From Thermococcus zilligii AN1 (GTDB taxonomy: Archaea; Methanobacteriota_B; Thermococci; Thermococcales; Thermococcaceae), in the NCBI RefSeq assembly GCF_000258515.1, contig NZ_AJLF01000001.1:496001-560000 (forward strand): DNA of 64,000 bases, written 5' to 3'. Positions 1 through 64,000 of the stretch are shown piece by piece; position 1 is the stretch's first letter; each line of letters begins with the position of its first letter. The notes below the pieces were generated by a model, which did not search any database, was not told the DNA's origin, and saw only the letters and a program-made list of their open reading frames with translations. Made by a program: the position numbers and the translations under genes.

Positions 1-181
1 ACCGGGGCGGGGCAACTTTTGAGGCAAAAACTACCGGCATGGCCCGGTGTAAGCACCGGCGGGCCCGCCATGGCGGGGAAACCCGGAGACGGGACTTCAG
101 CCCCGCGGTCACTGCTTCCCGATCCGGGGGCATGGCAGAACCGGCCCTTTTTCAAGGGGCCCCCGATCTCCGGCCCCGATG

Positions 182-682
182 GCCCCAAAGTTGCTTCGCC
201 GGTTCTGAAACCCCTCCAGCGACGGGAGCTGGAGGGGCCTGCGTACCAGGTCCCTCCAATTTCCAAAGTTCTAACTTGCCCTGAAACCAGAGTTGTTACT
301 TTGAAAGCCTATTTCAAACTCCTGGAGAATTAATTTCCAAAGTTTCTTCACTAGTCCTGAAACGTACAGGACGACAGAGTAATAAACCACCCATCAGAAC
401 TCAAGGTTTTCTTTCCAAAGTTTCTTCACTAGTCCTGAAACATCCCGGTAGAGGTCAGGAAGGAGGTCCTCGGGTATGTGCCGTTTCCAAAGTTTCTTCA
501 CTAGTCCTGAAACGGAAAAAGTACAGTCGGATCCGGATTTGAAAAGGTTTGTCGAGGCCCTCCGGAGGGAGGGCTTCGAGTTTCCAAAGTTTCTTCACTA
601 GTCCTGAAACCTCCCGACGACGGGAAGTTTCCCTGAGGCCCTCTGGAGCGGGTTTCCAAAGTTTCTTCACTAGTCCTGAAAC
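182..682 (-). CRISPR. Small repeat array, probably a decaying CRISPR
   Basis: Five identical 30-base repeats lie at 334-363, 412-441, 484-513, 581-610 and 653-682. On the plus strand each begins TTTCCAAAGTTTC and ends GTCCTGAAAC. A degenerate copy of 28 bases lies at 260-287 and a more decayed one (22 of 30 matching) at 182-211. Unique spacers are about 48, 46, 48, 42, 67 and 42 bases. Decay is confined to the left, as at the trailer end of CRISPR arrays, and a TATA box reads in from the right, so transcription is probably leftward. In that orientation the repeat starts GTTTCAGGAC and usually ends GGAAAC. Against CRISPR: spacers are long and uneven, several contain hairpins, and no cas gene is in the window. 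Confidence 0.62.
211..237. other. Perfect 10-bp stem-loop in first spacer
   Basis: CCCCTCCAGC at 211-220 is followed by a 7-base loop and the exact complement GCTGGAGGGG at 228-237. It directly follows the most degenerate repeat copy and occupies much of the spacer. A strong hairpin is unusual for a virus-derived spacer and could be part of a structured RNA or a terminator-like end of the array. Confidence 0.6.
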
Positions 683-1396
683 CATAGACTTTTTCGCCCT
701 GTCGGGCAAATAAAGTAAAGACAAACCCCTATATAAGCTTTTCGCTCCTCTAAGGCCGCGAAAAATCAGCCCTTAAAACGCCCCTCCCAGACTAACCCCC
801 GTTGGAAAACATAGAACAGGGGCCTCCCACGGCCCTTCTGGCCACTAAAAGGACAACAAAACGGCCGTCTTTATCAGGGCAACTTTTACATGCCCAAAAA
901 GCTGAGACGACATGACTCCTCTGAGTTTGCACCATCTATCTCCGGGGAAAAGGCTGCTTTTGCCTGGAAAGCCAGCAAAAATGCCCCGTTTTGCCGGGCA
1001 TTAAAGGCCTTTCCGCTTTTCTTCTCCCGGCGAACAAAAGCCCTTTCAGCCGTTTTTAGCAGTTTCGGGCTGTCTCCCTCTTCTGTTTGCAAAAACGCGC
1101 ACCTGGTTACTTCTATGTAACGTAAAAATGCGAAAACCGTCCTGCGGCCCCCTTTTCAGTTTTTGAGCAACTAAAAGCGAGATCGCCCCACCTATCTCGC
1201 CTGGACTTCCCCCAAAACTCTAAAAACACCTTCTCCTGCCTCTTTTTTCAATGCACGGGTCTGGAAACGGGGCTGGCCTGTGCTTTTAATACTCTAAAAA
1301 GGCCTTAAGAGGTCTTTTCTGCCCGGGGGCCGCCGGCCCACCGGTGCAAACGAAAAAACGGGAAAGGCAAAGGAAGAAACGCACCCTTGAGGGTCT
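683..1396. other. Gene-free leader-like region with phased A/T tracts
   Basis: No supportable gene is seen in about 710 bases. Short A or T runs recur roughly every helical turn: about 847, 858, 869, 884, 895, and then 948, 958, 968, 977, 989, 1001, 1010, 1017, 1036, 1044, 1053 and 1063. GC-rich blocks lie between them. Small inverted repeats occur at 877-895 (GGGCA/TGCCC), 980-1002 (AATGCCC/GGGCATT) and 1177-1200 (GCGAGAT/ATCTCGC). The position next to the intact end of the array suggests a CRISPR leader. Phasing of this kind usually gives curved DNA. Open frames here are short and show no protein-like features. Confidence 0.5.
729..738 (-). promoter_or_regulatory. TATA box reading into the repeat array
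   Basis: Read on the minus strand this is CTTATATAGG, preceded by an A-rich BRE-like stretch. It lies about 47 bases before the first intact repeat (682), so transcription would start near 704 and run through the array. Confidence 0.55.
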
Positions 1397-2128
1397 TCAC
1401 CATATGGGCTTTTCTTCCGCTTCCGGCTCGCCGAGTGCCTTCAGGGCCCCGTAGGCAAACACCAGGGTTCCGGCGACGGCCACTATAACTTCAAGGGAGT
1501 AGGCCAGGACTTCCAGCGTGCGGACCGGCCGGGGGTCCATGAAGAGCGCCAGCTGGGAGTAGGCCGCACCCGTGTCAAGTACCGTGTGGAGGCCGGCCAT
1601 GTAAAGGAGCCCCCTCTTTCCAGCGCCTTTTTGGGCGTAATAGGCCAAAAGAACTGCTGTTCCGGCGTGGAAGAGGGTCACGAAGTAGCGCTCGCCCATG
1701 GAGAGGAGGACGTTCAGCAGGGGGGCCTCGGGTGAGAGCCCGCGGGAACGCAGTGGAAGGGCCGTGGCGACCGCTATAACGACCGCCTCAGTCACGCCGA
1801 AGCCGAGGCCAGCGAAGACTGCCTCACGGAGCTTTCTCTCCCTGACGAGGGCATATTTAACTCCCTCCTGGACAAAGCCAGCGGCCAGGCCAAGCCAGAG
1901 TGCCACGGCAAGCGTAAAAGCCATCCCCCTGGCTACAACGTCCTCGTTAGACCTGATGCCGGCCCCTAAGAGGGGGAGCTGCTGAACCGGGTTCTGGACG
2001 AGCATGGCTATAAAGAACGCCGCGAGGCCCAGAAGGAACTCAGCCCACCTCTGCTTTCTGAAACCCACCGCATAGACCGTCGCCCAGGCGAGCAGGGCCC
2101 CCATAATAATAAATGGAAACGGGTACAT
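1397..2128 (-). CDS. YhfC-family glutamic-type intramembrane protease
   Basis: A predicted polytopic membrane protein of 243 residues with hydrophobic segments throughout. The motifs FVQEGVKY, GLGFGVTEA, LFHAGTA and AGLHTVLDT fit the YhfC/CPBP superfamily, in which Glu and His residues inside the membrane form the catalytic site. Substrates of archaeal members are unknown. I chose the ATG at 2128 because GGAGTGAT lies just upstream. A GTG at 2137 overlaps the stop of the preceding gene and is the alternative. It probably forms a two-gene operon with the YbjQ-type gene. Family assignment is from motifs; proteolytic activity is inferred. Confidence 0.7.
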   Translation of the reverse strand: MYPFPFIIMGALLAWATVYAVGFRKQRWAEFLLGLAAFFIAMLVQNPVQQLPLLGAGIRSNEDVVARGMAFTLAVALWLGLAAGFVQEGVKYALVRERKLREAVFAGLGFGVTEAVVIAVATALPLRSRGLSPEAPLLNVLLSMGERYFVTLFHAGTAVLLAYYAQKGAGKRGLLYMAGLHTVLDTGAAYSQLALFMDPRPVRTLEVLAYSLEVIVAVAGTLVFAYGALKALGEPEAEEKPIW

Positions 2129-2133
2129 GGCAA

Positions 2134-2472
2134 TCACTCCTTCTCTACGACGACGGCCGTCCCGTAGGCGTAGACCTCCGCGACGCTCGAACCGACGTTC
2201 GAAGTGGCAAAGCGGACGCCGACGACGGCGTTGGCCCCCATTTCCCTGGCGCGGAGCGCCATTCTTCTCAAGGCCTCTTCCCTTGCTTCGGCTAACATCT
2301 CTGTGTATTCCTTAACCTCGCCGCCCTTGATGTTCCTCAGGAGGGCCATTATGTCCCTTCCAATGTGGGTCGCCTTAACGATGCCCCCTCTGGCAATGCC
2401 CCTGACCTCGACTATCCTGTAGCCGGGGATTCCCTCGGTGGTGACGACAATAACGCCCTCAACGGTCTCCAC
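2134..2472 (-). CDS. YbjQ/UPF0145 family protein
   Basis: A 112-residue protein with the pattern VVTTEGIPGYRIVEVRGIARGG at its N-terminus and a C-terminal ANAVVGVRFATS...YGTAVVVE segment, both typical of the UPF0145 (DUF74) family. These are small beta-rich proteins that form pentamers in bacterial structures; their function is unclear, with metal binding suggested. I prefer the GTG at 2472, which has GGTGA five bases upstream and gives the usual family length. An ATG at 2505 is possible, but a TATA-like CTTAAATG overlaps it, which argues for the later start. The next gene starts a few bases after this one ends. Confidence 0.75.
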   Translation of the reverse strand: METVEGVIVVTTEGIPGYRIVEVRGIARGGIVKATHIGRDIMALLRNIKGGEVKEYTEMLAEAREEALRRMALRAREMGANAVVGVRFATSNVGSSVAEVYAYGTAVVVEKE

Positions 2473-2561
2473 ATCGGTCACCCTGTGTATTACCAACAGA
2501 AACATTTAAGGCTTTTGTAACCGGGAGGAGCGGTTCGTCAAGAAAGCCCCCAGAAAACGTC

Positions 2562-2639
2562 TGGTAGCGGGGGGTGGATTTGAACCACCGACCTCCGGGT
2601 TATGAGCCCGGCGGGCACTCCTAGCTGCCCCACCCCGCT
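2562..2639 (-). tRNA. Initiator tRNA-Met (CAT)
   Basis: On the minus strand the gene starts AGCGGGGTGG and ends CCCGCTACCA, so the CCA tail is encoded. The anticodon CAT is at 2602-2604 inside a CCGGG/CCCGG stem. The three consecutive G:C pairs of that stem and the A1:U72 first pair mark it as initiator, not elongator. The T arm GGTGGTTCAAATCCACC is standard. No intron is present. Confidence 0.95.
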
Positions 2640-2670
2640 GCTCGACCCGTTCTTAATGAGCCGGTGGGGG

Positions 2671-2678
2671 TTTATAAA
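2671..2678. promoter_or_regulatory. Palindromic TATA box TTTATAAA between divergent units
   Basis: TTTATAAA lies 32 bases from the 5' end of the minus-strand initiator tRNA, the normal distance for its promoter. It is a perfect palindrome, so it could also act rightward. A second TATA-like TTTTATAA at 2694-2701 is better placed for the rightward gene at 2733. Confidence 0.6.
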
Positions 2679-2732
2679 TTTTACGGGAGCGGGTTTTATA
2701 ACTCCCCACCCCCATTTATCCCCGGTGGTTGG

Positions 2733-3893
2733 ATGTACCTGACGAAGGAGGAGGAGCTTGTCTTAGCGGGCGAATACGGCTACGCCCTCCAGAAGGCGAT
2801 GGAGATACTGGTCGCCCTCGGTGACATTTACGGGGCGGACAGGCTGATTCCCATCAAGAGCGCCCAGATCGCCGGCGTTTCCTACAAAAACCTCGGCGAA
2901 GCAGGGCTCGAGTTCCTGCGCGACTTTGTAAACGCAGGGGCCAGGGTCAGCGTCTACACAACGCTGAACCCTGCAGGAATAGGCGGTGAGGAGTTCATGG
3001 AAAAGCAGAGGGAAGTGCTCGAGCTCTACAGGAGGATGGGGGTTGAGGTCACGTCAACCTGCACCCCCTACTACGGGGCGAACCTGCCGAAGTTCGGGGA
3101 TAACCTGGCCTGGAGCGAGAGCTCGGCGGTGATCTTCGCAAACTCCGTAATCGGGGCAAGGACAAACAGGGAGGGCGGGCCTTCGAGTTTGGCCGCAGCA
3201 ATAGTCGGGAAGACCCCCAACTACGGTCTCCACCTCGAAGAGAACAGAAAAGCCACAGTTATAGTCGATGTCCAGGCAAAGGTGAAGACCTCCGTCGATT
3301 ATGCGGCCCTCGGCTACCACCTCGGGAGGGCCCTCGGAAACGATGTCCCCTATCTGCGCGGGGTAAAGCCCAAAAATACCGAGTTCCTCAAAGGGATGGG
3401 TGCGGCGATGGCCGCGAGCGGTTCAATAGCCCTCTACCACGTCGACGGCGAGACGCCGGAGCACAAAGATGCAATAGCGGATAAGCTGGAAACGATAACC
3501 GTCGAAGAGGGCGAGGTCAAAGCCGTTAAGGAGCAGTTCAGGGACGACTGGAGCGATATCGACATGATCCTGATAGGTTGCCCCCACGCTTCCCTGCAGG
3601 AGGTGAAGGAGATAGCGGAGCTCTTGGCCATGCGAGGAAGGCCCCTGAAGATACCTCTCTTCATAACCGCCAGCAGGGCGGTGAAGGCTTTGGCGGACGC
3701 GCTCGGCTATACTGAAGTGATAGAGCGCTACAATGGCAGGATAATAGCTGATTCCTGCTTCGTTGTTTCGCCGGTAAAAGGATGGTACAGGGGAATAGCG
3801 ACCAACAGCGGGAAGAGCGCCTTCTACTTCCGCTCCTTCGGCTTCAACGTGAGGCTGGACGATGTAGAAAACCTCATCAAAGAGGCCCCGTGA
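2733..3893 (+). CDS. Phosphomevalonate dehydratase large subunit (aconitase X)
   Basis: A 386-residue AcnX-type protein. In most archaea this enzyme dehydrates mevalonate 5-phosphate to trans-anhydromevalonate 5-phosphate, a step of the modified mevalonate pathway to isoprenoid lipids. Family knowledge says three Cys bind an Fe-S cluster; candidates seen here are in TSTCTPYYGA (near residue 110), IGCPHAS and ADSCFVVSP. The ATG at 2733 follows GGTGGTT. The frame is open further upstream, but that stretch covers the promoter. The small subunit follows after nine bases, which makes the assignment firm. HMG-CoA reductase of the same pathway is at 37639-38865. Confidence 0.88.
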   Translation: MYLTKEEELVLAGEYGYALQKAMEILVALGDIYGADRLIPIKSAQIAGVSYKNLGEAGLEFLRDFVNAGARVSVYTTLNPAGIGGEEFMEKQREVLELYRRMGVEVTSTCTPYYGANLPKFGDNLAWSESSAVIFANSVIGARTNREGGPSSLAAAIVGKTPNYGLHLEENRKATVIVDVQAKVKTSVDYAALGYHLGRALGNDVPYLRGVKPKNTEFLKGMGAAMAASGSIALYHVDGETPEHKDAIADKLETITVEEGEVKAVKEQFRDDWSDIDMILIGCPHASLQEVKEIAELLAMRGRPLKIPLFITASRAVKALADALGYTEVIERYNGRIIADSCFVVSPVKGWYRGIATNSGKSAFYFRSFGFNVRLDDVENLIKEAP

Positions 3894-3902
3894 GGTGGGA
3901 AA

Positions 3903-4295
3903 ATGAAGCTCAAAGGGAGAAAGATATCCGGGGGAAAGGCGGAGGGGGAGCTCATAGTTTCGCAGAAGCCCCTCTCCTTCCTCGGGGGGGTTGACCCCGA
4001 GACTGGAATCGTCACCGACGCTGAGAGCGACATAAGGGGGCAGAGCATAGCCGGGAAGATACTTGCCTTCCCGCGCGGGAAGGGCTCAACGGTCGGCTCC
4101 TACATCATCTACGCCCTCAAGAAGAACGGGAAGGCGCCGGAGGCGATAATCGTCGGCGAGGCCGAGACCATAGTGGCAACGGGGGCGATAATAGCGGGAA
4201 TCCCGATGGTGGACGGTATAGACGTGTCGAAGCTGAAGAGCGGGGCCCGGGCCAGGGTTGATGCGGAGAAGGGGGAAGTTGAGGTCGAGGAGTGA
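3903..4295 (+). CDS. Phosphomevalonate dehydratase small subunit (DUF126)
   Basis: A 130-residue swivel-domain protein that pairs with the upstream AcnX large subunit. Typical features are the GGKAEGELIVSQKPLSFLGGVDP start, the central FPRGKGSTVGSYIIY loop and the final IPMVDGID...ARVDAEKGEVEV segment. The active-site Ser in the RGKGS loop is known from the family. GGTGG lies just before the ATG and the two genes are cotranscribed. No anomalies seen. Confidence 0.88.
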   Translation: MKLKGRKISGGKAEGELIVSQKPLSFLGGVDPETGIVTDAESDIRGQSIAGKILAFPRGKGSTVGSYIIYALKKNGKAPEAIIVGEAETIVATGAIIAGIPMVDGIDVSKLKSGARARVDAEKGEVEVEE

Positions 4296-4364
4296 AATCA
4301 ACATAGTGATTCGCCGGGGACATAACTTTTTAACCCCTTTCACCCCCCTATTCCGGGGGAAGAA

Positions 4365-5603
4365 ATGCCGAGGGGAATTTACGAGTGCGTTAACTGCGGC
4401 CATAGGGAGGTCATCGACTCCAGCGAACCACTCCTGGAAAAAGCCTGCCCTAAGTGCGGGGGCGACATGGTGCTCGTGGGCTTTTCGGTGGAGGTGGGGG
4501 AGACTGCCCCCCGTCCCGCGCTTCCGGCGGAGGTTGAGGCGAAGGTCCGGGAGTTCTATTCCGCCGAACCCCTCGAATTCAGGGAGGGAGTTTTCACGTT
4601 TGAGGTCAGGGAAATCATCAAAGACGACTTCGAGAGGTTTCTGGGCGAGATAGAGGGCCATGGTTACTGGGCGGCTTTGAAAAAGTTCGATGGAAGAGTC
4701 CTCCTCTACGTATTCCCCGCGGGGGAGATCAAAGGGGACAACCCCCGGATAGGCGTGCTGCTCTTTATAGCAACGCTCCTCTCAACGCTCTGGGCTGGAT
4801 ACGTCCTTGCCCTCAACTACATCGGAACCCTCGACGAGTTCGGCCTTCCCGGCTACAGAAATCCCTACGTGATAGGCCTGGCCTTCTCCATGAGCGTTTT
4901 GGGGATACTCGGAACCCACGAGTTAGGGCACAAGATAGCGGCCTCACTCCACAACGTCAGGGCAACGTTCCCCTACTTCATACCCTTCCCCAACCTGCTC
5001 GGAACCCTCGGAGCTGTCATAAGGGTAAAGTCCCCCGTCCCGACAAGAAAAGCCGCGATCGACCTGGGGGTTAGCGGGCCCCTGGCCGGGATCATGGTCG
5101 CAATACCCGTGACGGCAGTGGGGCTGAGGCTTTCCACCTTCGTTCCCGTCAGCGCTTTCCAGTCGTTGCCGGGGGAAGGGATATACTTCGGCACAAACCT
5201 CCTGTTTGAGATCCTCCAGAGGGCCCTCCTCAACCCGCCTTCGGGGGACTACGTGCTCCTCCTGCACCCTGTTGCCATAGCCGGCTGGGTCGGGGTTCTC
5301 GTTACTTTCCTGAACCTGATCCCCGCGGCACAGCTCGACGGGGGGCACGTAGCGAGGGCCTTCATGAGCGAAGGGCTCCACCGCCAGTTCACGTGGGGGA
5401 TGGGGCTCTTCCTGGTGGTCATGAGCTACTTCTGGGCCGGGTGGTTCCTCTGGGCCCTGCTGATCCTGTTCATCGGAAGCGCCGGAAACCCGGGGGCTTT
5501 GGATGAGGTCTCACCGATACCGGCAAGCAGAAAACTCCTGGCCCTCCTGGCGGCAATCCTCTTTGTGCTGACCGCCACGCCGGTCCCATTTTACACGGGC
5601 TGA
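4365..5603 (+). CDS. Zinc-ribbon site-2 protease (M50 family)
   Basis: A 412-residue membrane metalloprotease. Residues 8-31 hold two CxxC pairs (C8/C11 and C28/C31) that make an N-terminal zinc ribbon. About eight hydrophobic segments follow from residue 130. The zinc motif HELGH is at 185-189 and the third-ligand motif LDGGH comes later (AAQLDGGHVARA). Members cleave membrane-bound substrates within the bilayer; the target here is unknown, and the ribbon may recruit a partner. A GGGGGA site precedes the ATG. The 3' end overlaps the convergent regulator gene by 13 bases. Confidence 0.85.
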   Translation: MPRGIYECVNCGHREVIDSSEPLLEKACPKCGGDMVLVGFSVEVGETAPRPALPAEVEAKVREFYSAEPLEFREGVFTFEVREIIKDDFERFLGEIEGHGYWAALKKFDGRVLLYVFPAGEIKGDNPRIGVLLFIATLLSTLWAGYVLALNYIGTLDEFGLPGYRNPYVIGLAFSMSVLGILGTHELGHKIAASLHNVRATFPYFIPFPNLLGTLGAVIRVKSPVPTRKAAIDLGVSGPLAGIMVAIPVTAVGLRLSTFVPVSAFQSLPGEGIYFGTNLLFEILQRALLNPPSGDYVLLLHPVAIAGWVGVLVTFLNLIPAAQLDGGHVARAFMSEGLHRQFTWGMGLFLVVMSYFWAGWFLWALLILFIGSAGNPGALDEVSPIPASRKLLALLAAILFVLTATPVPFYTG

Positions 5604-6151
5604 TCCCGCTTCTTTTCCTCTAATATCCGCTGGATGTCGTAGTAGATCGTATCCCTGGAGACGCCAAAGATCCTGGCGAGTTCTGAGACGTTGAGGACTT
5701 TAGGGTTGTAATCGAAGAGGGAAAGGACGTGGGCCAGAAGCTCCCTCCGGTCATCTGTCCTTGAAACCTCCGAGGCCTGGAGCGCGGGCCTGTTGTAGGC
5801 CACGATTCCAACGGCGTAAGTCCTCCTGGTGACCGGCGTTGTATAGGTTCCGACCTTGAAGGAGACAACTTCCGCGTTCTGTATAACGGGGTTCAGCTTC
5901 TCAATAACGCCAAGGACAGCGGCCTCCCTTCCGCCCCCGGTGGAATGGACAACCGCCAAGTCGCCGCCGGTCTTCGACTCGTCCACAAGGAGAAGTGCAG
6001 ATATGTGCATAAACGCGCCGAAAGTGATGTTGAGCTGTGCAGAGACTATATACCAGCCGGCTCCGCCCCTGGCGGTTTTAAGTTTCTCCATGAAACGGCC
6101 TGCCCCATCTTCAACGCTCGCTGATTCGGCGGAGATGTACACCAGTCTCAT
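5591..6151 (-). CDS. HTH-domain protein, Thermococcales type
   Basis: A 186-residue protein. The C-terminus (about 150-180) reads as a helix-turn-helix: LNVSELARIFGVSRDTIYYD. The N-terminal 110 residues (MRLVYISAESASVEDG... and GGDLAVVHSTGGGREAAVLG) form an unrecognised globular domain with a glycine-rich turn, perhaps a ligand-sensing part. The ATG at 6151 follows GGAGGGGAGT and lies 33 bases after a clear TATA box. The frame stays open upstream through the promoter, which I take as chance. It sits beside the pilin-like genes and a palindromic operator at 6325-6347 and could regulate them. Ligand and target are not known. Confidence 0.65.
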   Translation of the reverse strand: MRLVYISAESASVEDGAGRFMEKLKTARGGAGWYIVSAQLNITFGAFMHISALLLVDESKTGGDLAVVHSTGGGREAAVLGVIEKLNPVIQNAEVVSFKVGTYTTPVTRRTYAVGIVAYNRPALQASEVSRTDDRRELLAHVLSLFDYNPKVLNVSELARIFGVSRDTIYYDIQRILEEKKRDQPV

Positions 6152-6183
6152 GGCCCGCACTCCCCTCCAACCTGGCGAAAAAG

Positions 6184-6191
6184 TTATATAA
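6184..6191 (-). promoter_or_regulatory. TATA box of the HTH gene
   Basis: The minus strand reads CTTATATAAC here, 33 bases upstream of the ATG at 6151. That gives a short leader of about 10 bases carrying the ribosome binding site. Confidence 0.7.
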
Positions 6192-6324
6192 GGTTTTTTG
6201 AAGCAGGAGCCGGTCACCGCCCGGCAACCGGGGCGCATTGAACAAAGACCAACAATAACCGGGTTAGTCTGTTTTTCTTCCGGCAGGTTTACAGGGCAGT
6301 TAAAGGCCCGCGGCCTATACCCGG

Positions 6325-6347
6325 ATTTGTCGGGATATCCCGCAAAT
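6325..6347. promoter_or_regulatory. Palindromic operator candidate upstream of mini-pilin promoter
   Basis: A perfect 12-base palindrome CGGGATATCCCG (6331-6342) is flanked by ATTTG on the left and CAAAT on the right, giving 11 paired positions per arm with a single extra T. It lies 14 bases upstream of the TATA box at 6361, where an archaeal activator or repressor would bind. The HTH gene next door is the obvious candidate protein, by inference only. Confidence 0.5.
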
Positions 6348-6360
6348 TTGGGGAGAAAGG

Positions 6361-6368
6361 TATTTAAG
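6361..6368 (+). promoter_or_regulatory. TATA box of the mini-pilin genes
   Basis: TATTTAAG preceded by the purine-rich BRE-like GAGAAAGG. The predicted start of transcription is near 6388, about 28 bases before the first ATG. Confidence 0.65.
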
Positions 6369-6415
6369 GCAGAAAACTGCAGATTGATATGAAAAACCCA
6401 AGGAGGTGATTGGAA

Positions 6416-6592
6416 ATGAAGAGGAAGGCCCAGGGTGCGATCGAGTACCTGTTTATGATTGCAGCGGCGCTGGTTATAATCTTGATAGTCGTCAGGCAGC
6501 TCCAGGGTAGGGGAGAGACTGCAAAGCAAATTGCTAACCAGACTGAGAACCAGATTAACCAAACTCTCCAGAACATGCAGCAGAACGGCTGA
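6416..6592 (+). CDS. Mini-pilin with class III signal peptide
   Basis: A 58-residue protein that starts MKRKAQGAIEYLFMIAAALV. This matches the archaeal class III (type IV pilin-like) signal peptide: basic residues, then QxxxEYL, then a hydrophobic stretch of about 20 residues. A prepilin peptidase would cut before the Gln. The remaining 35 or so residues are polar and Asn/Gln-rich (NQTENQINQTLQNMQQ), so only a helical stalk is left. A strong GGAGGTGAT lies at 6402-6410. The protein is expected to assemble into, or accessorise, a surface filament; the exact role is unknown. Confidence 0.75.
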   Translation: MKRKAQGAIEYLFMIAAALVIILIVVRQLQGRGETAKQIANQTENQINQTLQNMQQNG

Positions 6593-6654
6593 TATCTTGA
6601 AATCTGCTTTTGTTTTTTATCAGCCTAAATTCTTTAGTCAGGAGATGCAAGACA

Positions 6655-6840
6655 ATGACGAAAAAAAGGGCCCAAGCGTCCATTGAGTACATTTTAGCTA
6701 TTGCAATTGCCCTTGTTCTCGTGCTTGTATTACTGAAAACTTTCTTCGACCCCCGAACCGGCACAATTAAAAAAGTTGGATCACAACAAAATGCTTTAGA
6801 ATCAAGAATCAATGAAACTATTAATAACCTCGGGGAATAA
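6655..6840 (+). CDS. Second mini-pilin with class III signal peptide
   Basis: A 61-residue protein starting MTKKRAQASIEYILAIAIAL, again with the Q-x-S-x-E-Y class III signature followed by a long hydrophobic helix and a polar tail (NALESRINETINNLGE). It is a paralogue of the gene 60 bases upstream by architecture, with little identity in the tail. The ATG has GGAGATG upstream. The gene is visibly richer in A and T than its neighbours (for example runs of AAAAAAA and ATTAAAAAAG), which may reflect separate acquisition or relaxed codon use. Confidence 0.72.
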   Translation: MTKKRAQASIEYILAIAIALVLVLVLLKTFFDPRTGTIKKVGSQQNALESRINETINNLGE

Positions 6841-6859
6841 AACAAAAGGTGTGATCCAT

Positions 6860-7429
6860 ATGCCCCTCCTATCCTTCGGCTCCAAAACGGGTAAAGTCAA
6901 AAAGATGCTCGAGAGCGATCAGTTCCAGCTTGTGGTGGAGGAAGCAACAAAGGACAAAAAGACGAGGGAGGCCCTCTTCGAGCTCCTCCAGGACGATAAC
7001 CCCGGTGTTGTCGGTGATGTCCTCCTCACAATGGTCACACTGATGGGCAGTAACCCCGATGTCATCAGGCCCCACCTGAACGGCGAGGCCATCAAGAAGC
7101 TTCTAAGCCTCGTGGAGTCAAAGAACTCATACGTCAGGGAAAACGCGATGATACTCCTCTACAGCCTCGCAAAGAATTTCCCAGACCTGGCGGCAGAGTA
7201 CCGTAGCCTTATCGTAGAAGAGGCTGGAAGGGCCCTTGAAAGCGGCGACAAAAACCAGAAGGGCTTCGCCCTTATCCTCATAGGTGAGCTCGGCCTTAGG
7301 GAGCTCGAACCTAAAGTCAGGGAGCTGGTTGGTGTAGAAGACAAGGTCATCCTCCCCTTCGAGGGCAAAAAGTGGGTCAAGCTGGGGGACATAGCCAGCG
7401 AAACCCTCGAGAAACTATCGGGGGCATGA
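6860..7429 (+). CDS. HEAT-repeat protein
   Basis: A 189-residue all-helical protein. Repeating units such as NPGVVGDVLLTMVTLMGSN, NSYVRENAMILLYSLAKNF and NQKGFALILIGELGLRE have the HEAT pattern, suggesting a small solenoid used for protein binding. There is no signal peptide or membrane segment. The ATG at 6860 follows AGGTGTGAT and begins 19 bases after the second mini-pilin gene. It overlaps the BofA-like gene by ATGA, so the two are translationally coupled. The partner protein is not known. Confidence 0.65.
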   Translation: MPLLSFGSKTGKVKKMLESDQFQLVVEEATKDKKTREALFELLQDDNPGVVGDVLLTMVTLMGSNPDVIRPHLNGEAIKKLLSLVESKNSYVRENAMILLYSLAKNFPDLAAEYRSLIVEEAGRALESGDKNQKGFALILIGELGLRELEPKVRELVGVEDKVILPFEGKKWVKLGDIASETLEKLSGA

Positions 7430-7668
7430 AAATGCTGGAACTTTTGATCCTTCTTATCCTCCTGGTAGCGGTTGGCTACATAGTAATAAAGCTGACGCTG
7501 GCGGTTCTCAGGTGGTTGGCTGTAAACGCGATAACCGGGCTCCTGCTCCTCGGAGTCCTTAACTTCCTCGGAATCACCCACATCCCGCTCAACCTGGTCA
7601 ACTTCCTGATAATAGCCGTTGGGGGCGTGGTCGGGGTTTTCATTTTAATTCTGCTGTCCCTCATTTGA
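7426..7668 (+). CDS. BofA-like small membrane protein
   Basis: An 80-residue, strongly hydrophobic protein with about three membrane segments. The segment LAVNAITGLLLLGVLNFLG and the ending VNFLIIAVGGVVGVFILILLSLI match the pro-sigmaK processing inhibitor BofA family. In Bacillus BofA restrains a membrane metalloprotease; archaea lack that pathway, so the role here is open. A site-2 protease lies upstream at 4365-5603, a suggestive but unproven link. The start ATG overlaps the previous stop; a second ATG lies two codons on. Confidence 0.65.
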   Translation: MKMLELLILLILLVAVGYIVIKLTLAVLRWLAVNAITGLLLLGVLNFLGITHIPLNLVNFLIIAVGGVVGVFILILLSLI

Positions 7669-7678
7669 GCTCCAAACC

Positions 7679-7686
7679 TTTATAAA
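7679..7686 (+). promoter_or_regulatory. TATA box of the aRF1 gene
   Basis: TTTATAAA preceded by the BRE-like CCAAACC. The predicted transcription start is near 7706, leaving a leader of about 30 bases that contains GGGGTGAT. Confidence 0.7.
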
Positions 7687-7734
7687 TTCCCCTTTTTATG
7701 CCCTTACAACGTGAGAGTTTTAGGGGTGATGCTC

Positions 7735-8982
7735 ATGTCTCATAAGTCCGCTGAGATGTACGAACTCAAAAAGAAGGTCGAGGAGCTCAAAGGCTATCGA
7801 GGGCGGGCAACCGAGCTGGTCAGCCTTTACATTCCTGCCGGCTATGACATAAACAAGGTCATGCAGCAGCTCAGGGAAGAGTACGGTACTGCCCAGAACA
7901 TAAAGAGCAAGTCAACCCGAAAGAACGTCCTGGGCGCCCTGGAAAGGGCGATGCAGCACCTTAAACTTTACAGGCAGACGCCTGAGAACGGTCTCGCCCT
8001 CTTCGTCGGAAACGTCAGCGAGCAGGAGGGAGTTAGCGACATAAAGCTCTGGGCAATAGTCCCCCCCGAGCCGCTCAATGTGAGGCTCTATCGATGTGAC
8101 CAGACCTTCGTCACCGAACCCCTCGAAGAGATGCTCCGCGTTAAAGATGCCTACGGCCTCATAACCGTCGAAAAGAACGAGGCTACCATCGGCTTACTCC
8201 GCGGGAAGAGGATTGAGGTGATTGATGAGCTCACCTCCAACGTCCCCGGAAAGACCCGCGCCGGAGGTCAGTCGGCCAGGCGTTACGAGAGGATCAGGGA
8301 GCAGGAGACCCACGAGTTCATGAAGCGCATAGGCGAGCACGCCAACAACGCCTTCCTCCCGCTCCTTGAGAAGGGCGAGCTGAGGGGCATAATCGTGGGG
8401 GGCCCGGGGCCGACCAAGGAGGAGTTCGTTGGAGGGGACTACCTCCACCACGAGCTCCAGAAGAAGATAATAGGCGTAGTTGACATAAGCTACAGCGGCG
8501 AGTACGGCCTCAAGGAGCTCGTAGAGAAGGCCAGCGACATCCTCAAAGACCACGAGGCGATAAGGGAGCGCCACCTCGTCCAGGACTTCTTCAGGCACAT
8601 CGTCAAGGACACCGGGATGGTAACCTACGGTGAGAACGAGGTCAGGAAGGCGCTCGAGCTTGGGGCTGTTGATACGCTCCTCATCAGCGAGGGCTACGAC
8701 CGTGTCAGGGTTCACGCGAAGTGCAACAACTGCGGCTGGGAAGAGAAAAAGACCATGAGCAGGCCGGAGTTCCATGTCTACAGGAAGAAGCTCACCCACT
8801 GTCCAAAGTGCGGCAGTCAGAACATCAGCTTCGACGAGTGGGACGTCGCCGAGGAGCTCATAAAGATTGCCGAGGAAGCGGGCTCAAACGTTGAGGTCAT
8901 CTCCCTCGACACGGAGGAAGGCCAGCAGTTCTACAAGGCCTTCGGCGGAATCGGTGCCTTCCTGAGGTACAAGATAAGGTGA
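7735..8982 (+). CDS. prf1: Peptide chain release factor aRF1
   Basis: A 415-residue class I release factor that reads all three stop codons and triggers peptide release. The codon-recognition motif NIKS is at 55-58 and the catalytic GGQ at 177-179 ([10 protein letters not shown]). A zinc ribbon with CNNCGW and CPKCGS lies near residue 340. Length matches archaeal aRF1. The ATG at 7735 follows GGGGTGAT; a GTG at 7711 is in frame but lacks such a site. Monocistronic from its own TATA box. No anomalies seen. Confidence 0.95.
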
Positions 8983-9080
8983 CGCCACCCGCTCACCCCT
9001 TCCCTTCCTTTGTGCCAAAATCAGCGGGCGCCTGTTTTGGGCATTTCATTAAGATCCAAATCTTCACGTTATCGCAACAG

Positions 9081-9088
9081 TTATATAG
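9081..9088 (+). promoter_or_regulatory. TATA box of the tungsten oxidoreductase operon
   Basis: TTATATAG lies 34 bases ahead of the start codon at 9122, with AGGTG between. A GTT-n5-AAC arrangement just upstream does not have the spacing of the SurR site. Confidence 0.6.
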
Positions 9089-9121
9089 TTTGAGAGCGAT
9101 TTTACAGTTTAGGTGTTCCCA

Positions 9122-9646
9122 ATGGGTGACGGGGAAAGGTTGTGGATTCTGGTAACTCCCGACAGGTGCAGCGGCTGCAGGCTCTGCGAGATAGCCTGTT
9201 CCCTGGAGCACGAGGGGATAATATGGCCCGAGGCTTCCCGCATCAGGGTGTACGAGCTCCTTCCAGGCGTCAACGTCCCACACACCTGCGTCCAGTGCCC
9301 GGATTACCCGTGTGTGAACGCGTGCAAATTCGGTGCGCTGAGCGTGGATGAAGCAACCGGTGCCGTGAGGGTGAACGAGGAGAAGTGCGTCGAGTGCGGT
9401 GCCTGCGTTTTAGCATGCCCGGGCAACGTCCCGAGGATTCCGCCGGGCAGGGGTAGCGTCGTGATATGCGACCTCTGCAACGGAGAGCCCAGGTGCGTGG
9501 AGGTCTGCCGCGAGGCGGGCCATGACGCTTTAACGCTCGTCAGGGGCAACTACCGCTCTGTTTACAGGACTTTCGCGAAAGACCCCATCGAGAAGGGCGC
9601 CGAGCTGGCGAGGAAGGTCTTCGGGGAGGAGTTCGCGGGGTGGTAG
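9122..9646 (+). CDS. Four-cluster ferredoxin subunit of tungsten oxidoreductase (WOR5-S type)
   Basis: A 174-residue iron-sulfur protein with sixteen Cys in four groups: CSGCRLCEIAC, CVQCPDYPCVNAC, CVECGACVLAC and CDLCNGEPRCVEVC. This predicts four [4Fe-4S] clusters. A small subunit of this size (about 20 kDa) is known to pair with the large subunit of WOR5 in Pyrococcus furiosus and to carry electrons to ferredoxin. The ATG at 9122 follows AGGTG. The catalytic subunit begins three bases after the stop. Confidence 0.82.
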   Translation: MGDGERLWILVTPDRCSGCRLCEIACSLEHEGIIWPEASRIRVYELLPGVNVPHTCVQCPDYPCVNACKFGALSVDEATGAVRVNEEKCVECGACVLACPGNVPRIPPGRGSVVICDLCNGEPRCVEVCREAGHDALTLVRGNYRSVYRTFAKDPIEKGAELARKVFGEEFAGW

Positions 9647-9648
9647 AA

Positions 9649-11517
9649 ATGAAGGGCTACGCTGGAAAGCTTCTTGATGTCAACCTGAGCACGGAAAGCG
9701 TGAAGACCGTCGAGCTGAGCGAAGACATGCTCCGCTTCTACGGCGGCAGGGGGCTCGGCACTTACATCCTCTGGAGGGAGCTCGGCGAGAGGTGGGAGGA
9801 GATTGACCCGCTCGGCGAGGAGAACCTCCTCCTGATCCTCACGGGCCCGCTGACGGGCTACTATCCGGGAATAAAAACCGCGGTGGTTGCTAAATCTCCG
9901 GAGAGCAACGGCGTGGTAGGAAGCGTCCTGAGCAGTGAAGTTGGAATAGAACTCAAGAGCGCGGGCTACGACGGGATAATAATCCGCGGAAAGGCCAGGG
10001 AGCCAGTTTACCTGTTCATAAGCGACGACGATGTGGAAATCCGGGACGCCTCAAAGTACTGGGGCATGGGGGGCCTCGAGCTCCACAGGACCCTGCTGAA
10101 GGAAGTCCACGACGAGCTGAGAGAGGGGGCCAGGCTGAAGGGTATCCCCAAGGAGCCGGCGATGATGTACATTGGAAGGGGCGGGGAGGAGAGGGTAAGG
10201 TTTGCCGCCGTAATGAGCAAGCTGATGCATGCCGCTGGCTACGGCGGCTTTGGGGCCGTCATGGGGAGCAAGAACCTCAAGGCGGTTTTAGTCAAGGGGA
10301 ACAAAGCTCTCCCCGAAGTCCACGACCCGGAGAAGTTCAAAACAATGCTCCGCGAGTTCCAGAGGGAGCTTTTGACCCTCACCACCTTCCGGCAGTGGGG
10401 GACTGGGGCGGGCGGCTACAGCGTCGGTAAAGACCGCTCGAGCCAGCCGATCAGGAACTGGCAGGAGGAGTACCACGACGACGGGAGGATAAGCGTGGTG
10501 AACTTCGAGCTCAGGGCCTGGGTGAAGAAGTACTGGGCCGACTACGGCTGTCCGGTCAACTGCATGAAGATATCCTACCTCCGCTACGGGCCGTATAAAG
10601 GCGCAATAACAGACGCGCCGGACTACGAGCTCATGGCCTACATGGGCACCAACCTCGGAATATTCGAGCCCGAAAAGGTTGTCTACCTCTCCTACCTCGT
10701 TGATGAGCTCGGCCTCGACGGTATCAACGCGGGCAATGTCCTCGGCTTCGCCGCGGAGCTCTACCAGAGGGGAATCCTAACGGAGGAGGACATAGGCTTC
10801 AGGCTCGAATGGGGCGATGAAAAAGCTTTCGCGAGGCTCCTTGAGCTGATAGTTAATGGAGAGGGCATCGGAAAAGTCCTCGCCGAAGGAACCTACCGCG
10901 CGGCGAAGCGCATCTCGGAGATGAAGGGCGTGGATGTCACGCGCTACGCCGTCCACGTCAAGGGGATTGGAGTAGGCGCCCACGGCGTCAGGAGCGGCCT
11001 TGACTACACGAGGGACATAAGCTACGCCGTTTCCGTCCAGGGGGGCGACCACACGGCAGCCGCTGGGCTGCCGGCGAGGAGCTACGAGGGCGAGCTGGTG
11101 AATGCCTTCTACGACTCCGCCGTTGTGTGCATGTTTACAGCCAAGCCGGGCTTTGAGAGGATCATCGAGTTCGGAAACGCGGTTACGGGCTTTGAGCTGA
11201 CGCCGGAGAAATGGCTCAACGAGGTGGGTTTGAGAATACTCCACCTCCAGAGGATCCTTCTCCTCCTCGGAGGGCCCGACGTTTACTGGGGCCCGGAGGA
11301 CGACGACAACCCGCCGAGGTTCTACGAGCCCCTCCCGAGCGGCCCGGCGAAGGGGAGCGCACCGGGCAGGGAGGAGATAAAGGCCAAGGTAAGGCAGTAC
11401 TACGAAGAGATAGGCTATGACGAGCACGGGATTCCGAGGGAAGACATCTTAGAGGAGCTCGGCCTTGGTGAAGCAAGGCGCGAGGTGAAGCGCATAAGAA
11501 AGCGCCTCGGCCTCTGA
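9649..11517 (+). CDS. wor5: Tungsten-containing aldehyde:ferredoxin oxidoreductase (WOR5-like)
   Basis: A 622-residue member of the AOR family. It oxidises aldehydes with a bis-tungstopterin and one [4Fe-4S] cluster, reducing ferredoxin. Family landmarks are the GRGLGTYILWRE start, LTGPLTGYYPG, CPVNCMKI, and a late Cys in SAVVCMFTAK that together with the earlier Cys would bind the cluster. The pairing with a four-cluster ferredoxin subunit points to WOR5 rather than AOR, FOR or GAPOR, which lack that partner. The ATG at 9649 has GGGGTGGT upstream; a GTG at 9640 is possible. A MoaD-like gene follows. Confidence 0.85.
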   Translation: MKGYAGKLLDVNLSTESVKTVELSEDMLRFYGGRGLGTYILWRELGERWEEIDPLGEENLLLILTGPLTGYYPGIKTAVVAKSPESNGVVGSVLSSEVGIELKSAGYDGIIIRGKAREPVYLFISDDDVEIRDASKYWGMGGLELHRTLLKEVHDELREGARLKGIPKEPAMMYIGRGGEERVRFAAVMSKLMHAAGYGGFGAVMGSKNLKAVLVKGNKALPEVHDPEKFKTMLREFQRELLTLTTFRQWGTGAGGYSVGKDRSSQPIRNWQEEYHDDGRISVVNFELRAWVKKYWADYGCPVNCMKISYLRYGPYKGAITDAPDYELMAYMGTNLGIFEPEKVVYLSYLVDELGLDGINAGNVLGFAAELYQRGILTEEDIGFRLEWGDEKAFARLLELIVNGEGIGKVLAEGTYRAAKRISEMKGVDVTRYAVHVKGIGVGAHGVRSGLDYTRDISYAVSVQGGDHTAAAGLPARSYEGELVNAFYDSAVVCMFTAKPGFERIIEFGNAVTGFELTPEKWLNEVGLRILHLQRILLLLGGPDVYWGPEDDDNPPRFYEPLPSGPAKGSAPGREEIKAKVRQYYEEIGYDEHGIPREDILEELGLGEARREVKRIRKRLGL

Positions 11518-11537
11518 TTTTCCCTTTGGTGGTTCCC

Positions 11538-11756
11538 ATGAGGGTAACCCTGATACTCTACGGCGAGCACGCCCTGAAGCACGGCCCGCGGAAGGAGCTT
11601 GAGGTGGAAGAGGGAAAGAGGGTGAGCGAGCTTCTCAGGGAGCTCGGGATAAGCCCGGGTGAACACCACGTCCTGGTGAACGAGAGGAAGGTTGACGACT
11701 GCAGGCTCAAGGACGGGGACGTCGTCAAGGTGCTCCCCGTTGTTTACGGGGGCTGA
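11538..11756 (+). CDS. MoaD/ThiS-family protein
   Basis: A 72-residue ubiquitin-fold protein ending in VVYGG, with the C-terminal Gly-Gly that is thiocarboxylated in sulfur carriers. Family knowledge: MoaD donates sulfur to molybdopterin or tungstopterin synthesis. Its place 20 bases after the tungsten enzyme suggests a role in supplying that cofactor. GGTGG precedes the ATG. A role in tRNA thiolation or protein modification (SAMP-like) is the alternative. Confidence 0.75.
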   Translation: MRVTLILYGEHALKHGPRKELEVEEGKRVSELLRELGISPGEHHVLVNERKVDDCRLKDGDVVKVLPVVYGG

Positions 11757-11769
11757 AGGGAAGAAGGGC

Positions 11770-12651
11770 TCAGCCCAGCACCTCCTTTAACAGCCCCCTT
11801 ATCTTTTCCCTCACTTCTTCGCCGTCCGCGACGTAAGGCGGCCTCAGGACGGGTTTTATCGAGAAGCCCCTGACGGACATTGCTAACTTTATCGCCGAGC
11901 CGAAGGAAGACGCTAAATCGTAGACCTTCGAGAGCTTCGCCAGCTTTCTCGCCCCTTCGAGGGCCTCTTCAAAGCGCTTCTCCTGAAAAGCTCTCCACAC
12001 CGCGAGGTGTATCTCGGGGGCGAAGTTGGCGCAGGCCATTATCCCGCCGTCACCGCCGAGGGTTAGAGTGCTCAGGAAGTGCTGGTCGAGGCCGGTAAAA
12101 ACCTTAAAGTCCTTCCTCTCGCCCCTGACCTCGAGAATGACGTCCCTGACGTGGTTTACACTGTCTATCGTCTCCTTAACGCCGGCAATGCTTGAGTACT
12201 CGAGGGCGAGGCGTTTGATAAGCTGGACGCTCAGGGGGCTGGCGCAGGAGGGGATGTTGTAGAGTATTATCGGGATCTCCGTTTTTTCGGCTATCATCGA
12301 GTAGTGCTTGAAGAGCGCCTCTTCCCTCAGGGGGCAGTAGTATGGCGGCGCTATGACCGCGCAGTCCGCCCCTATGTCCTGGGCGTGCCTTGTGAGTTCA
12401 ATGACTTCCAGAGTGTTCGGGGATGCCGTCCCCACGAGGTAGAAGGCCGAAGTGACGAGCTCGCGCCCCTTCTCAGCCAGAAACTTCCTCTCTTCGTGAC
12501 TGAGGCTCGTGAACTCACCGGTTGTAGCGTTGATGAATATCCCGTGGACGCCGGCCTCCTGGAGGTACTCCACGTGCTCCTCGAGGGCAGAAACGTCTAT
12601 GGAGTAGTCCTCGTTGAAAGGTGTAACCAGGGGGACTATAACGCCGCGCAT
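11770..12651 (-). CDS. DapA/NanA-family aldolase
   Basis: A 293-residue TIM-barrel lyase. Hallmarks of the dihydrodipicolinate synthase/N-acetylneuraminate lyase family are visible: NATTGEF for carboxylate binding, YNIP with the catalytic Tyr, and the Schiff-base Lys in AGVKET. Thermococcales make lysine through the LysW route, so a true dihydrodipicolinate synthase role is doubtful. A 2-keto-3-deoxy sugar acid aldolase is as likely. The ATG at 12651 follows GGTGGTCCC. It is convergent with the tungsten operon, and its own unit is monocistronic. Confidence 0.78.
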   Translation of the reverse strand: MRGVIVPLVTPFNEDYSIDVSALEEHVEYLQEAGVHGIFINATTGEFTSLSHEERKFLAEKGRELVTSAFYLVGTASPNTLEVIELTRHAQDIGADCAVIAPPYYCPLREEALFKHYSMIAEKTEIPIILYNIPSCASPLSVQLIKRLALEYSSIAGVKETIDSVNHVRDVILEVRGERKDFKVFTGLDQHFLSTLTLGGDGGIMACANFAPEIHLAVWRAFQEKRFEEALEGARKLAKLSKVYDLASSFGSAIKLAMSVRGFSIKPVLRPPYVADGEEVREKIRGLLKEVLG

Positions 12652-12862
12652 GGGACCACCGGAGGGTTTAGGTGAAAGGGGTATTTTAGGGTTGTCCATG
12701 GATAGCCATAGAAAGGCCAAGACTGCGTGGAGGCCGGGGCAGGCCCCATAACCAATGCGCGGCTGGGCGAACTTATGTAACCTGGAAAATGGGCTGGATA
12801 TCCAGGGAAGAGGGAAAATACAGGGTCACAGAGCCAGCTGTGGAAAAGTGCTGGAGAGTAGC

Positions 12863-15135
<2,273 letters not shown>

Positions 15136-15139
<4 letters not shown>

Positions 15140-15711
15140 GGAAATTGCCTTTCACCTCCCCCCGGGCCAGGGATAGAGCAAAGGAGTATTTTGTTTTACT
15201 CACGCTCGGGTTTACTATAGCAGTTGTCTTTGGTGCGATAACCGCCCTGACCGCACCCCAGAGGTCACTGGGGATTTTTGAGAGCATCGGAAGATCCATA
15301 GCCGGAAAAATCGACACCCAGGACAGGTTTCACACGTTTCTCTTGATATACTTCAACAACCTCGGCGTCGCGACCTCCGCCTATGCCCTCGGGGTACTCT
15401 TCGGCATCGTCCCCTGGCTTATAGTTATGGTCAACGGCTTCATCCTCGGGCTCGTGGTAGCTCTGGTAATTTCCCAGGGACTCCTGAGCCCCGTCCAGGC
15501 CCTCCTCGCCATAATCCCCCACGGGATATTTGAGATACCCGCCATACTTCTCTCGGCAACCGCCGGAATACTCCTTTACAGGGGAACCCTCAAGAAAGAG
15601 GGCTTAGACCTGGTTTACTCGTCCCTCAGGCTCTACGCCCTCTCCGCTGGCCTCCTGCTCCTGGCGGCCTTCATAGAGGCCTTTGTAACCCCGCGTGTTG
15701 CCGGGCTTTGA
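15136..15711 (+). CDS. SpoIIM-family (DUF95) membrane protein
   Basis: A 191-residue integral membrane protein with about five hydrophobic segments. The segment FHTFLLIYFNNLGVATSAYALGVLFGI and the later IIPHGIFEIPAILLSATAG are typical of the stage II sporulation protein M family. In bacteria SpoIIM helps remodel septal peptidoglycan. Archaea have no such wall, so function here is unknown; some archaeal homologues sit with transporters or proteases. The GTG start overlaps the preceding TGA, so translation is coupled to the lipoate-ligase domain gene. Confidence 0.75.
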
Positions 15712-15717
15712 GGGCAC

Positions 15718-16977
15718 CTAAACCTCCGTACCCGTGTAAATCCCGTGCCTCGTCCTTACGATTCTCACATTTATCCTGTCCCCAACCTCCGCGCTGGTGT
15801 TTATAACCTCTATAAGCCTGTTCCGGGCCTTTGCGAGCATCTCCCCCTCCATCCTCCCGGGCAGAACGACCTCGGCCCTGACAACCTCACCCGGTTTGAA
15901 GGCGAGGGGTATGAATTCCCTCTTCTCCATGCCGAAGTGGCTCGGCTTAAGGATCAGCGGCCTCATGCCGGTTTTCTCCTCAAGGGCCCTCAGCCAGGCG
16001 TAGAACTCATTGAAGGGGACAACCTTGGCTATTACCGGGTTCCTGCCGAACTTGTAGGGGACGTAGTTCTGGAAGCCGAGGGCGGGCCAGCGCTTTCCGG
16101 CGCCTATCTTTCGGGCAAACTCTATGAAGGCCTCGGCCTCGTCGTCGTTTACCCCGAAGATTATGACCGGCGCGAGGAGGACGTCTATTCCCGCGTTTAC
16201 CAGGGCCTCGGCTATGTCGAGAACGTGCTCAAGGTCGTAGTCCTTCCTCCCCATGAGCATCTTAGCCTTCTCCGGGTCGAGGGAGTGTATGGAAAGGTTC
16301 ACCCTGTCGAGGCCGGCCTCCGCCAGCTCCTCAACCAGCTTATCCGTCAAGAGAGTCCCGTTGCTCTGCATTGAGATTACCGAAACGTTCGGATGCCCGC
16401 GGAGGGCCTGAACGAGCTCGACGCGGAAGGGGTAGAGGAGGGGCTCGCCCTGGCCGTCGAGATGGGCCTCAAGGCCCTTCCCATTCATTCTCGCGATATC
16501 ATCAAACCACTTCATCAGATAGTCGATGTCCACTACGTAGTCAAGCTTCCTGGTTCTTGAGTAGGGGCCCTCATCGACGGAGCAGAAGACGCAGCTGAGA
16601 TTACAACCGCTAATACCCCTCACCTGGATGAGGTTGGTTCCCCGATCAATCAGCCCAAAGGCGTTGTAGCCGAGAAGAGGAACGTCCATGCCCTCGTGGA
16701 TGTAGAGGACTTTTCTGTTGGTGTAGCGGCTCCTCAAAAGCGCGCCGAGGTTGTTCTGGATATAGATGGCCAGGTACTTCTCGATACCGGGATAGTCGGT
16801 ATCAACGAAGAGCCTCCCGTCCCTAACGATTAGCTCGGGTTTAACCCGGTACTTTCTCATCAAAATCCTTTGAAGCTCTTTCCTGTCGAAGTCAGCGTAA
16901 AGCGTCTCCCTCCAGATGAGTCTCACGCTTTCCTCCTTTTCCTCAAACTTTACGTTGGGGAGAGAGACTTCTATCAT
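15718..16977 (-). CDS. Radical SAM protein with C-terminal TRAM domain
   Basis: A 419-residue protein. The cluster motif is CNLSCVFC (CxxxCxxC) around residue 150, followed by HLDGQGEPLLYP and ISMQSNGTLLT, which are standard SAM-barrel elements. The last 60 or so residues (EVINTSAEVGDRINVRIVRTRHGIYTG) form a TRAM-type RNA-binding fold, pointing to RNA or tRNA modification. The substrate is unknown. The ATG at 16977 lies about 27 bases after a TATA-like TTTTTAAG, suggesting a nearly leaderless transcript; an ORF extension to 17073 would include the promoter. Confidence 0.75.
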   Translation of the reverse strand: MIEVSLPNVKFEEKEESVRLIWRETLYADFDRKELQRILMRKYRVKPELIVRDGRLFVDTDYPGIEKYLAIYIQNNLGALLRSRYTNRKVLYIHEGMDVPLLGYNAFGLIDRGTNLIQVRGISGCNLSCVFCSVDEGPYSRTRKLDYVVDIDYLMKWFDDIARMNGKGLEAHLDGQGEPLLYPFRVELVQALRGHPNVSVISMQSNGTLLTDKLVEELAEAGLDRVNLSIHSLDPEKAKMLMGRKDYDLEHVLDIAEALVNAGIDVLLAPVIIFGVNDDEAEAFIEFARKIGAGKRWPALGFQNYVPYKFGRNPVIAKVVPFNEFYAWLRALEEKTGMRPLILKPSHFGMEKREFIPLAFKPGEVVRAEVVLPGRMEGEMLAKARNRLIEVINTSAEVGDRINVRIVRTRHGIYTGTEV

Positions 16978-17135
16978 GCCCGGGGATTTTTTAGACCCTC
17001 TTAAAAACCCGCCGATGGAGATTTTATCCACCTTAAACTTTTTAAAGGACGTTGACTGTCCCCATGCGGGCATGGAAACATTTTAATACCAGTGATGCAA
17101 AACGTCTAGTGATGAACTTAAGTGGGTGATGGCCC

Positions 17136-17636
17136 ATGTGGGGAAAGATCGAGCACTACTTTGACGAATACCCGGTGAGGAAGGTAATAGCGAAGACACT
17201 CCTCAAGTATGGTCTCAGGGTCTCGGACGACATGAAGATAAAGGCAGGGGAAATAGAGGTTCCCTACACCAAGATCGCCAAGGCCCTCAACGTCGACAGG
17301 CGCGTTGTGAAGGAGACCGTTGGCATGATACTCGCGGTACCCGAGCTGAAGGAGATCTACGCCAACCTCGAGCCAACAGTCCACATGAAGCACGTGGGAA
17401 GGCACGTTGGGTACGGCGTCATTGAGATAGAGCCAGAGCCGAGGACGGTTGGGATACTGGCGAAGATATCCCAGAAGATAGCGGACAGGGGAATAAACAT
17501 CGTCCAGGTCGTCGCGGAGGACCCCGAGCTCTACCCCGAGGCTACCCTGACGATAATCACGGAGAGGCCAATCCCGGGTGACCTCATCAACGAGCTTTCA
17601 AAGCTCGAGGGCGTTAAGAGGATTTCGATATACTGA
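17136..17636 (+). CDS. ACT-domain regulator of amino-acid metabolism
   Basis: A 166-residue protein with an N-terminal helical DNA-binding-like part (VPYTKIAKALNVDRRVVKETV, about residues 42-62) and a C-terminal ACT domain (VGILAKISQKIADRGINIVQVVAEDPEL). ACT domains bind amino acids, so it is probably a feedback-sensing transcription regulator, COG2061-like. GGTGAT lies just before the ATG. It stands alone between the radical SAM gene and the mbx operon. Ligand and target genes are not evident. Confidence 0.75.
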   Translation: MWGKIEHYFDEYPVRKVIAKTLLKYGLRVSDDMKIKAGEIEVPYTKIAKALNVDRRVVKETVGMILAVPELKEIYANLEPTVHMKHVGRHVGYGVIEIEPEPRTVGILAKISQKIADRGINIVQVVAEDPELYPEATLTIITERPIPGDLINELSKLEGVKRISIY

Positions 17637-17784
17637 CTCCGTTTCTCTTAACTTTTGCGGGCCCGCGCCTGTTGTTTTTGGAGATGGAATTTGGAGCCCG
17701 AGGAATCCTTTTTAGCATCAAAGGACAAAGTTGCTTCCCGCATTTTAACCAAAGGTTTTAAACCTCCGTTCTTCGCAAGCAAGG

Positions 17785-17792
17785 TTTATAAG
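17785..17792 (+). promoter_or_regulatory. TATA box of the mbx operon
   Basis: TTTATAAG with the purine-rich AAGCAAGG just upstream. The predicted transcription start is near 17811, leaving a leader of about 55 bases before the first ATG at 17866. Confidence 0.7.
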
Positions 17793-17797
17793 CAATT

Positions 17798-17806
17798 GTT
17801 TTCAAC
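17798..17806 (+). promoter_or_regulatory. SurR-type operator GTTttcAAC
   Basis: GTTTTCAAC fits the published SurR recognition pattern GTTn3AAC exactly. A third half-site five bases on would be GTT and reads GGT. The site lies six bases after the TATA box and before the expected transcription start, a position that blocks RNA polymerase. SurR is known to repress sulfur-responsive genes, including mbx in Pyrococcus furiosus, when sulfur is absent. Confidence 0.7.
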
Positions 17807-17826
17807 TTCGGGGTAGCCAAGTTGAA
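17801..17826. promoter_or_regulatory. 8-bp inverted repeat in the mbx leader
   Basis: TTCAACTT (17801-17808) and AAGTTGAA (17819-17826) are exact complements with a 10-base loop. The left arm shares the AAC of the SurR-type site. In DNA it could be a two-fold binding site; only part would be present in the RNA, so an RNA hairpin is less likely. Confidence 0.45.
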
Positions 17827-17865
17827 GTGTCCCGAGATGTCCACCAACCGCTGGAGGGTTGATGA

Positions 17866-18396
17866 ATGGAGGAAGCAAGCAAAGTTAGCAGGTACCTCTA
17901 CACACTTATAGTCCTGTTTTTGATATGGCTGGCCCTAACGGCAAGCTTAGATCCCCAGGAGCTGACCTTTGGCTTCATTCTATCGGCGATAGTGGCGGCT
18001 ATAACCTACCCAATCTTCACCACGAGGGGGCTGGCGAACCTCCATCCAAAGAGGATTGCCTACGCGATAGTTTACGTGCCCTACTTCCTGTGGGCCATGA
18101 TAATGGCCAACCTCGACGTGGCCTACAGGGTTCTCCACCCCAAGAGGCCGATAAGGCCTGGCATCGTCCACTGCAAGACCGTTCTCAAGACCAACCCCGG
18201 AAAGCTCGCCCTCGCGAACTCGATAACCCTCACCCCGGGAACCATAACCCTCGACGTTGATTGTGATAACTACTTCATCCACTGGATATGGGTCCCCGAC
18301 GAGGCCCTAACCGAGAAGGAAGAGGAGCACGTTAAAGCCGCTTCAGAGAAGATAACGGCTCCCTTTGAAAAATTCCTGAAGGTGATCTTCGAATGA
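17866..18396 (+). CDS. mbxA: MBX subunit A, MrpE-like antiporter subunit
   Basis: A 176-residue protein with two to three N-terminal membrane segments and a cytoplasmic tail. The motifs ALANSITLTPGTITLDVD and PIRPGIVHCKT are typical of Mrp Na+/H+ antiporter subunit E. It is the first of thirteen genes of the MBX (MBS) complex, which couples ferredoxin oxidation and polysulfide reduction to Na+ or H+ transport. The ATG at 17866 has GGTTGATGA nearby. It overlaps the next gene by ATGA. Confidence 0.88.
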   Translation: MEEASKVSRYLYTLIVLFLIWLALTASLDPQELTFGFILSAIVAAITYPIFTTRGLANLHPKRIAYAIVYVPYFLWAMIMANLDVAYRVLHPKRPIRPGIVHCKTVLKTNPGKLALANSITLTPGTITLDVDCDNYFIHWIWVPDEALTEKEEEHVKAASEKITAPFEKFLKVIFE

Positions 18397-18647
18397 TAGG
18401 GATAAACGTTTATCTCGCCCTGATAGCGATGGCGACCCTTCTCAGCATGTACAGGTTCATGGCCGGGCCGACGACGGTAGACAGACTCGTCGCCGTTGAC
18501 ATCATGACCACCATAACCGCTGGGCTCATGGTGCTCCTTGCGCTCTACTACCAGCGCATGATACTCCTTGACGTGGCCCTCGTCTACGCGATACTCGCCT
18601 TCGGTGGAGTGATAGCCTTTGCGCGCTACATGGAGGGAGGCCTATGA
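18393..18647 (+). CDS. mbxB: MBX subunit B, MrpF-like
   Basis: An 84-residue protein with three membrane segments. RFMAGPTTVDRLVAVDIMTT is the signature of Mrp/Mnh antiporter subunit F. It starts inside the stop of mbxA (ATGA) and overlaps mbxC in the same way. Part of the ion-translocating module of the membrane complex. Confidence 0.88.
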   Translation: MIGINVYLALIAMATLLSMYRFMAGPTTVDRLVAVDIMTTITAGLMVLLALYYQRMILLDVALVYAILAFGGVIAFARYMEGGL

Positions 18648-19042
18648 ACGCGCTCACCGCCCTGGGTGAAGCCCTTGTGCTCATAGGAACGTTCTTCTAC
18701 TTCCTCTCAGCCCTGGGTCTCATAAGGATGCCCGACGTGTACAACAGGATGCAGACGTCAACGAAAAGCGCAACACTCGGTTCGCTCGGCGTTATAGTTG
18801 GTGTCGGGATCTGGGCACTCGGGGAGGACTTCGGAAGCGTTGCCTGGCTCACGAAAACCATCGTCATTGCAGTTTTCCTCCTGCTGACAAACCCGATTAG
18901 CGCCCATGCGCTGATAAGGGCGGCCTACAGGAGCGGCATCCCCCTCTGGGAGGGCAGCGTGATGGACAAGTACCGCGAGCACATTGAAGCCAAGGCCAAA
19001 GGTGAAGAGGGTGAAACGCCGAAGGAAGGTGGTGGGGAATGA
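18644..19042 (+). CDS. mbxC: MBX subunit C, MrpG-like
   Basis: A 132-residue protein with three membrane segments; LIRMPDVYNRMQTSTKSATLG is the MrpG (MnhG) signature. The C-terminal tail is charged and rich in Lys and Glu (KAKGEEGETPKEGGGE), longer than in minimal MrpG. Overlaps both neighbours by four bases. Belongs to the antiporter-like module. Confidence 0.88.
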   Translation: MNALTALGEALVLIGTFFYFLSALGLIRMPDVYNRMQTSTKSATLGSLGVIVGVGIWALGEDFGSVAWLTKTIVIAVFLLLTNPISAHALIRAAYRSGIPLWEGSVMDKYREHIEAKAKGEEGETPKEGGGE

Positions 19043-19323
19043 ACTGCTTTGCCTGCGTGGAGTACATAATAGTGGCGCTCATGCTCCTCTCAGCCATTCT
19101 GGCCGTTGAGTGGAGGGACCTCCTCGCGGCAGTGGTCGGCATGGCGGCAGTTAGCCTCTTCGCCTCGCTGCTGTTCTTCATGCTACAGGCGCCCGACGTT
19201 GCGATGACTGAAGCGGCCATAGGGGCCGCGCTCAGTGGCGCTGTCTTCATATTCGCCATAAAGAGAACGAGGCGCTTTGAAACCGAGGAAGAGGAGAAGC
19301 CCGGCTGGTGGGTGAGGTGGTGA
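19039..19323 (+). CDS. mbxD: MBX subunit D, DUF4040-type MrpA C-terminal fragment
   Basis: A 94-residue membrane protein. LLFFMLQAPDVAMTEAAIGAALSGAVFIFAIKRT matches the DUF4040/MbhD domain, which in Mrp antiporters is fused to the end of MrpA. Here it is a separate subunit, as in archaeal respiratory complexes. It ends with a charged stretch and GWWVRW. Confidence 0.87.
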   Translation: MNCFACVEYIIVALMLLSAILAVEWRDLLAAVVGMAAVSLFASLLFFMLQAPDVAMTEAAIGAALSGAVFIFAIKRTRRFETEEEEKPGWWVRW

Positions 19324-19325
19324 AG

Positions 19326-20033
19326 ATGCTCAAGCGCGCACTCGCGATAATCTCCCTCCTGATAATCGGCTACTGGCTCGCCCAGGGGCTGGCCGGAGTG
19401 CCCTTTGGCCAGGACAAAATGCTCGTCGGCCAGTACTATCTCAACCACGTCAGGGAGCAGACCGGCGCTGTTAACGCCGTCACTGCAGTAGTTGTCAACT
19501 ACCGTGGGTTCGATACCCTCGGAGAGGTCACCGTTTTGTTCATAGCCTCAACGGGCGTTGGGGCACTCCTCTGGAGGAAGAAAAGGGAAAGAACGGCAAA
19601 AACCGAGGGCTCGGTGGTCCTCAAAACTGGGGCCGAACTGCTCTTCCCCTTCATAGTGCTCTTCGGCGCCTACATATTCATCCACGGGCACCTGACGCCT
19701 GGAGGGGGCTTCCCGGGAGGGGCGACCATAGCGACGGCGTTCCTGCTGCTCTACATGGCCTTCGTGGGCTATGAAATCCCCCACAGGGCCTTTGAGAAGG
19801 TTGAAGGAGTGGCTGGAATGGGCTACGTCCTCGTTGGCCTCATAGGCCTTGCCATAGGCGGCTACTTCCTCTTCGACTGGATATGGTTGACCTGGAAATG
19901 GGGCGCAGAGAACATAGGAAGGCTCTTCAGCGCCGGCTTCATACCGGTGATCTACACCCTCATCGGTATCAAGGTCGGCACCGAGCTCAGCGGGATCATC
20001 GACAACATGCTCAAGGAGGAGGTGGGAGAGTGA
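19326..20033 (+). CDS. mbxF: MBX subunit with fused MbhE and MbhF (MrpB) parts
   Basis: A 235-residue membrane protein. Residues 1-100 resemble the small MbhE subunit (ending GEVTVLFIASTGVGALLWRK). Residues 105-235 carry the MrpB/MbhF signature FIHGHLTPGGGFPGGATIATA. The hydrogenase complex Mbh has these as two subunits, so this single gene is a fusion typical of MBX. The ATG at 19326 is preferred because GGTGGTGAAG precedes it and the previous stop ends at 19323; the open frame upstream overlaps mbxD. Confidence 0.85.
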   Translation: MLKRALAIISLLIIGYWLAQGLAGVPFGQDKMLVGQYYLNHVREQTGAVNAVTAVVVNYRGFDTLGEVTVLFIASTGVGALLWRKKRERTAKTEGSVVLKTGAELLFPFIVLFGAYIFIHGHLTPGGGFPGGATIATAFLLLYMAFVGYEIPHRAFEKVEGVAGMGYVLVGLIGLAIGGYFLFDWIWLTWKWGAENIGRLFSAGFIPVIYTLIGIKVGTELSGIIDNMLKEEVGE

Positions 20034-20374
20034 TCAGCGTTTACTACTTCGGGGCAATAAGCCTTATCCTCATAGGCCTCTACGCTGTCCTGGTGAAGAA
20101 AAACCTGCTCAAGATCCTCGTGGGCCTCAGCATAATGGAGACGGGCGTCAACCTTCTCCTCATCAGCATAGGCTACGTCTCCGGGAGGAGCGCGCCGATC
20201 CTGAGCGAGGGGATAGGCCCCAACCAGGCCGTTGACCCGATACCGCAGGCCCTTGTTCTCACGGCGATAGTCATAGGCGTCGCAACTACCGCCATGGCCC
20301 TCAGCGCCGCGATCATCCTGTACGAGAAGTACGGCACACTCAACGTTGATGAGATAAGGAGGTTGAGAGGATGA
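20030..20374 (+). CDS. mbxG: MBX subunit G, MrpC/NuoK-like
   Basis: A 114-residue protein with three membrane segments and the NuoK/MrpC pattern (KKNLLKILVGLSIMETGVNLLLI ... PIPQALVLTAIVIGVATTAMAL). The start is a GTG at 20030 that overlaps the stop of mbxF, with GGAGGTGGGAG just upstream. A longer open frame to the left has no such site. Overlaps mbxH by ATGA. Confidence 0.87.
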   Translation: MISVYYFGAISLILIGLYAVLVKKNLLKILVGLSIMETGVNLLLISIGYVSGRSAPILSEGIGPNQAVDPIPQALVLTAIVIGVATTAMALSAAIILYEKYGTLNVDEIRRLRG

Positions 20375-21858
20375 ACGGGCAGTACGCTTCACTCCTCATA
20401 GCTTTACCGCTTATCAGTGCCTTTTTCGTCCCGCTTATCAAGGGGCTCGGGGACAGGGCCGTGAAGTACTACCTGATCCTCGTAACCGCGGTCCAGGTGG
20501 GAATAGCTGGGTGGGTGTTCAGGGAAGTTTACTCCACCGGAAAGCCAATAATAGTGATGGCAGGTGGCTGGAACCCGCCCGTTGGAATCAACCTCTACAT
20601 AGGCCACTTCGCGGCCCTGTTCGTGGTAATAGTGGCCCTGGCCAGCTTCTTCATGGCAATATTCAGTGCGAAGGCCATCGAAACCGAACCAACGGACAAG
20701 TACGCCATGCTCTTCCTGCTCCTCATGCTCGGAGCAACGGGCATGATAGCGACGGGGGACATCTTCAACCTCTTCGTCTTCATGGAGATAACGGCAATAA
20801 GCGCCTACGCGCTCACAGCCTACAACAAGACCGGTGAAGCGGCCGAAGCCTCGCTCAAGTACATGATCCTCGGTGGCATAGGTTCAAGCTTCTTCCTCGT
20901 CGGCGTGGCACTCCTCTACGGTGCCACTGGAACCCTCAACATGGCCCAGCTGGCCCAGCTTGCGGGAGGAATAAACGCCACCGTGGCCCAGGTCAGCCTC
21001 GCGCTCATAATCTTCGGCTTGGTCGTCGAGGCCGAGCTCTTCCCGCTCAACGCGTGGGCGCCCGACGCTTACCAGGCCGCCCCACACCCGATAACGGTCA
21101 TGTTCTCGGCCTTCGTCGTCAAGGCAGGCCTCTACGCCATGGCGAGGATCCTCTATATCCTCAGCGCGGCCTCGGGGTGGGCGGACATCACGAAGCTCCT
21201 CGTTATACTGGGCACCCTCACGGTCATCGTGGGCGAGCTCTCGGCGCTGAGGCAGAGGGACGTCAAGAGGATGATAGCCTACTCGAGCATCGCCCAGGTC
21301 GGCCTCATAGCGGTGGCCCTCGCCCTCGGGACGGCAGACGGCGTCAGCGCAGGCGTCTTCCACATGGTCAACCACGCCATAGTTAAGGCCCTCCTCTTCC
21401 TCGCGGTCGGCTACGTCGGGATAACCCTCGGCGGAACCGCGATGGAGAACTTCGAGGGCCTCGGAAAGAGGATGCCGCTCACGGCCTTCAGCATGACCGT
21501 CGGTGCAGTGGCCGTCATGGGCATACCGCTCTTCAACGTGTTCTGGAGCAAGGTCAGGATAATCTTAGCGGCGATGGGTGCTAATTACACCTGGGTGGTC
21601 GCCCTCGTTCTCGCGGCAAGCGTTGTCGAGGCGGTCTATTACATAAGGCTCATCCACACCATGTGGTTCACCGGCGAAGGGGAGAGGATCCACGAGAACA
21701 TTGCCATAGGAACTATAGCCCTCTTCCTCGCCCTGCTGATAATCTTCATCGGCCTCTACCCGGACTACTTCTGGACCCTGTCCCAGAAGGCCGGCCAGGA
21801 CATCTTCAACGTGGTTCAGTACGTTAAGAACGTTCCACTCATGGGGGTGGGATCATGA
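20371..21858 (+). CDS. mbxH: MBX subunit H, MrpD/NuoN-type antiporter subunit
   Basis: A 495-residue protein with about fourteen membrane helices. It shows the conserved charged residues of complex I antiporter subunits: FMEITAISAYALTAY (Glu in helix 5), then AELFPLNAWAPDAYQAAP, and MVNHAIVKALLFL (His/Lys in helix 8). This is an ion-pumping channel of the complex. A second related subunit follows directly, which distinguishes this operon from the hydrogenase operon mbh. Confidence 0.9.
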   Translation: MNGQYASLLIALPLISAFFVPLIKGLGDRAVKYYLILVTAVQVGIAGWVFREVYSTGKPIIVMAGGWNPPVGINLYIGHFAALFVVIVALASFFMAIFSAKAIETEPTDKYAMLFLLLMLGATGMIATGDIFNLFVFMEITAISAYALTAYNKTGEAAEASLKYMILGGIGSSFFLVGVALLYGATGTLNMAQLAQLAGGINATVAQVSLALIIFGLVVEAELFPLNAWAPDAYQAAPHPITVMFSAFVVKAGLYAMARILYILSAASGWADITKLLVILGTLTVIVGELSALRQRDVKRMIAYSSIAQVGLIAVALALGTADGVSAGVFHMVNHAIVKALLFLAVGYVGITLGGTAMENFEGLGKRMPLTAFSMTVGAVAVMGIPLFNVFWSKVRIILAAMGANYTWVVALVLAASVVEAVYYIRLIHTMWFTGEGERIHENIAIGTIALFLALLIIFIGLYPDYFWTLSQKAGQDIFNVVQYVKNVPLMGVGS

Positions 21859-23708
21859 TCAACGAGCTGGCCCTTATCGTTTTCACTCCTCTCCTTGCTG
21901 GAGTGCTCGCGTGGCTTCTCAACGTTAGGGGGCTCAGGGAGGCCATAGGGGTCATCGGCGCGGCTGTGCCGCTGGCTTATGCTGCAATGCTCCACGAAAA
22001 AGCCGCCCAGGGGCTCTCCTTTGCCCTCAACCTCGGCGTCTTCAACATGACCTTTGCCCTGAGCCAGCTTAGCTGGTTCTTCCTCGGTATAGCCGCCCTT
22101 GTCGGCTTCAGCGCGGTCCTCGGACTCGTCTCAACGGCAAGGGGCAGCTACGAGTGGCTCTTTGCCCTGATGAGCCTCACAGGAGCGTTCGGGGTCTTCT
22201 TGGCAAACGACCTGATGACGTTCTTCATATTCTGGGAAATAATGACCTTCGCCAGCTTCATGATGGTGCTCCGCTACAACAGGCAAGCATCGCTCAAGTA
22301 CTTCGTGCTCAGTATTGTCGGTGCCTACGCCATGCTCATAGCCATAGCCTTCATCTACGTCAAGGTCGGGAGCTTTGACTTCAGCGCGGTCAGGAGCGCC
22401 TTTATAGGGGACGCCTACGCGAGGATGTTTGGAAGCGCCACCTTCAGCTCGGGGGAGCTAATGGCACTCTTCGGCCTATTCCTCGTTGCATTTGGCGTTA
22501 AGGCGGGGCTCTTCCCGCTCCACGTGTGGGCACCCGACGCCTACAGTGAGACCAACCAGAGCTACACAGCGATGTTCAGCGGCGTGCTGAGCAAGACCGG
22601 TATCTATGGCTTTATAATGATGTACATCCTCATGGGCACGAGGTTGATGGTGGAGTTCGGGATGTTCAGGAGCGCCCCGAAGTTCGGCTACATAATAGCC
22701 TTCCTCGGAGGTCTCACCATAATAGTCGGCGGCCTCTTAGCGGCCCTCCAGGAGGACATAAGGAAGCTCTTCGCCTATTCAAGCATAAGCCAGGTTGGCT
22801 ACATCCTCGTGGGCATCGGTGTGGGCACGGCTTTGAGCATGCAGGCTGCCCTGTTCCACGCCCTCAGCCACGCCCTGTTCAAGGGCCTGTTCTTCCTCAT
22901 AGTGGCCACCATCGTTTACCGCACGGGCAAAACGACCTTTGCCGACATGGGGGGCCTGGCGGAGAAGATGCCCTTCACGTTTGCCATGGCGTTTGTAGCC
23001 ATCCTCAGCCTCGCGGGGATACCGCCGCTGGTGGGCTTTGCCAGCAAGTGGGTACTATTTGAAGCAGTTATAAGCCAGAATCTCCCAATACTCGGCGGCA
23101 TGGTGTTCTTTGGAAGCGCCATAGGTTTCGTCTACCTCATAAGGTTCACCTACGCCGTGTGGTTCGGACAGAGGCCGACTGACCTCGACGATACAAAGGA
23201 CGCACCGCTCCCGCTGGCTGTGGCGATGGCCATACTGGCCCTCTTCAACGTCGTGTTAGGCATAGCCCCGGGCCTCGTCGCGAGGGAGCTCAACAGGATA
23301 TTCGGCAGAGATATCATAGGAGGCAACCTCTTCGTCCTCGACCTGGGCTTCGGAAAGTACAACGCGCTGGCAATACTCACATACCTCATAATGGGCATTG
23401 CCATAGCCGGGCTGATTTACTTGCTCGGTGCAAGGGCCAGGAAGGTTCCGGTCACGGACACCTACCAGTCGGGTAACCCCGTCACGATGGAGTACAACCT
23501 CACCATAAGGAGGAACTTCTTCCTCCCGCTTAAGGAGGCCCTCTCGGGCTGGCTCAGGATAAGCTTTGATAGGACGTACCGCGACATCGGGGCGTGGGTT
23601 GAGGACTTCGGGGAGGTCATGCGCAACTACATCTACAACGGAAACGTCCAGAGCTACGCCTGGTACCTGCTCCTAATACTCCTGATCCTTGCAATCTGGG
23701 GGGTGTGA
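21855..23708 (+). CDS. mbxH': MBX subunit H', second antiporter-like subunit
   Basis: A 617-residue ND5-like protein. Antiporter motifs are present: FFIFWEIMTFASFMMVLRYN, GLFPLHVWAPDAYSETNQ and ALSHALFKGLFFLIVATIV. A C-terminal extension of about 110 residues ends in a final helix (YAWYLLLILLILAIWGV), comparable with the lateral-helix arrangement of complex I-like enzymes. Having both H and H' is the diagnostic feature of MBX/MBS. Overlaps mbxH by ATGA. Confidence 0.9.
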   Translation: MINELALIVFTPLLAGVLAWLLNVRGLREAIGVIGAAVPLAYAAMLHEKAAQGLSFALNLGVFNMTFALSQLSWFFLGIAALVGFSAVLGLVSTARGSYEWLFALMSLTGAFGVFLANDLMTFFIFWEIMTFASFMMVLRYNRQASLKYFVLSIVGAYAMLIAIAFIYVKVGSFDFSAVRSAFIGDAYARMFGSATFSSGELMALFGLFLVAFGVKAGLFPLHVWAPDAYSETNQSYTAMFSGVLSKTGIYGFIMMYILMGTRLMVEFGMFRSAPKFGYIIAFLGGLTIIVGGLLAALQEDIRKLFAYSSISQVGYILVGIGVGTALSMQAALFHALSHALFKGLFFLIVATIVYRTGKTTFADMGGLAEKMPFTFAMAFVAILSLAGIPPLVGFASKWVLFEAVISQNLPILGGMVFFGSAIGFVYLIRFTYAVWFGQRPTDLDDTKDAPLPLAVAMAILALFNVVLGIAPGLVARELNRIFGRDIIGGNLFVLDLGFGKYNALAILTYLIMGIAIAGLIYLLGARARKVPVTDTYQSGNPVTMEYNLTIRRNFFLPLKEALSGWLRISFDRTYRDIGAWVEDFGEVMRNYIYNGNVQSYAWYLLLILLILAIWGV

Positions 23709-23711
23709 AAG

Positions 23712-24641
23712 ATGATTGAGACGGCACTTAAGGTCCTCTTTATCCTCCTTTACGCGACGTTTGTGGGCTTCATGTTCATGGGGATAATCAGGATAGTGAC
23801 GGCCAGGATACACAGGAGGGTTGGGCCGCCAATCTACCAGCCCATCCTCGATACCATCAAGCTGCTCTCGAAGGAGAGCAACATAACCCACGGCTTCATC
23901 TACGACTTTGGAATCCTCTACGCGGTCGGGGCGACGATACTCGCGGTGATGTTCATACCCCTGGGAAGCATCGGTGTGCTCAGGGCCTACGGTGACCTGA
24001 TCCTCATCACCTTCCTCCTCGAGATACCGATGCTCGGCATAATGTTTGCGGCAATGAGCTCGGGGAACCCGTGGGCTGGCATAGGCGCCCAGAGGGCCCT
24101 GCTTACCCTGCTCGCCATACAGGTTCCTCTCGGCTTTGCGGTAATTGCCTTGGCTGAATACTACGGCACCTTCAGCACCTACGAAATAGTCATGGCCCAG
24201 CAGATAAGCGGGTGGAGCATTGCGCACTTCCCGCTCCTGCTCGCGGCGATAGCCTATGACCTCGTCCTGCAGGCGATGTTTGGAAAGGAGCCCTTCGACA
24301 TCATGATCGCTCCGGGCGAGATATCCCTCGGGCCGATGGTCGAGTTCGGCGGCAAGCACATGGGGCTCCTGAACATCCAGCACGCCATAGCGCTCTTCGC
24401 GGAGACGCTGTTCTTCAGCAACATCTTCCTCGGCGGCGGCGTGGTCACGGCCTTCTCAAGCCCGGTGCTCAACACAATAGCGGGCCTCCTGGTGCTCCTC
24501 GTCAAGCAGATAGCCGTGCTCCTCGTGGCTACGTTCATGGCGGCGATATTCCCGAGGTTCACGATAGACCAGGCGGCGAAGTTCTACTGGAAGTGGCCGA
24601 CCATAATAGCGGCGCTTGGAGCGATCTTGGCAAGTCTGTGA
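23712..24641 (+). CDS. mbxM: MBX subunit M, NuoH-like
   Basis: A 309-residue protein with about eight membrane helices. RIHRRVGPPIYQPILDTIKLLSKE is the NuoH (ND1) signature facing the hydrophilic arm, and KEPFDIMIAPGEISLGPMVEFGGKHMGLL is the second conserved loop. In complex I relatives this subunit links the redox arm to the ion-pumping subunits. Starts three bases after mbxH'. Confidence 0.9.
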   Translation: MIETALKVLFILLYATFVGFMFMGIIRIVTARIHRRVGPPIYQPILDTIKLLSKESNITHGFIYDFGILYAVGATILAVMFIPLGSIGVLRAYGDLILITFLLEIPMLGIMFAAMSSGNPWAGIGAQRALLTLLAIQVPLGFAVIALAEYYGTFSTYEIVMAQQISGWSIAHFPLLLAAIAYDLVLQAMFGKEPFDIMIAPGEISLGPMVEFGGKHMGLLNIQHAIALFAETLFFSNIFLGGGVVTAFSSPVLNTIAGLLVLLVKQIAVLLVATFMAAIFPRFTIDQAAKFYWKWPTIIAALGAILASL

Positions 24642-24651
24642 GGTGATGGAA

Positions 24652-25230
24652 ATGGTCGACTGGAGGCTCTTTGATCCCCTTATTGAGTACGCGAGAAAAA
24701 GGAGCATGTGGATTGTAGCGTTTTGTACAGGTTGCGGCGGCATAGAGATGCCGCCCCTCGCCACCGCCAGGTACGACTTCGAGCGCTTTGGCATAATGCC
24801 CAATCCGGCGCCCAGAATGGCCGACCTGTTCCTCATCACTGGCTACGTCACGCCGAAGACGCTCAAGAGGATTATCATAACCTACGAGATGCAGCCTGAC
24901 CCTAAGTACGTTTTAGCCCACGGCTCGTGCCCGCTCAACGGTGGCATCTACTGGGACGCTTACAACGCAATAAAGCACCTCGACAAGTACATCCCCGTGG
25001 ATGTGGCCATAGCCGGCTGCATGCCGAGGCCTGAGGCCGTGATGGACGGGATTCAGAAGATGATGGAGCTCATAGAGACTGGCAAGGCCGACGGCTGGAA
25101 GAGGTACAGGGAGAACTATGAGTACTACAGGAAGAACCAGGACGAGCTCTTCGGGGAGGGCTGGCGCGAAAGAACAGCGAGGATGTGGATACCATGGCTG
25201 ATGAAGGGCAACAACAGGGGGGAGGAATGA
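24652..25230 (+). CDS. mbxJ: MBX subunit J, NuoB-like Fe-S subunit
   Basis: A 192-residue protein that holds the proximal (N2-type) [4Fe-4S] cluster. Ligand candidates are C25 and C28 in FCTGCGGIEMPP, then the Cys in HGSCPLNGG and in AGCMPRPEA. It passes electrons to the active site in subunit L. The ATG at 24652 follows GGTGATGGA; the longer open frame overlaps mbxM. No anomalies seen. Confidence 0.9.
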   Translation: MVDWRLFDPLIEYARKRSMWIVAFCTGCGGIEMPPLATARYDFERFGIMPNPAPRMADLFLITGYVTPKTLKRIIITYEMQPDPKYVLAHGSCPLNGGIYWDAYNAIKHLDKYIPVDVAIAGCMPRPEAVMDGIQKMMELIETGKADGWKRYRENYEYYRKNQDELFGEGWRERTARMWIPWLMKGNNRGEE

Positions 25231-25232
25231 GC

Positions 25233-25742
25233 ATGGGAGAGGAAATCGTGAGCACGCTCCTTGAGAAGGCCCCCTACGCGGAGGGGAAGGTCAGAAGGGA
25301 GAGGAGGCTTGAGTTCAGGGTTCCGGCCGACAGGATAGTGGACTTCCTCCGCACGGCGAAGGCCCACGGCTTTGAGCTCCTCCTCCAGATAACCGCGGTC
25401 GACTGGCCTAAAGAGGGCGAGATAGAGCTCGTTTACCAGCTCTTCAGCGTAAGCCACGGCACCCACGCCATGGTCAAGACGAGGGTTCCCAGGGACAATG
25501 CGAGGATCTCGAGTGTCATGGATGTTTATCCCGTCGCGGAGACCTACGAGAGGGACGCGCACGAGTTCTACAGGGTCATCTTCGAGGGCAACCCCAAGCT
25601 GTCCATGCCCTGGATACTCGAAGAGGAAGACAGGGAAGCCGGCGTTTCCCACAGGAAGGACTTCGACATGCTCTCCTACGTGAAGAAGAAGTACAAGATC
25701 CTCGACAGGTTTGATGAGGATAAGGAGAACTACGTGATATGA
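25233..25742 (+). CDS. mbxK: MBX subunit K, NuoC-like
   Basis: A 169-residue 30-kDa-subunit homologue; VYPVAETYERDAHEFYRVIFEGNP is the NuoC signature. It packs against the L subunit in the peripheral arm. The ATG at 25233 lies seven bases after GGAGG; an ATG at 25227 overlapping the previous stop is the alternative. The C-terminus is basic (YVKKKYKILDRF). Confidence 0.87.
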   Translation: MGEEIVSTLLEKAPYAEGKVRRERRLEFRVPADRIVDFLRTAKAHGFELLLQITAVDWPKEGEIELVYQLFSVSHGTHAMVKTRVPRDNARISSVMDVYPVAETYERDAHEFYRVIFEGNPKLSMPWILEEEDREAGVSHRKDFDMLSYVKKKYKILDRFDEDKENYVI

Positions 25743-25752
25743 GGTGATGGTC

Positions 25753-26928
25753 ATGACCTCACAGGAAGAGCTCGTTATGGAAGCGAGGGCCAACGGGATG
25801 GAGCTTCTCCCACTGGAGAAGGACACCTACGAGCTGTTCTTCGGGCCACAGCACATGGCCACCGAGAACTACAGCCTGATCCTCAAAATGGACGGCAACA
25901 GGGTCGTTAAGGCCATAGCCAACCCGGGGTTCCTCCACAGGGGCTTTGAAAAGCTCGCGGAATACAGGCCCTGGTATACGAACATAGCCCTCCTCCTCAG
26001 AATATGCGTCCCGGAGCCAGACGTCCCGGAAGCGATATACTCAATGGCCGTTGATGAACTCATGGGGTGGGAGGTCCCCGAGAGGGCCCAGTGGATTAGA
26101 ACAACAGTGCTGGAGATGGCGAGGGTTAGCGCCTACCTCTTCTGGATCATGGGACTGAGCTTTAAGCTCGGTGTTTACACCACCGGACAGTGGGCCGCCG
26201 CCTATAGGGAGAGGTTCATGGCACTCTTCGAACAGCTCACCGGAGCAAGGGTCTACCACATCTACACCATCCCTGGGGGAGTAAGGAGGGACATACCGGG
26301 CGACAGGTGGCTCAGGGAGCTCAGGGACACCGTCGAGTACCTGAAGGGCAAGCTCAGGGACTTCGATAACGTACTCTTCGAGAACTACGTCACCTACAAG
26401 AGGCTTGAGGGTATAGGCGTCATGGACAGGAAGTTCGCCCTTGAGGAGGGCGTAACCGGACCAAACCTCAGGGCCACGGGCGTCCCCTACGACGTCAGGC
26501 GCGTTGACCCGTACCTCCTCTATCCCGAGCTCGACTTCGAGGTTCCGGTTCTCAGGGAAGGCGACGCCCTCGCGAGGGCCCTCATAAGGCGCTTCGAGCT
26601 CGAGCAGGACCTCTACATACTCGAGCAGCTCCTCGACATGGGGCCGCCGGGCGGGCCCTACAAGGTGGACCACCCGGGCCTCAAGTCCCTTCCGAGGTTC
26701 AAGGTTCCCGCGGGGGATGCCTTCGCCCACGTCGAGGCCACGAAGGGCGACTTTGGTGCCTACGTAGTCAGCGATGGCAACAACAAGCCCTACAGGGTCC
26801 AGATAAGGGGGCCGAGCATAGCCCACGGTATCAGGGTCATAGAGCAGTTGCTCGTTGGCGCGAGACTCGCCGATGTGCCCGTCATATTGATGAGCCTTGA
26901 CAACTGCCCGCCCGACATAGACAGGTGA
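25753..26928 (+). CDS. mbxL: MBX catalytic subunit L, NuoD-like, with half of the NiFe ligands
   Basis: A 391-residue homologue of NiFe-hydrogenase large subunits and NuoD. In hydrogenases two CxxC pairs bind nickel. Here the first position reads RICVPEPD (only C85) and the last reads LDNCPPDIDR (only C385), with Glu and Asp where the partner Cys would be. The chain stops six residues after that Cys, with no tail for a maturation protease. This fits the sulfane reductase MBX/MBS, not a hydrogenase. The ATG at 25753 follows GGTGATGG. Confidence 0.9.
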   Translation: MTSQEELVMEARANGMELLPLEKDTYELFFGPQHMATENYSLILKMDGNRVVKAIANPGFLHRGFEKLAEYRPWYTNIALLLRICVPEPDVPEAIYSMAVDELMGWEVPERAQWIRTTVLEMARVSAYLFWIMGLSFKLGVYTTGQWAAAYRERFMALFEQLTGARVYHIYTIPGGVRRDIPGDRWLRELRDTVEYLKGKLRDFDNVLFENYVTYKRLEGIGVMDRKFALEEGVTGPNLRATGVPYDVRRVDPYLLYPELDFEVPVLREGDALARALIRRFELEQDLYILEQLLDMGPPGGPYKVDHPGLKSLPRFKVPAGDAFAHVEATKGDFGAYVVSDGNNKPYRVQIRGPSIAHGIRVIEQLLVGARLADVPVILMSLDNCPPDIDR

Positions 26929-26933
26929 TGGAG

Positions 26934-27557
26934 ATGGAGGAGGTTACCTTTAAGATCGCCCAGGAGAGTAAGGTCAGGAAGAAGCCGTCGTTCATCAAGC
27001 CCTGGCTGGGCCTCAAGTACCTCTTCAAGAAGCCAGTCACGATAAAGATACCCTACGAGATGACAGAGCCGGCGAAGGACTACAGGGGCTTCCACACACT
27101 CAACTGGAAGACCTGCATAGGCTGCAACATGTGCGGGCAGATATGTCCGGCCAGGGCAATAGAGATGACGTGGATAGAGGGGGAGAAGAGACCTCACCCA
27201 AAGATAGACTACGGAAGGTGCACGTTCTGCCAGTTCTGCGTTGAGGTCTGCCCGACGGGAGCCCTCGGCTTCGTTGAGAGCTACATGCTCACGACGGAGT
27301 GGAAGGAGGAGGAGCTCCAGCTCTTTGACTGGGTGCCCATTCCCCCGGAGAAGTTCAGGGAGATACAGGAAGCCCGCAGAGACTGGAAGTTCCCCGTGGA
27401 GAGGATGGAGTTCAACAAAGAGACCGGGGAGGTAACCTACCACCTCAGGGACGGAACGGAGTTCAGGTTCAGGATCTTAGGCTACGGCCTCAAACCTCCC
27501 GCTGCCAAGCCAGCCGAAAATAAAGAAGCGGAGAAGTCAGCCGAGAAGCAGGAGTGA
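26934..27557 (+). CDS. mbxN: MBX subunit N, NuoI-like ferredoxin subunit
   Basis: A 207-residue protein with two [4Fe-4S] motifs: CIGCNMCGQICP and CTFCQFCVEVCP. It is the probable entry point for electrons from reduced ferredoxin. The C-terminal 25 residues are low-complexity and charged (KPAENKEAEKSAEKQE). The ATG at 26934 follows GGTGAT. Last gene of the operon; a T-rich stretch follows the stop. Confidence 0.88.
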   Translation: MEEVTFKIAQESKVRKKPSFIKPWLGLKYLFKKPVTIKIPYEMTEPAKDYRGFHTLNWKTCIGCNMCGQICPARAIEMTWIEGEKRPHPKIDYGRCTFCQFCVEVCPTGALGFVESYMLTTEWKEEELQLFDWVPIPPEKFREIQEARRDWKFPVERMEFNKETGEVTYHLRDGTEFRFRILGYGLKPPAAKPAENKEAEKSAEKQE

Positions 27558-27558
27558 A

Positions 27559-27593
27559 GTTTCTTTTCTCCCCCTACTTTTCCGCGGAGTTCT
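27559..27593 (+). terminator. T/C-rich termination zone after mbx
   Basis: Directly after the last mbx stop come the pyrimidine runs TTTCTTTTCTCCCCC and ACTTTTCC. T-rich tracts without a strong hairpin are the usual archaeal intrinsic termination signal. The next gene is convergent. Confidence 0.4.
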
Positions 27594-27607
27594 GGGAAAA
27601 AAGAAGT

Positions 27608-28909
27608 TCAGAGGACCCTCTCGAGGATTATCGCCGTCAGGGCTCCAACGGCCATCCCCGACTCAAGGATGCTCGCTATGAGTTTCGGGAAGTGCCCCAA
27701 GAACTCCGGCGGGAGCTGTGGTGCCCCGAGGCCCGCTATAAGCGCTGCAGCCAGGATTAGCGTGTTCCTCTCGGTGAACTCCACTCTCTCCTTTATCAGC
27801 CTCAGCCCCGTGACGCTTATCATGCCGTAGAGGGCGAGCGTCAGCCCGCCGAGGACCGGGGCCGGCATGGAGGCGAGTATCCCGGCGAACCTCGGCAGGA
27901 GGGAGAGGAATACCAGTATCACCGCGCCCACCTGCACCACGTGCCTGCTGCCGATCTTTGTGAGTGCAACGACGCCGATGTTCTCCGAATAGCTCGTCGT
28001 CCCGCAGGCGCCAAGGAGGCCGGCTATTGAGCAGGCCAGGCCCTCCGCACCTATGCCCCTTGCGATGTGTTTTTCTGTTATCTCCGAACCTGTCACCGTA
28101 GCTATGGCGTGATAATCGCCGACGCTCTCGATGATGCTCACCATGAAGGCAAACAGGAGGAGGACTATGGCGCTGACATCGAAGATGGGTGTCCCCCAGG
28201 GGAAGACGGAGGGCACGCCGAGAACCGGCAGGCTCCTCACGAGGTCGAAGTTGGTCAATCCGAGCGGGACACTGATAAGGTAGCCAATCACGACACCCAC
28301 CACCACGGGCATGGCCTTCAGGCTTCCCCTTGCCCTGAGCGCCACGAAGACGGTTGTGAGGAAGGTTATCAGGGCTACTGCACTGGACTTCACGAGTGTC
28401 TCGCCGGCCGGGTCGGCGTAGAAGTTGAAGAAGTTCTTTACAGCAACGTCTGCCAGGCTGAAGCCTATGAGGGTTATCGTCACGCCCGTAACCAGGGGAG
28501 TGAAGAGCTTCCTGACCTTCCCTATTATCCCGAGCCAGCCTATTGCCGCCTCAACCAGACCGCCGACGAGGAGTGCCCCCTCAACAGCGGCCATCCCGAG
28601 GGAAGAGCCTATGGATATAAGCCCGGGTATGAAGGCAAAGCTCGACCCCTGGACTATCGGATAGCGGGAGCCTATCGTCGTCTGGAGCAGCGTCGCTATG
28701 CCCATCGTCAGCAGAACCGCCTGTATCATGAGGGCAATCTGGTCGCCGCTTAGGCCTATGGCACCGCCGACAACGAGCGGCACTGTCACTGTCGCTCCAA
28801 ACATCGCAAGAACGTGCTGAAGGCCAAAAACGAAAGCCTTCGCGGGTTCAACCTTCTCCTCGATTCCAACCTTCAAAACCGGCTTTTCAAACACCTCGAC
28901 GTTCTCCAT
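27608..28909 (-). CDS. NCS2-family nucleobase permease
   Basis: A 433-residue transporter with about fourteen membrane segments. The segments QHVLAMFGATVTVPLVVGG and IVQGSSFAFIPG and the region around GACGTTSYSENIGVVALTKIGSR are characteristic of uracil/xanthine permeases (UraA/PbuX). The substrate cannot be settled by eye. A TATA-like CTTTTTAAAC lies about 28 bases upstream of the ATG at 28909 with no ribosome binding site, so the mRNA is probably leaderless. No pyrimidine or purine gene is adjacent. Confidence 0.82.
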   Translation of the reverse strand: MENVEVFEKPVLKVGIEEKVEPAKAFVFGLQHVLAMFGATVTVPLVVGGAIGLSGDQIALMIQAVLLTMGIATLLQTTIGSRYPIVQGSSFAFIPGLISIGSSLGMAAVEGALLVGGLVEAAIGWLGIIGKVRKLFTPLVTGVTITLIGFSLADVAVKNFFNFYADPAGETLVKSSAVALITFLTTVFVALRARGSLKAMPVVVGVVIGYLISVPLGLTNFDLVRSLPVLGVPSVFPWGTPIFDVSAIVLLLFAFMVSIIESVGDYHAIATVTGSEITEKHIARGIGAEGLACSIAGLLGACGTTSYSENIGVVALTKIGSRHVVQVGAVILVFLSLLPRFAGILASMPAPVLGGLTLALYGMISVTGLRLIKERVEFTERNTLILAAALIAGLGAPQLPPEFLGHFPKLIASILESGMAVGALTAIILERVL

Positions 28910-28993
28910 TAAAGCCCGCTCAACCTGGGAGGGATTTGTTTAAAAAGTTTTCGATAGGGGGCAGGGTTAACAGAAAAATGTCAAAACTTGGGC

Positions 28994-30337
28994 TCACCAG
29001 CCCTGGACCTTCTCCAGAACGCTGTCCGGGACTTTCCCATCCTCGACGTCTTCTATTGCCTCCTCGAGCCTGTTGAGGCCCTCATCGAGTAATTCCTCCT
29101 CTATCGTCAGCGGGGGCTCAATCCTCAGGACGTTGCCCTGCAGGAAGGCGACTATGAGGCCCAGCTCGTAGGCCCTCCAGACCACCTTCTTGGCCTCGTC
29201 GTAGGCCCTATCCTTGGTCTCCCTGTCCTTCACAAGGTCAACGCCGAGCATCAATCCGAGTCCCCTAACGTCGCCGATGAGCTCGTGCCTCCTCTTCATC
29301 CCCTCGAGCCTGTTTTTGGCCCTCTCGCCGAGCCTTTCGGCGCGCTCTAAAAGGTTCCGCTCCTCGATTTCCTCGATAACCGCCAGGGCCGCGGCGCTCG
29401 CCACCGGGTTCCCGCTCATGGTGAAGGCGTGACCGAGGGGCGGTAGCGAGTCCATTATCTCGGCCCTGCCAATTACCGCGCTTATGGGCAACCCACCGCC
29501 GAGGGGCTTGGCCAGGGTTATTATGTCGGGCTCAACTCCAAAGTGCTCTATTGCAAACCATTTTCCAGTCCTTCCGAGACCGCTCTGGACCTCATCCACA
29601 GCTAAGAGGATACCGTGCTCCTCTAAGATTTTCTTCAGCCTCCTGAAGTAGTCCTCCGGGGGGACGACCATGCCCGCATCCCCCTGTATCGGCTCCGCTA
29701 GGAGCAAAGCCACACCTTCGGCGTAGACTTCCCCTTCAAACTTCTCCCTGAGGTATTCCAAACACTCCATCCTGCACCTCCCGGGTCCCCTGCCAAAGGG
29801 ACAGCGGTAGCAGTTGGGGTAGGGGATGAAGTGCACCTCGCTGAGCTGACCTACCCTGGAGCGCACTTCAAAGTCGAGGCCGGTGACGCTCATCGCACCG
29901 TAGGTTGAACCGTAGTAGCTCCTCAGGTAGCTGATTACCGCCCTCCTGCCGGTGTAGGCCCTCGCGAACTTTATGGCACCGTCGTTGGCGTCACTCCCGC
30001 TCAGACCAAAGGCAACCTTTGGGCTTTCTACGGGTGCTATCTCCGAGAGCTTCTCAGCCAGGAGGAGCGGCTCTACCGGAAAACCGTAGATGAAGGTAAA
30101 GTGCAGAAGCCTGTCCGCGGTTCTCTTCACGGCCTCAACCACGCGCGGGTTGTTATGACCGACGTTCTGAACGGCGGCATCGCCCAGGAAGTCTATGTAC
30201 TCCCTCCCCTCAACGTCCCATACGAGGGCGTTCCGGGCTTTGTAGGGTACTATCGGGGCATAGGTAACATGCGAGGCCCTTGAAATGTAGCGGGAGTACC
30301 GCTCAATAACCTCGTCCCTCCCATAGGGATACTCCAT
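28994..30337 (-). CDS. Class III aminotransferase-fold PLP enzyme
   Basis: A 447-residue PLP enzyme of the acetylornithine/GABA aminotransferase family. Seen: [19 protein letters not shown] for phosphate binding, [15 protein letters not shown] with the cofactor-binding Asp, and the Schiff-base Lys in [13 protein letters not shown] Cys-rich insert, [18 protein letters not shown], occurs in Thermococcales members of the family, some of which are amino-acid racemases and not transaminases. The exact reaction cannot be decided from sequence. The ATG at 30337 follows GGGTGGAAAT. Confidence 0.75.
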
Positions 30338-30467
30338 ATTTCCACCCCACTACTATACGCGTTTGAAACTAATAGCGATTTCGGTGGGGGCATAAGAAGT
30401 ACCGAAACGTCCATCCTCACGAGCGTCAAGAAGTGGGGCTACGCGAGGGTATTCTGAAAAAGAAAAG

Positions 30468-32222
30468 TCAGCCGAGGATGACCTGAAGGACCGCTTCCTC
30501 GTTAGGCTTCAGCTCGTCCACTTCCCATATCACCCTGGAGCCTTCAATCCGGGCTTTACCCCTCGTCGCCCTGGCCTCGAGGGCTTTCATGCCCCTCTCC
30601 CACCTGAAGTTCAGGAGGGGTCTCATCCTCGGCGCCTTCAGCTTGACGAAGTAGTACCTGTCAAGTTCTTCCTCCACGACATGGGGTCTGGCAAGGGCCA
30701 GGTAAGAACTGCCTGCCAAGCCGGTAAGCGATATTACAACCACGAGAATCGCCTTTAAGTCCGGCAGTCGGGATTTTTCGCCCCCTCCTCCGGCGAAAGT
30801 TGAGGTGGTGTTTTTTCCCGGACTTGCCGAAGTTTTCTCAGGGGTTGAAAGGTCAATTACACTGCTGTACTTCAGGTAGCCCCTGGCTTCGGCGGTCAGG
30901 GCGAACTTCTTAGAGCCCAGCTTATCGAGTGGAATGAAGATTTTGCCGTCGTCATTGGTCCTGAGGGAAAGTGTCCCGCTGGAAGATTCAATAACAACGG
31001 TGACGTTTGGAAGGGGACTCCCGCTGGAATCGATGACCGTCAGGACGAGGACATCCGCGCGTACTTCGGGAACCACCAGCAGTTTGTCCACCTTAACCGA
31101 AACCCCCTCAATGCAGTCACCGAGGTATAGCCTGGCCCCGTAGACGCCCGCCTGGTTGACTTTAAATGCAGCCAGGCCATTTTCATCGGTGAAAAGAGTT
31201 TGGCCAAGGAGATCGACCCGGATCCCAGAAACCGGGCTTCCGTTCTCATCGGTCACCCTGATCCAGATGCTTCCGTTCTCGTACCAGGCCCCGTAGGAGT
31301 AGGGACATTTAACATCGACGAGCCTTGTAACAATCTCCCCATCTAAGTTTAATCTGACCAGATAAACCCCCTGCCTTGGGGGAACAAAAACAGCCTCGCC
31401 TTTTTCATCGGTGTAGAGCGTCGTCCCGTTGATCCAGACTTCAACGTCTTTTGCCGGTCTTCCGTCGGCGAAAGAGACCTTAACGAGGATCACCCCTTCC
31501 TTAAATTCTGCCGAGTAGCGGTAATTCCTGGGTATGACCTTGAAGCTTTTCTCCAATCTCTGGGAAACATTTGAGAGATCCGCGAGTATGGCCAGAGTAT
31601 AATTCCCCGCGTCAAGGCTTGGTATCCTTATCGTCTCGCTCCATCTCCTGCCGGGGTCAAGGGAAACTGTGAAGTTCCAGGAGCTGACCACGGACTCGTT
31701 CCCTTTGATGACAAAAACCCTGACTGTGCCCTCGATGGGCACGTTGGACTTCGATATCACTTGTATGTATGAGACTATATCACCGCCCGCGGTGTAGAAT
31801 CCACCGATGTCCGAGCTTAGGGAGTACCGGATGAGCTTTTCAACCCTCACGGTAACACCGCGCTCAAGGGTGAAGTTTCCAAGCTTCCCCTCGATCCTGG
31901 CAGGGTACTCCCCCGGAGGCAGGAGGGGAACCTTCACCCTTAGGTGTACTACAGTGCTCTCCAGGGGGCCAAGGGATAACGTTTGATTTGCCCTTAAAGT
32001 CACATCTCCCGCTTTCCATACAATGCTCACGGCCAGTCCGGAGAGACTCTCATTTAGGAGGTTGGTGACGCTGACCGGAACATCAAGTTCCTCGCCGGGG
32101 AAAGCATCAAAAACATCGATAACAGGGGCCATGCTGAAGGGGGGAGAGTTTTCAGCAAACCCTCGAGAGCTAAAGAACGCCCCCATGAGAAAGACGACCA
32201 CCAAGAGCCTAACCGCCTTCAT
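30468..32222 (-). CDS. Secreted membrane-anchored Ig-like repeat protein
   Basis: A 584-residue protein with a signal peptide ([19 protein letters not shown]) and cleavage probably near GFAENS. Residues 35-230 look like NEW3/CARDB-type beta domains. Three later units with the pattern D-G/S-x-P-...-T-D-E-x-G (near [29 protein letters not shown] and [14 protein letters not shown]) resemble carboxypeptidase-regulatory Ig folds. Many N-x-S/T sites suggest glycosylation. A membrane helix near residue 500 ([20 protein letters not shown]) leaves a cytoplasmic tail of about 65 residues. Function is unrecognised. The gene start overlaps the end of hjc. Confidence 0.6.
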
Positions 32223-32607
32223 TCTTCAACACCTCCAGCAGGTTTCTCTGGACACCCAGAAGTTCTTCAAGGGTCATTCCGCTGTTTGAGTACTTTACCC
32301 CGTTTTTTCCGGATTTTACAAGTTCGTCCACATCAAAAAAGCGCCATCCCCGACTTATGAACTTGACGGCCAGGACGGCCCTTCCACCGAATCTTCTGGA
32401 GAACTCGGCAAGTTTTCTGATGTCTTCCTCACCGAGGTAAACCCTGTCTGAGCGGGTACTCTTGACCTCGATGCAGAGGTAGAGCTTTCCGTTGCCCGCG
32501 ATCACGTCAACTTTCTTGCTTCCAGCTGATCTAACAACCGCGAAGCCATTCTCCTCGAGGGCTTTTATCAGCTCCCTTTCAGCGCTCGCTCCCCTTCTGT
32601 ACCTCAT
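32209..32607 (-). CDS. hjc: Holliday junction resolvase Hjc
   Basis: A 132-residue endonuclease that cuts four-way DNA junctions in recombination. The conserved core is clear: [21 protein letters not shown] with the catalytic Glu, [14 protein letters not shown] with the metal-binding Asp, and [10 protein letters not shown] with the E-x-K motif. It closely follows the Pyrococcus Hjc layout. The ATG at 32607 has GGAGGTTGTGG upstream; the longer frame lacks this. Its last 14 bases overlap the start of the secreted protein gene. Confidence 0.92.
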
Positions 32608-32672
32608 GGCCACAACCTCCAGTAACTTTGCAGGCCTGTATTTATCTTTTCCTGTCGCCCGCAATGGGCTAA

Positions 32673-32682
32673 CTTTTATAAG
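32673..32682 (+). promoter_or_regulatory. TATA box of the carbonic anhydrase-uppS unit
   Basis: CTTTTATAAG lies 32 bases ahead of the ATG at 32714. A repeated GGTGGTGGTG ribosome binding site sits between. Confidence 0.65.
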
Positions 32683-32713
32683 GGGCCCTTCAAGTTCAAA
32701 TTGGTGGTGGTGA

Positions 32714-33235
32714 ATGGCGATATACTCCTTAGGCGATAAAAAGCCTAAGATACACGAGACGGCTTACATTGATGAGAGCGCAACCGTCATTGGTGACGTC
32801 GTTCTCGAGGAGAACACCAGCGTCTGGCCCTCCGCGGTTCTGAGAGGGGACATAGAGCAGATTTACATCGGCTGCTGCTCCAACGTGCAAGATAATGTAA
32901 GCATACACACCTCCCACGGCCTTCCGACGAGGATTGGCAGGTACGTGACGATAGGCCACAACGCCGTCGTCCACGGGGCGAGCATCGGGGACTACACCAT
33001 CATAGGCATGGGCGCGGTGATCCTCGACGGGGCGAAGATAGGTAAGCACGTCATCATAGGGGCGGGGGCGCTCGTTCCACCGGGCAAGGAGATACCGGAC
33101 TACAGCCTCGTCGTCGGCGTTCCCGGAAAAGTCGTTAGGCAGCTCAGCGAGGAAGAAATCGGGTGGACGAAGAAGAACGCTGAAATCTACATGGAGCTGG
33201 CCAGGCTGCACCGGGAAAAGAGAAGAAGGCTGTGA
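32714..33235 (+). CDS. Gamma-class carbonic anhydrase-family protein
   Basis: A 173-residue left-handed beta-helix protein with hexapeptide repeats. The three zinc-ligand His are visible in VSIHTSHG and GHNAVVHGA. The layout matches the Cam/CaiE/YrdA family, which hydrates CO2 or binds acyl groups. The C-terminal helix ends in REKRRRL. Translation of uppS begins nine bases after the stop. Enzyme activity in Thermococcus is inferred. Confidence 0.82.
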
Positions 33236-33244
33236 GTGATCCCC

Positions 33245-34039
33245 ATGCTGTACCGTTTAATTTCTAAGCTTCCGCCCGTTATTTTTAAACCGGCCTATGA
33301 CTTCTACGAGTCCTATTTACTTGAGAAGGTCAAATCAGGCGAGATCCCTAAGCACGTGGCCATAATCATGGACGGAAACAGGAGATGGGCCAGAAAAATA
33401 GAAAAACCTCCCTGGTACGGCCACCTTTTTGGTTCAAACAAACTGGAAGAGATACTGGAGTGGTGCAGAGACCTGGGTATAAGGACTCTTACAGCCTATG
33501 CTTTCTCTACAGAGAACTTCAAACGCTCCCCGGAGGAAGTTAACGCCCTCATGAACCTCTTTGAGCAGAAGTTTAAGGAACTCGTCAAAGACGAGAGGGT
33601 GCACAGGTATGGCATCAGGGTGAACGTGATCGGCAGAAAAGACCTCCTGCCGGAGAACGTGAGGAAAGCGGCCGAAGAAGCGGAAAGGGTTACCAAAAAA
33701 TACAACAATTACACCCTCAACCTGGCAATAGCCTACGGGGGAAGGAGCGAGATAACCGACGCCGTTAGGGAGATCGTCCAGGAGGCGCTGGAGGGGAGGA
33801 TACGCCCGGACGAAATAGACGAAGACCTGATAAAGCGCTACCTCTACCACCCAAACATGCCCGACCCAGATATCGTTATCCGAACCGGGGGAGAAGTGAG
33901 GATAAGCAACTTCCTCCTGTACCAGATAGCCTACAGTGAGCTCTTCTTCGTCGACGTCTACTTCCCCGAGTTCAGGAAGATAGATTTCCTGAGGATAATA
34001 AGGGAGTACCAGAAGAGGCAGAGGAGGTTCGGGAAATAA
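33245..34039 (+). CDS. uppS: cis-Prenyltransferase (undecaprenyl diphosphate synthase type)
   Basis: A 264-residue enzyme that extends allylic diphosphates with isopentenyl diphosphate to make long polyprenyl carriers for glycosylation. Signatures are complete: IMDGNRRWARK, LTAYAFSTENFKRSPEEV, LNLAIAYGGRSEI and PDIVIRTGGEVRISNFLLYQIAYSEL. In archaea the product feeds dolichol-type lipids. The ATG at 33245 follows GAGTGAT; a GTG at 33236 is less favoured. It depends on isoprenoid supply from the AcnX and HMG-CoA reductase steps encoded elsewhere in the window. Confidence 0.92.
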   Translation: MLYRLISKLPPVIFKPAYDFYESYLLEKVKSGEIPKHVAIIMDGNRRWARKIEKPPWYGHLFGSNKLEEILEWCRDLGIRTLTAYAFSTENFKRSPEEVNALMNLFEQKFKELVKDERVHRYGIRVNVIGRKDLLPENVRKAAEEAERVTKKYNNYTLNLAIAYGGRSEITDAVREIVQEALEGRIRPDEIDEDLIKRYLYHPNMPDPDIVIRTGGEVRISNFLLYQIAYSELFFVDVYFPEFRKIDFLRIIREYQKRQRRFGK

Positions 34040-34208
34040 ACGATCCTCGGTGATCGGATGGACAGGTTCCGGCGATAGTCTCCGCATTTCTGTAGAAAAG
34101 GCCCGTGGTTCATGCGTCGCTTTTATCTCCTCCTCGTCGTAATCGGCTGCGCTTACCCAAGCGAATGGCCTGAAAAAATGGCTCAAAAGAAAAGGGCATG
34201 GAAAGTGC

Positions 34209-35954
34209 TTATGACTTCCCCACCCCCCTCCTCACCTTCACCGCCAGCCCGCTCTGGAAGACCTTAAGCTCCTCGCCGTTGAGGAGCGTCTGGCCCGTCG
34301 CGAGGAGCTCGTCCCTCCCGTTCACCACCAGAACCTCGTCGTAGGGCCTTATCTCCGGGTCGGCATCTACGACAAACTTGGCGAAGACGTTCCGCCCCTC
34401 CCTCGCGAAGGGCTCCGCATCATCGCTGACAACAACGCGCATCCTCGGGAATGGGAGGAGCGCATGAAGCCTTCTTGCCCCCTCTATTCCAAGCGTCAAT
34501 AAGCCATCCTCTGCCCTAAAGGTGGCGAGGTGCTTGCCTTCGGCGCTTATCTGCCTCGGCATGCCCGTCTTCCTTGAGAGCTCAACGGAGGCGTCTTTGA
34601 AGGCTTCGCCCGCTCCTTCCCCGAACTGGTACTCGGCGATGGCCATTATGTAGTTCCTCGCTTCGTCCTCCCCTGGCTTTTCTATCGTGAAGTCCTCTTC
34701 ACCCTCGCTCTGGGCGAAGGGATAGCTCAGGCTTAAGTACTTCGGAACCCCGCCGAATATCGGGTGCTCCATCGTCTCGGGGAACTTACTCTTAACGCGC
34801 TCCGCCCTCTCCTTCGCCCTCATTGCCATCGGCCACCTTAGGGATTCCTCGCTCACCTTGAAGAAAGCGGAGGCCTTGGTTACCGGCTCGTTCTTCTCGA
34901 GGTATTCCCTGTACTCAAGCAAGCGCTTGTAGGCGGCGAAGAGCTTCGGATGGCCCCTCGCCCTCTCGTCCACCAGCTCCCAGAGGGTCCCCTCCTTTAT
35001 GGCCTGCTTTACCCTGTTGAGCTCCTCCCTGATCACCCAGAGGTTGTGGATGGCCAAAAGCCTCGTCCTCTCCTCCTTCGGCATCTCGCGGAGCTCCTGC
35101 GGAGTGTAGCGCGAGCAAACGGGGCAGGAGCAGGGGAAGTACTCAAGCTCCTCGAGCCTTTTTGTGCCTTCTGGCGTCAGATAGCGGTCGTCCTTGGCGT
35201 AGAGGGCGTAGCTGGCAGAATCGAAGAGGTCTATTCCCATCGCCACCGCCAGCGCGAAAACCATGGGATGGCCAGCGCCGAAGAGGTGGACGGGCCTGTC
35301 GGGCCTAAGCCCCTGCTTTGAAGCTATGACGACATCAACTAAGTCCCTGTAGCGGTAGCCCTCCATCAGCGGGACGACGGCACCGATGGGGTGTATCTCA
35401 AAGTTCATCTCGCTCAGCTTTTTAGCGGCATAGGTTCTCAGGTCGGGGTAGGTGGAGCCCTGGACTGCCGCGTTCATCGCTATTCCCTTTATCTCTTCCG
35501 CCTCCTTCGCCCTCTCCAGCGTTATCCTGAGGTCTTCCTCTGCCTTCTCCCGCGGGGCGTCCGGCGGGGTTGGTATGTCAAGGAAAGTGCCTATGTCAAC
35601 GCCTATCTCGTGCTGGAACTGGACTATCTCGCGGTTGGTGACATCAACGTCGCCGTAGCGCAAAAGCTGGAAAGAGCCCGAATCGACCTCAATTATGCCA
35701 TCGTAGTCGAGCAGCTTATGGATCCCGACCTCAAGCGCCCTCTCCCTCAGCTCGGGCGTCCTGTAGATGATGTAAGAGTTCGTGATGACCATCCCAAAGC
35801 CCATCTCCCTGAGCTCCTTTGGAGTTACTACGAGCTGCTTTGGATTTATGACCGGCATTATGTTTGGAGTCTCTATCGTTTTCCCGTTAACGGTCAGCTT
35901 TCCAATTCTTCCAGCCGCGTCTCTTGCTTTAACCTCAAACCTGAAGTCGGTCAT
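34209..35954 (-). CDS. tgtA: tRNA-guanine(15) transglycosylase, archaeosine synthesis
   Basis: A 581-residue enzyme that exchanges G15 of tRNA for preQ0, the first step of archaeosine formation. The catalytic Asp lies in IEVDSGSFQLL. A zinc site reads CSCPVCSRYTP with a later His (AIHNL). The C-terminal 75 residues (VVSDDAEPFAREGRNVFAKFVVDADPEIRPYDEVLVVN) form a PUA domain. Full archaeal length. The ATG at 35954 follows GGAGGTGAGAA. It lies 41 bases after the phosphate permease gene and may be cotranscribed. Confidence 0.94.
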   Translation of the reverse strand: MTDFRFEVKARDAAGRIGKLTVNGKTIETPNIMPVINPKQLVVTPKELREMGFGMVITNSYIIYRTPELRERALEVGIHKLLDYDGIIEVDSGSFQLLRYGDVDVTNREIVQFQHEIGVDIGTFLDIPTPPDAPREKAEEDLRITLERAKEAEEIKGIAMNAAVQGSTYPDLRTYAAKKLSEMNFEIHPIGAVVPLMEGYRYRDLVDVVIASKQGLRPDRPVHLFGAGHPMVFALAVAMGIDLFDSASYALYAKDDRYLTPEGTKRLEELEYFPCSCPVCSRYTPQELREMPKEERTRLLAIHNLWVIREELNRVKQAIKEGTLWELVDERARGHPKLFAAYKRLLEYREYLEKNEPVTKASAFFKVSEESLRWPMAMRAKERAERVKSKFPETMEHPIFGGVPKYLSLSYPFAQSEGEEDFTIEKPGEDEARNYIMAIAEYQFGEGAGEAFKDASVELSRKTGMPRQISAEGKHLATFRAEDGLLTLGIEGARRLHALLPFPRMRVVVSDDAEPFAREGRNVFAKFVVDADPEIRPYDEVLVVNGRDELLATGQTLLNGEELKVFQSGLAVKVRRGVGKS

Positions 35955-35995
35955 TTTCTCACCTCCTGGGGTTGGCATCTTCTGCTTAAAAAGCT

Positions 35996-36913
35996 TCAAA
36001 GGTCGGAGAAGAGCCTTATCAGGAGAAAAGCCAGGAGGCCAGCTCCAAGGGGAGCCGCTACCCAGCCCTTCAGGATCCCCATCAGGGCCTTTATATTAAC
36101 CGGTTCCCCCTTGTAAAGACTGACACCGGCTATCGCCCCCACTATCGCCTGGCCCGAGCTGACCGGGATTCCCATAACGTTGGCCAGTGTAACCGCCAGC
36201 GAGGCGCCCATCTGGGCGGAAAAGCCCGAAGTCGGGCCCAGGGGAGCGAGGTCTCTTCCAACGGTTTTTATTACCCCATAGCTGAAGGTCAGGGCACCAA
36301 GCCCGAGGGAGAGGGCCAAAAAGACTCTACTGAAAAATCCGCCGTTTGCAAGGCCGACAACGTTGGCCAGCTCGTTCGTTCCGAGGTTAAAGGAGGCATA
36401 AGCCGCGGCGATGAAAACCATCCACCTCTGCGTCAGTTCCAGCAATCCCAAATGCTTTATTCTGTTGAGAACCCTTCTGTAGGCAAGGTATGTTGCAATC
36501 GAGAGCATCCCCGCCACCACAGGGGATACAACCCAGGCCAGGACTATTTTGAAGATCACCCCCCAGTTCACGGGGAGACCTAACGCTAAGGAAGCCCCCA
36601 CGAGGGCCCCTATTATGGCCTGGGTTGTTGATATTGGATTACCGGACAGGGTGGCAAGGGTTACGGCGGAGGCCGCGCTGAAGAGAACGAGAACTATTGT
36701 AGTTTCGCCCATACCCCTGGCTAACCCGGCGACGGTGCTCGATACACATGAACCGTCCATCGTAGCCCCGGCTACCACGAAGACCCAGATCAGCAGGACT
36801 GCCCTCTTAAAGCCGATTATCCCGGAGCCAACTGCGGTTCCAACCGCCTTTGCACTGTCGTTGGCCCCTATTGCCCAGGCCATGAAGAAAGCACTGGCGA
36901 GCAACCACAGCAT
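35996..36913 (-). CDS. PiT-family inorganic phosphate transporter
   Basis: A 305-residue protein with about ten membrane helices. The family repeats are visible: FFMAWAIGANDSAKAVGTAVGSG near the start and SFNLGTNELANVVGLANGG in the second half, both with the conserved N-D/E-x-A/N pattern, plus GNPISTTQAIIGALVG and GIPVSSGQAIVGAIAG. It moves phosphate with H+ or Na+. No PhoU-like regulator is adjacent. GAGGTGGA precedes the ATG, and the leader holds a tandem TATAGTCTA repeat. Confidence 0.88.
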   Translation of the reverse strand: MLWLLASAFFMAWAIGANDSAKAVGTAVGSGIIGFKRAVLLIWVFVVAGATMDGSCVSSTVAGLARGMGETTIVLVLFSAASAVTLATLSGNPISTTQAIIGALVGASLALGLPVNWGVIFKIVLAWVVSPVVAGMLSIATYLAYRRVLNRIKHLGLLELTQRWMVFIAAAYASFNLGTNELANVVGLANGGFFSRVFLALSLGLGALTFSYGVIKTVGRDLAPLGPTSGFSAQMGASLAVTLANVMGIPVSSGQAIVGAIAGVSLYKGEPVNIKALMGILKGWVAAPLGAGLLAFLLIRLFSDL

Positions 36914-36924
36914 GGCTCCACCTC

Positions 36925-36942
36925 TATAGTCTATATAGTCTA
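36925..36942. repeat. Tandem 9-bp repeat TATAGTCTA x2 in phosphate transporter leader
   Basis: Two perfect adjacent copies of TATAGTCTA lie 12 to 29 bases upstream of the transporter ATG. A more suitable TATA element for that gene, CTTTTTAAATG on the minus strand, lies further out near 36972-36982. The repeats would then fall within the transcribed leader, where a repressor could act. Confidence 0.5.
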
Positions 36943-37031
36943 CATGGCTCGGATGTGCACATTGAAAGATTCATTTAAAAAGATTTCGATGGCGGGAAAA
37001 CTTTTTTAAGTATGGCGCGATACTCCCGGTG

Positions 37032-37637
37032 ATGGTGAGACTCCAGAAGATCAAGTCTGCTTACCGCGGGCTGCTCCACTCGAGGTACGTCAAGTATTAC
37101 AGGGCGAGATGCGAGCTCCTTCCCCTCTGCCTGCAGAAGCTCGAAGGTTTTTCCCACTTCCAGGATCCGGATGAGTACCTGCTGGTGTCGGAGGCAGAGA
37201 AGCTGTACCAGAAATCCGAGTTGATAACCCTCCTGGAGCTCACCGATGGACTCACCAGGGTCTTCTACCTCATCCCGGGCGATTTCTCCTCGGAGGACAT
37301 CGAGCCGGAGTTCGAGCTCTACTTCCGGGTCAGGAGTGAGGAGGGTCTGAGGGCACTTTTGGGGGTTATCCACCGGGGAAAGGTGGGTGGAAAGAGGTTC
37401 AAACACAGGTCAGTGCTGAGTTTTCTGGCGGGCTTCGTCTTTAGCTTTCTGGTCTCTGCCCTGGCGGAGAAAGCCGGCTTCTGGATTCAAATGGCCATGC
37501 TGCTGATCCTCACAGGGCTCATCTACCTGATCCTCGATTGTCCGTTCTCCCTGCTTTATTTCAGGGGCGTCGAAGTGACAGGGAAGCGGGGGAGGAAGGG
37601 GGTAGAGGGGAGACAAAGAGAAACAGGAGAAAACTGA
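37032..37637 (+). CDS. Uncharacterised two-helix membrane protein
   Basis: A 201-residue protein I do not recognise. The first 130 residues are soluble and mixed (YRARCELLPLCLQKLEGF, LITLLELTDGLTRVFYLIPGDFSSED). Two adjacent membrane helices follow (SVLSFLAGFVFSFLVSALA and QMAMLLILTGLIYLILDCPF), and the tail is very basic (GKRGRKGVEGRQRETGEN). A TATA-like CTTTTTTAAG at 37001 is about 30 bases before the ATG, so the transcript is probably leaderless. It ends two bases from the convergent hmgA stop. Confidence 0.55.
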   Translation: MVRLQKIKSAYRGLLHSRYVKYYRARCELLPLCLQKLEGFSHFQDPDEYLLVSEAEKLYQKSELITLLELTDGLTRVFYLIPGDFSSEDIEPEFELYFRVRSEEGLRALLGVIHRGKVGGKRFKHRSVLSFLAGFVFSFLVSALAEKAGFWIQMAMLLILTGLIYLILDCPFSLLYFRGVEVTGKRGRKGVEGRQRETGEN

Positions 37638-37638
37638 G

Positions 37639-38865
37639 TTAACGCCCGAGTTCCTTGTGGGCCTTAGCCAGGTGTTTCGCCGCTATCGCCGCGAGGAGCG
37701 AGAGTTCTCCAGCTAAGACTGCACCCGCAACTATCTCGGCGAACTTCTTAGCGTTGCTTCCGGGCGGGTCTCCGCCCCCGGCGACACCCATAATGCTCAG
37801 AGCTTCCCTCTGCGTTGGGACCCTCGTTCCACCGCCTACCGTTCCTATCTCGAGGCTCGGCATGGTTACGCTTATGTATAAGTCCCCCTCGGGGGTAACT
37901 TCTGCTAAAGTTATGCCGTGGGAGCCTTCAGTAACCTGGGCCTCGTCCTGGCCCGTAGCCAAGAAGATGGCCCCAACTATGTTACCGAAGTGGGCGTTGA
38001 AGCCGTAGGAACCGGCCTGGGCCGAGCCGATGAGGTTCTTCCGGTAATTGACCTCCGCTATGAGTTCCGGCGTTGTCTTGAGCTTCTTCTCGACTATCTC
38101 CCTTGGAATCACGGCCTCAGCTATTACCGTCTTGCCCCTGCCCTCGATGAAGTTGAGGGCGTTGGGCTTCTTATCAACGCAGAGGTTGCCCGAGAGGGCT
38201 AAATACTTAACCTCCGGGAACTCCTCCTCGATGACGTTCATTATCTCCTCGCTCGTTATCGTCACCATGTTCATGCCCATCGCATCTCCGGTCTCGAATT
38301 CAAAGCGGAGGTAGAGGTTGTTGCCGACTATGAAAGGCTTAACGCCACGGAGCTTTCCGTGCCGGGTAATTTTGCTTACCGCCTTCTCCTGGAGGTAGTC
38401 GAGGTTGTTCTTAACCCACTCAGCCACTTCCCTTGCCTTCCTGGCGTCGGGGCACTTGAGGAGTGGCGCACGCGTCATTTTGTCATCAATTATGGTCGTT
38501 TTAACACCACCGGCCTCAGTTAAAGCGGAACAGCCACGGTTCACACTCGCGACGAGCGCTCCTTCAGTTGTGGCAAGCGGAATGTAGAATTCTCCCCTGG
38601 CGTACTCCCCGTTTATCTTCAGCGGCCCCGCAACGCCCATCGGTATTTGAACGACGCCTATCATGTTCTCGATGTTCTTCCCTATGAGCTGGTTTGGGTC
38701 AAGGGAATAGTGCCCGATGTTGTCAAGCTTTACCCCGAGCTTCTTCTCAAGGGCCTTCCTCCTTATTTCAGTTGCGAGCTTCTTGTCGCCGTTGGTGTAC
38801 TCTTCCACCTGGTGGAGCTTTATTTCACCGCTTGCAACTTTCTCAACCAGCTCCTCAAACTCCAT
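37639..38865 (-). CDS. hmgA: HMG-CoA reductase
   Basis: A 408-residue class I enzyme that makes mevalonate from HMG-CoA with NADPH, the committed step to archaeal ether lipids. Motifs: PLATTEGALVASVNRG with the catalytic Glu, DAMGMNM for nucleotide binding, LCVDKKPNALNF with the catalytic Lys, GQDEAQ with the Asp, and the terminal AKHLAKAH with the catalytic His. GGAGGTGTC precedes the ATG. It is 14 bases downstream of a MinD-like ATPase gene on the same strand, so the two are probably cotranscribed. Confidence 0.96.
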   Translation of the reverse strand: MEFEELVEKVASGEIKLHQVEEYTNGDKKLATEIRRKALEKKLGVKLDNIGHYSLDPNQLIGKNIENMIGVVQIPMGVAGPLKINGEYARGEFYIPLATTEGALVASVNRGCSALTEAGGVKTTIIDDKMTRAPLLKCPDARKAREVAEWVKNNLDYLQEKAVSKITRHGKLRGVKPFIVGNNLYLRFEFETGDAMGMNMVTITSEEIMNVIEEEFPEVKYLALSGNLCVDKKPNALNFIEGRGKTVIAEAVIPREIVEKKLKTTPELIAEVNYRKNLIGSAQAGSYGFNAHFGNIVGAIFLATGQDEAQVTEGSHGITLAEVTPEGDLYISVTMPSLEIGTVGGGTRVPTQREALSIMGVAGGGDPPGSNAKKFAEIVAGAVLAGELSLLAAIAAKHLAKAHKELGR

Positions 38866-38879
38866 AAAGACACCTCCGA

Positions 38880-39623
38880 TCAGCCGAATATCCAGCTTTC
38901 AAGAACTTCCCCGGCCTCAGCAAAAGCCAAAGCGGCGTTACTTTTCGGCTTGTACGCGAGAACAGGAATTCCAACGTTGATTGACTCCGGAACGGCCTCA
39001 TCAAAGGGAACCCAGCCCAAAACCGGAACGCCCACATCGTTTTCAATGACGTCGATGATCTTGTCGACAACGTCGGCGCTTTCCCTAACTTTGTTCAGTA
39101 CCACACCTATCTTAAGCCCGTACTCCTCGCCGAGGGCCTTTAGTTTGTTCACCTCGTTTTCTACCATGGTCTCAAAGGAGTAGATCGGTGACCTCTCGAT
39201 CTCGACCACTATTATCTGGTAATTGGCAACCTCAAAGGTGGGGAGGGTGTCAAAGGGGACGCCAGTTGGGGAATCAACAAAAACGGCACCGAACTTGTAC
39301 TTTATCTCCTCAACAAGATCCCTGAGCCTTTGAGGGGAAATTCCAATGACATCTTTGAGGTTGGTGCTCCCGGGCATTACGTAAACGCCTGTTTCATTGT
39401 GCTTGTATATGGCCCATTCCGGGTCCAGACTGGGATCCTTAAGAACGGAATGAACGGTGTACTTAACGTTGTCCACCCCAAAATGGAAGCCGAGGTTGGG
39501 CAGATATAGATCACCGTCAATTGCCAGAACTCGATACTCCCTTCGAGCCAGGTAGGTGCTTAGGTTGGCCGTTGTGGTCGTCTTTCCTGCCCCGCCTCTT
39601 CCGGTCACGACTATCACTGCCAT
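38880..39623 (-). CDS. MinD/ParA-family ATPase
   Basis: A 247-residue P-loop ATPase. The Walker A reads TGRGGAGKTTTT: the signature Lys of the deviant motif (K-G-G-x-G-K) is Arg at residue 9, while the catalytic Lys remains. LAIDGDLYLPNLG and FVDSPTGVP are the switch I and Walker B-like parts. The C-terminus lacks an obvious amphipathic membrane helix. The role could be in positioning, complex assembly or metal insertion; I cannot tell. GCGGAGGGG precedes the ATG. It shares a unit with hmgA. Confidence 0.75.
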   Translation of the reverse strand: MAVIVVTGRGGAGKTTTTANLSTYLARREYRVLAIDGDLYLPNLGFHFGVDNVKYTVHSVLKDPSLDPEWAIYKHNETGVYVMPGSTNLKDVIGISPQRLRDLVEEIKYKFGAVFVDSPTGVPFDTLPTFEVANYQIIVVEIERSPIYSFETMVENEVNKLKALGEEYGLKIGVVLNKVRESADVVDKIIDVIENDVGVPVLGWVPFDEAVPESINVGIPVLAYKPKSNAALAFAEAGEVLESWIFG

Positions 39624-39742
39624 CCGTTCCCCTCCGCTCCCAAGGTTTGAAATCCGTTTTTATTAACTTTTTCCCTTCACCTCTAACCCAATGCGAAACT
39701 GGCCGAAGAGGGATAGAAAAAAGAGAACAGCAACTTAAAAAT

Positions 39743-39967
39743 TCACCCAACAACCTCGGCAAAGGCAAAGCGCTCTTTCACGTTCTTTATCTCAATCTCC
39801 ACCTCATCCCCAACGTTGGTGTTGGGGACGAATATAACAAAGCCCTTAATTCTGGCTATGCCGTCTCCACCTTTGCCGAGGGACTCAATCCGAACCTTAT
39901 AGCGCTCCCCCTTCTTGACCGGGGGCTTCCTGCCTTGGAATTCCTTCCCCTCCAACTCAGACACCAC
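39743..39967 (-). CDS. TRAM-domain RNA-binding protein
   Basis: A 74-residue protein consisting almost entirely of a TRAM domain: ERYKVRIESLGKGGDGIARIKGFVIFVPNTNVGDEVEIEI. Stand-alone TRAM proteins of archaea act as RNA chaperones, likened to cold-shock proteins. The start is taken as the GTG at 39967; AAGGTG overlaps or directly precedes it, so the exact start is uncertain by a few codons. It is convergent with no gene and has its own TATA-like element near 40005. Confidence 0.8.
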   Translation of the reverse strand: MVSELEGKEFQGRKPPVKKGERYKVRIESLGKGGDGIARIKGFVIFVPNTNVGDEVEIEIKNVKERFAFAEVVG

Positions 39968-40050
39968 CTTAAGCGATGTCCACTTAGCGGGGGAAATATC
40001 GGTATTTAACCTCTATGTCAGACCAGTGAACAGGAAGGAGCAAAAATAGA

Positions 40051-40090
40051 CGAATTTCGAATCTAATTCTGGCAAAAAGTTCGAATTTCG
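40051..40090. repeat. Direct repeat CGAATTTCG x2 upstream of tdh
   Basis: CGAATTTCG occurs at 40051-40059 and 40082-40090, 31 bases apart, which is about three helical turns. Each copy is nearly palindromic. They lie between the divergent TRAM and tdh genes, about 40 bases upstream of the tdh TATA box, in an AT-rich stretch. They could bind a regulator on one face of the DNA. Confidence 0.45.
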
Positions 40091-40131
40091 GTAAAACTCG
40101 GACACATGCCCATTCCCAGCTCACCCGAAAG

Positions 40132-40139
40132 TTTATATC
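40132..40139 (+). promoter_or_regulatory. TATA box of tdh
   Basis: TTTATATC preceded by CCGAAAG, 39 bases before the ATG at 40178. AGGTGAT lies between. Confidence 0.65.
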
Positions 40140-40177
40140 CCCGACAGAGCTATGCACCAATGTAGGTGATGGGAACC

Positions 40178-41230
40178 ATGTCCGAAAAGATGCAGGCAAT
40201 TATGAAGACGAAGCCGGCTTACGGAGCCGAGCTCGTTGAGGTTGACGTTCCAAAGCCGGGTCCGGGGGAGGTTCTCATAAAGGTTCTGGCGACGAGCATC
40301 TGCGGCACCGACCTCCACATCTACGAGTGGAACGAATGGGCGCAGAGCAGAATCAAGCCGCCCCAGATCATGGGCCACGAAGTGGCCGGAGAGGTCGTTG
40401 AAGTCGGTCCGGGCGTTGACACCCTCCAGGAGGGCGACTACATAAGCGTGGAAACCCACATCGTCTGCGGCAAGTGCTACGCATGCAAGCACAACCGCTA
40501 CCACGTCTGCCAGAATACAAAAATATTCGGCGTCGACATGAACGGCGTCTTCGCCGAGTACGCCATAGTCCCGGCCAAAAACGCCTGGAAGAACCCGAAG
40601 AACATGCCGCCCGAGTACGCCACCCTCCAGGAGCCGCTTGGAAACGCCGTCGATACAGTCCTGGCCGGGCCGATAGCGGGGAGGAGCACGCTCATAACCG
40701 GTGCAGGCCCGCTCGGGCTCCTCGGAATAGCGGTTGCAAAAGCATCAGGAGCTTACCCCGTCATCGTGAGCGAGCCGAGCGAGTTCAGGAGGGAGCTGGC
40801 GAAAAAGGTCGGCGCCGACTACGTCATCAACCCCTTCGAGGAGGATCCCGTCAAGGCCGTGATGGACATAACCAACGGGGCAGGTGTTGAAGTATTCCTC
40901 GAGTTCAGCGGGGCGCCGAAGGCCCTTGAGCAGGGCCTCAAAGCGACAACCCCCGGAGGAAGGGTTTCCCTGCTCGGCCTCTTCCCGAGGGAAGTGACCG
41001 TAGACTTCAACAACCTCATAATCTTCAAGGCTCTCGAGGTATACGGCATTACCGGAAGACACCTCTGGGAGACCTGGTACACGGTCTCAAGCCTCATCCA
41101 GAGCGGAAAGCTCAACCTCGACCCGGTAATCACCCACAAGTACAGGGGCTTCGACAGGTTCGAGGAGGCCTTCGAGCTCATGCGCGCGGGCAGGACCGGA
41201 AAGGTCGTCTTCTTCCCGCACAAGGGGTGA
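40178..41230 (+). CDS. tdh: L-threonine 3-dehydrogenase
   Basis: A 350-residue zinc-dependent medium-chain dehydrogenase that oxidises threonine to 2-amino-3-ketobutyrate with NAD+. The catalytic Cys is in [16 protein letters not shown], and the structural zinc loop reads [27 protein letters not shown] and [16 protein letters not shown] are the substrate and Rossmann parts. Very like the Pyrococcus enzyme in length and motifs. The ATG at 40178 is seven bases after AGGTGAT. Monocistronic, with a pyrimidine-rich stretch after the stop. Confidence 0.94.
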
Positions 41231-41233
41231 AAC

Positions 41234-41250
41234 TTTTCTCTTCTCTTTCC
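41234..41250 (+). terminator. Pyrimidine-rich terminator after tdh
   Basis: The stretch TTTTCTCTTCTCTTTCC starts four bases after the tdh stop, with no stem-loop. T-rich tracts of this type are the usual archaeal termination signal. Confidence 0.45.
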
Positions 41251-41317
41251 CCTCAGAGTTTTCCCGGCACCGCAATTCTCTTAAGTTCTCCCGCCCACTC
41301 ACCCAGGAGGTGCCACC

Positions 41318-42820
41318 ATGGAGCTTAGCTATCAGGAGAAGCTCACGCTCATAAAACTTGGGGAGCTCAGGAAGGCCAAATTTGAGGAGCTGGTGGAGAA
41401 AACAGGCCTTGATCAGGTAGCGGTTATGCGTTCCATCCTCGGCCTTCAGGCCAAGGGCCTGGCAAAGCTCCACGAGAGGAGCGAGAGAGTTGTAGCCCTT
41501 ACGGGAACGGGGGAGGAATACTCTAAAATCGGCCTGCCCGAGTGGAGGGCCCTTAAGGTTCTGAGGGAAAAAGGGAAAGTCGCCCTCGACGACCTTTCGG
41601 AGGTTCTCAGCGGGGACGAGCTCAAGCCCATCGTCGGCCTCCTCAGGAGCGAGGGCTGGGCGAACGTGAGGAACGAGGGAGGAAAGCTAATCCTCGAAAT
41701 TACCGAGAAAGGCCTTAACGCCGGGGAGAGGCCAATAGACAGGGCCCTGAAACTTTTAGCAGAGAAGAAAACCGTCCCCCTGAGCGAGATTCAGAAGCTC
41801 GTTTCAGTAAATGAGCTCAAGAGGAGGAAGATAGCCGAGGAGGATACGGTTACTGAGAGAACCGTCGAGATAACCCCCGCTGGCGAGGAGCTCCTGAAGA
41901 AAGGACTCGAGCTGAGGGAGCAGGTGTCCATCCTCACCCCCGAGCTCATAAAGTCCGGGAAGTGGCGCGAGGTGGAATTCAGGCGCTTTGACATCAAGGC
42001 CCCCGTGAGGAGGCTCTATCCTGGCAAAAAACAGCCTTACCGCGCTTTCCTCGACAGGATAAGGAGAAGGCTCATCGAGATGGGATTCATCGAGATGACC
42101 GTCGAGAGCCTCGTGGAGACCCAGTTCTGGAACTTCGACGCGCTCTTCCAGCCCCAGAATCACCCGGCCCGCGATTGGACTGACACCTACCAGCTAAAGT
42201 ACCCGACGAGCGGTTATTTGCCCGGGAAGGAGCTCGTCGAGAGAGTTAAAGAAGCTCACGAGAGGGGCTTGGCTGGCTCGCGCGGCTGGGGCTATACCTG
42301 GAGCCCCGAGAGGGCGATGCTTCTGATGCCGAGGGCCCACGGAACAGCCCTCAGCGGGAGGCAGTTGGCCAAAGGCGTTGAAATACCGGGCAAGTACTTC
42401 ACGATACAGCGCGTTTTCAGGCCCGATGTTTTGGACAGGACACACCTCATAGAGTTCAACCAGGTGGACGGCTTCGTCGTTGGTGAAAACCTCAACTTCA
42501 GGCACCTCCTGGGAATCCTCAAGCGCTTCGCGGTGGAGATAGCTGGAGTGGAGAAGGTCAGGTTCCTGCCCGATTACTACCCGTTCACCGAGCCGAGCGT
42601 CCAGATGAGCGCCTACCACCCAGAACTCGGCTGGGTCGAGTTCGGCGGGGCTGGGGTGTTCAGGGAAGAGATGACCAGGGCCCTGGGAATAGATGTGCCT
42701 GTTATAGCGTGGGGAATAGGGATAGACAGGTTAGCCATGTTCAAGCTCGGGATAGACGACATCCGCTACCTCTTCAGCTACGATTTGAAGTGGCTCAGGG
42801 AAGCGAGGCTCGTGTGGTGA
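41318..42820 (+). CDS. pheS: Phenylalanyl-tRNA synthetase alpha subunit
   Basis: A 500-residue class II synthetase subunit carrying the active site. Residues 1-210 are helical and winged-helix tRNA-binding segments. The catalytic core has [12 protein letters not shown], then motif 2 in [21 protein letters not shown], and motif 3 in [23 protein letters not shown] lies before the ATG. pheT follows after a gap of 321 bases that contains gene remnants, whereas the two genes are usually adjacent. Confidence 0.95.
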
Positions 42821-42824
42821 TCTG

Positions 42825-42905
42825 ATGCACTTCACTGATCATGTCCTTGAAAGGATGGCCTTGAGACAAAACTCTCCTCAGGGAGGTGGATTGAGTTATG
42901 GGTGA
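42825..42905 (+). pseudogene. Truncated DUF4258 gene remnant
   Basis: An ORF of 26 codons reads MHFTDHVLERMALRQ and then NSPQGGG...; the first part fits the start of DUF4258 proteins (pattern Y/F-T-x-H-x-x-E-R-M-x-x-R). Full members are about 80-100 residues, so most of the gene is deleted. GGTGAT sits at the correct distance, overlapping the pheS stop. A DUF2283-like gene follows, the usual partner of DUF4258 in toxin-antitoxin-like pairs. The match is short, so the family call is tentative. Confidence 0.5.
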
Positions 42906-43097
42906 CGGGATTTTAGATACGACCCCGACGTTGATATCCTCTGCGTCAAGCTCTCCGACAAAAAGCCGGTGGATGCAGACATGAGGGGAGACGTTGTGAT
43001 AGACCTGGATGGGGAAGGAAGCGTTGTGGGCTTTGAGATATGGCGTGCCAGGGAAATCTTACTGCCCGGGTTTATGAAGTTTATCGGGAAAAGCTGA
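42898..43097 (+). pseudogene. Frameshifted DUF2283 gene
   Basis: From 42916 to the stop at 43095-43097 the frame reads RYDPDVDILCVKLSD...MRGDVVIDLDGEGSVVGFEI, which is the DUF2283 pattern (Y-D-x-x-x-D-x-L-x-I, then V-I-D-x-D-x-x-G-x-V-V-G-x-E-I). No start codon is available in that frame. An ATG at 42898 with GGAGGTGG upstream is one base out of frame. Adding one T to the TTTT run at about 42912-42915 would restore MGDGIFRYDPDV. So the gene carries a one-base deletion or a sequencing error. Confidence 0.65.
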
Positions 43098-43141
43098 GGA
43101 AAGTCGAGAGTCAGGCCTGAAAAACCGTTGAGGTGGTACTC

Positions 43142-44848
43142 ATGCCGAAGTTTGAAGTCTCGAAGTCCGACCTTGAGAGGCTCGTCGGAAAGAGCTTCAC
43201 CGTTGAGGAATGGGAAAGCCTCTTCCTCTACGCCAAGTGCGAGCTCGATGGCTTCTGGGAGGAGAACGGTGAAATCTACTTCAAAGCCGACTCCAAGGAC
43301 ACCAACAGGCCCGACCTCTGGAGCGCTGAGGGGATAGCGAGGCAGGTTAAGTGGGCGCTCGGGATTGAGAGGGGTCTGCCGAAGTACGAAGTTGAGAGGA
43401 GCGGCGTTACCGTTTACGTTGACGGGAAGCTGAAGGACATCCGCCCCTACGGTGTCTACGCCATAGTTGAGGGCCTCCACCTCGATGAAGAGGCTCTCAA
43501 GCAGATGATAAACCTCCAGGAAAAGATAGCCCTGACCTTCGGCAGGAGAAGGGGAGAGGTAGCGATAGGCATCTTTGACTTCGACAGGATTAAACCGCCC
43601 ATCTACTACCGCGCCGCCGATAAAACGGAAAAGTTCGTCCCCCTCGGCTTCACGGAGGAGCTAACGCTTGAGGAAATCCTCGAAAAGCACGAGAAAGGAA
43701 AAGAATACGGGCACCTGATAAAGGACAAGCCCTATTACCCGCTCCTCGTTGATTCGGAGGGCAAAGTTCTCTCCATGCCCCCCATCATAAACTCCGAGGT
43801 AACCGGAAGAGTAACGACCGAAACCAGGAACGTCTTCTTTGACGTAACCGGCTGGGATCTGAGGAGGATTATGCTGGCCCTAAACGTTGTCGTTACCGCT
43901 TTAGCCGAGCGCGGCGGGAAAATCAGGAGCGTGAAGGTCGTTTACCCGGACTTCGAGGTTGAGACACCGGACCTAACGCCAAAGCCCTTCGAGGTCGAGC
44001 TGGATTACATAAGGAAGCTGGCCGGCATCGGGCTGGGTGATGGGGAAATCAAAGACCTCCTCGAGAGGATGATGTACGCGGTTGAGCTCGAAGGTGGAAA
44101 GGCGAAGCTCTTCTACCCGGCATTCCGCAACGACATAATGCACGCCAGAGACGTTTTGGAGGACGTGCTCATAGCCTACGGCTACAACGAGATCGAGCCG
44201 GAGGAGCCCAAGCTGGCAGTCCAGGGCAGGGGGGACAAGTTCATCGAGTTCGAAGATGCCGTGAGGGAACTCATGGTCGGCTTTGGTTTGCAGGAGGTGA
44301 TGACCTTCAACCTCACGAACAGGGAGGCACAGTATGAGAAAATGAACTTGGCCTATGGCAACGATTACTTCAACAATCCCCCCGCCGAGCTCGTCGAGAT
44401 AGAGAACCCCATAAGCCCCAAGTGGTCGGCCCTGAGGAACTGGTTGCTTCCGAGCCTGCTCGACTTCCTGAGCCAGAACACCCACGAGGAGTACCCGCAG
44501 AGGGTCTTTGAAGTGGGCAAGGCGACGCTGATAGATGAGAGCAGGGAAACGAAGACCGTAAGCGAGAGCAAATTGGCGGTTGCCCTGGCGCATCCGCGCG
44601 TCACCTTCACGGAGGCAAAGGAGATACTGGACTCGGTCATGCACCACCTGGGCTTCTCCTACGAGCTGGAGGAGGTCGAACATCCGAGCTTCATCCCTGG
44701 AAGGGCCGGGAAAATAATCGTTGGGGGGAAAGCGATAGGGGTCATCGGGGAGATACACCCGGCGGTGCTGGAAAACTGGGGCTTAGAAATGCCCGTTGCG
44801 GGCTTTGAGCTCTTCCTCAGGCCCCTCTACACCGAGCCTTACCTATGA
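43142..44848 (+). CDS. pheT: Phenylalanyl-tRNA synthetase beta subunit
   Basis: A 568-residue archaeal-type beta subunit, shorter than the bacterial form. It has the B3/B4 editing region (DTNRPDLWSAEGIARQVKWALG and GRRRGEVAIGIFDFDRI), B5 helices and the catalytic-like core (FNLTNREAQYEKMNL, EIENPISPKWSALRNWLLPSLL). The ATG at 43142 follows AGGTGG; the ORF is open nine bases further. The upstream spacer carries remnants of a DUF4258/DUF2283 pair. Confidence 0.95.
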   Translation: MPKFEVSKSDLERLVGKSFTVEEWESLFLYAKCELDGFWEENGEIYFKADSKDTNRPDLWSAEGIARQVKWALGIERGLPKYEVERSGVTVYVDGKLKDIRPYGVYAIVEGLHLDEEALKQMINLQEKIALTFGRRRGEVAIGIFDFDRIKPPIYYRAADKTEKFVPLGFTEELTLEEILEKHEKGKEYGHLIKDKPYYPLLVDSEGKVLSMPPIINSEVTGRVTTETRNVFFDVTGWDLRRIMLALNVVVTALAERGGKIRSVKVVYPDFEVETPDLTPKPFEVELDYIRKLAGIGLGDGEIKDLLERMMYAVELEGGKAKLFYPAFRNDIMHARDVLEDVLIAYGYNEIEPEEPKLAVQGRGDKFIEFEDAVRELMVGFGLQEVMTFNLTNREAQYEKMNLAYGNDYFNNPPAELVEIENPISPKWSALRNWLLPSLLDFLSQNTHEEYPQRVFEVGKATLIDESRETKTVSESKLAVALAHPRVTFTEAKEILDSVMHHLGFSYELEEVEHPSFIPGRAGKIIVGGKAIGVIGEIHPAVLENWGLEMPVAGFELFLRPLYTEPYL

Positions 44849-44938
44849 GCCCTTCTCCAGATTTTTCTTTGCCATTGTATACATCAGCTCGAAGTTTGTC
44901 AAGTTTAACAGGAGTTCTGCATCGAGTATCTCCACCAT
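44843..44938 (-). CDS. Possible 31-residue small protein
   Basis: A short frame on the minus strand reads MVEILDAELLLNLTNFELMY and continues TMAKKNLEKGS. It has protein-like composition and a GTGATG ribosome binding site five bases before the ATG. Its stop is directly beside the stop of pheT on the other strand. It may be a real small protein or the surviving end of a decayed gene, since the region up to 45071 is AT-rich and follows a frameshifted gene. No family recognised. Confidence 0.3.
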   Translation of the reverse strand: MVEILDAELLLNLTNFELMYTMAKKNLEKGS

Positions 44939-45071
44939 AGCTCATCACAGTATCAAGTTTGAGAAGAGGTTTATCAATCTTCCGCCAAAAACTTTGAACG
45001 TGTGCCAAATACGGCAATGAATTTCCAAAAAATTTGAACAAATGACAAAGGACGACTCCACCGTGGACAGT

Positions 45072-45757
45072 TCAGAGCTTCTTTGCCTGTATCTTGAATT
45101 TTTTACCCAAAGGCAGGCCCTCAAAGGGCTCGCTATCGAGTTTGACCCCGGTACGTCCATATGGATGACGGATTCCGAGGTCTCAACTTTGATGGTAAGG
45201 TGCGTTAAGTTCCTACCCCTGATTTCAGCGGATAGATATGTGCCGTCTTCAGCCGTTCCCTCCACAACAAAGTCCGTTCCCAGCTCCACTGCAAGCCTCT
45301 TTATAAGTGCCGGTACCGTCTCAGGGGTAATGTGCTCAACCCAACCTCCCCCGCTATTGATTTCTGTGGCGGGACACTTCATCGAGGAGCAGAACTCCTT
45401 TATCGCTTCCGCTATTCCCATGGCAAAGTTCTCCAGGGGCTTTCCCATGAGAGCTTCCCCGAAGCCTGCCCAGCTGGTCGTAACGCGGAGTTTTCCACCG
45501 CTGACCTCGAAGGTTATGGTCAGAATGCCCCTTTCTCCAGTAAAGGTGTAAACTGCGCTATTTTCTTTGAACCCAACGGCCACTTTGAACTCGTAGCCGA
45601 AGTTGAAGATAAACCTCGGGACTTTAAAGCGAACGACGTCCCCTTCTATGCTCTCGAAGTACGGGAAGAAGGGCAGAGTCTTTTTGAGATCATCAAGGAT
45701 TGCCTTGAGTGTTTCCCGGTCAGAGGAAACCTCAGCTTCCCAGCCCTTCGTTTTCAT
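45072..45757 (-). pseudogene. Conserved hypothetical with probable C-terminal frameshift
   Basis: The open frame from 45757 codes for a soluble alpha/beta protein I do not recognise (FFPYFESIEGDVVRFKVPRF, FEVSGGKLRVTTSWAGFGEAL), perhaps a lipid- or steroid-binding-like fold. As sequenced it runs on to 44945 as 270 residues, but after HMDVPG the chain becomes Arg/Ser-rich and unlike protein. One extra base in the C4 run at 45146-45149 would give VKLDSEPFEGLPLGKKFKIQ and AKKL, ending at 45072-45074 with 229 residues. I annotate the restored frame. It is either a recent frameshift or a sequencing error in a homopolymer. Confidence 0.6.
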
Positions 45758-45880
45758 GCCTGCCTACCGATTTCAGAAAGAAAACGGGGCTCAAAAAAGC
45801 TTTTCTTAAACTTTAGGTTTAAAACTGAAAAAAGTGGGAATGAGGGCACAAGGCTACCTCAGAGACGAGGGCTCCCTCCT

Positions 45881-47539
45881 TCACTTTCTTCCCTGAGTGT
45901 CCCCCTCGTAATCGCTCCCGACCACGTAGACTGGCACTCTGCCCCCGGGGATGCCAACCCTCGCTCCATACCATTCACTGAGGAGGCGGTGGAGCACTAC
46001 CAGGAGGGGCACCGCTATGGCGAGGAGCAACCAGCCGTTCTGAAGTCCCGCGGCGAAGAGGAGGAACATCACGACGCTTACAAAGCCAGCGGTGAGGGCG
46101 TAAGGTAGCTGGGTGTTAACGTGATCTAGGTGGTCACAACCGCTGAACATGGAGCTCATGATTGTGGTGTCGCTTATCGGGGAGCAGTGGTCGCCGAAGA
46201 CTCCCCCGGAGAAGACTGAAGCTATGCTGGCGTAGACCACGGGGCCGAATCCGCCGCTGAGTTCGTAGGCCAGCGGAACCGCTATTGGCATCATTATAGC
46301 GAAGGTTCCCCAGCTCGTTCCCGTCGTAAAGGATATGAACGCCGCCACAACGAACACCACTAACGGAACCAGGCCCGGGGAAAGGACCTTGGAGGCAACC
46401 CCCACTATGTACTCGGCGGTTCCAACGGCGTCACACGCATGCTTGATGCTCCATGCAAGGATCAGTATCATCATGGCAAAGTGCATCTGCTTCATACCCG
46501 AAACTATCGTGCTCTCCACCTCTTCGAGGCTCATTATCCTCAGCCCGAGGACCAGGGCCATTGCCACTATGAGCATTGAGAAGGAACCCCAGACGAGGGC
46601 CCACGTCGAGTCCGCTTGGGAGAGAACCGCCTGGAAGCCACCCTGCGCGTAGGTGGCGCCTCCACCACCGGTGACCCACAGGCCCACGAAGGTCATGGAG
46701 ATCAGCGTTAGGACGGGGAACACGAAGACCCACACGTTTTCCCTGCCCTCAATCGGCATTCCTACATCTATCTCTGTAGTCATCATGGGCTGGGCACCCT
46801 CACGTAGAACCTTACCGGTAGTGCGCGCGCGGTATTCCGCACGGAGCATGGGGCCGTAATGTCTGCCGGTAACTGCAACGATGTAGGCCAGGATCACCGC
46901 CAGAATTGGGTATAAATTGTAAGGCCAGCTCGCGAACCAGGCGGAGTAGGCGCTTATGCTCTCCCCTACCTTCGATATCGCACTATTCAGGAGACCAAGC
47001 TCGTAGCCTATCCACGTCGAGACCACCGCAAGAATCGCCACGGGCGCGGCAGTGGAATCATCGGCGTAAGCAAGGAACTCTCTCGAAACCCTGGCCTTAT
47101 CAGTTATCGGCCTCATGGTGTTGCCTACTATAATGGTGTTGGTGTAGTCGTCGAAAAAGATCAGCGTACCGAAGACGGCCGCCATGAGCGAGGCCGCCCT
47201 GCTGGTCCTTATTTTCCGCGTCACGGCCTTGGCTATGGCTTTCATCCCGCCGGCTTTGTATATGAGGGCAACCCCAGCTCCAATGAAGGTATCAAACACG
47301 AGAATCCTGGTGTTCCACAGGTCTGTCACAAGGTGGCCGTCTTCCTCCCACGCCGACGCTATGCTGAAGACTATCCATTTCAGCGTCTCTGTGGTAGCCC
47401 CTATGGGGTTGCCACCGGCTACCAAAAGTCCGCCAACCCACACCCCGGAAAACAAAGCAAACAGAACCCTTTTGGTTGCTATCGCCAGGCCAATCGCCAC
47501 CAGAGGGGGCAGGAGGGAAAGTATGCCGTAGTCCGTCAT
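45881..47539 (-). CDS. NhaC-family Na+/H+ antiporter
   Basis: A 552-residue transporter with about twelve membrane segments. The segments FGTLIFFDDYTNTIIVGNTMRPI, SFTTGTSWGTFAIMMPIAVPLA and SVFSGGVFGDHCSPISDTTIMSS mark the NhaC/YuiF-like superfamily. It exports Na+ in exchange for H+. The ATG at 47539 follows GGGAGGTTT, and a TATA-like TTTTTATAGG lies about 70 bases upstream. Not linked to other transport genes. Whether the substrate is Na+, lactate/malate or an amino acid cannot be told from sequence. Confidence 0.82.
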   Translation of the reverse strand: MTDYGILSLLPPLVAIGLAIATKRVLFALFSGVWVGGLLVAGGNPIGATTETLKWIVFSIASAWEEDGHLVTDLWNTRILVFDTFIGAGVALIYKAGGMKAIAKAVTRKIRTSRAASLMAAVFGTLIFFDDYTNTIIVGNTMRPITDKARVSREFLAYADDSTAAPVAILAVVSTWIGYELGLLNSAISKVGESISAYSAWFASWPYNLYPILAVILAYIVAVTGRHYGPMLRAEYRARTTGKVLREGAQPMMTTEIDVGMPIEGRENVWVFVFPVLTLISMTFVGLWVTGGGGATYAQGGFQAVLSQADSTWALVWGSFSMLIVAMALVLGLRIMSLEEVESTIVSGMKQMHFAMMILILAWSIKHACDAVGTAEYIVGVASKVLSPGLVPLVVFVVAAFISFTTGTSWGTFAIMMPIAVPLAYELSGGFGPVVYASIASVFSGGVFGDHCSPISDTTIMSSMFSGCDHLDHVNTQLPYALTAGFVSVVMFLLFAAGLQNGWLLLAIAVPLLVVLHRLLSEWYGARVGIPGGRVPVYVVGSDYEGDTQGRK

Positions 47540-47781
47540 GTTTTAAACCTCCCAATTGTACCTCGCTGTGCCATAAAGCGACATCAGTCACCATAGTTTC
47601 TCTGCCCACCTATAAAAACCTTTTTAGAACGTTTTTGCACTTTCTTGGCCATGTATTGTAACACTTGCTGCAGAACGGGCTGGAAAGGAATTAAAGCGGC
47701 ATTAGTGTAATCTTGGGGCGGACGTTGCCCAAGTATTTTTCTATTTCTTGCCTGTCCTGCCCCAAAAATTTAAGAAAATAT

Positions 47782-48519
47782 TCACCCTTCTGCTACGTTC
47801 TTCCACTTCTCCCTCGTCCTCTTCAAACAACCAGGAGGCATTAACTCCCTCTCCGGGCAATAGCCGAGCTGAATACAGCGCGGCCCCAGCTTTGCCCACT
47901 TTATGATCGGCTTCAGCTCATCGACCTTCGCTATCTCCTCCAGCATCTTCCAGGCAACTTCCCTTATCTCCCACTGCGCCCTCTCACAGGCCCTTAAACC
48001 AAGGAAGTGTTTTAGCTCCCTGAGGTTCATCGTCACGACTATCTTCGTCCTGATCGCCTGAGGCAAAATAAAGCGCGCGTCCTCCTGGTGGATTCCGGCC
48101 CTACAGGTTTCCTCATAGAGCTCGATGGCGTTTTTCATGAAGTCCTTCCACTTTTGGTAGAGCTCTGGCTTTTCCCTGACGCTCTCGGGGATTACAAAGG
48201 TCTCTTCCACATCATTTAGGTCTAATTTAATATAACGCTGTGACTGCTGGGTATAACTGGCAAGCCTATGCCTCACGAGCTGGTGGGTACATGCACGAGA
48301 ACAGCCCTCAATCGCAAAGGTGAGCGTCGCATGCTCCAATACACTTTCATGGCCGTAGCCGAGAACCTTGGGAAGGTGCATCTCAACATCGTTCATGGTC
48401 ATCCGCCCGAAGGCCCCTGTCTCCCACCCCTCCCAGTAGCTTATCAGCGCCGCCCACGTGACAGTCTCAAGCGGTTTCTTCGTATAATTGACGAGGGTCA
48501 CGCGGATTTTATTCTCCAT
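47782..48519 (-). CDS. thyX: Flavin-dependent thymidylate synthase
   Basis: A 245-residue enzyme making dTMP from dUMP with FAD, methylenetetrahydrofolate and NADPH. The signature RHRLASYTQQSQRY (RHRxxSxxxxSxRY class) is complete. GHESVLEHATLTFAIEG and the late DARFILPQAIRTKIVVTMNLREL are conserved flavin and substrate elements. The ATG at 48519 follows GGTGG; the longer frame to 48576 is not supported. Monocistronic. Confidence 0.94.
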   Translation of the reverse strand: MENKIRVTLVNYTKKPLETVTWAALISYWEGWETGAFGRMTMNDVEMHLPKVLGYGHESVLEHATLTFAIEGCSRACTHQLVRHRLASYTQQSQRYIKLDLNDVEETFVIPESVREKPELYQKWKDFMKNAIELYEETCRAGIHQEDARFILPQAIRTKIVVTMNLRELKHFLGLRACERAQWEIREVAWKMLEEIAKVDELKPIIKWAKLGPRCIQLGYCPERELMPPGCLKRTREKWKNVAEG

Positions 48520-48597
48520 GCCAAGCCACCAAGAAGGGGAACGTCTGGAGTTTATTAGATTTTTGAGGGGGCTCAAAAAGCAAAAACCAAATAAAAA

Positions 48598-49122
48598 TCA
48601 GAAGGCGACCTCCTCCTCAGCGGACGTGGTAGACGCCTTTTCTGGAACCGAGTCCGGGAGGGAGAAGAACGCAATGACCTCCAGGATCGCGGCAATGAGG
48701 AGCAGCAGGCCACCGATGAGGACTATCGTCAACACTGCACCGACGATATACAGGAGGGCAACGGTGTGGAACATTCCAACGCCGGTCTCTTTAGCTATCA
48801 GGTCGTAGCTCTGCTTCATGAGCAGCACACCCACTATCATGAGAATCGCTCCGACTATAACGCCAAGCCCTATGCTTGCCAGAGAAAGCTTGAAATTACC
48901 TGTCAGAATCCCCGCAAAGAAACTTCCGAACAGGATAACGGAGGCCAGTATATTCAGCACTGCTGCCCAGAGGTACTTGCTGAATATTTCCTCGTTGCCT
49001 GTGGCCTCTGAGATCTTCTTAACACCCACGAGCTTCAGTATAAACCCTATAAAGCCCAGACCAACGAGGGTCAGTATGGCTCCAATGCCACCCCATATCT
49101 TGGCATCCTTCAACTCTGCCAT
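48598..49122 (-). CDS. DUF996 membrane protein
   Basis: A 174-residue integral membrane protein with four to five helices, matching the DUF996 family in its start (AELKDAKIWGGIGAILTLVG), in GVKKISEATGNEEIFSKYLWA, and in the Gly/Leu/Ile-rich helices. The C-terminus is a short acidic cytoplasmic tail. The family is archaeal and uncharacterised. The ATG at 49122 follows GAGGTGATT. No neighbour suggests a role. Confidence 0.7.
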   Translation of the reverse strand: MAELKDAKIWGGIGAILTLVGLGFIGFILKLVGVKKISEATGNEEIFSKYLWAAVLNILASVILFGSFFAGILTGNFKLSLASIGLGVIVGAILMIVGVLLMKQSYDLIAKETGVGMFHTVALLYIVGAVLTIVLIGGLLLLIAAILEVIAFFSLPDSVPEKASTTSAEEEVAF

Positions 49123-49328
49123 AGGAATCACCTCAACATTTTTTGGAGTTTGACCTTAAAAGGGTTCCCTTGGAGGTATGCCAGAGGCACGCAGACACAG
49201 GTTGGGCCGTTGATAACATTACGTTTGGAAAACTTGTGGCATTTGGGAGCCAAAGAATTTCAAAACGAGCCCAATTACTCCGACGAAAGGGTTATTAAAT
49301 CCGCCCCCAACTTTGGACGGTGATGCAC

Positions 49329-50276
49329 ATGGTGGTTAGCCTCGCAGGAAGGGATGTTCTCTGCCTCCAGGACTTCACCAGGGAAGAAATTGAGACTATT
49401 CTCAAGACGGCCGAGATGATGAAGATATGGAACAAGATCGGAAAGCCCCACCGCCTTCTCGAGGGCAAAACGCTCGCAATGATATTCCAGAAGCCCTCAA
49501 CCAGAACCAGGATTTCCTTCGAGGTCGGCATGTATCAGCTCGGCGGTTATGCTTTGTACTTAAACGCCCAGGACCTTCAGCTCAGGCGCGGTGAGACGAT
49601 AGCGGACACGGCCAGGGTTCTCAGCAGGTACGTTGATGGGATAATGGCGAGGGTCTACGCCCACAAGGACGTGGAAGACCTCGCCAAGTACGCGAGCGTT
49701 CCGGTCATAAACGGTCTCAGCGACTTCTCCCACCCGTGCCAGGCCCTCGCTGATTACCAGACCATAATTGAAAAGAAGGGCAGGATTGCGGGCCTTAAAG
49801 TCGTCTACGTCGGCGACGGAAACAACGTGGCGCACTCCCTCATGGTGGCCGGCACAAAGCTTGGCGCCAACGTCGTCGTCGCCACGCCCGAAGGCTATGA
49901 ACCGGACGAAAGGGTCATTAAGTGGGCGGAGCAGAACGCGGCCGAGAGCGGCGGAAGCTTCGAGCTCCTCCACGACCCGGTTAAGGCCGTTAAAGACGCC
50001 GACGTCATCTACACCGACGTCTGGGCAAGCATGGGCCAGGAAGCTGAGGCGGAGGAGAGGAGAAAGATATTCAAGCCCTTCCAGGTCAACAGGGAACTCG
50101 TCAAGCATGCCAAGCCTGACTACATCTTCATGCACTGCCTCCCGGCCCACCGCGGAGAGGAGGTCACCGACGACGTCATAGACAGCCCCAACAGCGTCGT
50201 CTTTGACCAGGCCGAGAACAGGCTCCACGCCCAGAAAGCCTTGCTGGCCCTCGTCATGGGCGGGATTAAGGTCTAA
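49329..50276 (+). CDS. argF: Ornithine carbamoyltransferase
   Basis: A 315-residue enzyme that joins carbamoyl phosphate and ornithine to make citrulline. Motifs: [13 protein letters not shown] for carbamoyl phosphate, [13 protein letters not shown], and [11 protein letters not shown] with the ornithine-binding Cys-Leu-Pro. The start matches other Thermococcales ([17 protein letters not shown]), and the ATG at 49329 is four bases after GGTGAT; the in-frame GTG at 49320 and ATG at 49323 overlap that site. Own promoter; T-rich end. Confidence 0.95.
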
Positions 50277-50279
50277 TTC

Positions 50280-50300
50280 GTTTATTCTCTTTTCTTCTGT
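50280..50300 (+). terminator. T-rich terminator after ornithine carbamoyltransferase
   Basis: TTTATTCTCTTTTCTTCTG begins within a few bases of the stop. No stem-loop accompanies it. The next gene is convergent. Confidence 0.4.
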
Positions 50301-50334
50301 GTTCATGTGGAGGTAAACAGGCGGTGAAGTAGAA

Positions 50335-51369
<1,035 letters not shown>

Positions 51370-51381
51370 TTAAAGCTTTCG

Positions 51382-51488
51382 TCAGCACTCGCCGTTCACA
51401 ACCTGGCTTATCAGCCGGGGCCTGCACCGATGACGGCTATCCTGAAGGGCTTTGGTCCGGCTTTCTCCCCGCAGATGAAGAACTTCAT
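51382..51488 (-). pseudogene. Deletion remnant of a flavoprotein (GltD-like) gene
   Basis: From an ATG at 51488, which follows a good GGTGAT site, the frame reads MKFFICGEKAGPKPFRIAVI and GAGP before stopping at 51411. This is the start of an NAD(P)/FAD-binding oxidoreductase related to glutamate synthase small subunit: a leader segment followed by the Rossmann GxGxxG strand. The other frame continues as LISQVVNGEC to a stop at 51382, which could be the original C-terminus. More than 90% of such a gene would be missing. It occupies most of the 308-base gap between dys and the SDR gene. Confidence 0.6.
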
Positions 51489-51653
51489 CCCATCACCCCC
51501 AGATTTTTCGAAAAATCTATCTAAAACCAAAGGTTTTACACTTTAAGTTTCTTCTCCCGAAGTTTTTGGCAGAATGACGTGGATTATCCAAATTCGGGAA
51601 GCCTAATTCGTCAGCGGGACAAAAGTTATTAGCCTGTTCGATGATTTGAACCC

Positions 51654-52457
51654 ATGAGCGGGATAGACTTAGAAGGAATGGGAGTCGTTGTGACAGCTTC
51701 CTCCAGGGGGATTGGCTTCAACGTTGCAAAAGAGCTTTTGAAGAGGAACGCGAGGGTTGTTATAAGCTCCTCCGGCGGGGAGAACCTCCGGAGGGCCAGG
51801 GAAGAGCTCTCCCATCTGGGGGAAGTTTATGCAGTGAGGGCGGACCTTAAAGGGAGAGAAGACTTGGAAAACCTCGTCAAAGAGGCGTGGGGTCTTTTGG
51901 GTGGGATTGACGCCCTCGTCTGGAACGCGCCGAACGTTTCCTGCGAGCCATGCCACCTCCACGATGCCGGCTATAACGACTGGCTCGAGGCTTCCCTGCT
52001 CCACACCGTTGCTCCGGGATACCTCACGACCCTCCTCGTCAGGAGGTGGCTTGAGAAGAGAATGGGGGGGAGATTAATCTACTTAAACTCGGTTTCAATA
52101 AAAGAGCCGATGCCCCCGCTGGTTTTAGCGGACACCTCCAGGGCTGGCCTCGTTCAGCTGGCAAAGAGCGTTTCGAGAGCCTACGGGAAGTATGGGATAA
52201 GGGCCTATTCGGTGCTTCTCGGGAGCTTTGACACCCCGGGCGCAAGGGAGAACCTGAGAGCGCTGGCAGAGGGCAGGGGGGAACCCTTCGAGGAGGTCTG
52301 GGAGAGGGAAGTGCTGAGCAGAACACCCCTTCACAGGACCGGAAGGTGGGAAGAGCTGGGCTCTCTGATAGCGTTCCTCCTGAGTGACGAGGCCGAATAC
52401 ATGCTGGGCTCGACGGTTGTTGTTGACGGTGCGATGACGAGGGGCGTTTTCCTCTGA
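51654..52457 (+). CDS. Atypical short-chain dehydrogenase/reductase
   Basis: A 267-residue SDR-fold protein. The cofactor site TASSRGIGFNVAKELLKRNARVV and the C-terminal FLLSDEAEYMLGSTVVVDGAMT are standard. The active-site helix reads VLADTSRAGLVQLAKSVSR, so the catalytic Y-x-x-x-K is missing: Asp/Thr at the Tyr position and Arg for Lys. Divergent SDR clades with such changes exist, and their activities are poorly defined. No ribosome binding site is seen; the TATA-like AAAAGTTATT lies 30 bases upstream, so the mRNA is probably leaderless. Confidence 0.75.
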   Translation: MSGIDLEGMGVVVTASSRGIGFNVAKELLKRNARVVISSSGGENLRRAREELSHLGEVYAVRADLKGREDLENLVKEAWGLLGGIDALVWNAPNVSCEPCHLHDAGYNDWLEASLLHTVAPGYLTTLLVRRWLEKRMGGRLIYLNSVSIKEPMPPLVLADTSRAGLVQLAKSVSRAYGKYGIRAYSVLLGSFDTPGARENLRALAEGRGEPFEEVWEREVLSRTPLHRTGRWEELGSLIAFLLSDEAEYMLGSTVVVDGAMTRGVFL

Positions 52458-52481
52458 GGACAAAAGCAGAAAAGGGGAGAT

Positions 52482-53357
52482 TCAGAAGTAAATTCCCATC
52501 TCCTCCGCTATCTTCCTGAGCCTCTCAATCCTTGTCTCGGTGGGCGGATGGGTTGAAAAGAGGTTCACTATGCTCATTCCCCTGAAGGGGTTCACAATGA
52601 ACATGTGGGCGGTTGCGGGGTTGCCGTTTTTCATCGGCCTGTAGCGGACGACGTCCTCTATCTTCATCAGCGCGCTGGCAAGGGCGTGTGGCTTGCCGCT
52701 TATCTTTGCGCCTCCTTCGTCCGCTAAAAACTCCCTGGAGCGGCTTATTGCCGCCTGAATGAGCATTGCCGCTATTGGGGCTAAAATCGCCACGAGTATC
52801 GCCGCTATGACATCCCCGCCCCTGTTGTCCCTGTCCCTGCTGAAGCCACCAAATATCGCTATCCATCTCGCCCAGTAGGCGAGCTGCATTATCGCGCCTG
52901 CCATCGCCGCCGCTACAGTGCCTATCAGTATGTCCCTGTTCTTGATGTGGGTAAGTTCGTGGCCTATGACACCCTCAAGCTCGTCCCTGTTGAGAATCCT
53001 CAGTAGCCCGGTGGTCACAGCGACTACCGCGTGCTTCGGGTTCCTTCCAGTGGCGAAGGCGTTTGGCGTATCAGTTGGAATTATTGCCACCTTAGGCATC
53101 GGAAGCCCCGCCCTCTCGGTGAGTTTTCTAACGATGGCGTAGAGCTCCGGCGCCTCGTACTCATCAACGACCCTCGCGTTGTACCATCTTAGCACGATCC
53201 TGTCACTGTACCAGTAGGTCAGGAAGTTGAAGAACATGGCGAAGAGGAACATCATAAACGCCACGTTTGGCCCGCCGAAGAGGTAGCCTATCCCCATCAG
53301 AAGGCCCGTGAGTATGGCCATCAGCAGGCCCGTTCTGAGCCACATTACGAGTCCCAT
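52482..53357 (-). CDS. htpX: HtpX-family zinc metalloprotease
   Basis: A 291-residue membrane protease for quality control of membrane proteins. Two N-terminal helices ([21 protein letters not shown] and [17 protein letters not shown]) precede the zinc motif [11 protein letters not shown], and the third ligand Glu is in SREFLADE. Two more helices lie between them. The ATG at 53357 follows GGGTGAGAG; the longer ORF to 53531 crosses the promoter. The gene is separate from, but neighbours, the thermosome gene on the same strand. Confidence 0.9.
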
Positions 53358-53527
53358 TCTCTCACCCCAGATAGAATTGCGGGTTGATGCTAAAACTTTT
53401 TTGTTCTCCCTCACTCCCGACCTGACGCCCCTTTCCGGAGTATCAGGCGGATCTCGCCGTCTTTTGAAACTTAAAATCCCGCGCTGATGCCTTTTCTCTA
53501 AAACGGGCAAAAAAGAAGGGAAAGGCA

Positions 53528-55174
53528 TCACATGCCCATGTCCATGTCGCCCATACCGCCGGGCATTCCACCCTCGCCTTTCTCTGACTTGCTTGCTTTG
53601 GCAGCTATGACGTCGTCTATGCGGAGGATCATTATTGCGGCCTCGCTGGCGCTCTTGATGGCCTGCTTCGGAACGCGGAGCGGAGCGATAACACCGCGCT
53701 CCAGCATGTCAGCAGGCCCTCCCTCGAAGACGTCGATGCCTATTCTGGGACCCCTGTTCTTGTGCTCGCTGATGACCTTAACGAGGACGTCGACGGTGTC
53801 AAGCCCTGCGTTCTCCGCTAAGGTCTTCGGGATTATCTTGAGGGCATCCGCAAAGGCCTCTATAGCGAGGGCCTCCTTGCCGCCAACGGCTTTGGCGTAC
53901 TCGTCGAGCCTGATGGCGAGCTCAATCTCCGGGGCACCGCCCGCCGGGAGTATGTAGCCGTCCTCCATCACGTCTTTAACGACCTTGAGGGCATCTTCGA
54001 GTATCCTCTCGACTTCGTCGACGACGTGTTCTGTACCACCGCGGATGAGGATTGTGACAGCCTTCGGGTTCTTGCAGCCTTCGACGAAGATCATGTTCTC
54101 TCCGGCCACCTTCCTCTGCTCGACGAGGTCAGCGTGGCCGAGGTCCTCCGGAGTTAAATCGCGGACGTTGGTGACGATCTTTGCCCCGGTAGCCTTGGCC
54201 AGCTTCTCCATGTCGCTCTTCTTGACCCTTCTGACTGCCATTATGCCGTATTTGGCGAGGTAGTGCTGGGCTAAGTCGTCAATACCCTTCTGGACGAAGA
54301 CGACGTTGGCCCCAACCTCCCTGATCTTCTCGACCATCTCCCTGAGCATCCTCTCCTCCTGCTCGAGGAAGCTCATGAGGTGGTTGGGGTCGGTGATGTT
54401 GATCTTTGCGTCTGTTTCGGTCTTCTTAACTTCAAGGGCCTCGTCGATGAGGGCTATCCTGGCTTTCTCAACCCTCTTCGGCATCCTCGGGTGAACAATT
54501 TCCGTATCAATGACTACTCCCCTAACGAGCTCGCTCTCCTCAACGCTCTCGCCGGCCTTCTTTTCGAGCTTAATGTTGTCGAGGTCAACGGTGTACTTAC
54601 CGTCCTTCTTCTCTGCGACCTGCTTGACGGCCTCGACGGCGAGCCTTGCAAAGAGCTCCTTGTAGCTCTCGGCGCTCTTGCCGGTGATTGAGGTCGTGGC
54701 TATCTTCATGAGGATCTCCTCATCATCCGGGGTGACCCTGATGGCCATGCTTTCGAGTATTTCCTGGGCTTTCTCGGCGGCGAGGACGTAACCCTTGACG
54801 ATGATGCTCGGGTGGATGTTCTGGTCGAGGAGCTCCTCGGCCTTCCTGAGGAGTTCACCGGCGATGACTACAGCAGTGGTAGTACCATCGCCCGCCTCCT
54901 TGTCCTGGGTCTTGGCGACCTCAACCATCATCTTCGCGGCAGGGTGCTGGATGTCGATCTTGTCGAGTATGGTCGCGCCATCGTTGGTGACAACAACATC
55001 CCCAAGGCTGTCTACGAGCATTTTGTCCATTCCCTTCGGGCCGAGGGTGGTTCTCACCGTCTCGGCAATGATCCTTGCGGCCAGGATGTTCAGCCTCTGG
55101 GCGTCCCTACCAACGTACCTCTGGGTCCCCTCAGGCAGAATAACAACCGGCTGGCCACTAAACTGCTGCACCAT
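53528..55174 (-). CDS. ths: Thermosome (group II chaperonin) subunit
   Basis: A 548-residue ATP-dependent folding chaperone. Nucleotide motifs: [45 protein letters not shown] and the late [13 protein letters not shown]. The C-terminal tail is Gly-Met rich ([16 protein letters not shown]), as in Thermococcales subunits that project into the ring cavity. Thermococcus species often have two subunits, so which of the alpha/beta pair this is cannot be said. The ATG at 55174 follows GGAGGA. Confidence 0.95.
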
Positions 55175-55226
55175 TTGACGTTCCTCCCGTGGAATTTCTT
55201 TTTGCAGAAACGCTTCGTCAGCATTC

Positions 55227-55236
55227 CATAAAAAGT
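55227..55236 (-). promoter_or_regulatory. TATA box of the thermosome gene
   Basis: The minus strand reads CTTTTTATGG, 53 bases before the ATG, with an AT-rich region upstream (CCCAAAACTTTTT). The leader would be about 30 bases. Confidence 0.55.
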
Positions 55237-55362
55237 TTTGGGCTAAAAATTTCAAAGAAAAGCTCTAAAACTGGAACAATGACAAAAATTCGAAAAAATG
55301 TGGGGGAAAGGACTAAAACCCTTTCCAGGAAGTTCCAATTGTGGATCGAGAGGGGTGATATC

Positions 55363-56031
55363 GTGAAGCTCATAGCCCAGGGAGCCGAGGCAAAGATCTA
55401 CGAGGCCACCTTCGAGGAAGTGTTCGGGGTTCCTCTCCTGAAGGAGAGGGTGATAGTCAAGCACAGGATCCCAAAGCGCTACAGGATAGGGGAGATAGAC
55501 ATCAGGCTGAGAAAAGAGAGAACTGTGAGGGAGGCAAGGATACTCCACAGGGCGAAAGAGTTTGGTGTAAACTGCCCCCACGTGTATGAAGTTGATCTTA
55601 AAGACATGAAAATCGTAATGGAGTTCATTGAGGGGGAGCGCCTTAAGGAGCTGCTGGAAAAAGTCGAAATGAAAGAGAGGCTAAGCCTTTGCAGGGAAAT
55701 CGGAAGGCAGATAGGGAGACTTCACAGGGCAGGGATAGTCCACGGCGACTTAACGACGAGCAACATGATATTCCGGGAGGGGAAGGTCTACCTCATAGAT
55801 TTCGGCTTGGCAGACTTCGATTCAACTCTCGAGGCGAGGGGCGTTGACCTCCACCTCCTGAAAAGGGCAATGGAGAGCACCCACTACCAGTGGTTCGAGG
55901 CTGGCTTTGAGGCGGTTTTGGAGGGCTACGCTGAGATTATGGGCGAAGACCTCAAGGAAGAGGTAGAGGAGAAAATACAAGAAATAGAGAGCAGAGGGCG
56001 CTACAGGGAGAGAAGCTGGATATTAGGATGA
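55363..56031 (+). CDS. bud32: Bud32 kinase, KEOPS complex
   Basis: A 222-residue atypical kinase/ATPase that works with Kae1 in making t6A37 on tRNAs. Motifs: LIAQGAEAKIYEATF as the short P-loop equivalent, REARILHRAKEFG with the alphaC Glu, HGDLTTSNMI as the catalytic loop, and LIDFGLADFDST as the DFG region. The GTG at 55363 lies three bases after AGGGGTGAT and gives the family length. A 58-codon upstream extension lacks conservation. In some archaea Bud32 is fused to Kae1; here it is separate. Confidence 0.9.
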   Translation: MKLIAQGAEAKIYEATFEEVFGVPLLKERVIVKHRIPKRYRIGEIDIRLRKERTVREARILHRAKEFGVNCPHVYEVDLKDMKIVMEFIEGERLKELLEKVEMKERLSLCREIGRQIGRLHRAGIVHGDLTTSNMIFREGKVYLIDFGLADFDSTLEARGVDLHLLKRAMESTHYQWFEAGFEAVLEGYAEIMGEDLKEEVEEKIQEIESRGRYRERSWILG

Positions 56032-56122
56032 ATTTTTCAATTTTGGGCTCCGGTATTCCGGTTTATGGTGAAGGGGGAAGGTTTTTAAATGGGGTGAAAG
56101 AGATGGCCCTCAGGTGGTGGGA

Positions 56123-56734
56123 GTGAAGTTTAAAGGCTGGGCCTTTGGCTCAACTGCAAGGATTGAGTTTGACATAATGACTCTGGGCGAGCTTAAAGTC
56201 GAAGACTTCCGGGACTTTGACGTTGATTCAATTAAGCTTGAATTCAGGCCCGGCTCGTCCGGGATAAAGATAATCGGGATATGGGAAGGCCCCATTGAGA
56301 AAGCCGGCGAGGGTATTAAAAAGGCCCTCGAAGAGAGCTCAAAGTTAAGGGAGAGGATAATGGGCAGGATAAGAGCCAAAACCGATTCGATAAGAGGCAC
56401 AATGCTCCAGCTGGGTTTCAAGGAAGAGGTTGTTGGGTATGGAAGTGCCCTCCGCTTCTCAAAAAAGATAGGGCCCTATGAGATAGTGGTCGTTGTCTCG
56501 ACAACGGACAACGTGGTTCGGGTTGAGGTTTACGGAAACGACAGAAAGGTCATCAGCCCCGAGCTGGAGAGCATATTCGGGGAAGTTGAGGTTGAGGAAC
56601 TCGAGGTCTACGACCTGGAAGACAACCATGAAGAACGCCTTGTGATAAACCTCGAGATCCCCAAAGACGACGAAAAACCGGAAAAGAAGATAGCCGAAGC
56701 CATCAAGATAATTGAGAACATGCTCATGACCTGA
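56123..56734 (+). CDS. Conserved Thermococcales protein of unknown function
   Basis: A 203-residue soluble protein I do not recognise. It has alternating strand-like and helical segments (ARIEFDIMTLGELKVEDF, SGIKIIGIWEGPIEKAG, YEIVVVVSTTDNVVRVEVYGND) and an acidic C-terminal half. No membrane segments or metal motifs. The GTG at 56123 is five bases after AGGTGG. A TATA-like GTTTTTAAAT lies about 40 bases upstream. Single gene followed by a stem-loop. Unknown role. Confidence 0.55.
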   Translation: MKFKGWAFGSTARIEFDIMTLGELKVEDFRDFDVDSIKLEFRPGSSGIKIIGIWEGPIEKAGEGIKKALEESSKLRERIMGRIRAKTDSIRGTMLQLGFKEEVVGYGSALRFSKKIGPYEIVVVVSTTDNVVRVEVYGNDRKVISPELESIFGEVEVEELEVYDLEDNHEERLVINLEIPKDDEKPEKKIAEAIKIIENMLMT

Positions 56735-56748
56735 GGCAAACTTTTATG

Positions 56749-56770
56749 TCCCAACTTTTTTGTTTGGGAC
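56749..56770 (+). terminator. Stem-loop with T-rich loop
   Basis: GTCCCAA (56749-56755) and TTGGGAC (56764-56770) can pair around an 8-base loop that is mostly T (CTTTTTTG). It lies 15 bases after the stop at 56734 and in front of the convergent thrS end. A termination role is plausible. Confidence 0.45.
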
Positions 56771-56836
56771 TGTAACCCTGGAACAGCGGTCTCGTCCAGC
56801 GAGCACCCAGCCGAAAAAGGGGAGAGAAAAGCCAGG

Positions 56837-58717
56837 TCATCCCTTGAACTTCGGCCTCCTGCTGAGGAGGAGCGGCAGAGGCCTCGGCCTGTATGGGAAG
56901 CCCTCAGTCTGGGCCTTTATCTCCTTGATCAGGTCTTCGATCTGCATCTCCACCTGAGCTCCGTCGCTTCTTCTCCTCACGGTGATTGTGTTCTGCTCCT
57001 TCTCGTTCCTGCCGACAACCACAATGTAGGGAACCCACTCCTTCTCAGCTTCCCTTATCTTCTTGTTGAGCCTGTCGTTGGTGTCATCGACGTCCACTCT
57101 TATCTTAGCGCCTTCGAGCTTGCCAGCCACGTAGAGGGCGTAGTCCATGACCTCCTCGCTCACCGGGATAACCCTGACCTGTATCGGGCTGAGCCAGAGC
57201 GGGAACATCGGCTTCTTACCCTGGGCCTGCAGTCTCGCCTGCTTTTCAAGGATGGCGTACATTACACGCTCGATGGCACCGCTCGGCGAGCAGTGGAGTA
57301 TGAGCGGGTACCGCTTCTGTCCCTCCTCGTCGTAGTAGGTTATTCCAAAGCGCTCGGCGTTCTCCACGTCTATCTGCACGGTGCTCAAAGCGGCCGCTTT
57401 ATCGAGGTTGTCCACGAAGTTGAACTCGAACTTGAGGATGAAGTAGAAGAACCTCTGGTCCCACATCTCGATGAGGACGGGCTTGCCTATTATCTTTACC
57501 AGCTCGACGATGAAGTCCCTGTTCTCCTCCCAGAAGTCCCTGGTGAAGCGTATCGCGACCTCGTAGTCCTCTGGCGTCAGACCGACCCCCCTGAGAACCT
57601 CCATGCTGAGCTTGTACTGCTTCTTGAACTCGTCCATGGCCTGCCTGAGGTCTCTGGCTACCGTGTGCATATCGGGCATGGTGAAGGCCCTCAACCTCCT
57701 CAGACCGCTCAACTCACCGCTCTTCTCCCTCCTGAAGGAGTAGCGCGTAAGCTCGTACATCCTGAGCGGCAGGTTGCGGTAGCTTATGGTCGCGTCCTTC
57801 TTTATGAGGAACTGGCCGAAGCAGGCGGCAAAGCGGAGGAAGAACTTTTTGTCACCGCTTTTAACTACGTACTGCCTCGCCGGGAAGCGGTTCAGGTACT
57901 TCTCGAGCGCCGGGTGCTCGAAGTCGTACATAATGGGAGTCTCCACCTCCATGGCCCCGTACTCGATGACCTTCTCGGTGACGTACTGCTCGAGGAGGCC
58001 CTTGATGAGCCTGCCCTTCGGGTAGTACCTGAGGTTGCCCTGATCGCTCCCCGGCTCGTAGTCGGCGAGCTCGTGCTCGAGCATGAGCTTGACGTGGGGT
58101 GGCTCTCTATCGGCGGCCCTGTTCTTGTTTATCTCGTAGTTTGCAAACTTCCCGAGGTTCTCATGGCCGGTGAAGTCGAACTTGTCAACCTCAACCAGCT
58201 CCCCCTCAGGCGTGAGGATATACCAGTAGCTCTTGAGCTCTTCCTCCTTTTCGAGGGCTATGTTGCGCTCCTCCGTGCTTACAGCCTCCCCGCTCGGAAC
58301 TATTGACCTGCTGAGTTCAGCGAGCGGGTGTCCCTTGCAGGAGAGCTTGAAGGCCTTGTAGTAGCCGAAGGGGGCGCGCTTGACTTCGAAGCCTTCCTCC
58401 TTAAGCTTCTCCTCAACCTTCTGGAGAACCCCGAGGGCAACGTCAGGCTTCGCCAGGTCACTGCTCAGGTGGGCGAAGGGGTAAACGAATATCCTCTCCG
58501 CCTTAACCTGTCCTGCAACGTCCTTGATTTCCTTTACTGCTTTCTCAACGACCTCTTCCGGGTTTGCCTCGTCAACCTTCTCAACGCTCATGAAAACCAC
58601 TAAGGCCTCGTCGAGCCTGCCCTTTCTCTGCTCTTCGCTTATTGGCTCCGGGTTCTTCAGGGCCCTGTCCTTGACCTCGTACTCGAGGTAGTCGGAGTGT
58701 ATCAGAAGCATTCTCAT
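56837..58717 (-). CDS. thrS: Threonyl-tRNA synthetase, archaeal type
   Basis: A 626-residue class II synthetase. The first 145 residues ([22 protein letters not shown]...) are the archaeal editing domain related to D-aminoacyl-tRNA deacylases, not the bacterial N2 editing domain. The catalytic core contains [17 protein letters not shown], the motif 2 region [23 protein letters not shown], and the late [19 protein letters not shown] with motif 3. The anticodon-binding domain follows ([16 protein letters not shown]). GGTGGTTAAGG precedes the ATG. Confidence 0.95.
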
Positions 58718-58808
58718 CCTTAACCACCACCCATGGCTGGGCGTAAACTACTAAAAGTTTTCCCCTTGGCTTATAAACCTGTCCAAAGAGGAAAAGAAAA
58801 ACAGCAGC

Positions 58809-59894
58809 TCAGCTTTCCCTCTCTCCCTCGACCTTTATCCTTATGGGCTCCGGGAACCAGTTGACCCTCTGCGGGAACGGTATCTCTATGCCTTCCCTGT
58901 CAAGGGCCTCTTTGACCCTCTGGACTATTTGGGTCCTTACGTCAAACCACTTCTCTTTCGGTGCCCATGCCCTAATTGATATGTTCACACTGCTGTCCCC
59001 GAGGTTGTCCACGAACACCGCTGGCGCCGGCTCTGCCAGAACGTAGGGCATCTCGTCGAGGGTCTTCTTTATTACCTCTATAGCTTTCCCTGCGTCCTCT
59101 TTGTAGGCTATGCCAACCGTTATGTCGACCCTTCTCGCGGGATACTTCATCAGGTTCTTTATCTCGCTGTTGAAGAGCTTCTCGTTTGGAATCCTGACTA
59201 AAACGCCATCCCACGTTCGTATTCTGGTTGAGAGGATCCTTATATCGTGCACTATCCCGGAATAGCCGGCAACTTCCACGGGGTCGCCTATCTTGAGGGG
59301 CTTATCAAAGTACATGAATATGCCCGAGATGAAGTTGGCCACAACAGTCTGAGAGGCAAAACCGAGGACGATACCCGTTATTCCAGCCGCTGCAAAGATC
59401 GTTGTCAGCCTGCCCGTGAAGCCGGCGATGTTGAGGGCTATGAAAAAGGCTAGTATAACAATGAGGTAGTAGAAGAGCTTCGCCTTAACCTGGACCTCCG
59501 GAAGGTTTTGCGTTGAGGACCGCATTATCATGTAGTCTTTTGACTTCTTGGCGAAGATGTAGGAGAAGTAGAACACCAGAAATCCAGTGAGGATGTTGCT
59601 AATATTTACCTCCCCAATCTTAAAGGCCATGACCCCAAGGGCCTCAAAGGCATAGACAATGGCTATGACCACTATCATGTCGTGGAGCGTTGAGGCGGTG
59701 TCCTCGTTGATTATCCAGACGTACTTGGTACTCCGGGAGAGGTTGAGGAGATATGCCCTCACAAGCCTTGCAATTATGAGAGCTGCGACGAGTATGAGCA
59801 GTGCCTTGGTGATTCCTCCGACGGTTACACCGAGGATCAGGTTCTGGCCAAAAACCCCCTGCTCCCAGAAAGAGGTTGTGTTGGCCGTTGTCAT
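58809..59894 (-). CDS. MscS-family mechanosensitive channel
   Basis: A 361-residue channel. About five membrane helices; the pore helix region reads AAAGITGIVLGFASQTVVANFISGIFMYFDKPLKIGD, the MscS signature with Gly/Ala-rich packing. The C-terminal cytoplasmic cage domain follows (IPNEKLFNSEIKNLMKYPARRVDITVGIAY). It opens under membrane tension in osmotic downshock. The ATG at 59894 follows GAGGTGGTGAAG and starts two bases after the stop of the DUF432 gene, so the two are coupled. Confidence 0.9.
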   Translation of the reverse strand: MTTANTTSFWEQGVFGQNLILGVTVGGITKALLILVAALIIARLVRAYLLNLSRSTKYVWIINEDTASTLHDMIVVIAIVYAFEALGVMAFKIGEVNISNILTGFLVFYFSYIFAKKSKDYMIMRSSTQNLPEVQVKAKLFYYLIVILAFFIALNIAGFTGRLTTIFAAAGITGIVLGFASQTVVANFISGIFMYFDKPLKIGDPVEVAGYSGIVHDIRILSTRIRTWDGVLVRIPNEKLFNSEIKNLMKYPARRVDITVGIAYKEDAGKAIEVIKKTLDEMPYVLAEPAPAVFVDNLGDSSVNISIRAWAPKEKWFDVRTQIVQRVKEALDREGIEIPFPQRVNWFPEPIRIKVEGERES

Positions 59895-59896
59895 CT

Positions 59897-60538
59897 TCAC
59901 CACCTCATCAGGAAGTCCGGAAGCGGGAGCCTGTCACCTACGGCGTTCAGGCCCTCCTTGGGGGGTTTTCCCGTGTTGTTGACCTCTGGAACGTGATTTT
60001 TCAGCGTAACGATGATGAGGGGGTAGTAAGCCCTTTCCTTCGTATAGTACATTGAGCTCCCTTTTATCGGGATTATAATCTTCTCAAGGGATTTCCACTC
60101 GCTTGAGGGATTCGAGATGATCAGCTCGGCCACACCTAAACTCTCGGGCTCTTCCACGTGGAACGGGCTCACATGGTAGCGGCATATAACTCCCGCTTCA
60201 AGCGTTCCATAAAGGGCGTACTTTTCCTTTCCGACGATAAAGTGGTCTATGCTGAGCTCGCCAACTTTGACATCAATCTCCACCGGGGCTTCAATAAAAC
60301 CCCTCAGAGAATCGTGGGGCGGAACCACAACGGGTTCCCTGAACTTCACCATGAGGAGCCTGACTCCATAGCCCACCGCCGGGGAAGGCAGAATTTTGAG
60401 TTTTTCCCCGTTGCTTTTGATGATTTTTTCAAGCTCATCCCTTCTGTACCGAACAACGCCCCCTTTATCCTCAAGCAGGTGTATCTTTTTGTCGGCAATC
60501 TTTATGAACTGCGTTTTTAGCTCGTGCTCTCCGAACAT
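59897..60538 (-). CDS. DUF432 protein, coupled to MscS
   Basis: A 213-residue soluble protein of the archaeal DUF432 family (MFGEHELKTQFIKIADKKIH, LLMVKFREPVVVPPHDSLRGFIEAPVEIDV). Predicted mostly beta, no membrane segment. Family members are uncharacterised. Here it is directly upstream of, and translationally coupled to, an MscS channel, so a channel regulator or partner is the likeliest guess. The ATG at 60538 is about 27 bases after a TATA-like TTTAAATTTATG; a GTG at 60550 is an alternative start. Confidence 0.68.
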   Translation of the reverse strand: MFGEHELKTQFIKIADKKIHLLEDKGGVVRYRRDELEKIIKSNGEKLKILPSPAVGYGVRLLMVKFREPVVVPPHDSLRGFIEAPVEIDVKVGELSIDHFIVGKEKYALYGTLEAGVICRYHVSPFHVEEPESLGVAELIISNPSSEWKSLEKIIIPIKGSSMYYTKERAYYPLIIVTLKNHVPEVNNTGKPPKEGLNAVGDRLPLPDFLMRW

Positions 60539-60631
60539 GGCAAAGCCCACTCGTCAAACATAAATTTAAAGTTATCGCGACGGTAGCAAAGGCTTAAAAA
60601 ATCCTCGCTGGAATCCCTACTGGGTGGGAGG

Positions 60632-61219
60632 ATGGAGGTTAAAAAGACATTAAAAGAAGGCGATCTTGTGCTCCCCGGGGATCACCTGGGGGTTATTGAA
60701 GAGTATCTCCCGGGTGAGGGAGTGAAGGAAGAAAACGGCGAGTTAATAGCCACAAGAGCAGGGAGGGTTAGAATAGATCAGGAGAAAATGGAAATCTACG
60801 TCGAGCCGGTGACGGACACACCACCCCTTCCAAAGGTTGGGGACATAGTTCTGGCACAGGTCATCGATGTTAAGCCCCCGGCAGTTATAGTTAATCTTCT
60901 TCGAATAGAGGGAGAAAGCAGAAGGGAAATCGCGACTTCAAAAATGGCCGGAATCCACGTTTCCAGCATCAAAAACGGTTTCGTTGAAGACCTAAGCAGT
61001 GAGTTCAAAATAGGTGACATAGTCCGTGCCAGGGTAATTTCCAACGAAAAGAGCCCAATTCAGCTTACTACAATAGATCCAGACCTGGGGGTGGTTTACG
61101 CCTTCTGCTCCAGATGCAGAACGCCCCTCATAAGAAGGGGGGACAAGCTGATCTGCCCCAAGTGCGGAAACATTGAAACAAGAAAGCTCTCAAGGCTCTA
61201 CCGCAAGCTGGTGATTTGA
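60632..61219 (+). CDS. csl4: Exosome subunit Csl4
   Basis: A 195-residue RNA-binding cap subunit of the archaeal exosome. Residues 1-60 form the N-terminal beta domain (LKEGDLVLPGDHLGVIEEYLPGEG), 65-150 an S1 domain (VGDIVLAQVIDVKPPAVIVNLL), and 158-185 a zinc ribbon with CSRC and CPKC. It helps recruit DnaG and RNA to the complex. GGTGGGAGG lies directly before the ATG. First gene of a csl4-DUF2067-rpoL cluster, seen in other Thermococcales. Confidence 0.92.
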   Translation: MEVKKTLKEGDLVLPGDHLGVIEEYLPGEGVKEENGELIATRAGRVRIDQEKMEIYVEPVTDTPPLPKVGDIVLAQVIDVKPPAVIVNLLRIEGESRREIATSKMAGIHVSSIKNGFVEDLSSEFKIGDIVRARVISNEKSPIQLTTIDPDLGVVYAFCSRCRTPLIRRGDKLICPKCGNIETRKLSRLYRKLVI

Positions 61220-61864
61220 ATGTCTCGGGCAAAGAGGGTTATAACAATACATGTGAGGAGCGAGGAGGAGAAGGAGGAACTGCTTAAGGAGATCCAAAAG
61301 CTCAGACTGCCGGCTTTCGTATACGTCCATGGAAAGCTGGATTCAATCAAAATAAACGTCCAGGGAACAAAAGACGAGATAAGGGAGACCATGGGAAAAA
61401 TAAGGGCCATCCACAACAGGATAAGGGCGAAGCTTTACCCGGATAAGAGGGGACTCTACCGCTATTCGCCCGATGACCTGTTCAGGGAAGCGGGGATCAG
61501 CGTCTCCCTGCCGGTTCTCCTTTGGACACTCCAGCTAAAAGGGGAAACCGTGATGTTCGATGAAGACGGGAAAGAGCTCATAACCTCGCTCCCCTGGACA
61601 GAAGCCCTGGAGCTGGTTAGAGAGCTGGGGCAGGCTCTGGCAGAGGTATCCCTCCAAACAACCCGCCAGATAAGAGAGGTAGTCCTCCCGGTGTCCGTGG
61701 TATACGGCATCCCGGCGGAAGAGGTTCTTGAGCTCCTGGTAGAGCTTGGCCTGGCAGAGTGGAAGGAGGATAAGTTTAAATACGAACTCATAAAGAACAA
61801 GGAGCAGGCCCTAGAAGAGGTCATCAAACACATCTCCAAAGAGGGTGAGGAATATGAAGATTGA
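61220..61864 (+). CDS. DUF2067 family protein
   Basis: A 214-residue soluble protein. [46 protein letters not shown] is the DUF2067 start, with a ferredoxin-like strand-helix pattern; the C-terminal part is helical and charged. Archaeal and uncharacterised. It starts directly after the csl4 stop and overlaps rpoL by 11 bases, so its expression is tied to RNA processing and transcription genes. A role with RNA is inferred from context only. Confidence 0.68.
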
Positions 61865-62141
61865 GGTCATCAAAAGGGAAGACAACAAACTTGAGTTTTA
61901 CCTGGAAGGGGAGGATCACACCTTCGCCAACCTGCTGGTCGAGGTTCTCCACGAGGACGAACACGTTAAATTCGCGGCTTACTCAATAGATCACCCGATC
62001 CTCATGGCCAGAAAACCGAAGTTCAAGGTAGTAACGGACGGCAAGGAAAGCCCCGAGGAGGCACTTGGAAAGGCGGCCCAGAAGATATTCGAGAGGGCCA
62101 GGGAAGCCTTTGAGGCCTGGAGGAGCGCGGTTTCCTCCTGA
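61854..62141 (+). CDS. rpoL: RNA polymerase subunit L
   Basis: A 95-residue subunit that pairs with subunit D during polymerase assembly, equivalent to eukaryotic Rpb11/AC19. The conserved stretch [31 protein letters not shown] is complete. The ATG at 61854 follows GGGTGAGG. Its start lies inside the end of the DUF2067 gene. Confidence 0.95.
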
Positions 62142-62186
62142 GTTCCTGACGACAATTTTTTTAAACGTTAAATTATATCACTCCCC

Positions 62187-63524
62187 ATGAGAAGGCCGAA
62201 ATCAAACCCGGGAAAAGAGCGTTCGTTTTACGTCCTGTTGGTTATACTACTCCTCTCGCTCTCCATCAGGCTTTACATAGCGCCCTACTCGACGGGAAGC
62301 GATATCCCCCAGTTCTATGGCTTCGCCGGAACGATGCTCCGCCATCCCCTTGACTTCTATTCCTACGCCGATGGGGAACACTGGGAAGAAGAAGGGTGGC
62401 CATATGGGTGGCCCTACGTCTACGGTCCGGTTTTGGTGTATTTGCTGGCCCTTCTGAGGGTTATCGTGGGGGATGGGGCCGTTAAGTTCTTCTGGGACTC
62501 ATCGGGCTATCATGTCTTCGCCTCCACGTCGTGGATCATGGCCGTAAAATCCCTCTTCATCATCGCCGATGCGGGGATAGGGATCCTTCTGTACCTCCTC
62601 CTGAGGAAAAAATCGGAAAAGCTTGCTCTGGGTGTTTCATCTCTGTACCTTTTCAACCCCATGGTTATCTACGTTTCCTCGGTATACGGCATGTTCGATG
62701 GGCTTGCGCTTCTTCCATTCCTCCTCGGGCTTTATTTTGTTGAGAACGGAAGGAAAAACCTCGGCTACGGGCTGATTGGCTTCAGCCTGGCGGTCAAGCA
62801 TACGATAATTTTTCCAGCCCTGGTAGTTCTCTGGGATGAACTGCTTGACAAATGGAAAACCCCGGAGGCACTCAAAAAATCCCTCGGGAGTTTCGTGGCC
62901 GGGACAGCCATTCCGTTCCTCCCCTTCCTCCTCAAGCCAGCATCCCTCCTTGAGATACCAGATCTGCTTCAGGGCATGAAGCCGGACTACACATACCCGA
63001 TAGTTTACAACCTCAACGGGATAGTTTCCCTCCTGACCTTTGTTCACGAAATCTCAGGCCTAAACACGCTGTTCTACATGAGGCACTGGGTTATCTTCTC
63101 AGTTTTGGCCTTAATAGGCGTTCTTTTCACCCACTACCGGCTGAGAAACCTGAGGGTCTCTATTGCCCTGGCCTACGCGGCGTTCCTTCTCACCTACTGG
63201 AGGGTTAACACCCAGTACTCCCTTCCGCTTATAGCGTTCCTCCTCCTTGCCCTGCCCGAACTCGACTGGCCTTCGAGGGTTGTCATGTTCCTCCCCACAG
63301 TACCTCCCACCCTCTGGCCCATAATGTTCCCCACCAGCTTCTGGTTCCACGTTCACATTGAACACCCGAACTGGAACATGGTTAAGCTTATAGACCGCTT
63401 CACCCTTATGATCTTTGATACCGGGCCCTTTGTGGTGCTATCGGTTTTATTCACGCTTTCGCTCTTTGCCCTTCTGGTCTGGATGCTCGCACTTTCGTTT
63501 GAACTGAGGAGGTGCAACGGTTGA
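62187..63524 (+). CDS. GT-C type membrane glycosyltransferase-like protein
   Basis: A 445-residue protein with about eleven membrane helices. LSLSIRLYIAPYSTGSDIPQFYGF places an acidic residue in the first external loop, as in lipid-sugar-dependent GT-C enzymes, and YGPVLVYLL, YLFNPMVIYVSSVYGMFDGLALLPFLLGL and SLAVKHTIIFP resemble mannosyltransferases of the GT39/PIG-M kind. It would use polyprenyl-phosphate sugar donors. The substrate is unknown. A TATA-like TTTTTTTAAACG lies about 30 bases upstream of the ATG, with no ribosome binding site. Confidence 0.65.
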   Translation: MRRPKSNPGKERSFYVLLVILLLSLSIRLYIAPYSTGSDIPQFYGFAGTMLRHPLDFYSYADGEHWEEEGWPYGWPYVYGPVLVYLLALLRVIVGDGAVKFFWDSSGYHVFASTSWIMAVKSLFIIADAGIGILLYLLLRKKSEKLALGVSSLYLFNPMVIYVSSVYGMFDGLALLPFLLGLYFVENGRKNLGYGLIGFSLAVKHTIIFPALVVLWDELLDKWKTPEALKKSLGSFVAGTAIPFLPFLLKPASLLEIPDLLQGMKPDYTYPIVYNLNGIVSLLTFVHEISGLNTLFYMRHWVIFSVLALIGVLFTHYRLRNLRVSIALAYAAFLLTYWRVNTQYSLPLIAFLLLALPELDWPSRVVMFLPTVPPTLWPIMFPTSFWFHVHIEHPNWNMVKLIDRFTLMIFDTGPFVVLSVLFTLSLFALLVWMLALSFELRRCNG

Positions 63525-63925
63525 AGGAAAGGCCCAGGATAAATTACTCAGGGGATTTCAGGGACAGGGGGCTCTCAACCCTCGGTGATTCGCTCGCAAA
63601 CTTCATATTTTCCCTGGCTCTCAGCGAGTTCACCGGAAAGCCAACCGGTGGAAGGGTTCCAAACGCTTCGCTGGCAATCGCCATCGAGAGGGCCGGGCTG
63701 AGGCACCTTATACCTCCCAGGACGGACAAGCACGGCAAAGGCGACGTGGCGGAGGCGGTTATAGCTTTTGCCTGGCTGGAAGGGGCCTTCACAATAGAGG
63801 AGGCCGTTGAAGTACTTGTCAGGAACTTCGGGGATGATGTACTGCACCCGTACAGGGGCAAGGAGGCTCTTGGAAAGGCCTTTGGGGAGCTTTTGAGGCT
63901 CATAAAGGAGAGGCTCGAGCTCTGA
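63521..63925 (+). CDS. RNase III-family protein
   Basis: A 134-residue helical protein with the RNase III-like pattern: STLGDSLANFIFSLALSEFTGKP near the start and HGKGDVAEAVIAFAWLEGAFT in the middle, where the paired G-D and E/A positions resemble the metal site of MrnC-like mini-RNase III. No double-stranded RNA-binding domain. Start is the TTG at 63521, six bases after GAGGAGGTG and overlapping the previous stop; an in-frame GTG at 63512 lies inside that site. Target RNAs unknown. Confidence 0.7.
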   Translation: MKERPRINYSGDFRDRGLSTLGDSLANFIFSLALSEFTGKPTGGRVPNASLAIAIERAGLRHLIPPRTDKHGKGDVAEAVIAFAWLEGAFTIEEAVEVLVRNFGDDVLHPYRGKEALGKAFGELLRLIKERLEL

Positions 63926-64000
63926 TCAGGCTTTCGGCCCCATGAGGCCTTTCTCCTTGAGCTGTTCATAGGCTCTTCTTAATGTGTCCCTTATCAGGTA
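63926..64000 (-). CDS. Partial gene, C-terminal end only
   Basis: The last 24 residues of a minus-strand gene that continues beyond the window: DTLRRAYEQLKEKGLMGPKA, preceded by YLIR. The stop is at 63926-63928, directly after the stop of the RNase III-family gene on the other strand. Composition is typical of a real protein end; too short to name. Confidence 0.5.
   Translation of the reverse strand, partial: YLIRDTLRRAYEQLKEKGLMGPKA

Follow-up and report, generated by a model that had tools for sequence, protein, structure and literature searches.

A CRISPR array in Thermococcus zilligii AN1, very probably a satellite of the type III-B (Cmr) system of the same genome

The window analyzed here, that is, the whole stretch of 64,000 nucleotides from contig NZ_AJLF01000001.1 (positions 496,001 to 560,000, forward strand), opens with a set of irregular direct repeats and a long conserved flank, both located between genes of the PspC and YhfC-type membrane protease families. 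The repeats and the intervening spacers are named array A, to distinguish them from three related arrays of this genome (B, C, and D), and the following features are recognized at the locus.

1-181, no strand assigned: GC-rich (70%) block separating the array from the PspC gene, which begins about 49 bases before the window; present only in this genome.
182-211, minus: r7, the distal repeat, GTTTCAGAACCGGCGAAGCAACTTTGGGGC; shares 26/30 positions with the terminal repeat of array C and 22/30 with r1-r5.
212-259, minus: spacer A6, 48 nt, the most distal one, with a 10-bp GC-rich hairpin (211-237) that begins at the last base of r7.
260-287, minus: r6, the penultimate repeat, a 28-base variant, GTTTCAGGGCAAGTTAGAACTTTGGAAA.
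334-682, minus: five identical repeats (334-363, 412-441, 484-513, 581-610, and 653-682) and four spacers; crRNA-sense repeat GTTTCAGGACTAGTGAAGAAACTTTGGAAA.
514-580, minus: spacer A2, 67 nt, a long outlier whose complement is an open coding-like frame, EKVQSDPDLKRFVEALRREGFE.
683-1396, minus: CRISPR leader of roughly 700 bp, 96% identical to leader C within its first 145 bp and about 85% to leader D over its full extent; the outer end includes a 30-codon remnant of the CARF gene beside array D.
729-746, minus: BRE/TATA-like promoter GAAAAGCTTATATAGG, unchanged in leaders A-D; predicted pre-crRNA start about 25 bases downstream.
1397-2137, minus: YhfC-type membrane protease family gene, at the right edge of the inserted segment.

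The irregular repeats at 182-682 are a genuine CRISPR array of seven repeats and six spacers that reads on the minus strand. Five copies of a 30-base repeat (TTTCCAAAGTTTCTTCACTAGTCCTGAAAC), starting at 334, 412, 484, 581, and 653, are identical, whereas shuffled sequences lead to an expectation of 0; their plus-strand sequence ends in GAAAC. The repeat starts are separated by exactly 78, 74, 78, 72, 97, and 72 bases, leaving spacers of 48, 46, 48, 42, 67, and 42 bases; thus, the five identical repeats, the two divergent copies, the spacings, and the 42-67 base range of spacers described in the original prediction were all recovered. The 67-base spacer exceeds the others, yet it lies inside the 35-69 range of relatives, and spacers of about 40-50 bases are normal in the repeat family of array A. 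The locus therefore shows near-identical direct repeats in the 25-40 base range, unique spacers of similar size, a promoter-bearing leader at one side, and divergent repeats at the other, and the CRISPR identity considered in that prediction is confirmed. Since the conserved flank (the leader) lies on the right, array A is read leftwards, and its pre-crRNA would start at the leader TATA box and proceed in this direction.

The leader of array A is not private to it. Within its first 145 bases, leader A shares 96% identity with leader C, 86% with leader B, and 83% with leader D, and leaders A and D agree at about 85% across 648 bases; also, the TATA box (AAAAGCTTATATAGG, minus strand) is invariant across the four. 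A query with the 648-base leader of the window gives five matches in its own genome, at four leaders, together with a match of 72% in G043, the closest relative, and pieces in other genus members. The identity is a mosaic, with leaders A and C sharing 95-97% near the array, A and B 97% at about 802-861, and A and D 92-98% beyond 1222, which points to recombination among leaders. Moreover, translation of leader A at its outer end gives KTLKGAFLPLPFPFFRLHRWAGGPRAEKTS up to a stop codon, matching the C-terminus of the CARF gene beside array D. Given this residual end of the CARF neighbor, leader A was probably copied from the D locus, and recombination with leaders B and C probably homogenized it in part later.

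The genome (1.76 Mb in five contigs) has two cas1 genes. One of them is near an array (L009) with the common Thermococcales-type repeat GTTGCAATAAGACTCTGAGAGAATGGAAAC; the comparison with usual Thermococcales repeats made in the original prediction is apt for this system, but the genus also has another repeat family, in which spacers are longer. The other cas1 gene (C1:690 kb) lies between arrays B and C (repeats GTTTCAGAACCGCCTTAAACAGGCTTGAAAAC and GTTTCAGAACCAGCTTGCAGTTTTGGGAAC), whose spacers measure 41-51 bases except for the 67-base distal spacer of C. It belongs to a locus at C1:687.8-705.1 kb, about 190 kb from array A, where Cas6, Cas1, Cas2, Cmr2, Cmr3, Cmr4, Cmr5, Cmr6, and Csx1 are found above the NCBIfam cut-offs and a RAMP protein is probably Cmr1. 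This locus, with cas1, cas2, cas6, and cmr genes and with its cas frames open, is a complete-looking type III-B system, and array D, with about 30 repeats (L031 4311-6450), is found beyond the cmr genes. Beside array D are a CARF-family gene (L031 7062-8654) and a gene without Pfam match (L031 8747-9952), both possible cyclic-oligoadenylate effectors. Besides the linked cas6 gene, the genome has three others, two of which stand outside both cas1 loci (G000 C1:710771 and C1:844398), and the product of one of these three may be the Cas6 that cuts array A.

Based on these data, array A is very probably a satellite array of the type III-B (Cmr) system of this genome: its leader is common to the cas-linked arrays, and the cas10/cmr effector genes and cas6 are present. 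An orphan CRISPR type, as contemplated originally, is ruled out, as the same leader adjoins the cas1-cas2-cas6-Cmr locus. A cas-linked array with a repeat identical to that of array A was looked for and is absent, the same leader family being found instead. Also, the exact repeat is absent from viral contigs and GTDB species genomes, and a search of 41 genomes with up to three mismatches returned matches in its own genome only. The repeats of arrays A-D share 59-75% identity (59-66% between A and the other three, 63-75% among B, C, and D); their ends are kept (a GTTTCAG start and a GGAAA/GAAA-type end) and their cores are divergent. Array A joins this repeat family through the conserved ends, an identical repeat not being demanded since B, C, and D themselves differ.

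A comparison with G043 delimits the segment that carries the array. In this relative, the genes of the PspC and YhfC-type protease families are adjacent, separated by a gap of 426 bases without an array that holds a short gene, apparently a PadR-like regulator as judged by eye; the same gap is 1,476 bases in the genome of array A, where homology to G043 ends at about position -49 of the window and restarts at 1397. Then, either array A is a gain of this genome, or G043 lost it and has a replacement in its place. The GC-rich block (1-181 plus about 49 bases upstream of the window) is strongly foldable, no other genus genome has it, and it is possibly a structured RNA or insertion debris. Related long-spacer arrays occur in relatives near the same Cas1. 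In G043, the B site (L032 10040-10144) has a leader with just two unequal repeats, and no cas1 closely related to the linked one was found; nor was the linked cas1 found in G066, which has a short leader-bearing array with divergent repeats (L034 10420-10670). Both short arrays are likely decaying orphans. In G054, two arrays with different repeats lie near the same Cas1 family (L054 8625-9027 and 13316-13691), and their leaders have just short conserved pieces in common.

The spacers show a marked strand bias. Open-frame counts gave no separation between strands, and for this reason the bias was assessed by purine content and a codon score. In crRNA sense, pyrimidine-rich spacers number 40 among the 45 informative ones of arrays A-D (p = 8e-8), compared with 8 of 19 (8:11) in the control array of the other system of the genome; among spacers of relatives, the ratio of pyrimidine-rich to not is 77:22. 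For reference, coding strands of the window are purine-rich in 67% of 46-base fragments. Moreover, the codon score favors the complementary strand for 33 of 48 spacers in the genome (p = 0.013) and for 77 of 102 in relatives (p = 2e-7), the signal from array A alone being weak (three of five spacers). A type III effector needs guides antisense to mRNA, and the bias fits spacers of A-D being such guides.

Regarding the targets, searches of phages and plasmids with the spacers of A-D gave only chance-level matches (Klebsiella, E 0.09; Mycetohabitans, E 0.5), so the virus or plasmid matches proposed as a check were not obtained. Seeds of five array A spacers have no match in viral contigs, and A2 searched as a peptide has a single weak phage match (E 0.2). 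In genus genomes, no protospacer was found; weak matches of 85-92% over 24-33 bases to A2 and A6, and two matches to other spacers, were judged to be chance or coding-motif similarity. Little can be concluded from this absence of targets, as collections probably contain few viruses and plasmids of this group.

Two further readings of array A have to be weighed against that of a satellite array. The distinct structured element of the original prediction, a non-CRISPR repeat whose "spacers" carry conserved hairpins, draws on the inverted repeats visible at 211-237 and on the fairly stable A2. The inverted repeats do exist, but spacers as a class are no more structured than shuffles (mean z -0.14 for 50 spacers); a tendency toward structure is seen just in A2 (z -2.2) and A6 (z -1.6), and not in A5 (300-318) or A1 (613-624). 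Moreover, the spacers of array A are in none of the other genomes among the 61 of the genus searched, so the conservation at syntenic positions that would have spoken against CRISPR was not found; the nearest relative lacks the array at its syntenic site, an Rfam search gave no match inside it, and its leader is that of cas-linked arrays. This makes such an element highly improbable. More serious, although still unlikely, is that array A is a dead relic, namely, a copied leader and array that gains no spacers and yields no crRNA. It is short (six spacers) and remote, its repeat differs from those of B-D, and with such a distance from the cas genes and a different repeat, it is perhaps no longer fed or processed; also, shrunken arrays do occur in relatives where the linked cas1 was not found. 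Nonetheless, these probable relics, in G043 and G066, have differing repeats beside the leader, whereas in array A the five repeats nearest the leader are identical to the letter, the leader with its TATA box is intact, and the cognate cas frames are open, evidence that also leaves the "in decay" of the original prediction unsupported. GC-rich hairpins are seen in the most distal spacers of both array A (212-259) and array C (L010 10040-10106), and these could possibly be a terminator or old flank rather than spacers.

The satellite reading leaves the two divergent repeats to be explained. Degenerate distal repeats are common in CRISPR arrays, including those of Pyrococcus abyssi (PMC3124441), and r6, with 28 bases, is a deletion form; then, r6 and r7 could be decayed copies of the main repeat, as "progressively decayed" implied. 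This is somewhat unlikely and a poorer description, since r7 is closer to the terminal repeat of array C (26/30) than to the repeats of its own array (22/30), and convergence of two independent decays is not expected. For this reason, r7 is probably an ancestral form of the repeat and not a product of decay. As new repeats would be copied from the leader-side repeat, changes there would spread and old forms would persist at the far end. Array D likewise has two repeat forms in blocks, where the alternation of blocks needs rearrangement too. These are 28- and 29-base forms, an arrangement that suggests rearrangement or conversion within array D. As for the divergent cores, they fold better than shuffles, with a summed stem score of 137 compared with 105.7 +/- 6.4 (0 of 2000 shuffles) for 17 distinct repeats taken together from the genome and its relatives. 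Since these repeats share ancestry, the result supports, without being proof of, selection on a small hairpin of variable sequence in the repeat core.

Taken as a satellite, array A would work as follows. The Cas6 of the III-B locus would cut the pre-crRNA either at the small hairpin or at the ends that the repeats conserve, and the resulting crRNAs would direct the Cmr complex against complementary (mRNA) targets. Also, the shared Cas1-Cas2 would insert new spacers at the leader end, copying the first repeat each time, so changes in this repeat would pass to later ones, generating an array-specific repeat and leaving old forms at the far end. A broader and tentative proposal, with slightly less than even chances, is that one Cas1-Cas2 and one Cas6 set serves four arrays with four repeats, adaptation reading the shared leader and processing reading only the repeat ends together with a hairpin whose sequence is free to vary. 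In that case, the arrays would preserve a fossil record of how repeats evolved, in which recombination keeps leaders alike while repeats drift. The usual expectation is that leader, repeat, and Cas1 change together. Contrary to this joint change, each cell here has four arrays with separate repeat cores under one leader family and one linked cas1-cas2-cas6 set, which offers a natural test of the features that adaptation and crRNA processing read. A further suggestion is that "degenerate" repeats at the distal end can be earlier forms of the repeat and not decay.

Finally, array A is ordinary in kind, being a new satellite array of a known system, and what is mildly unusual is that a single leader family, with one linked cas1-cas2, goes with four different repeats. 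It resembles the arrays of the III-B locus at C1:687.8-705.1 kb in leader, repeat ends (GTTTCAG...GGAAA-type), spacer length, orientation, and spacer strand bias, but it is about 190 kb distant and has its own repeat core. In a multi-array survey (PMC12814883), III-B arrays vary widely in their distance to cas genes, in line with the remote position of array A, and the passages considered from it have no description of repeat divergence under one shared leader. The AB and CD families of Sulfolobus solfataricus and their Cas6 paralogues (PMC4041471) offer a parallel, with several short-hairpin repeats per genome and a Cas6 that may accept more than one of them; Sulfolobus Cas6 enzymes recognize such weak repeat hairpins and vary in their strictness toward the repeat (PMC4041471). 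However, both of those families yield one identical 8-nt handle, whereas the 3' ends of A-D differ (TTTGGAAA, TTGAAAAC, TTGGGAAC, and CTTGGAAA), and here the divergent repeats stand under one leader family. Also comparable are CRISPR 2 and 3 of P. abyssi (PMC3124441), secondary Thermococcales arrays with other repeats and degenerate distal copies; nonetheless, these are described as unexpressed and with divergent or atypical leaders, whereas the leader of array A is intact and shared.
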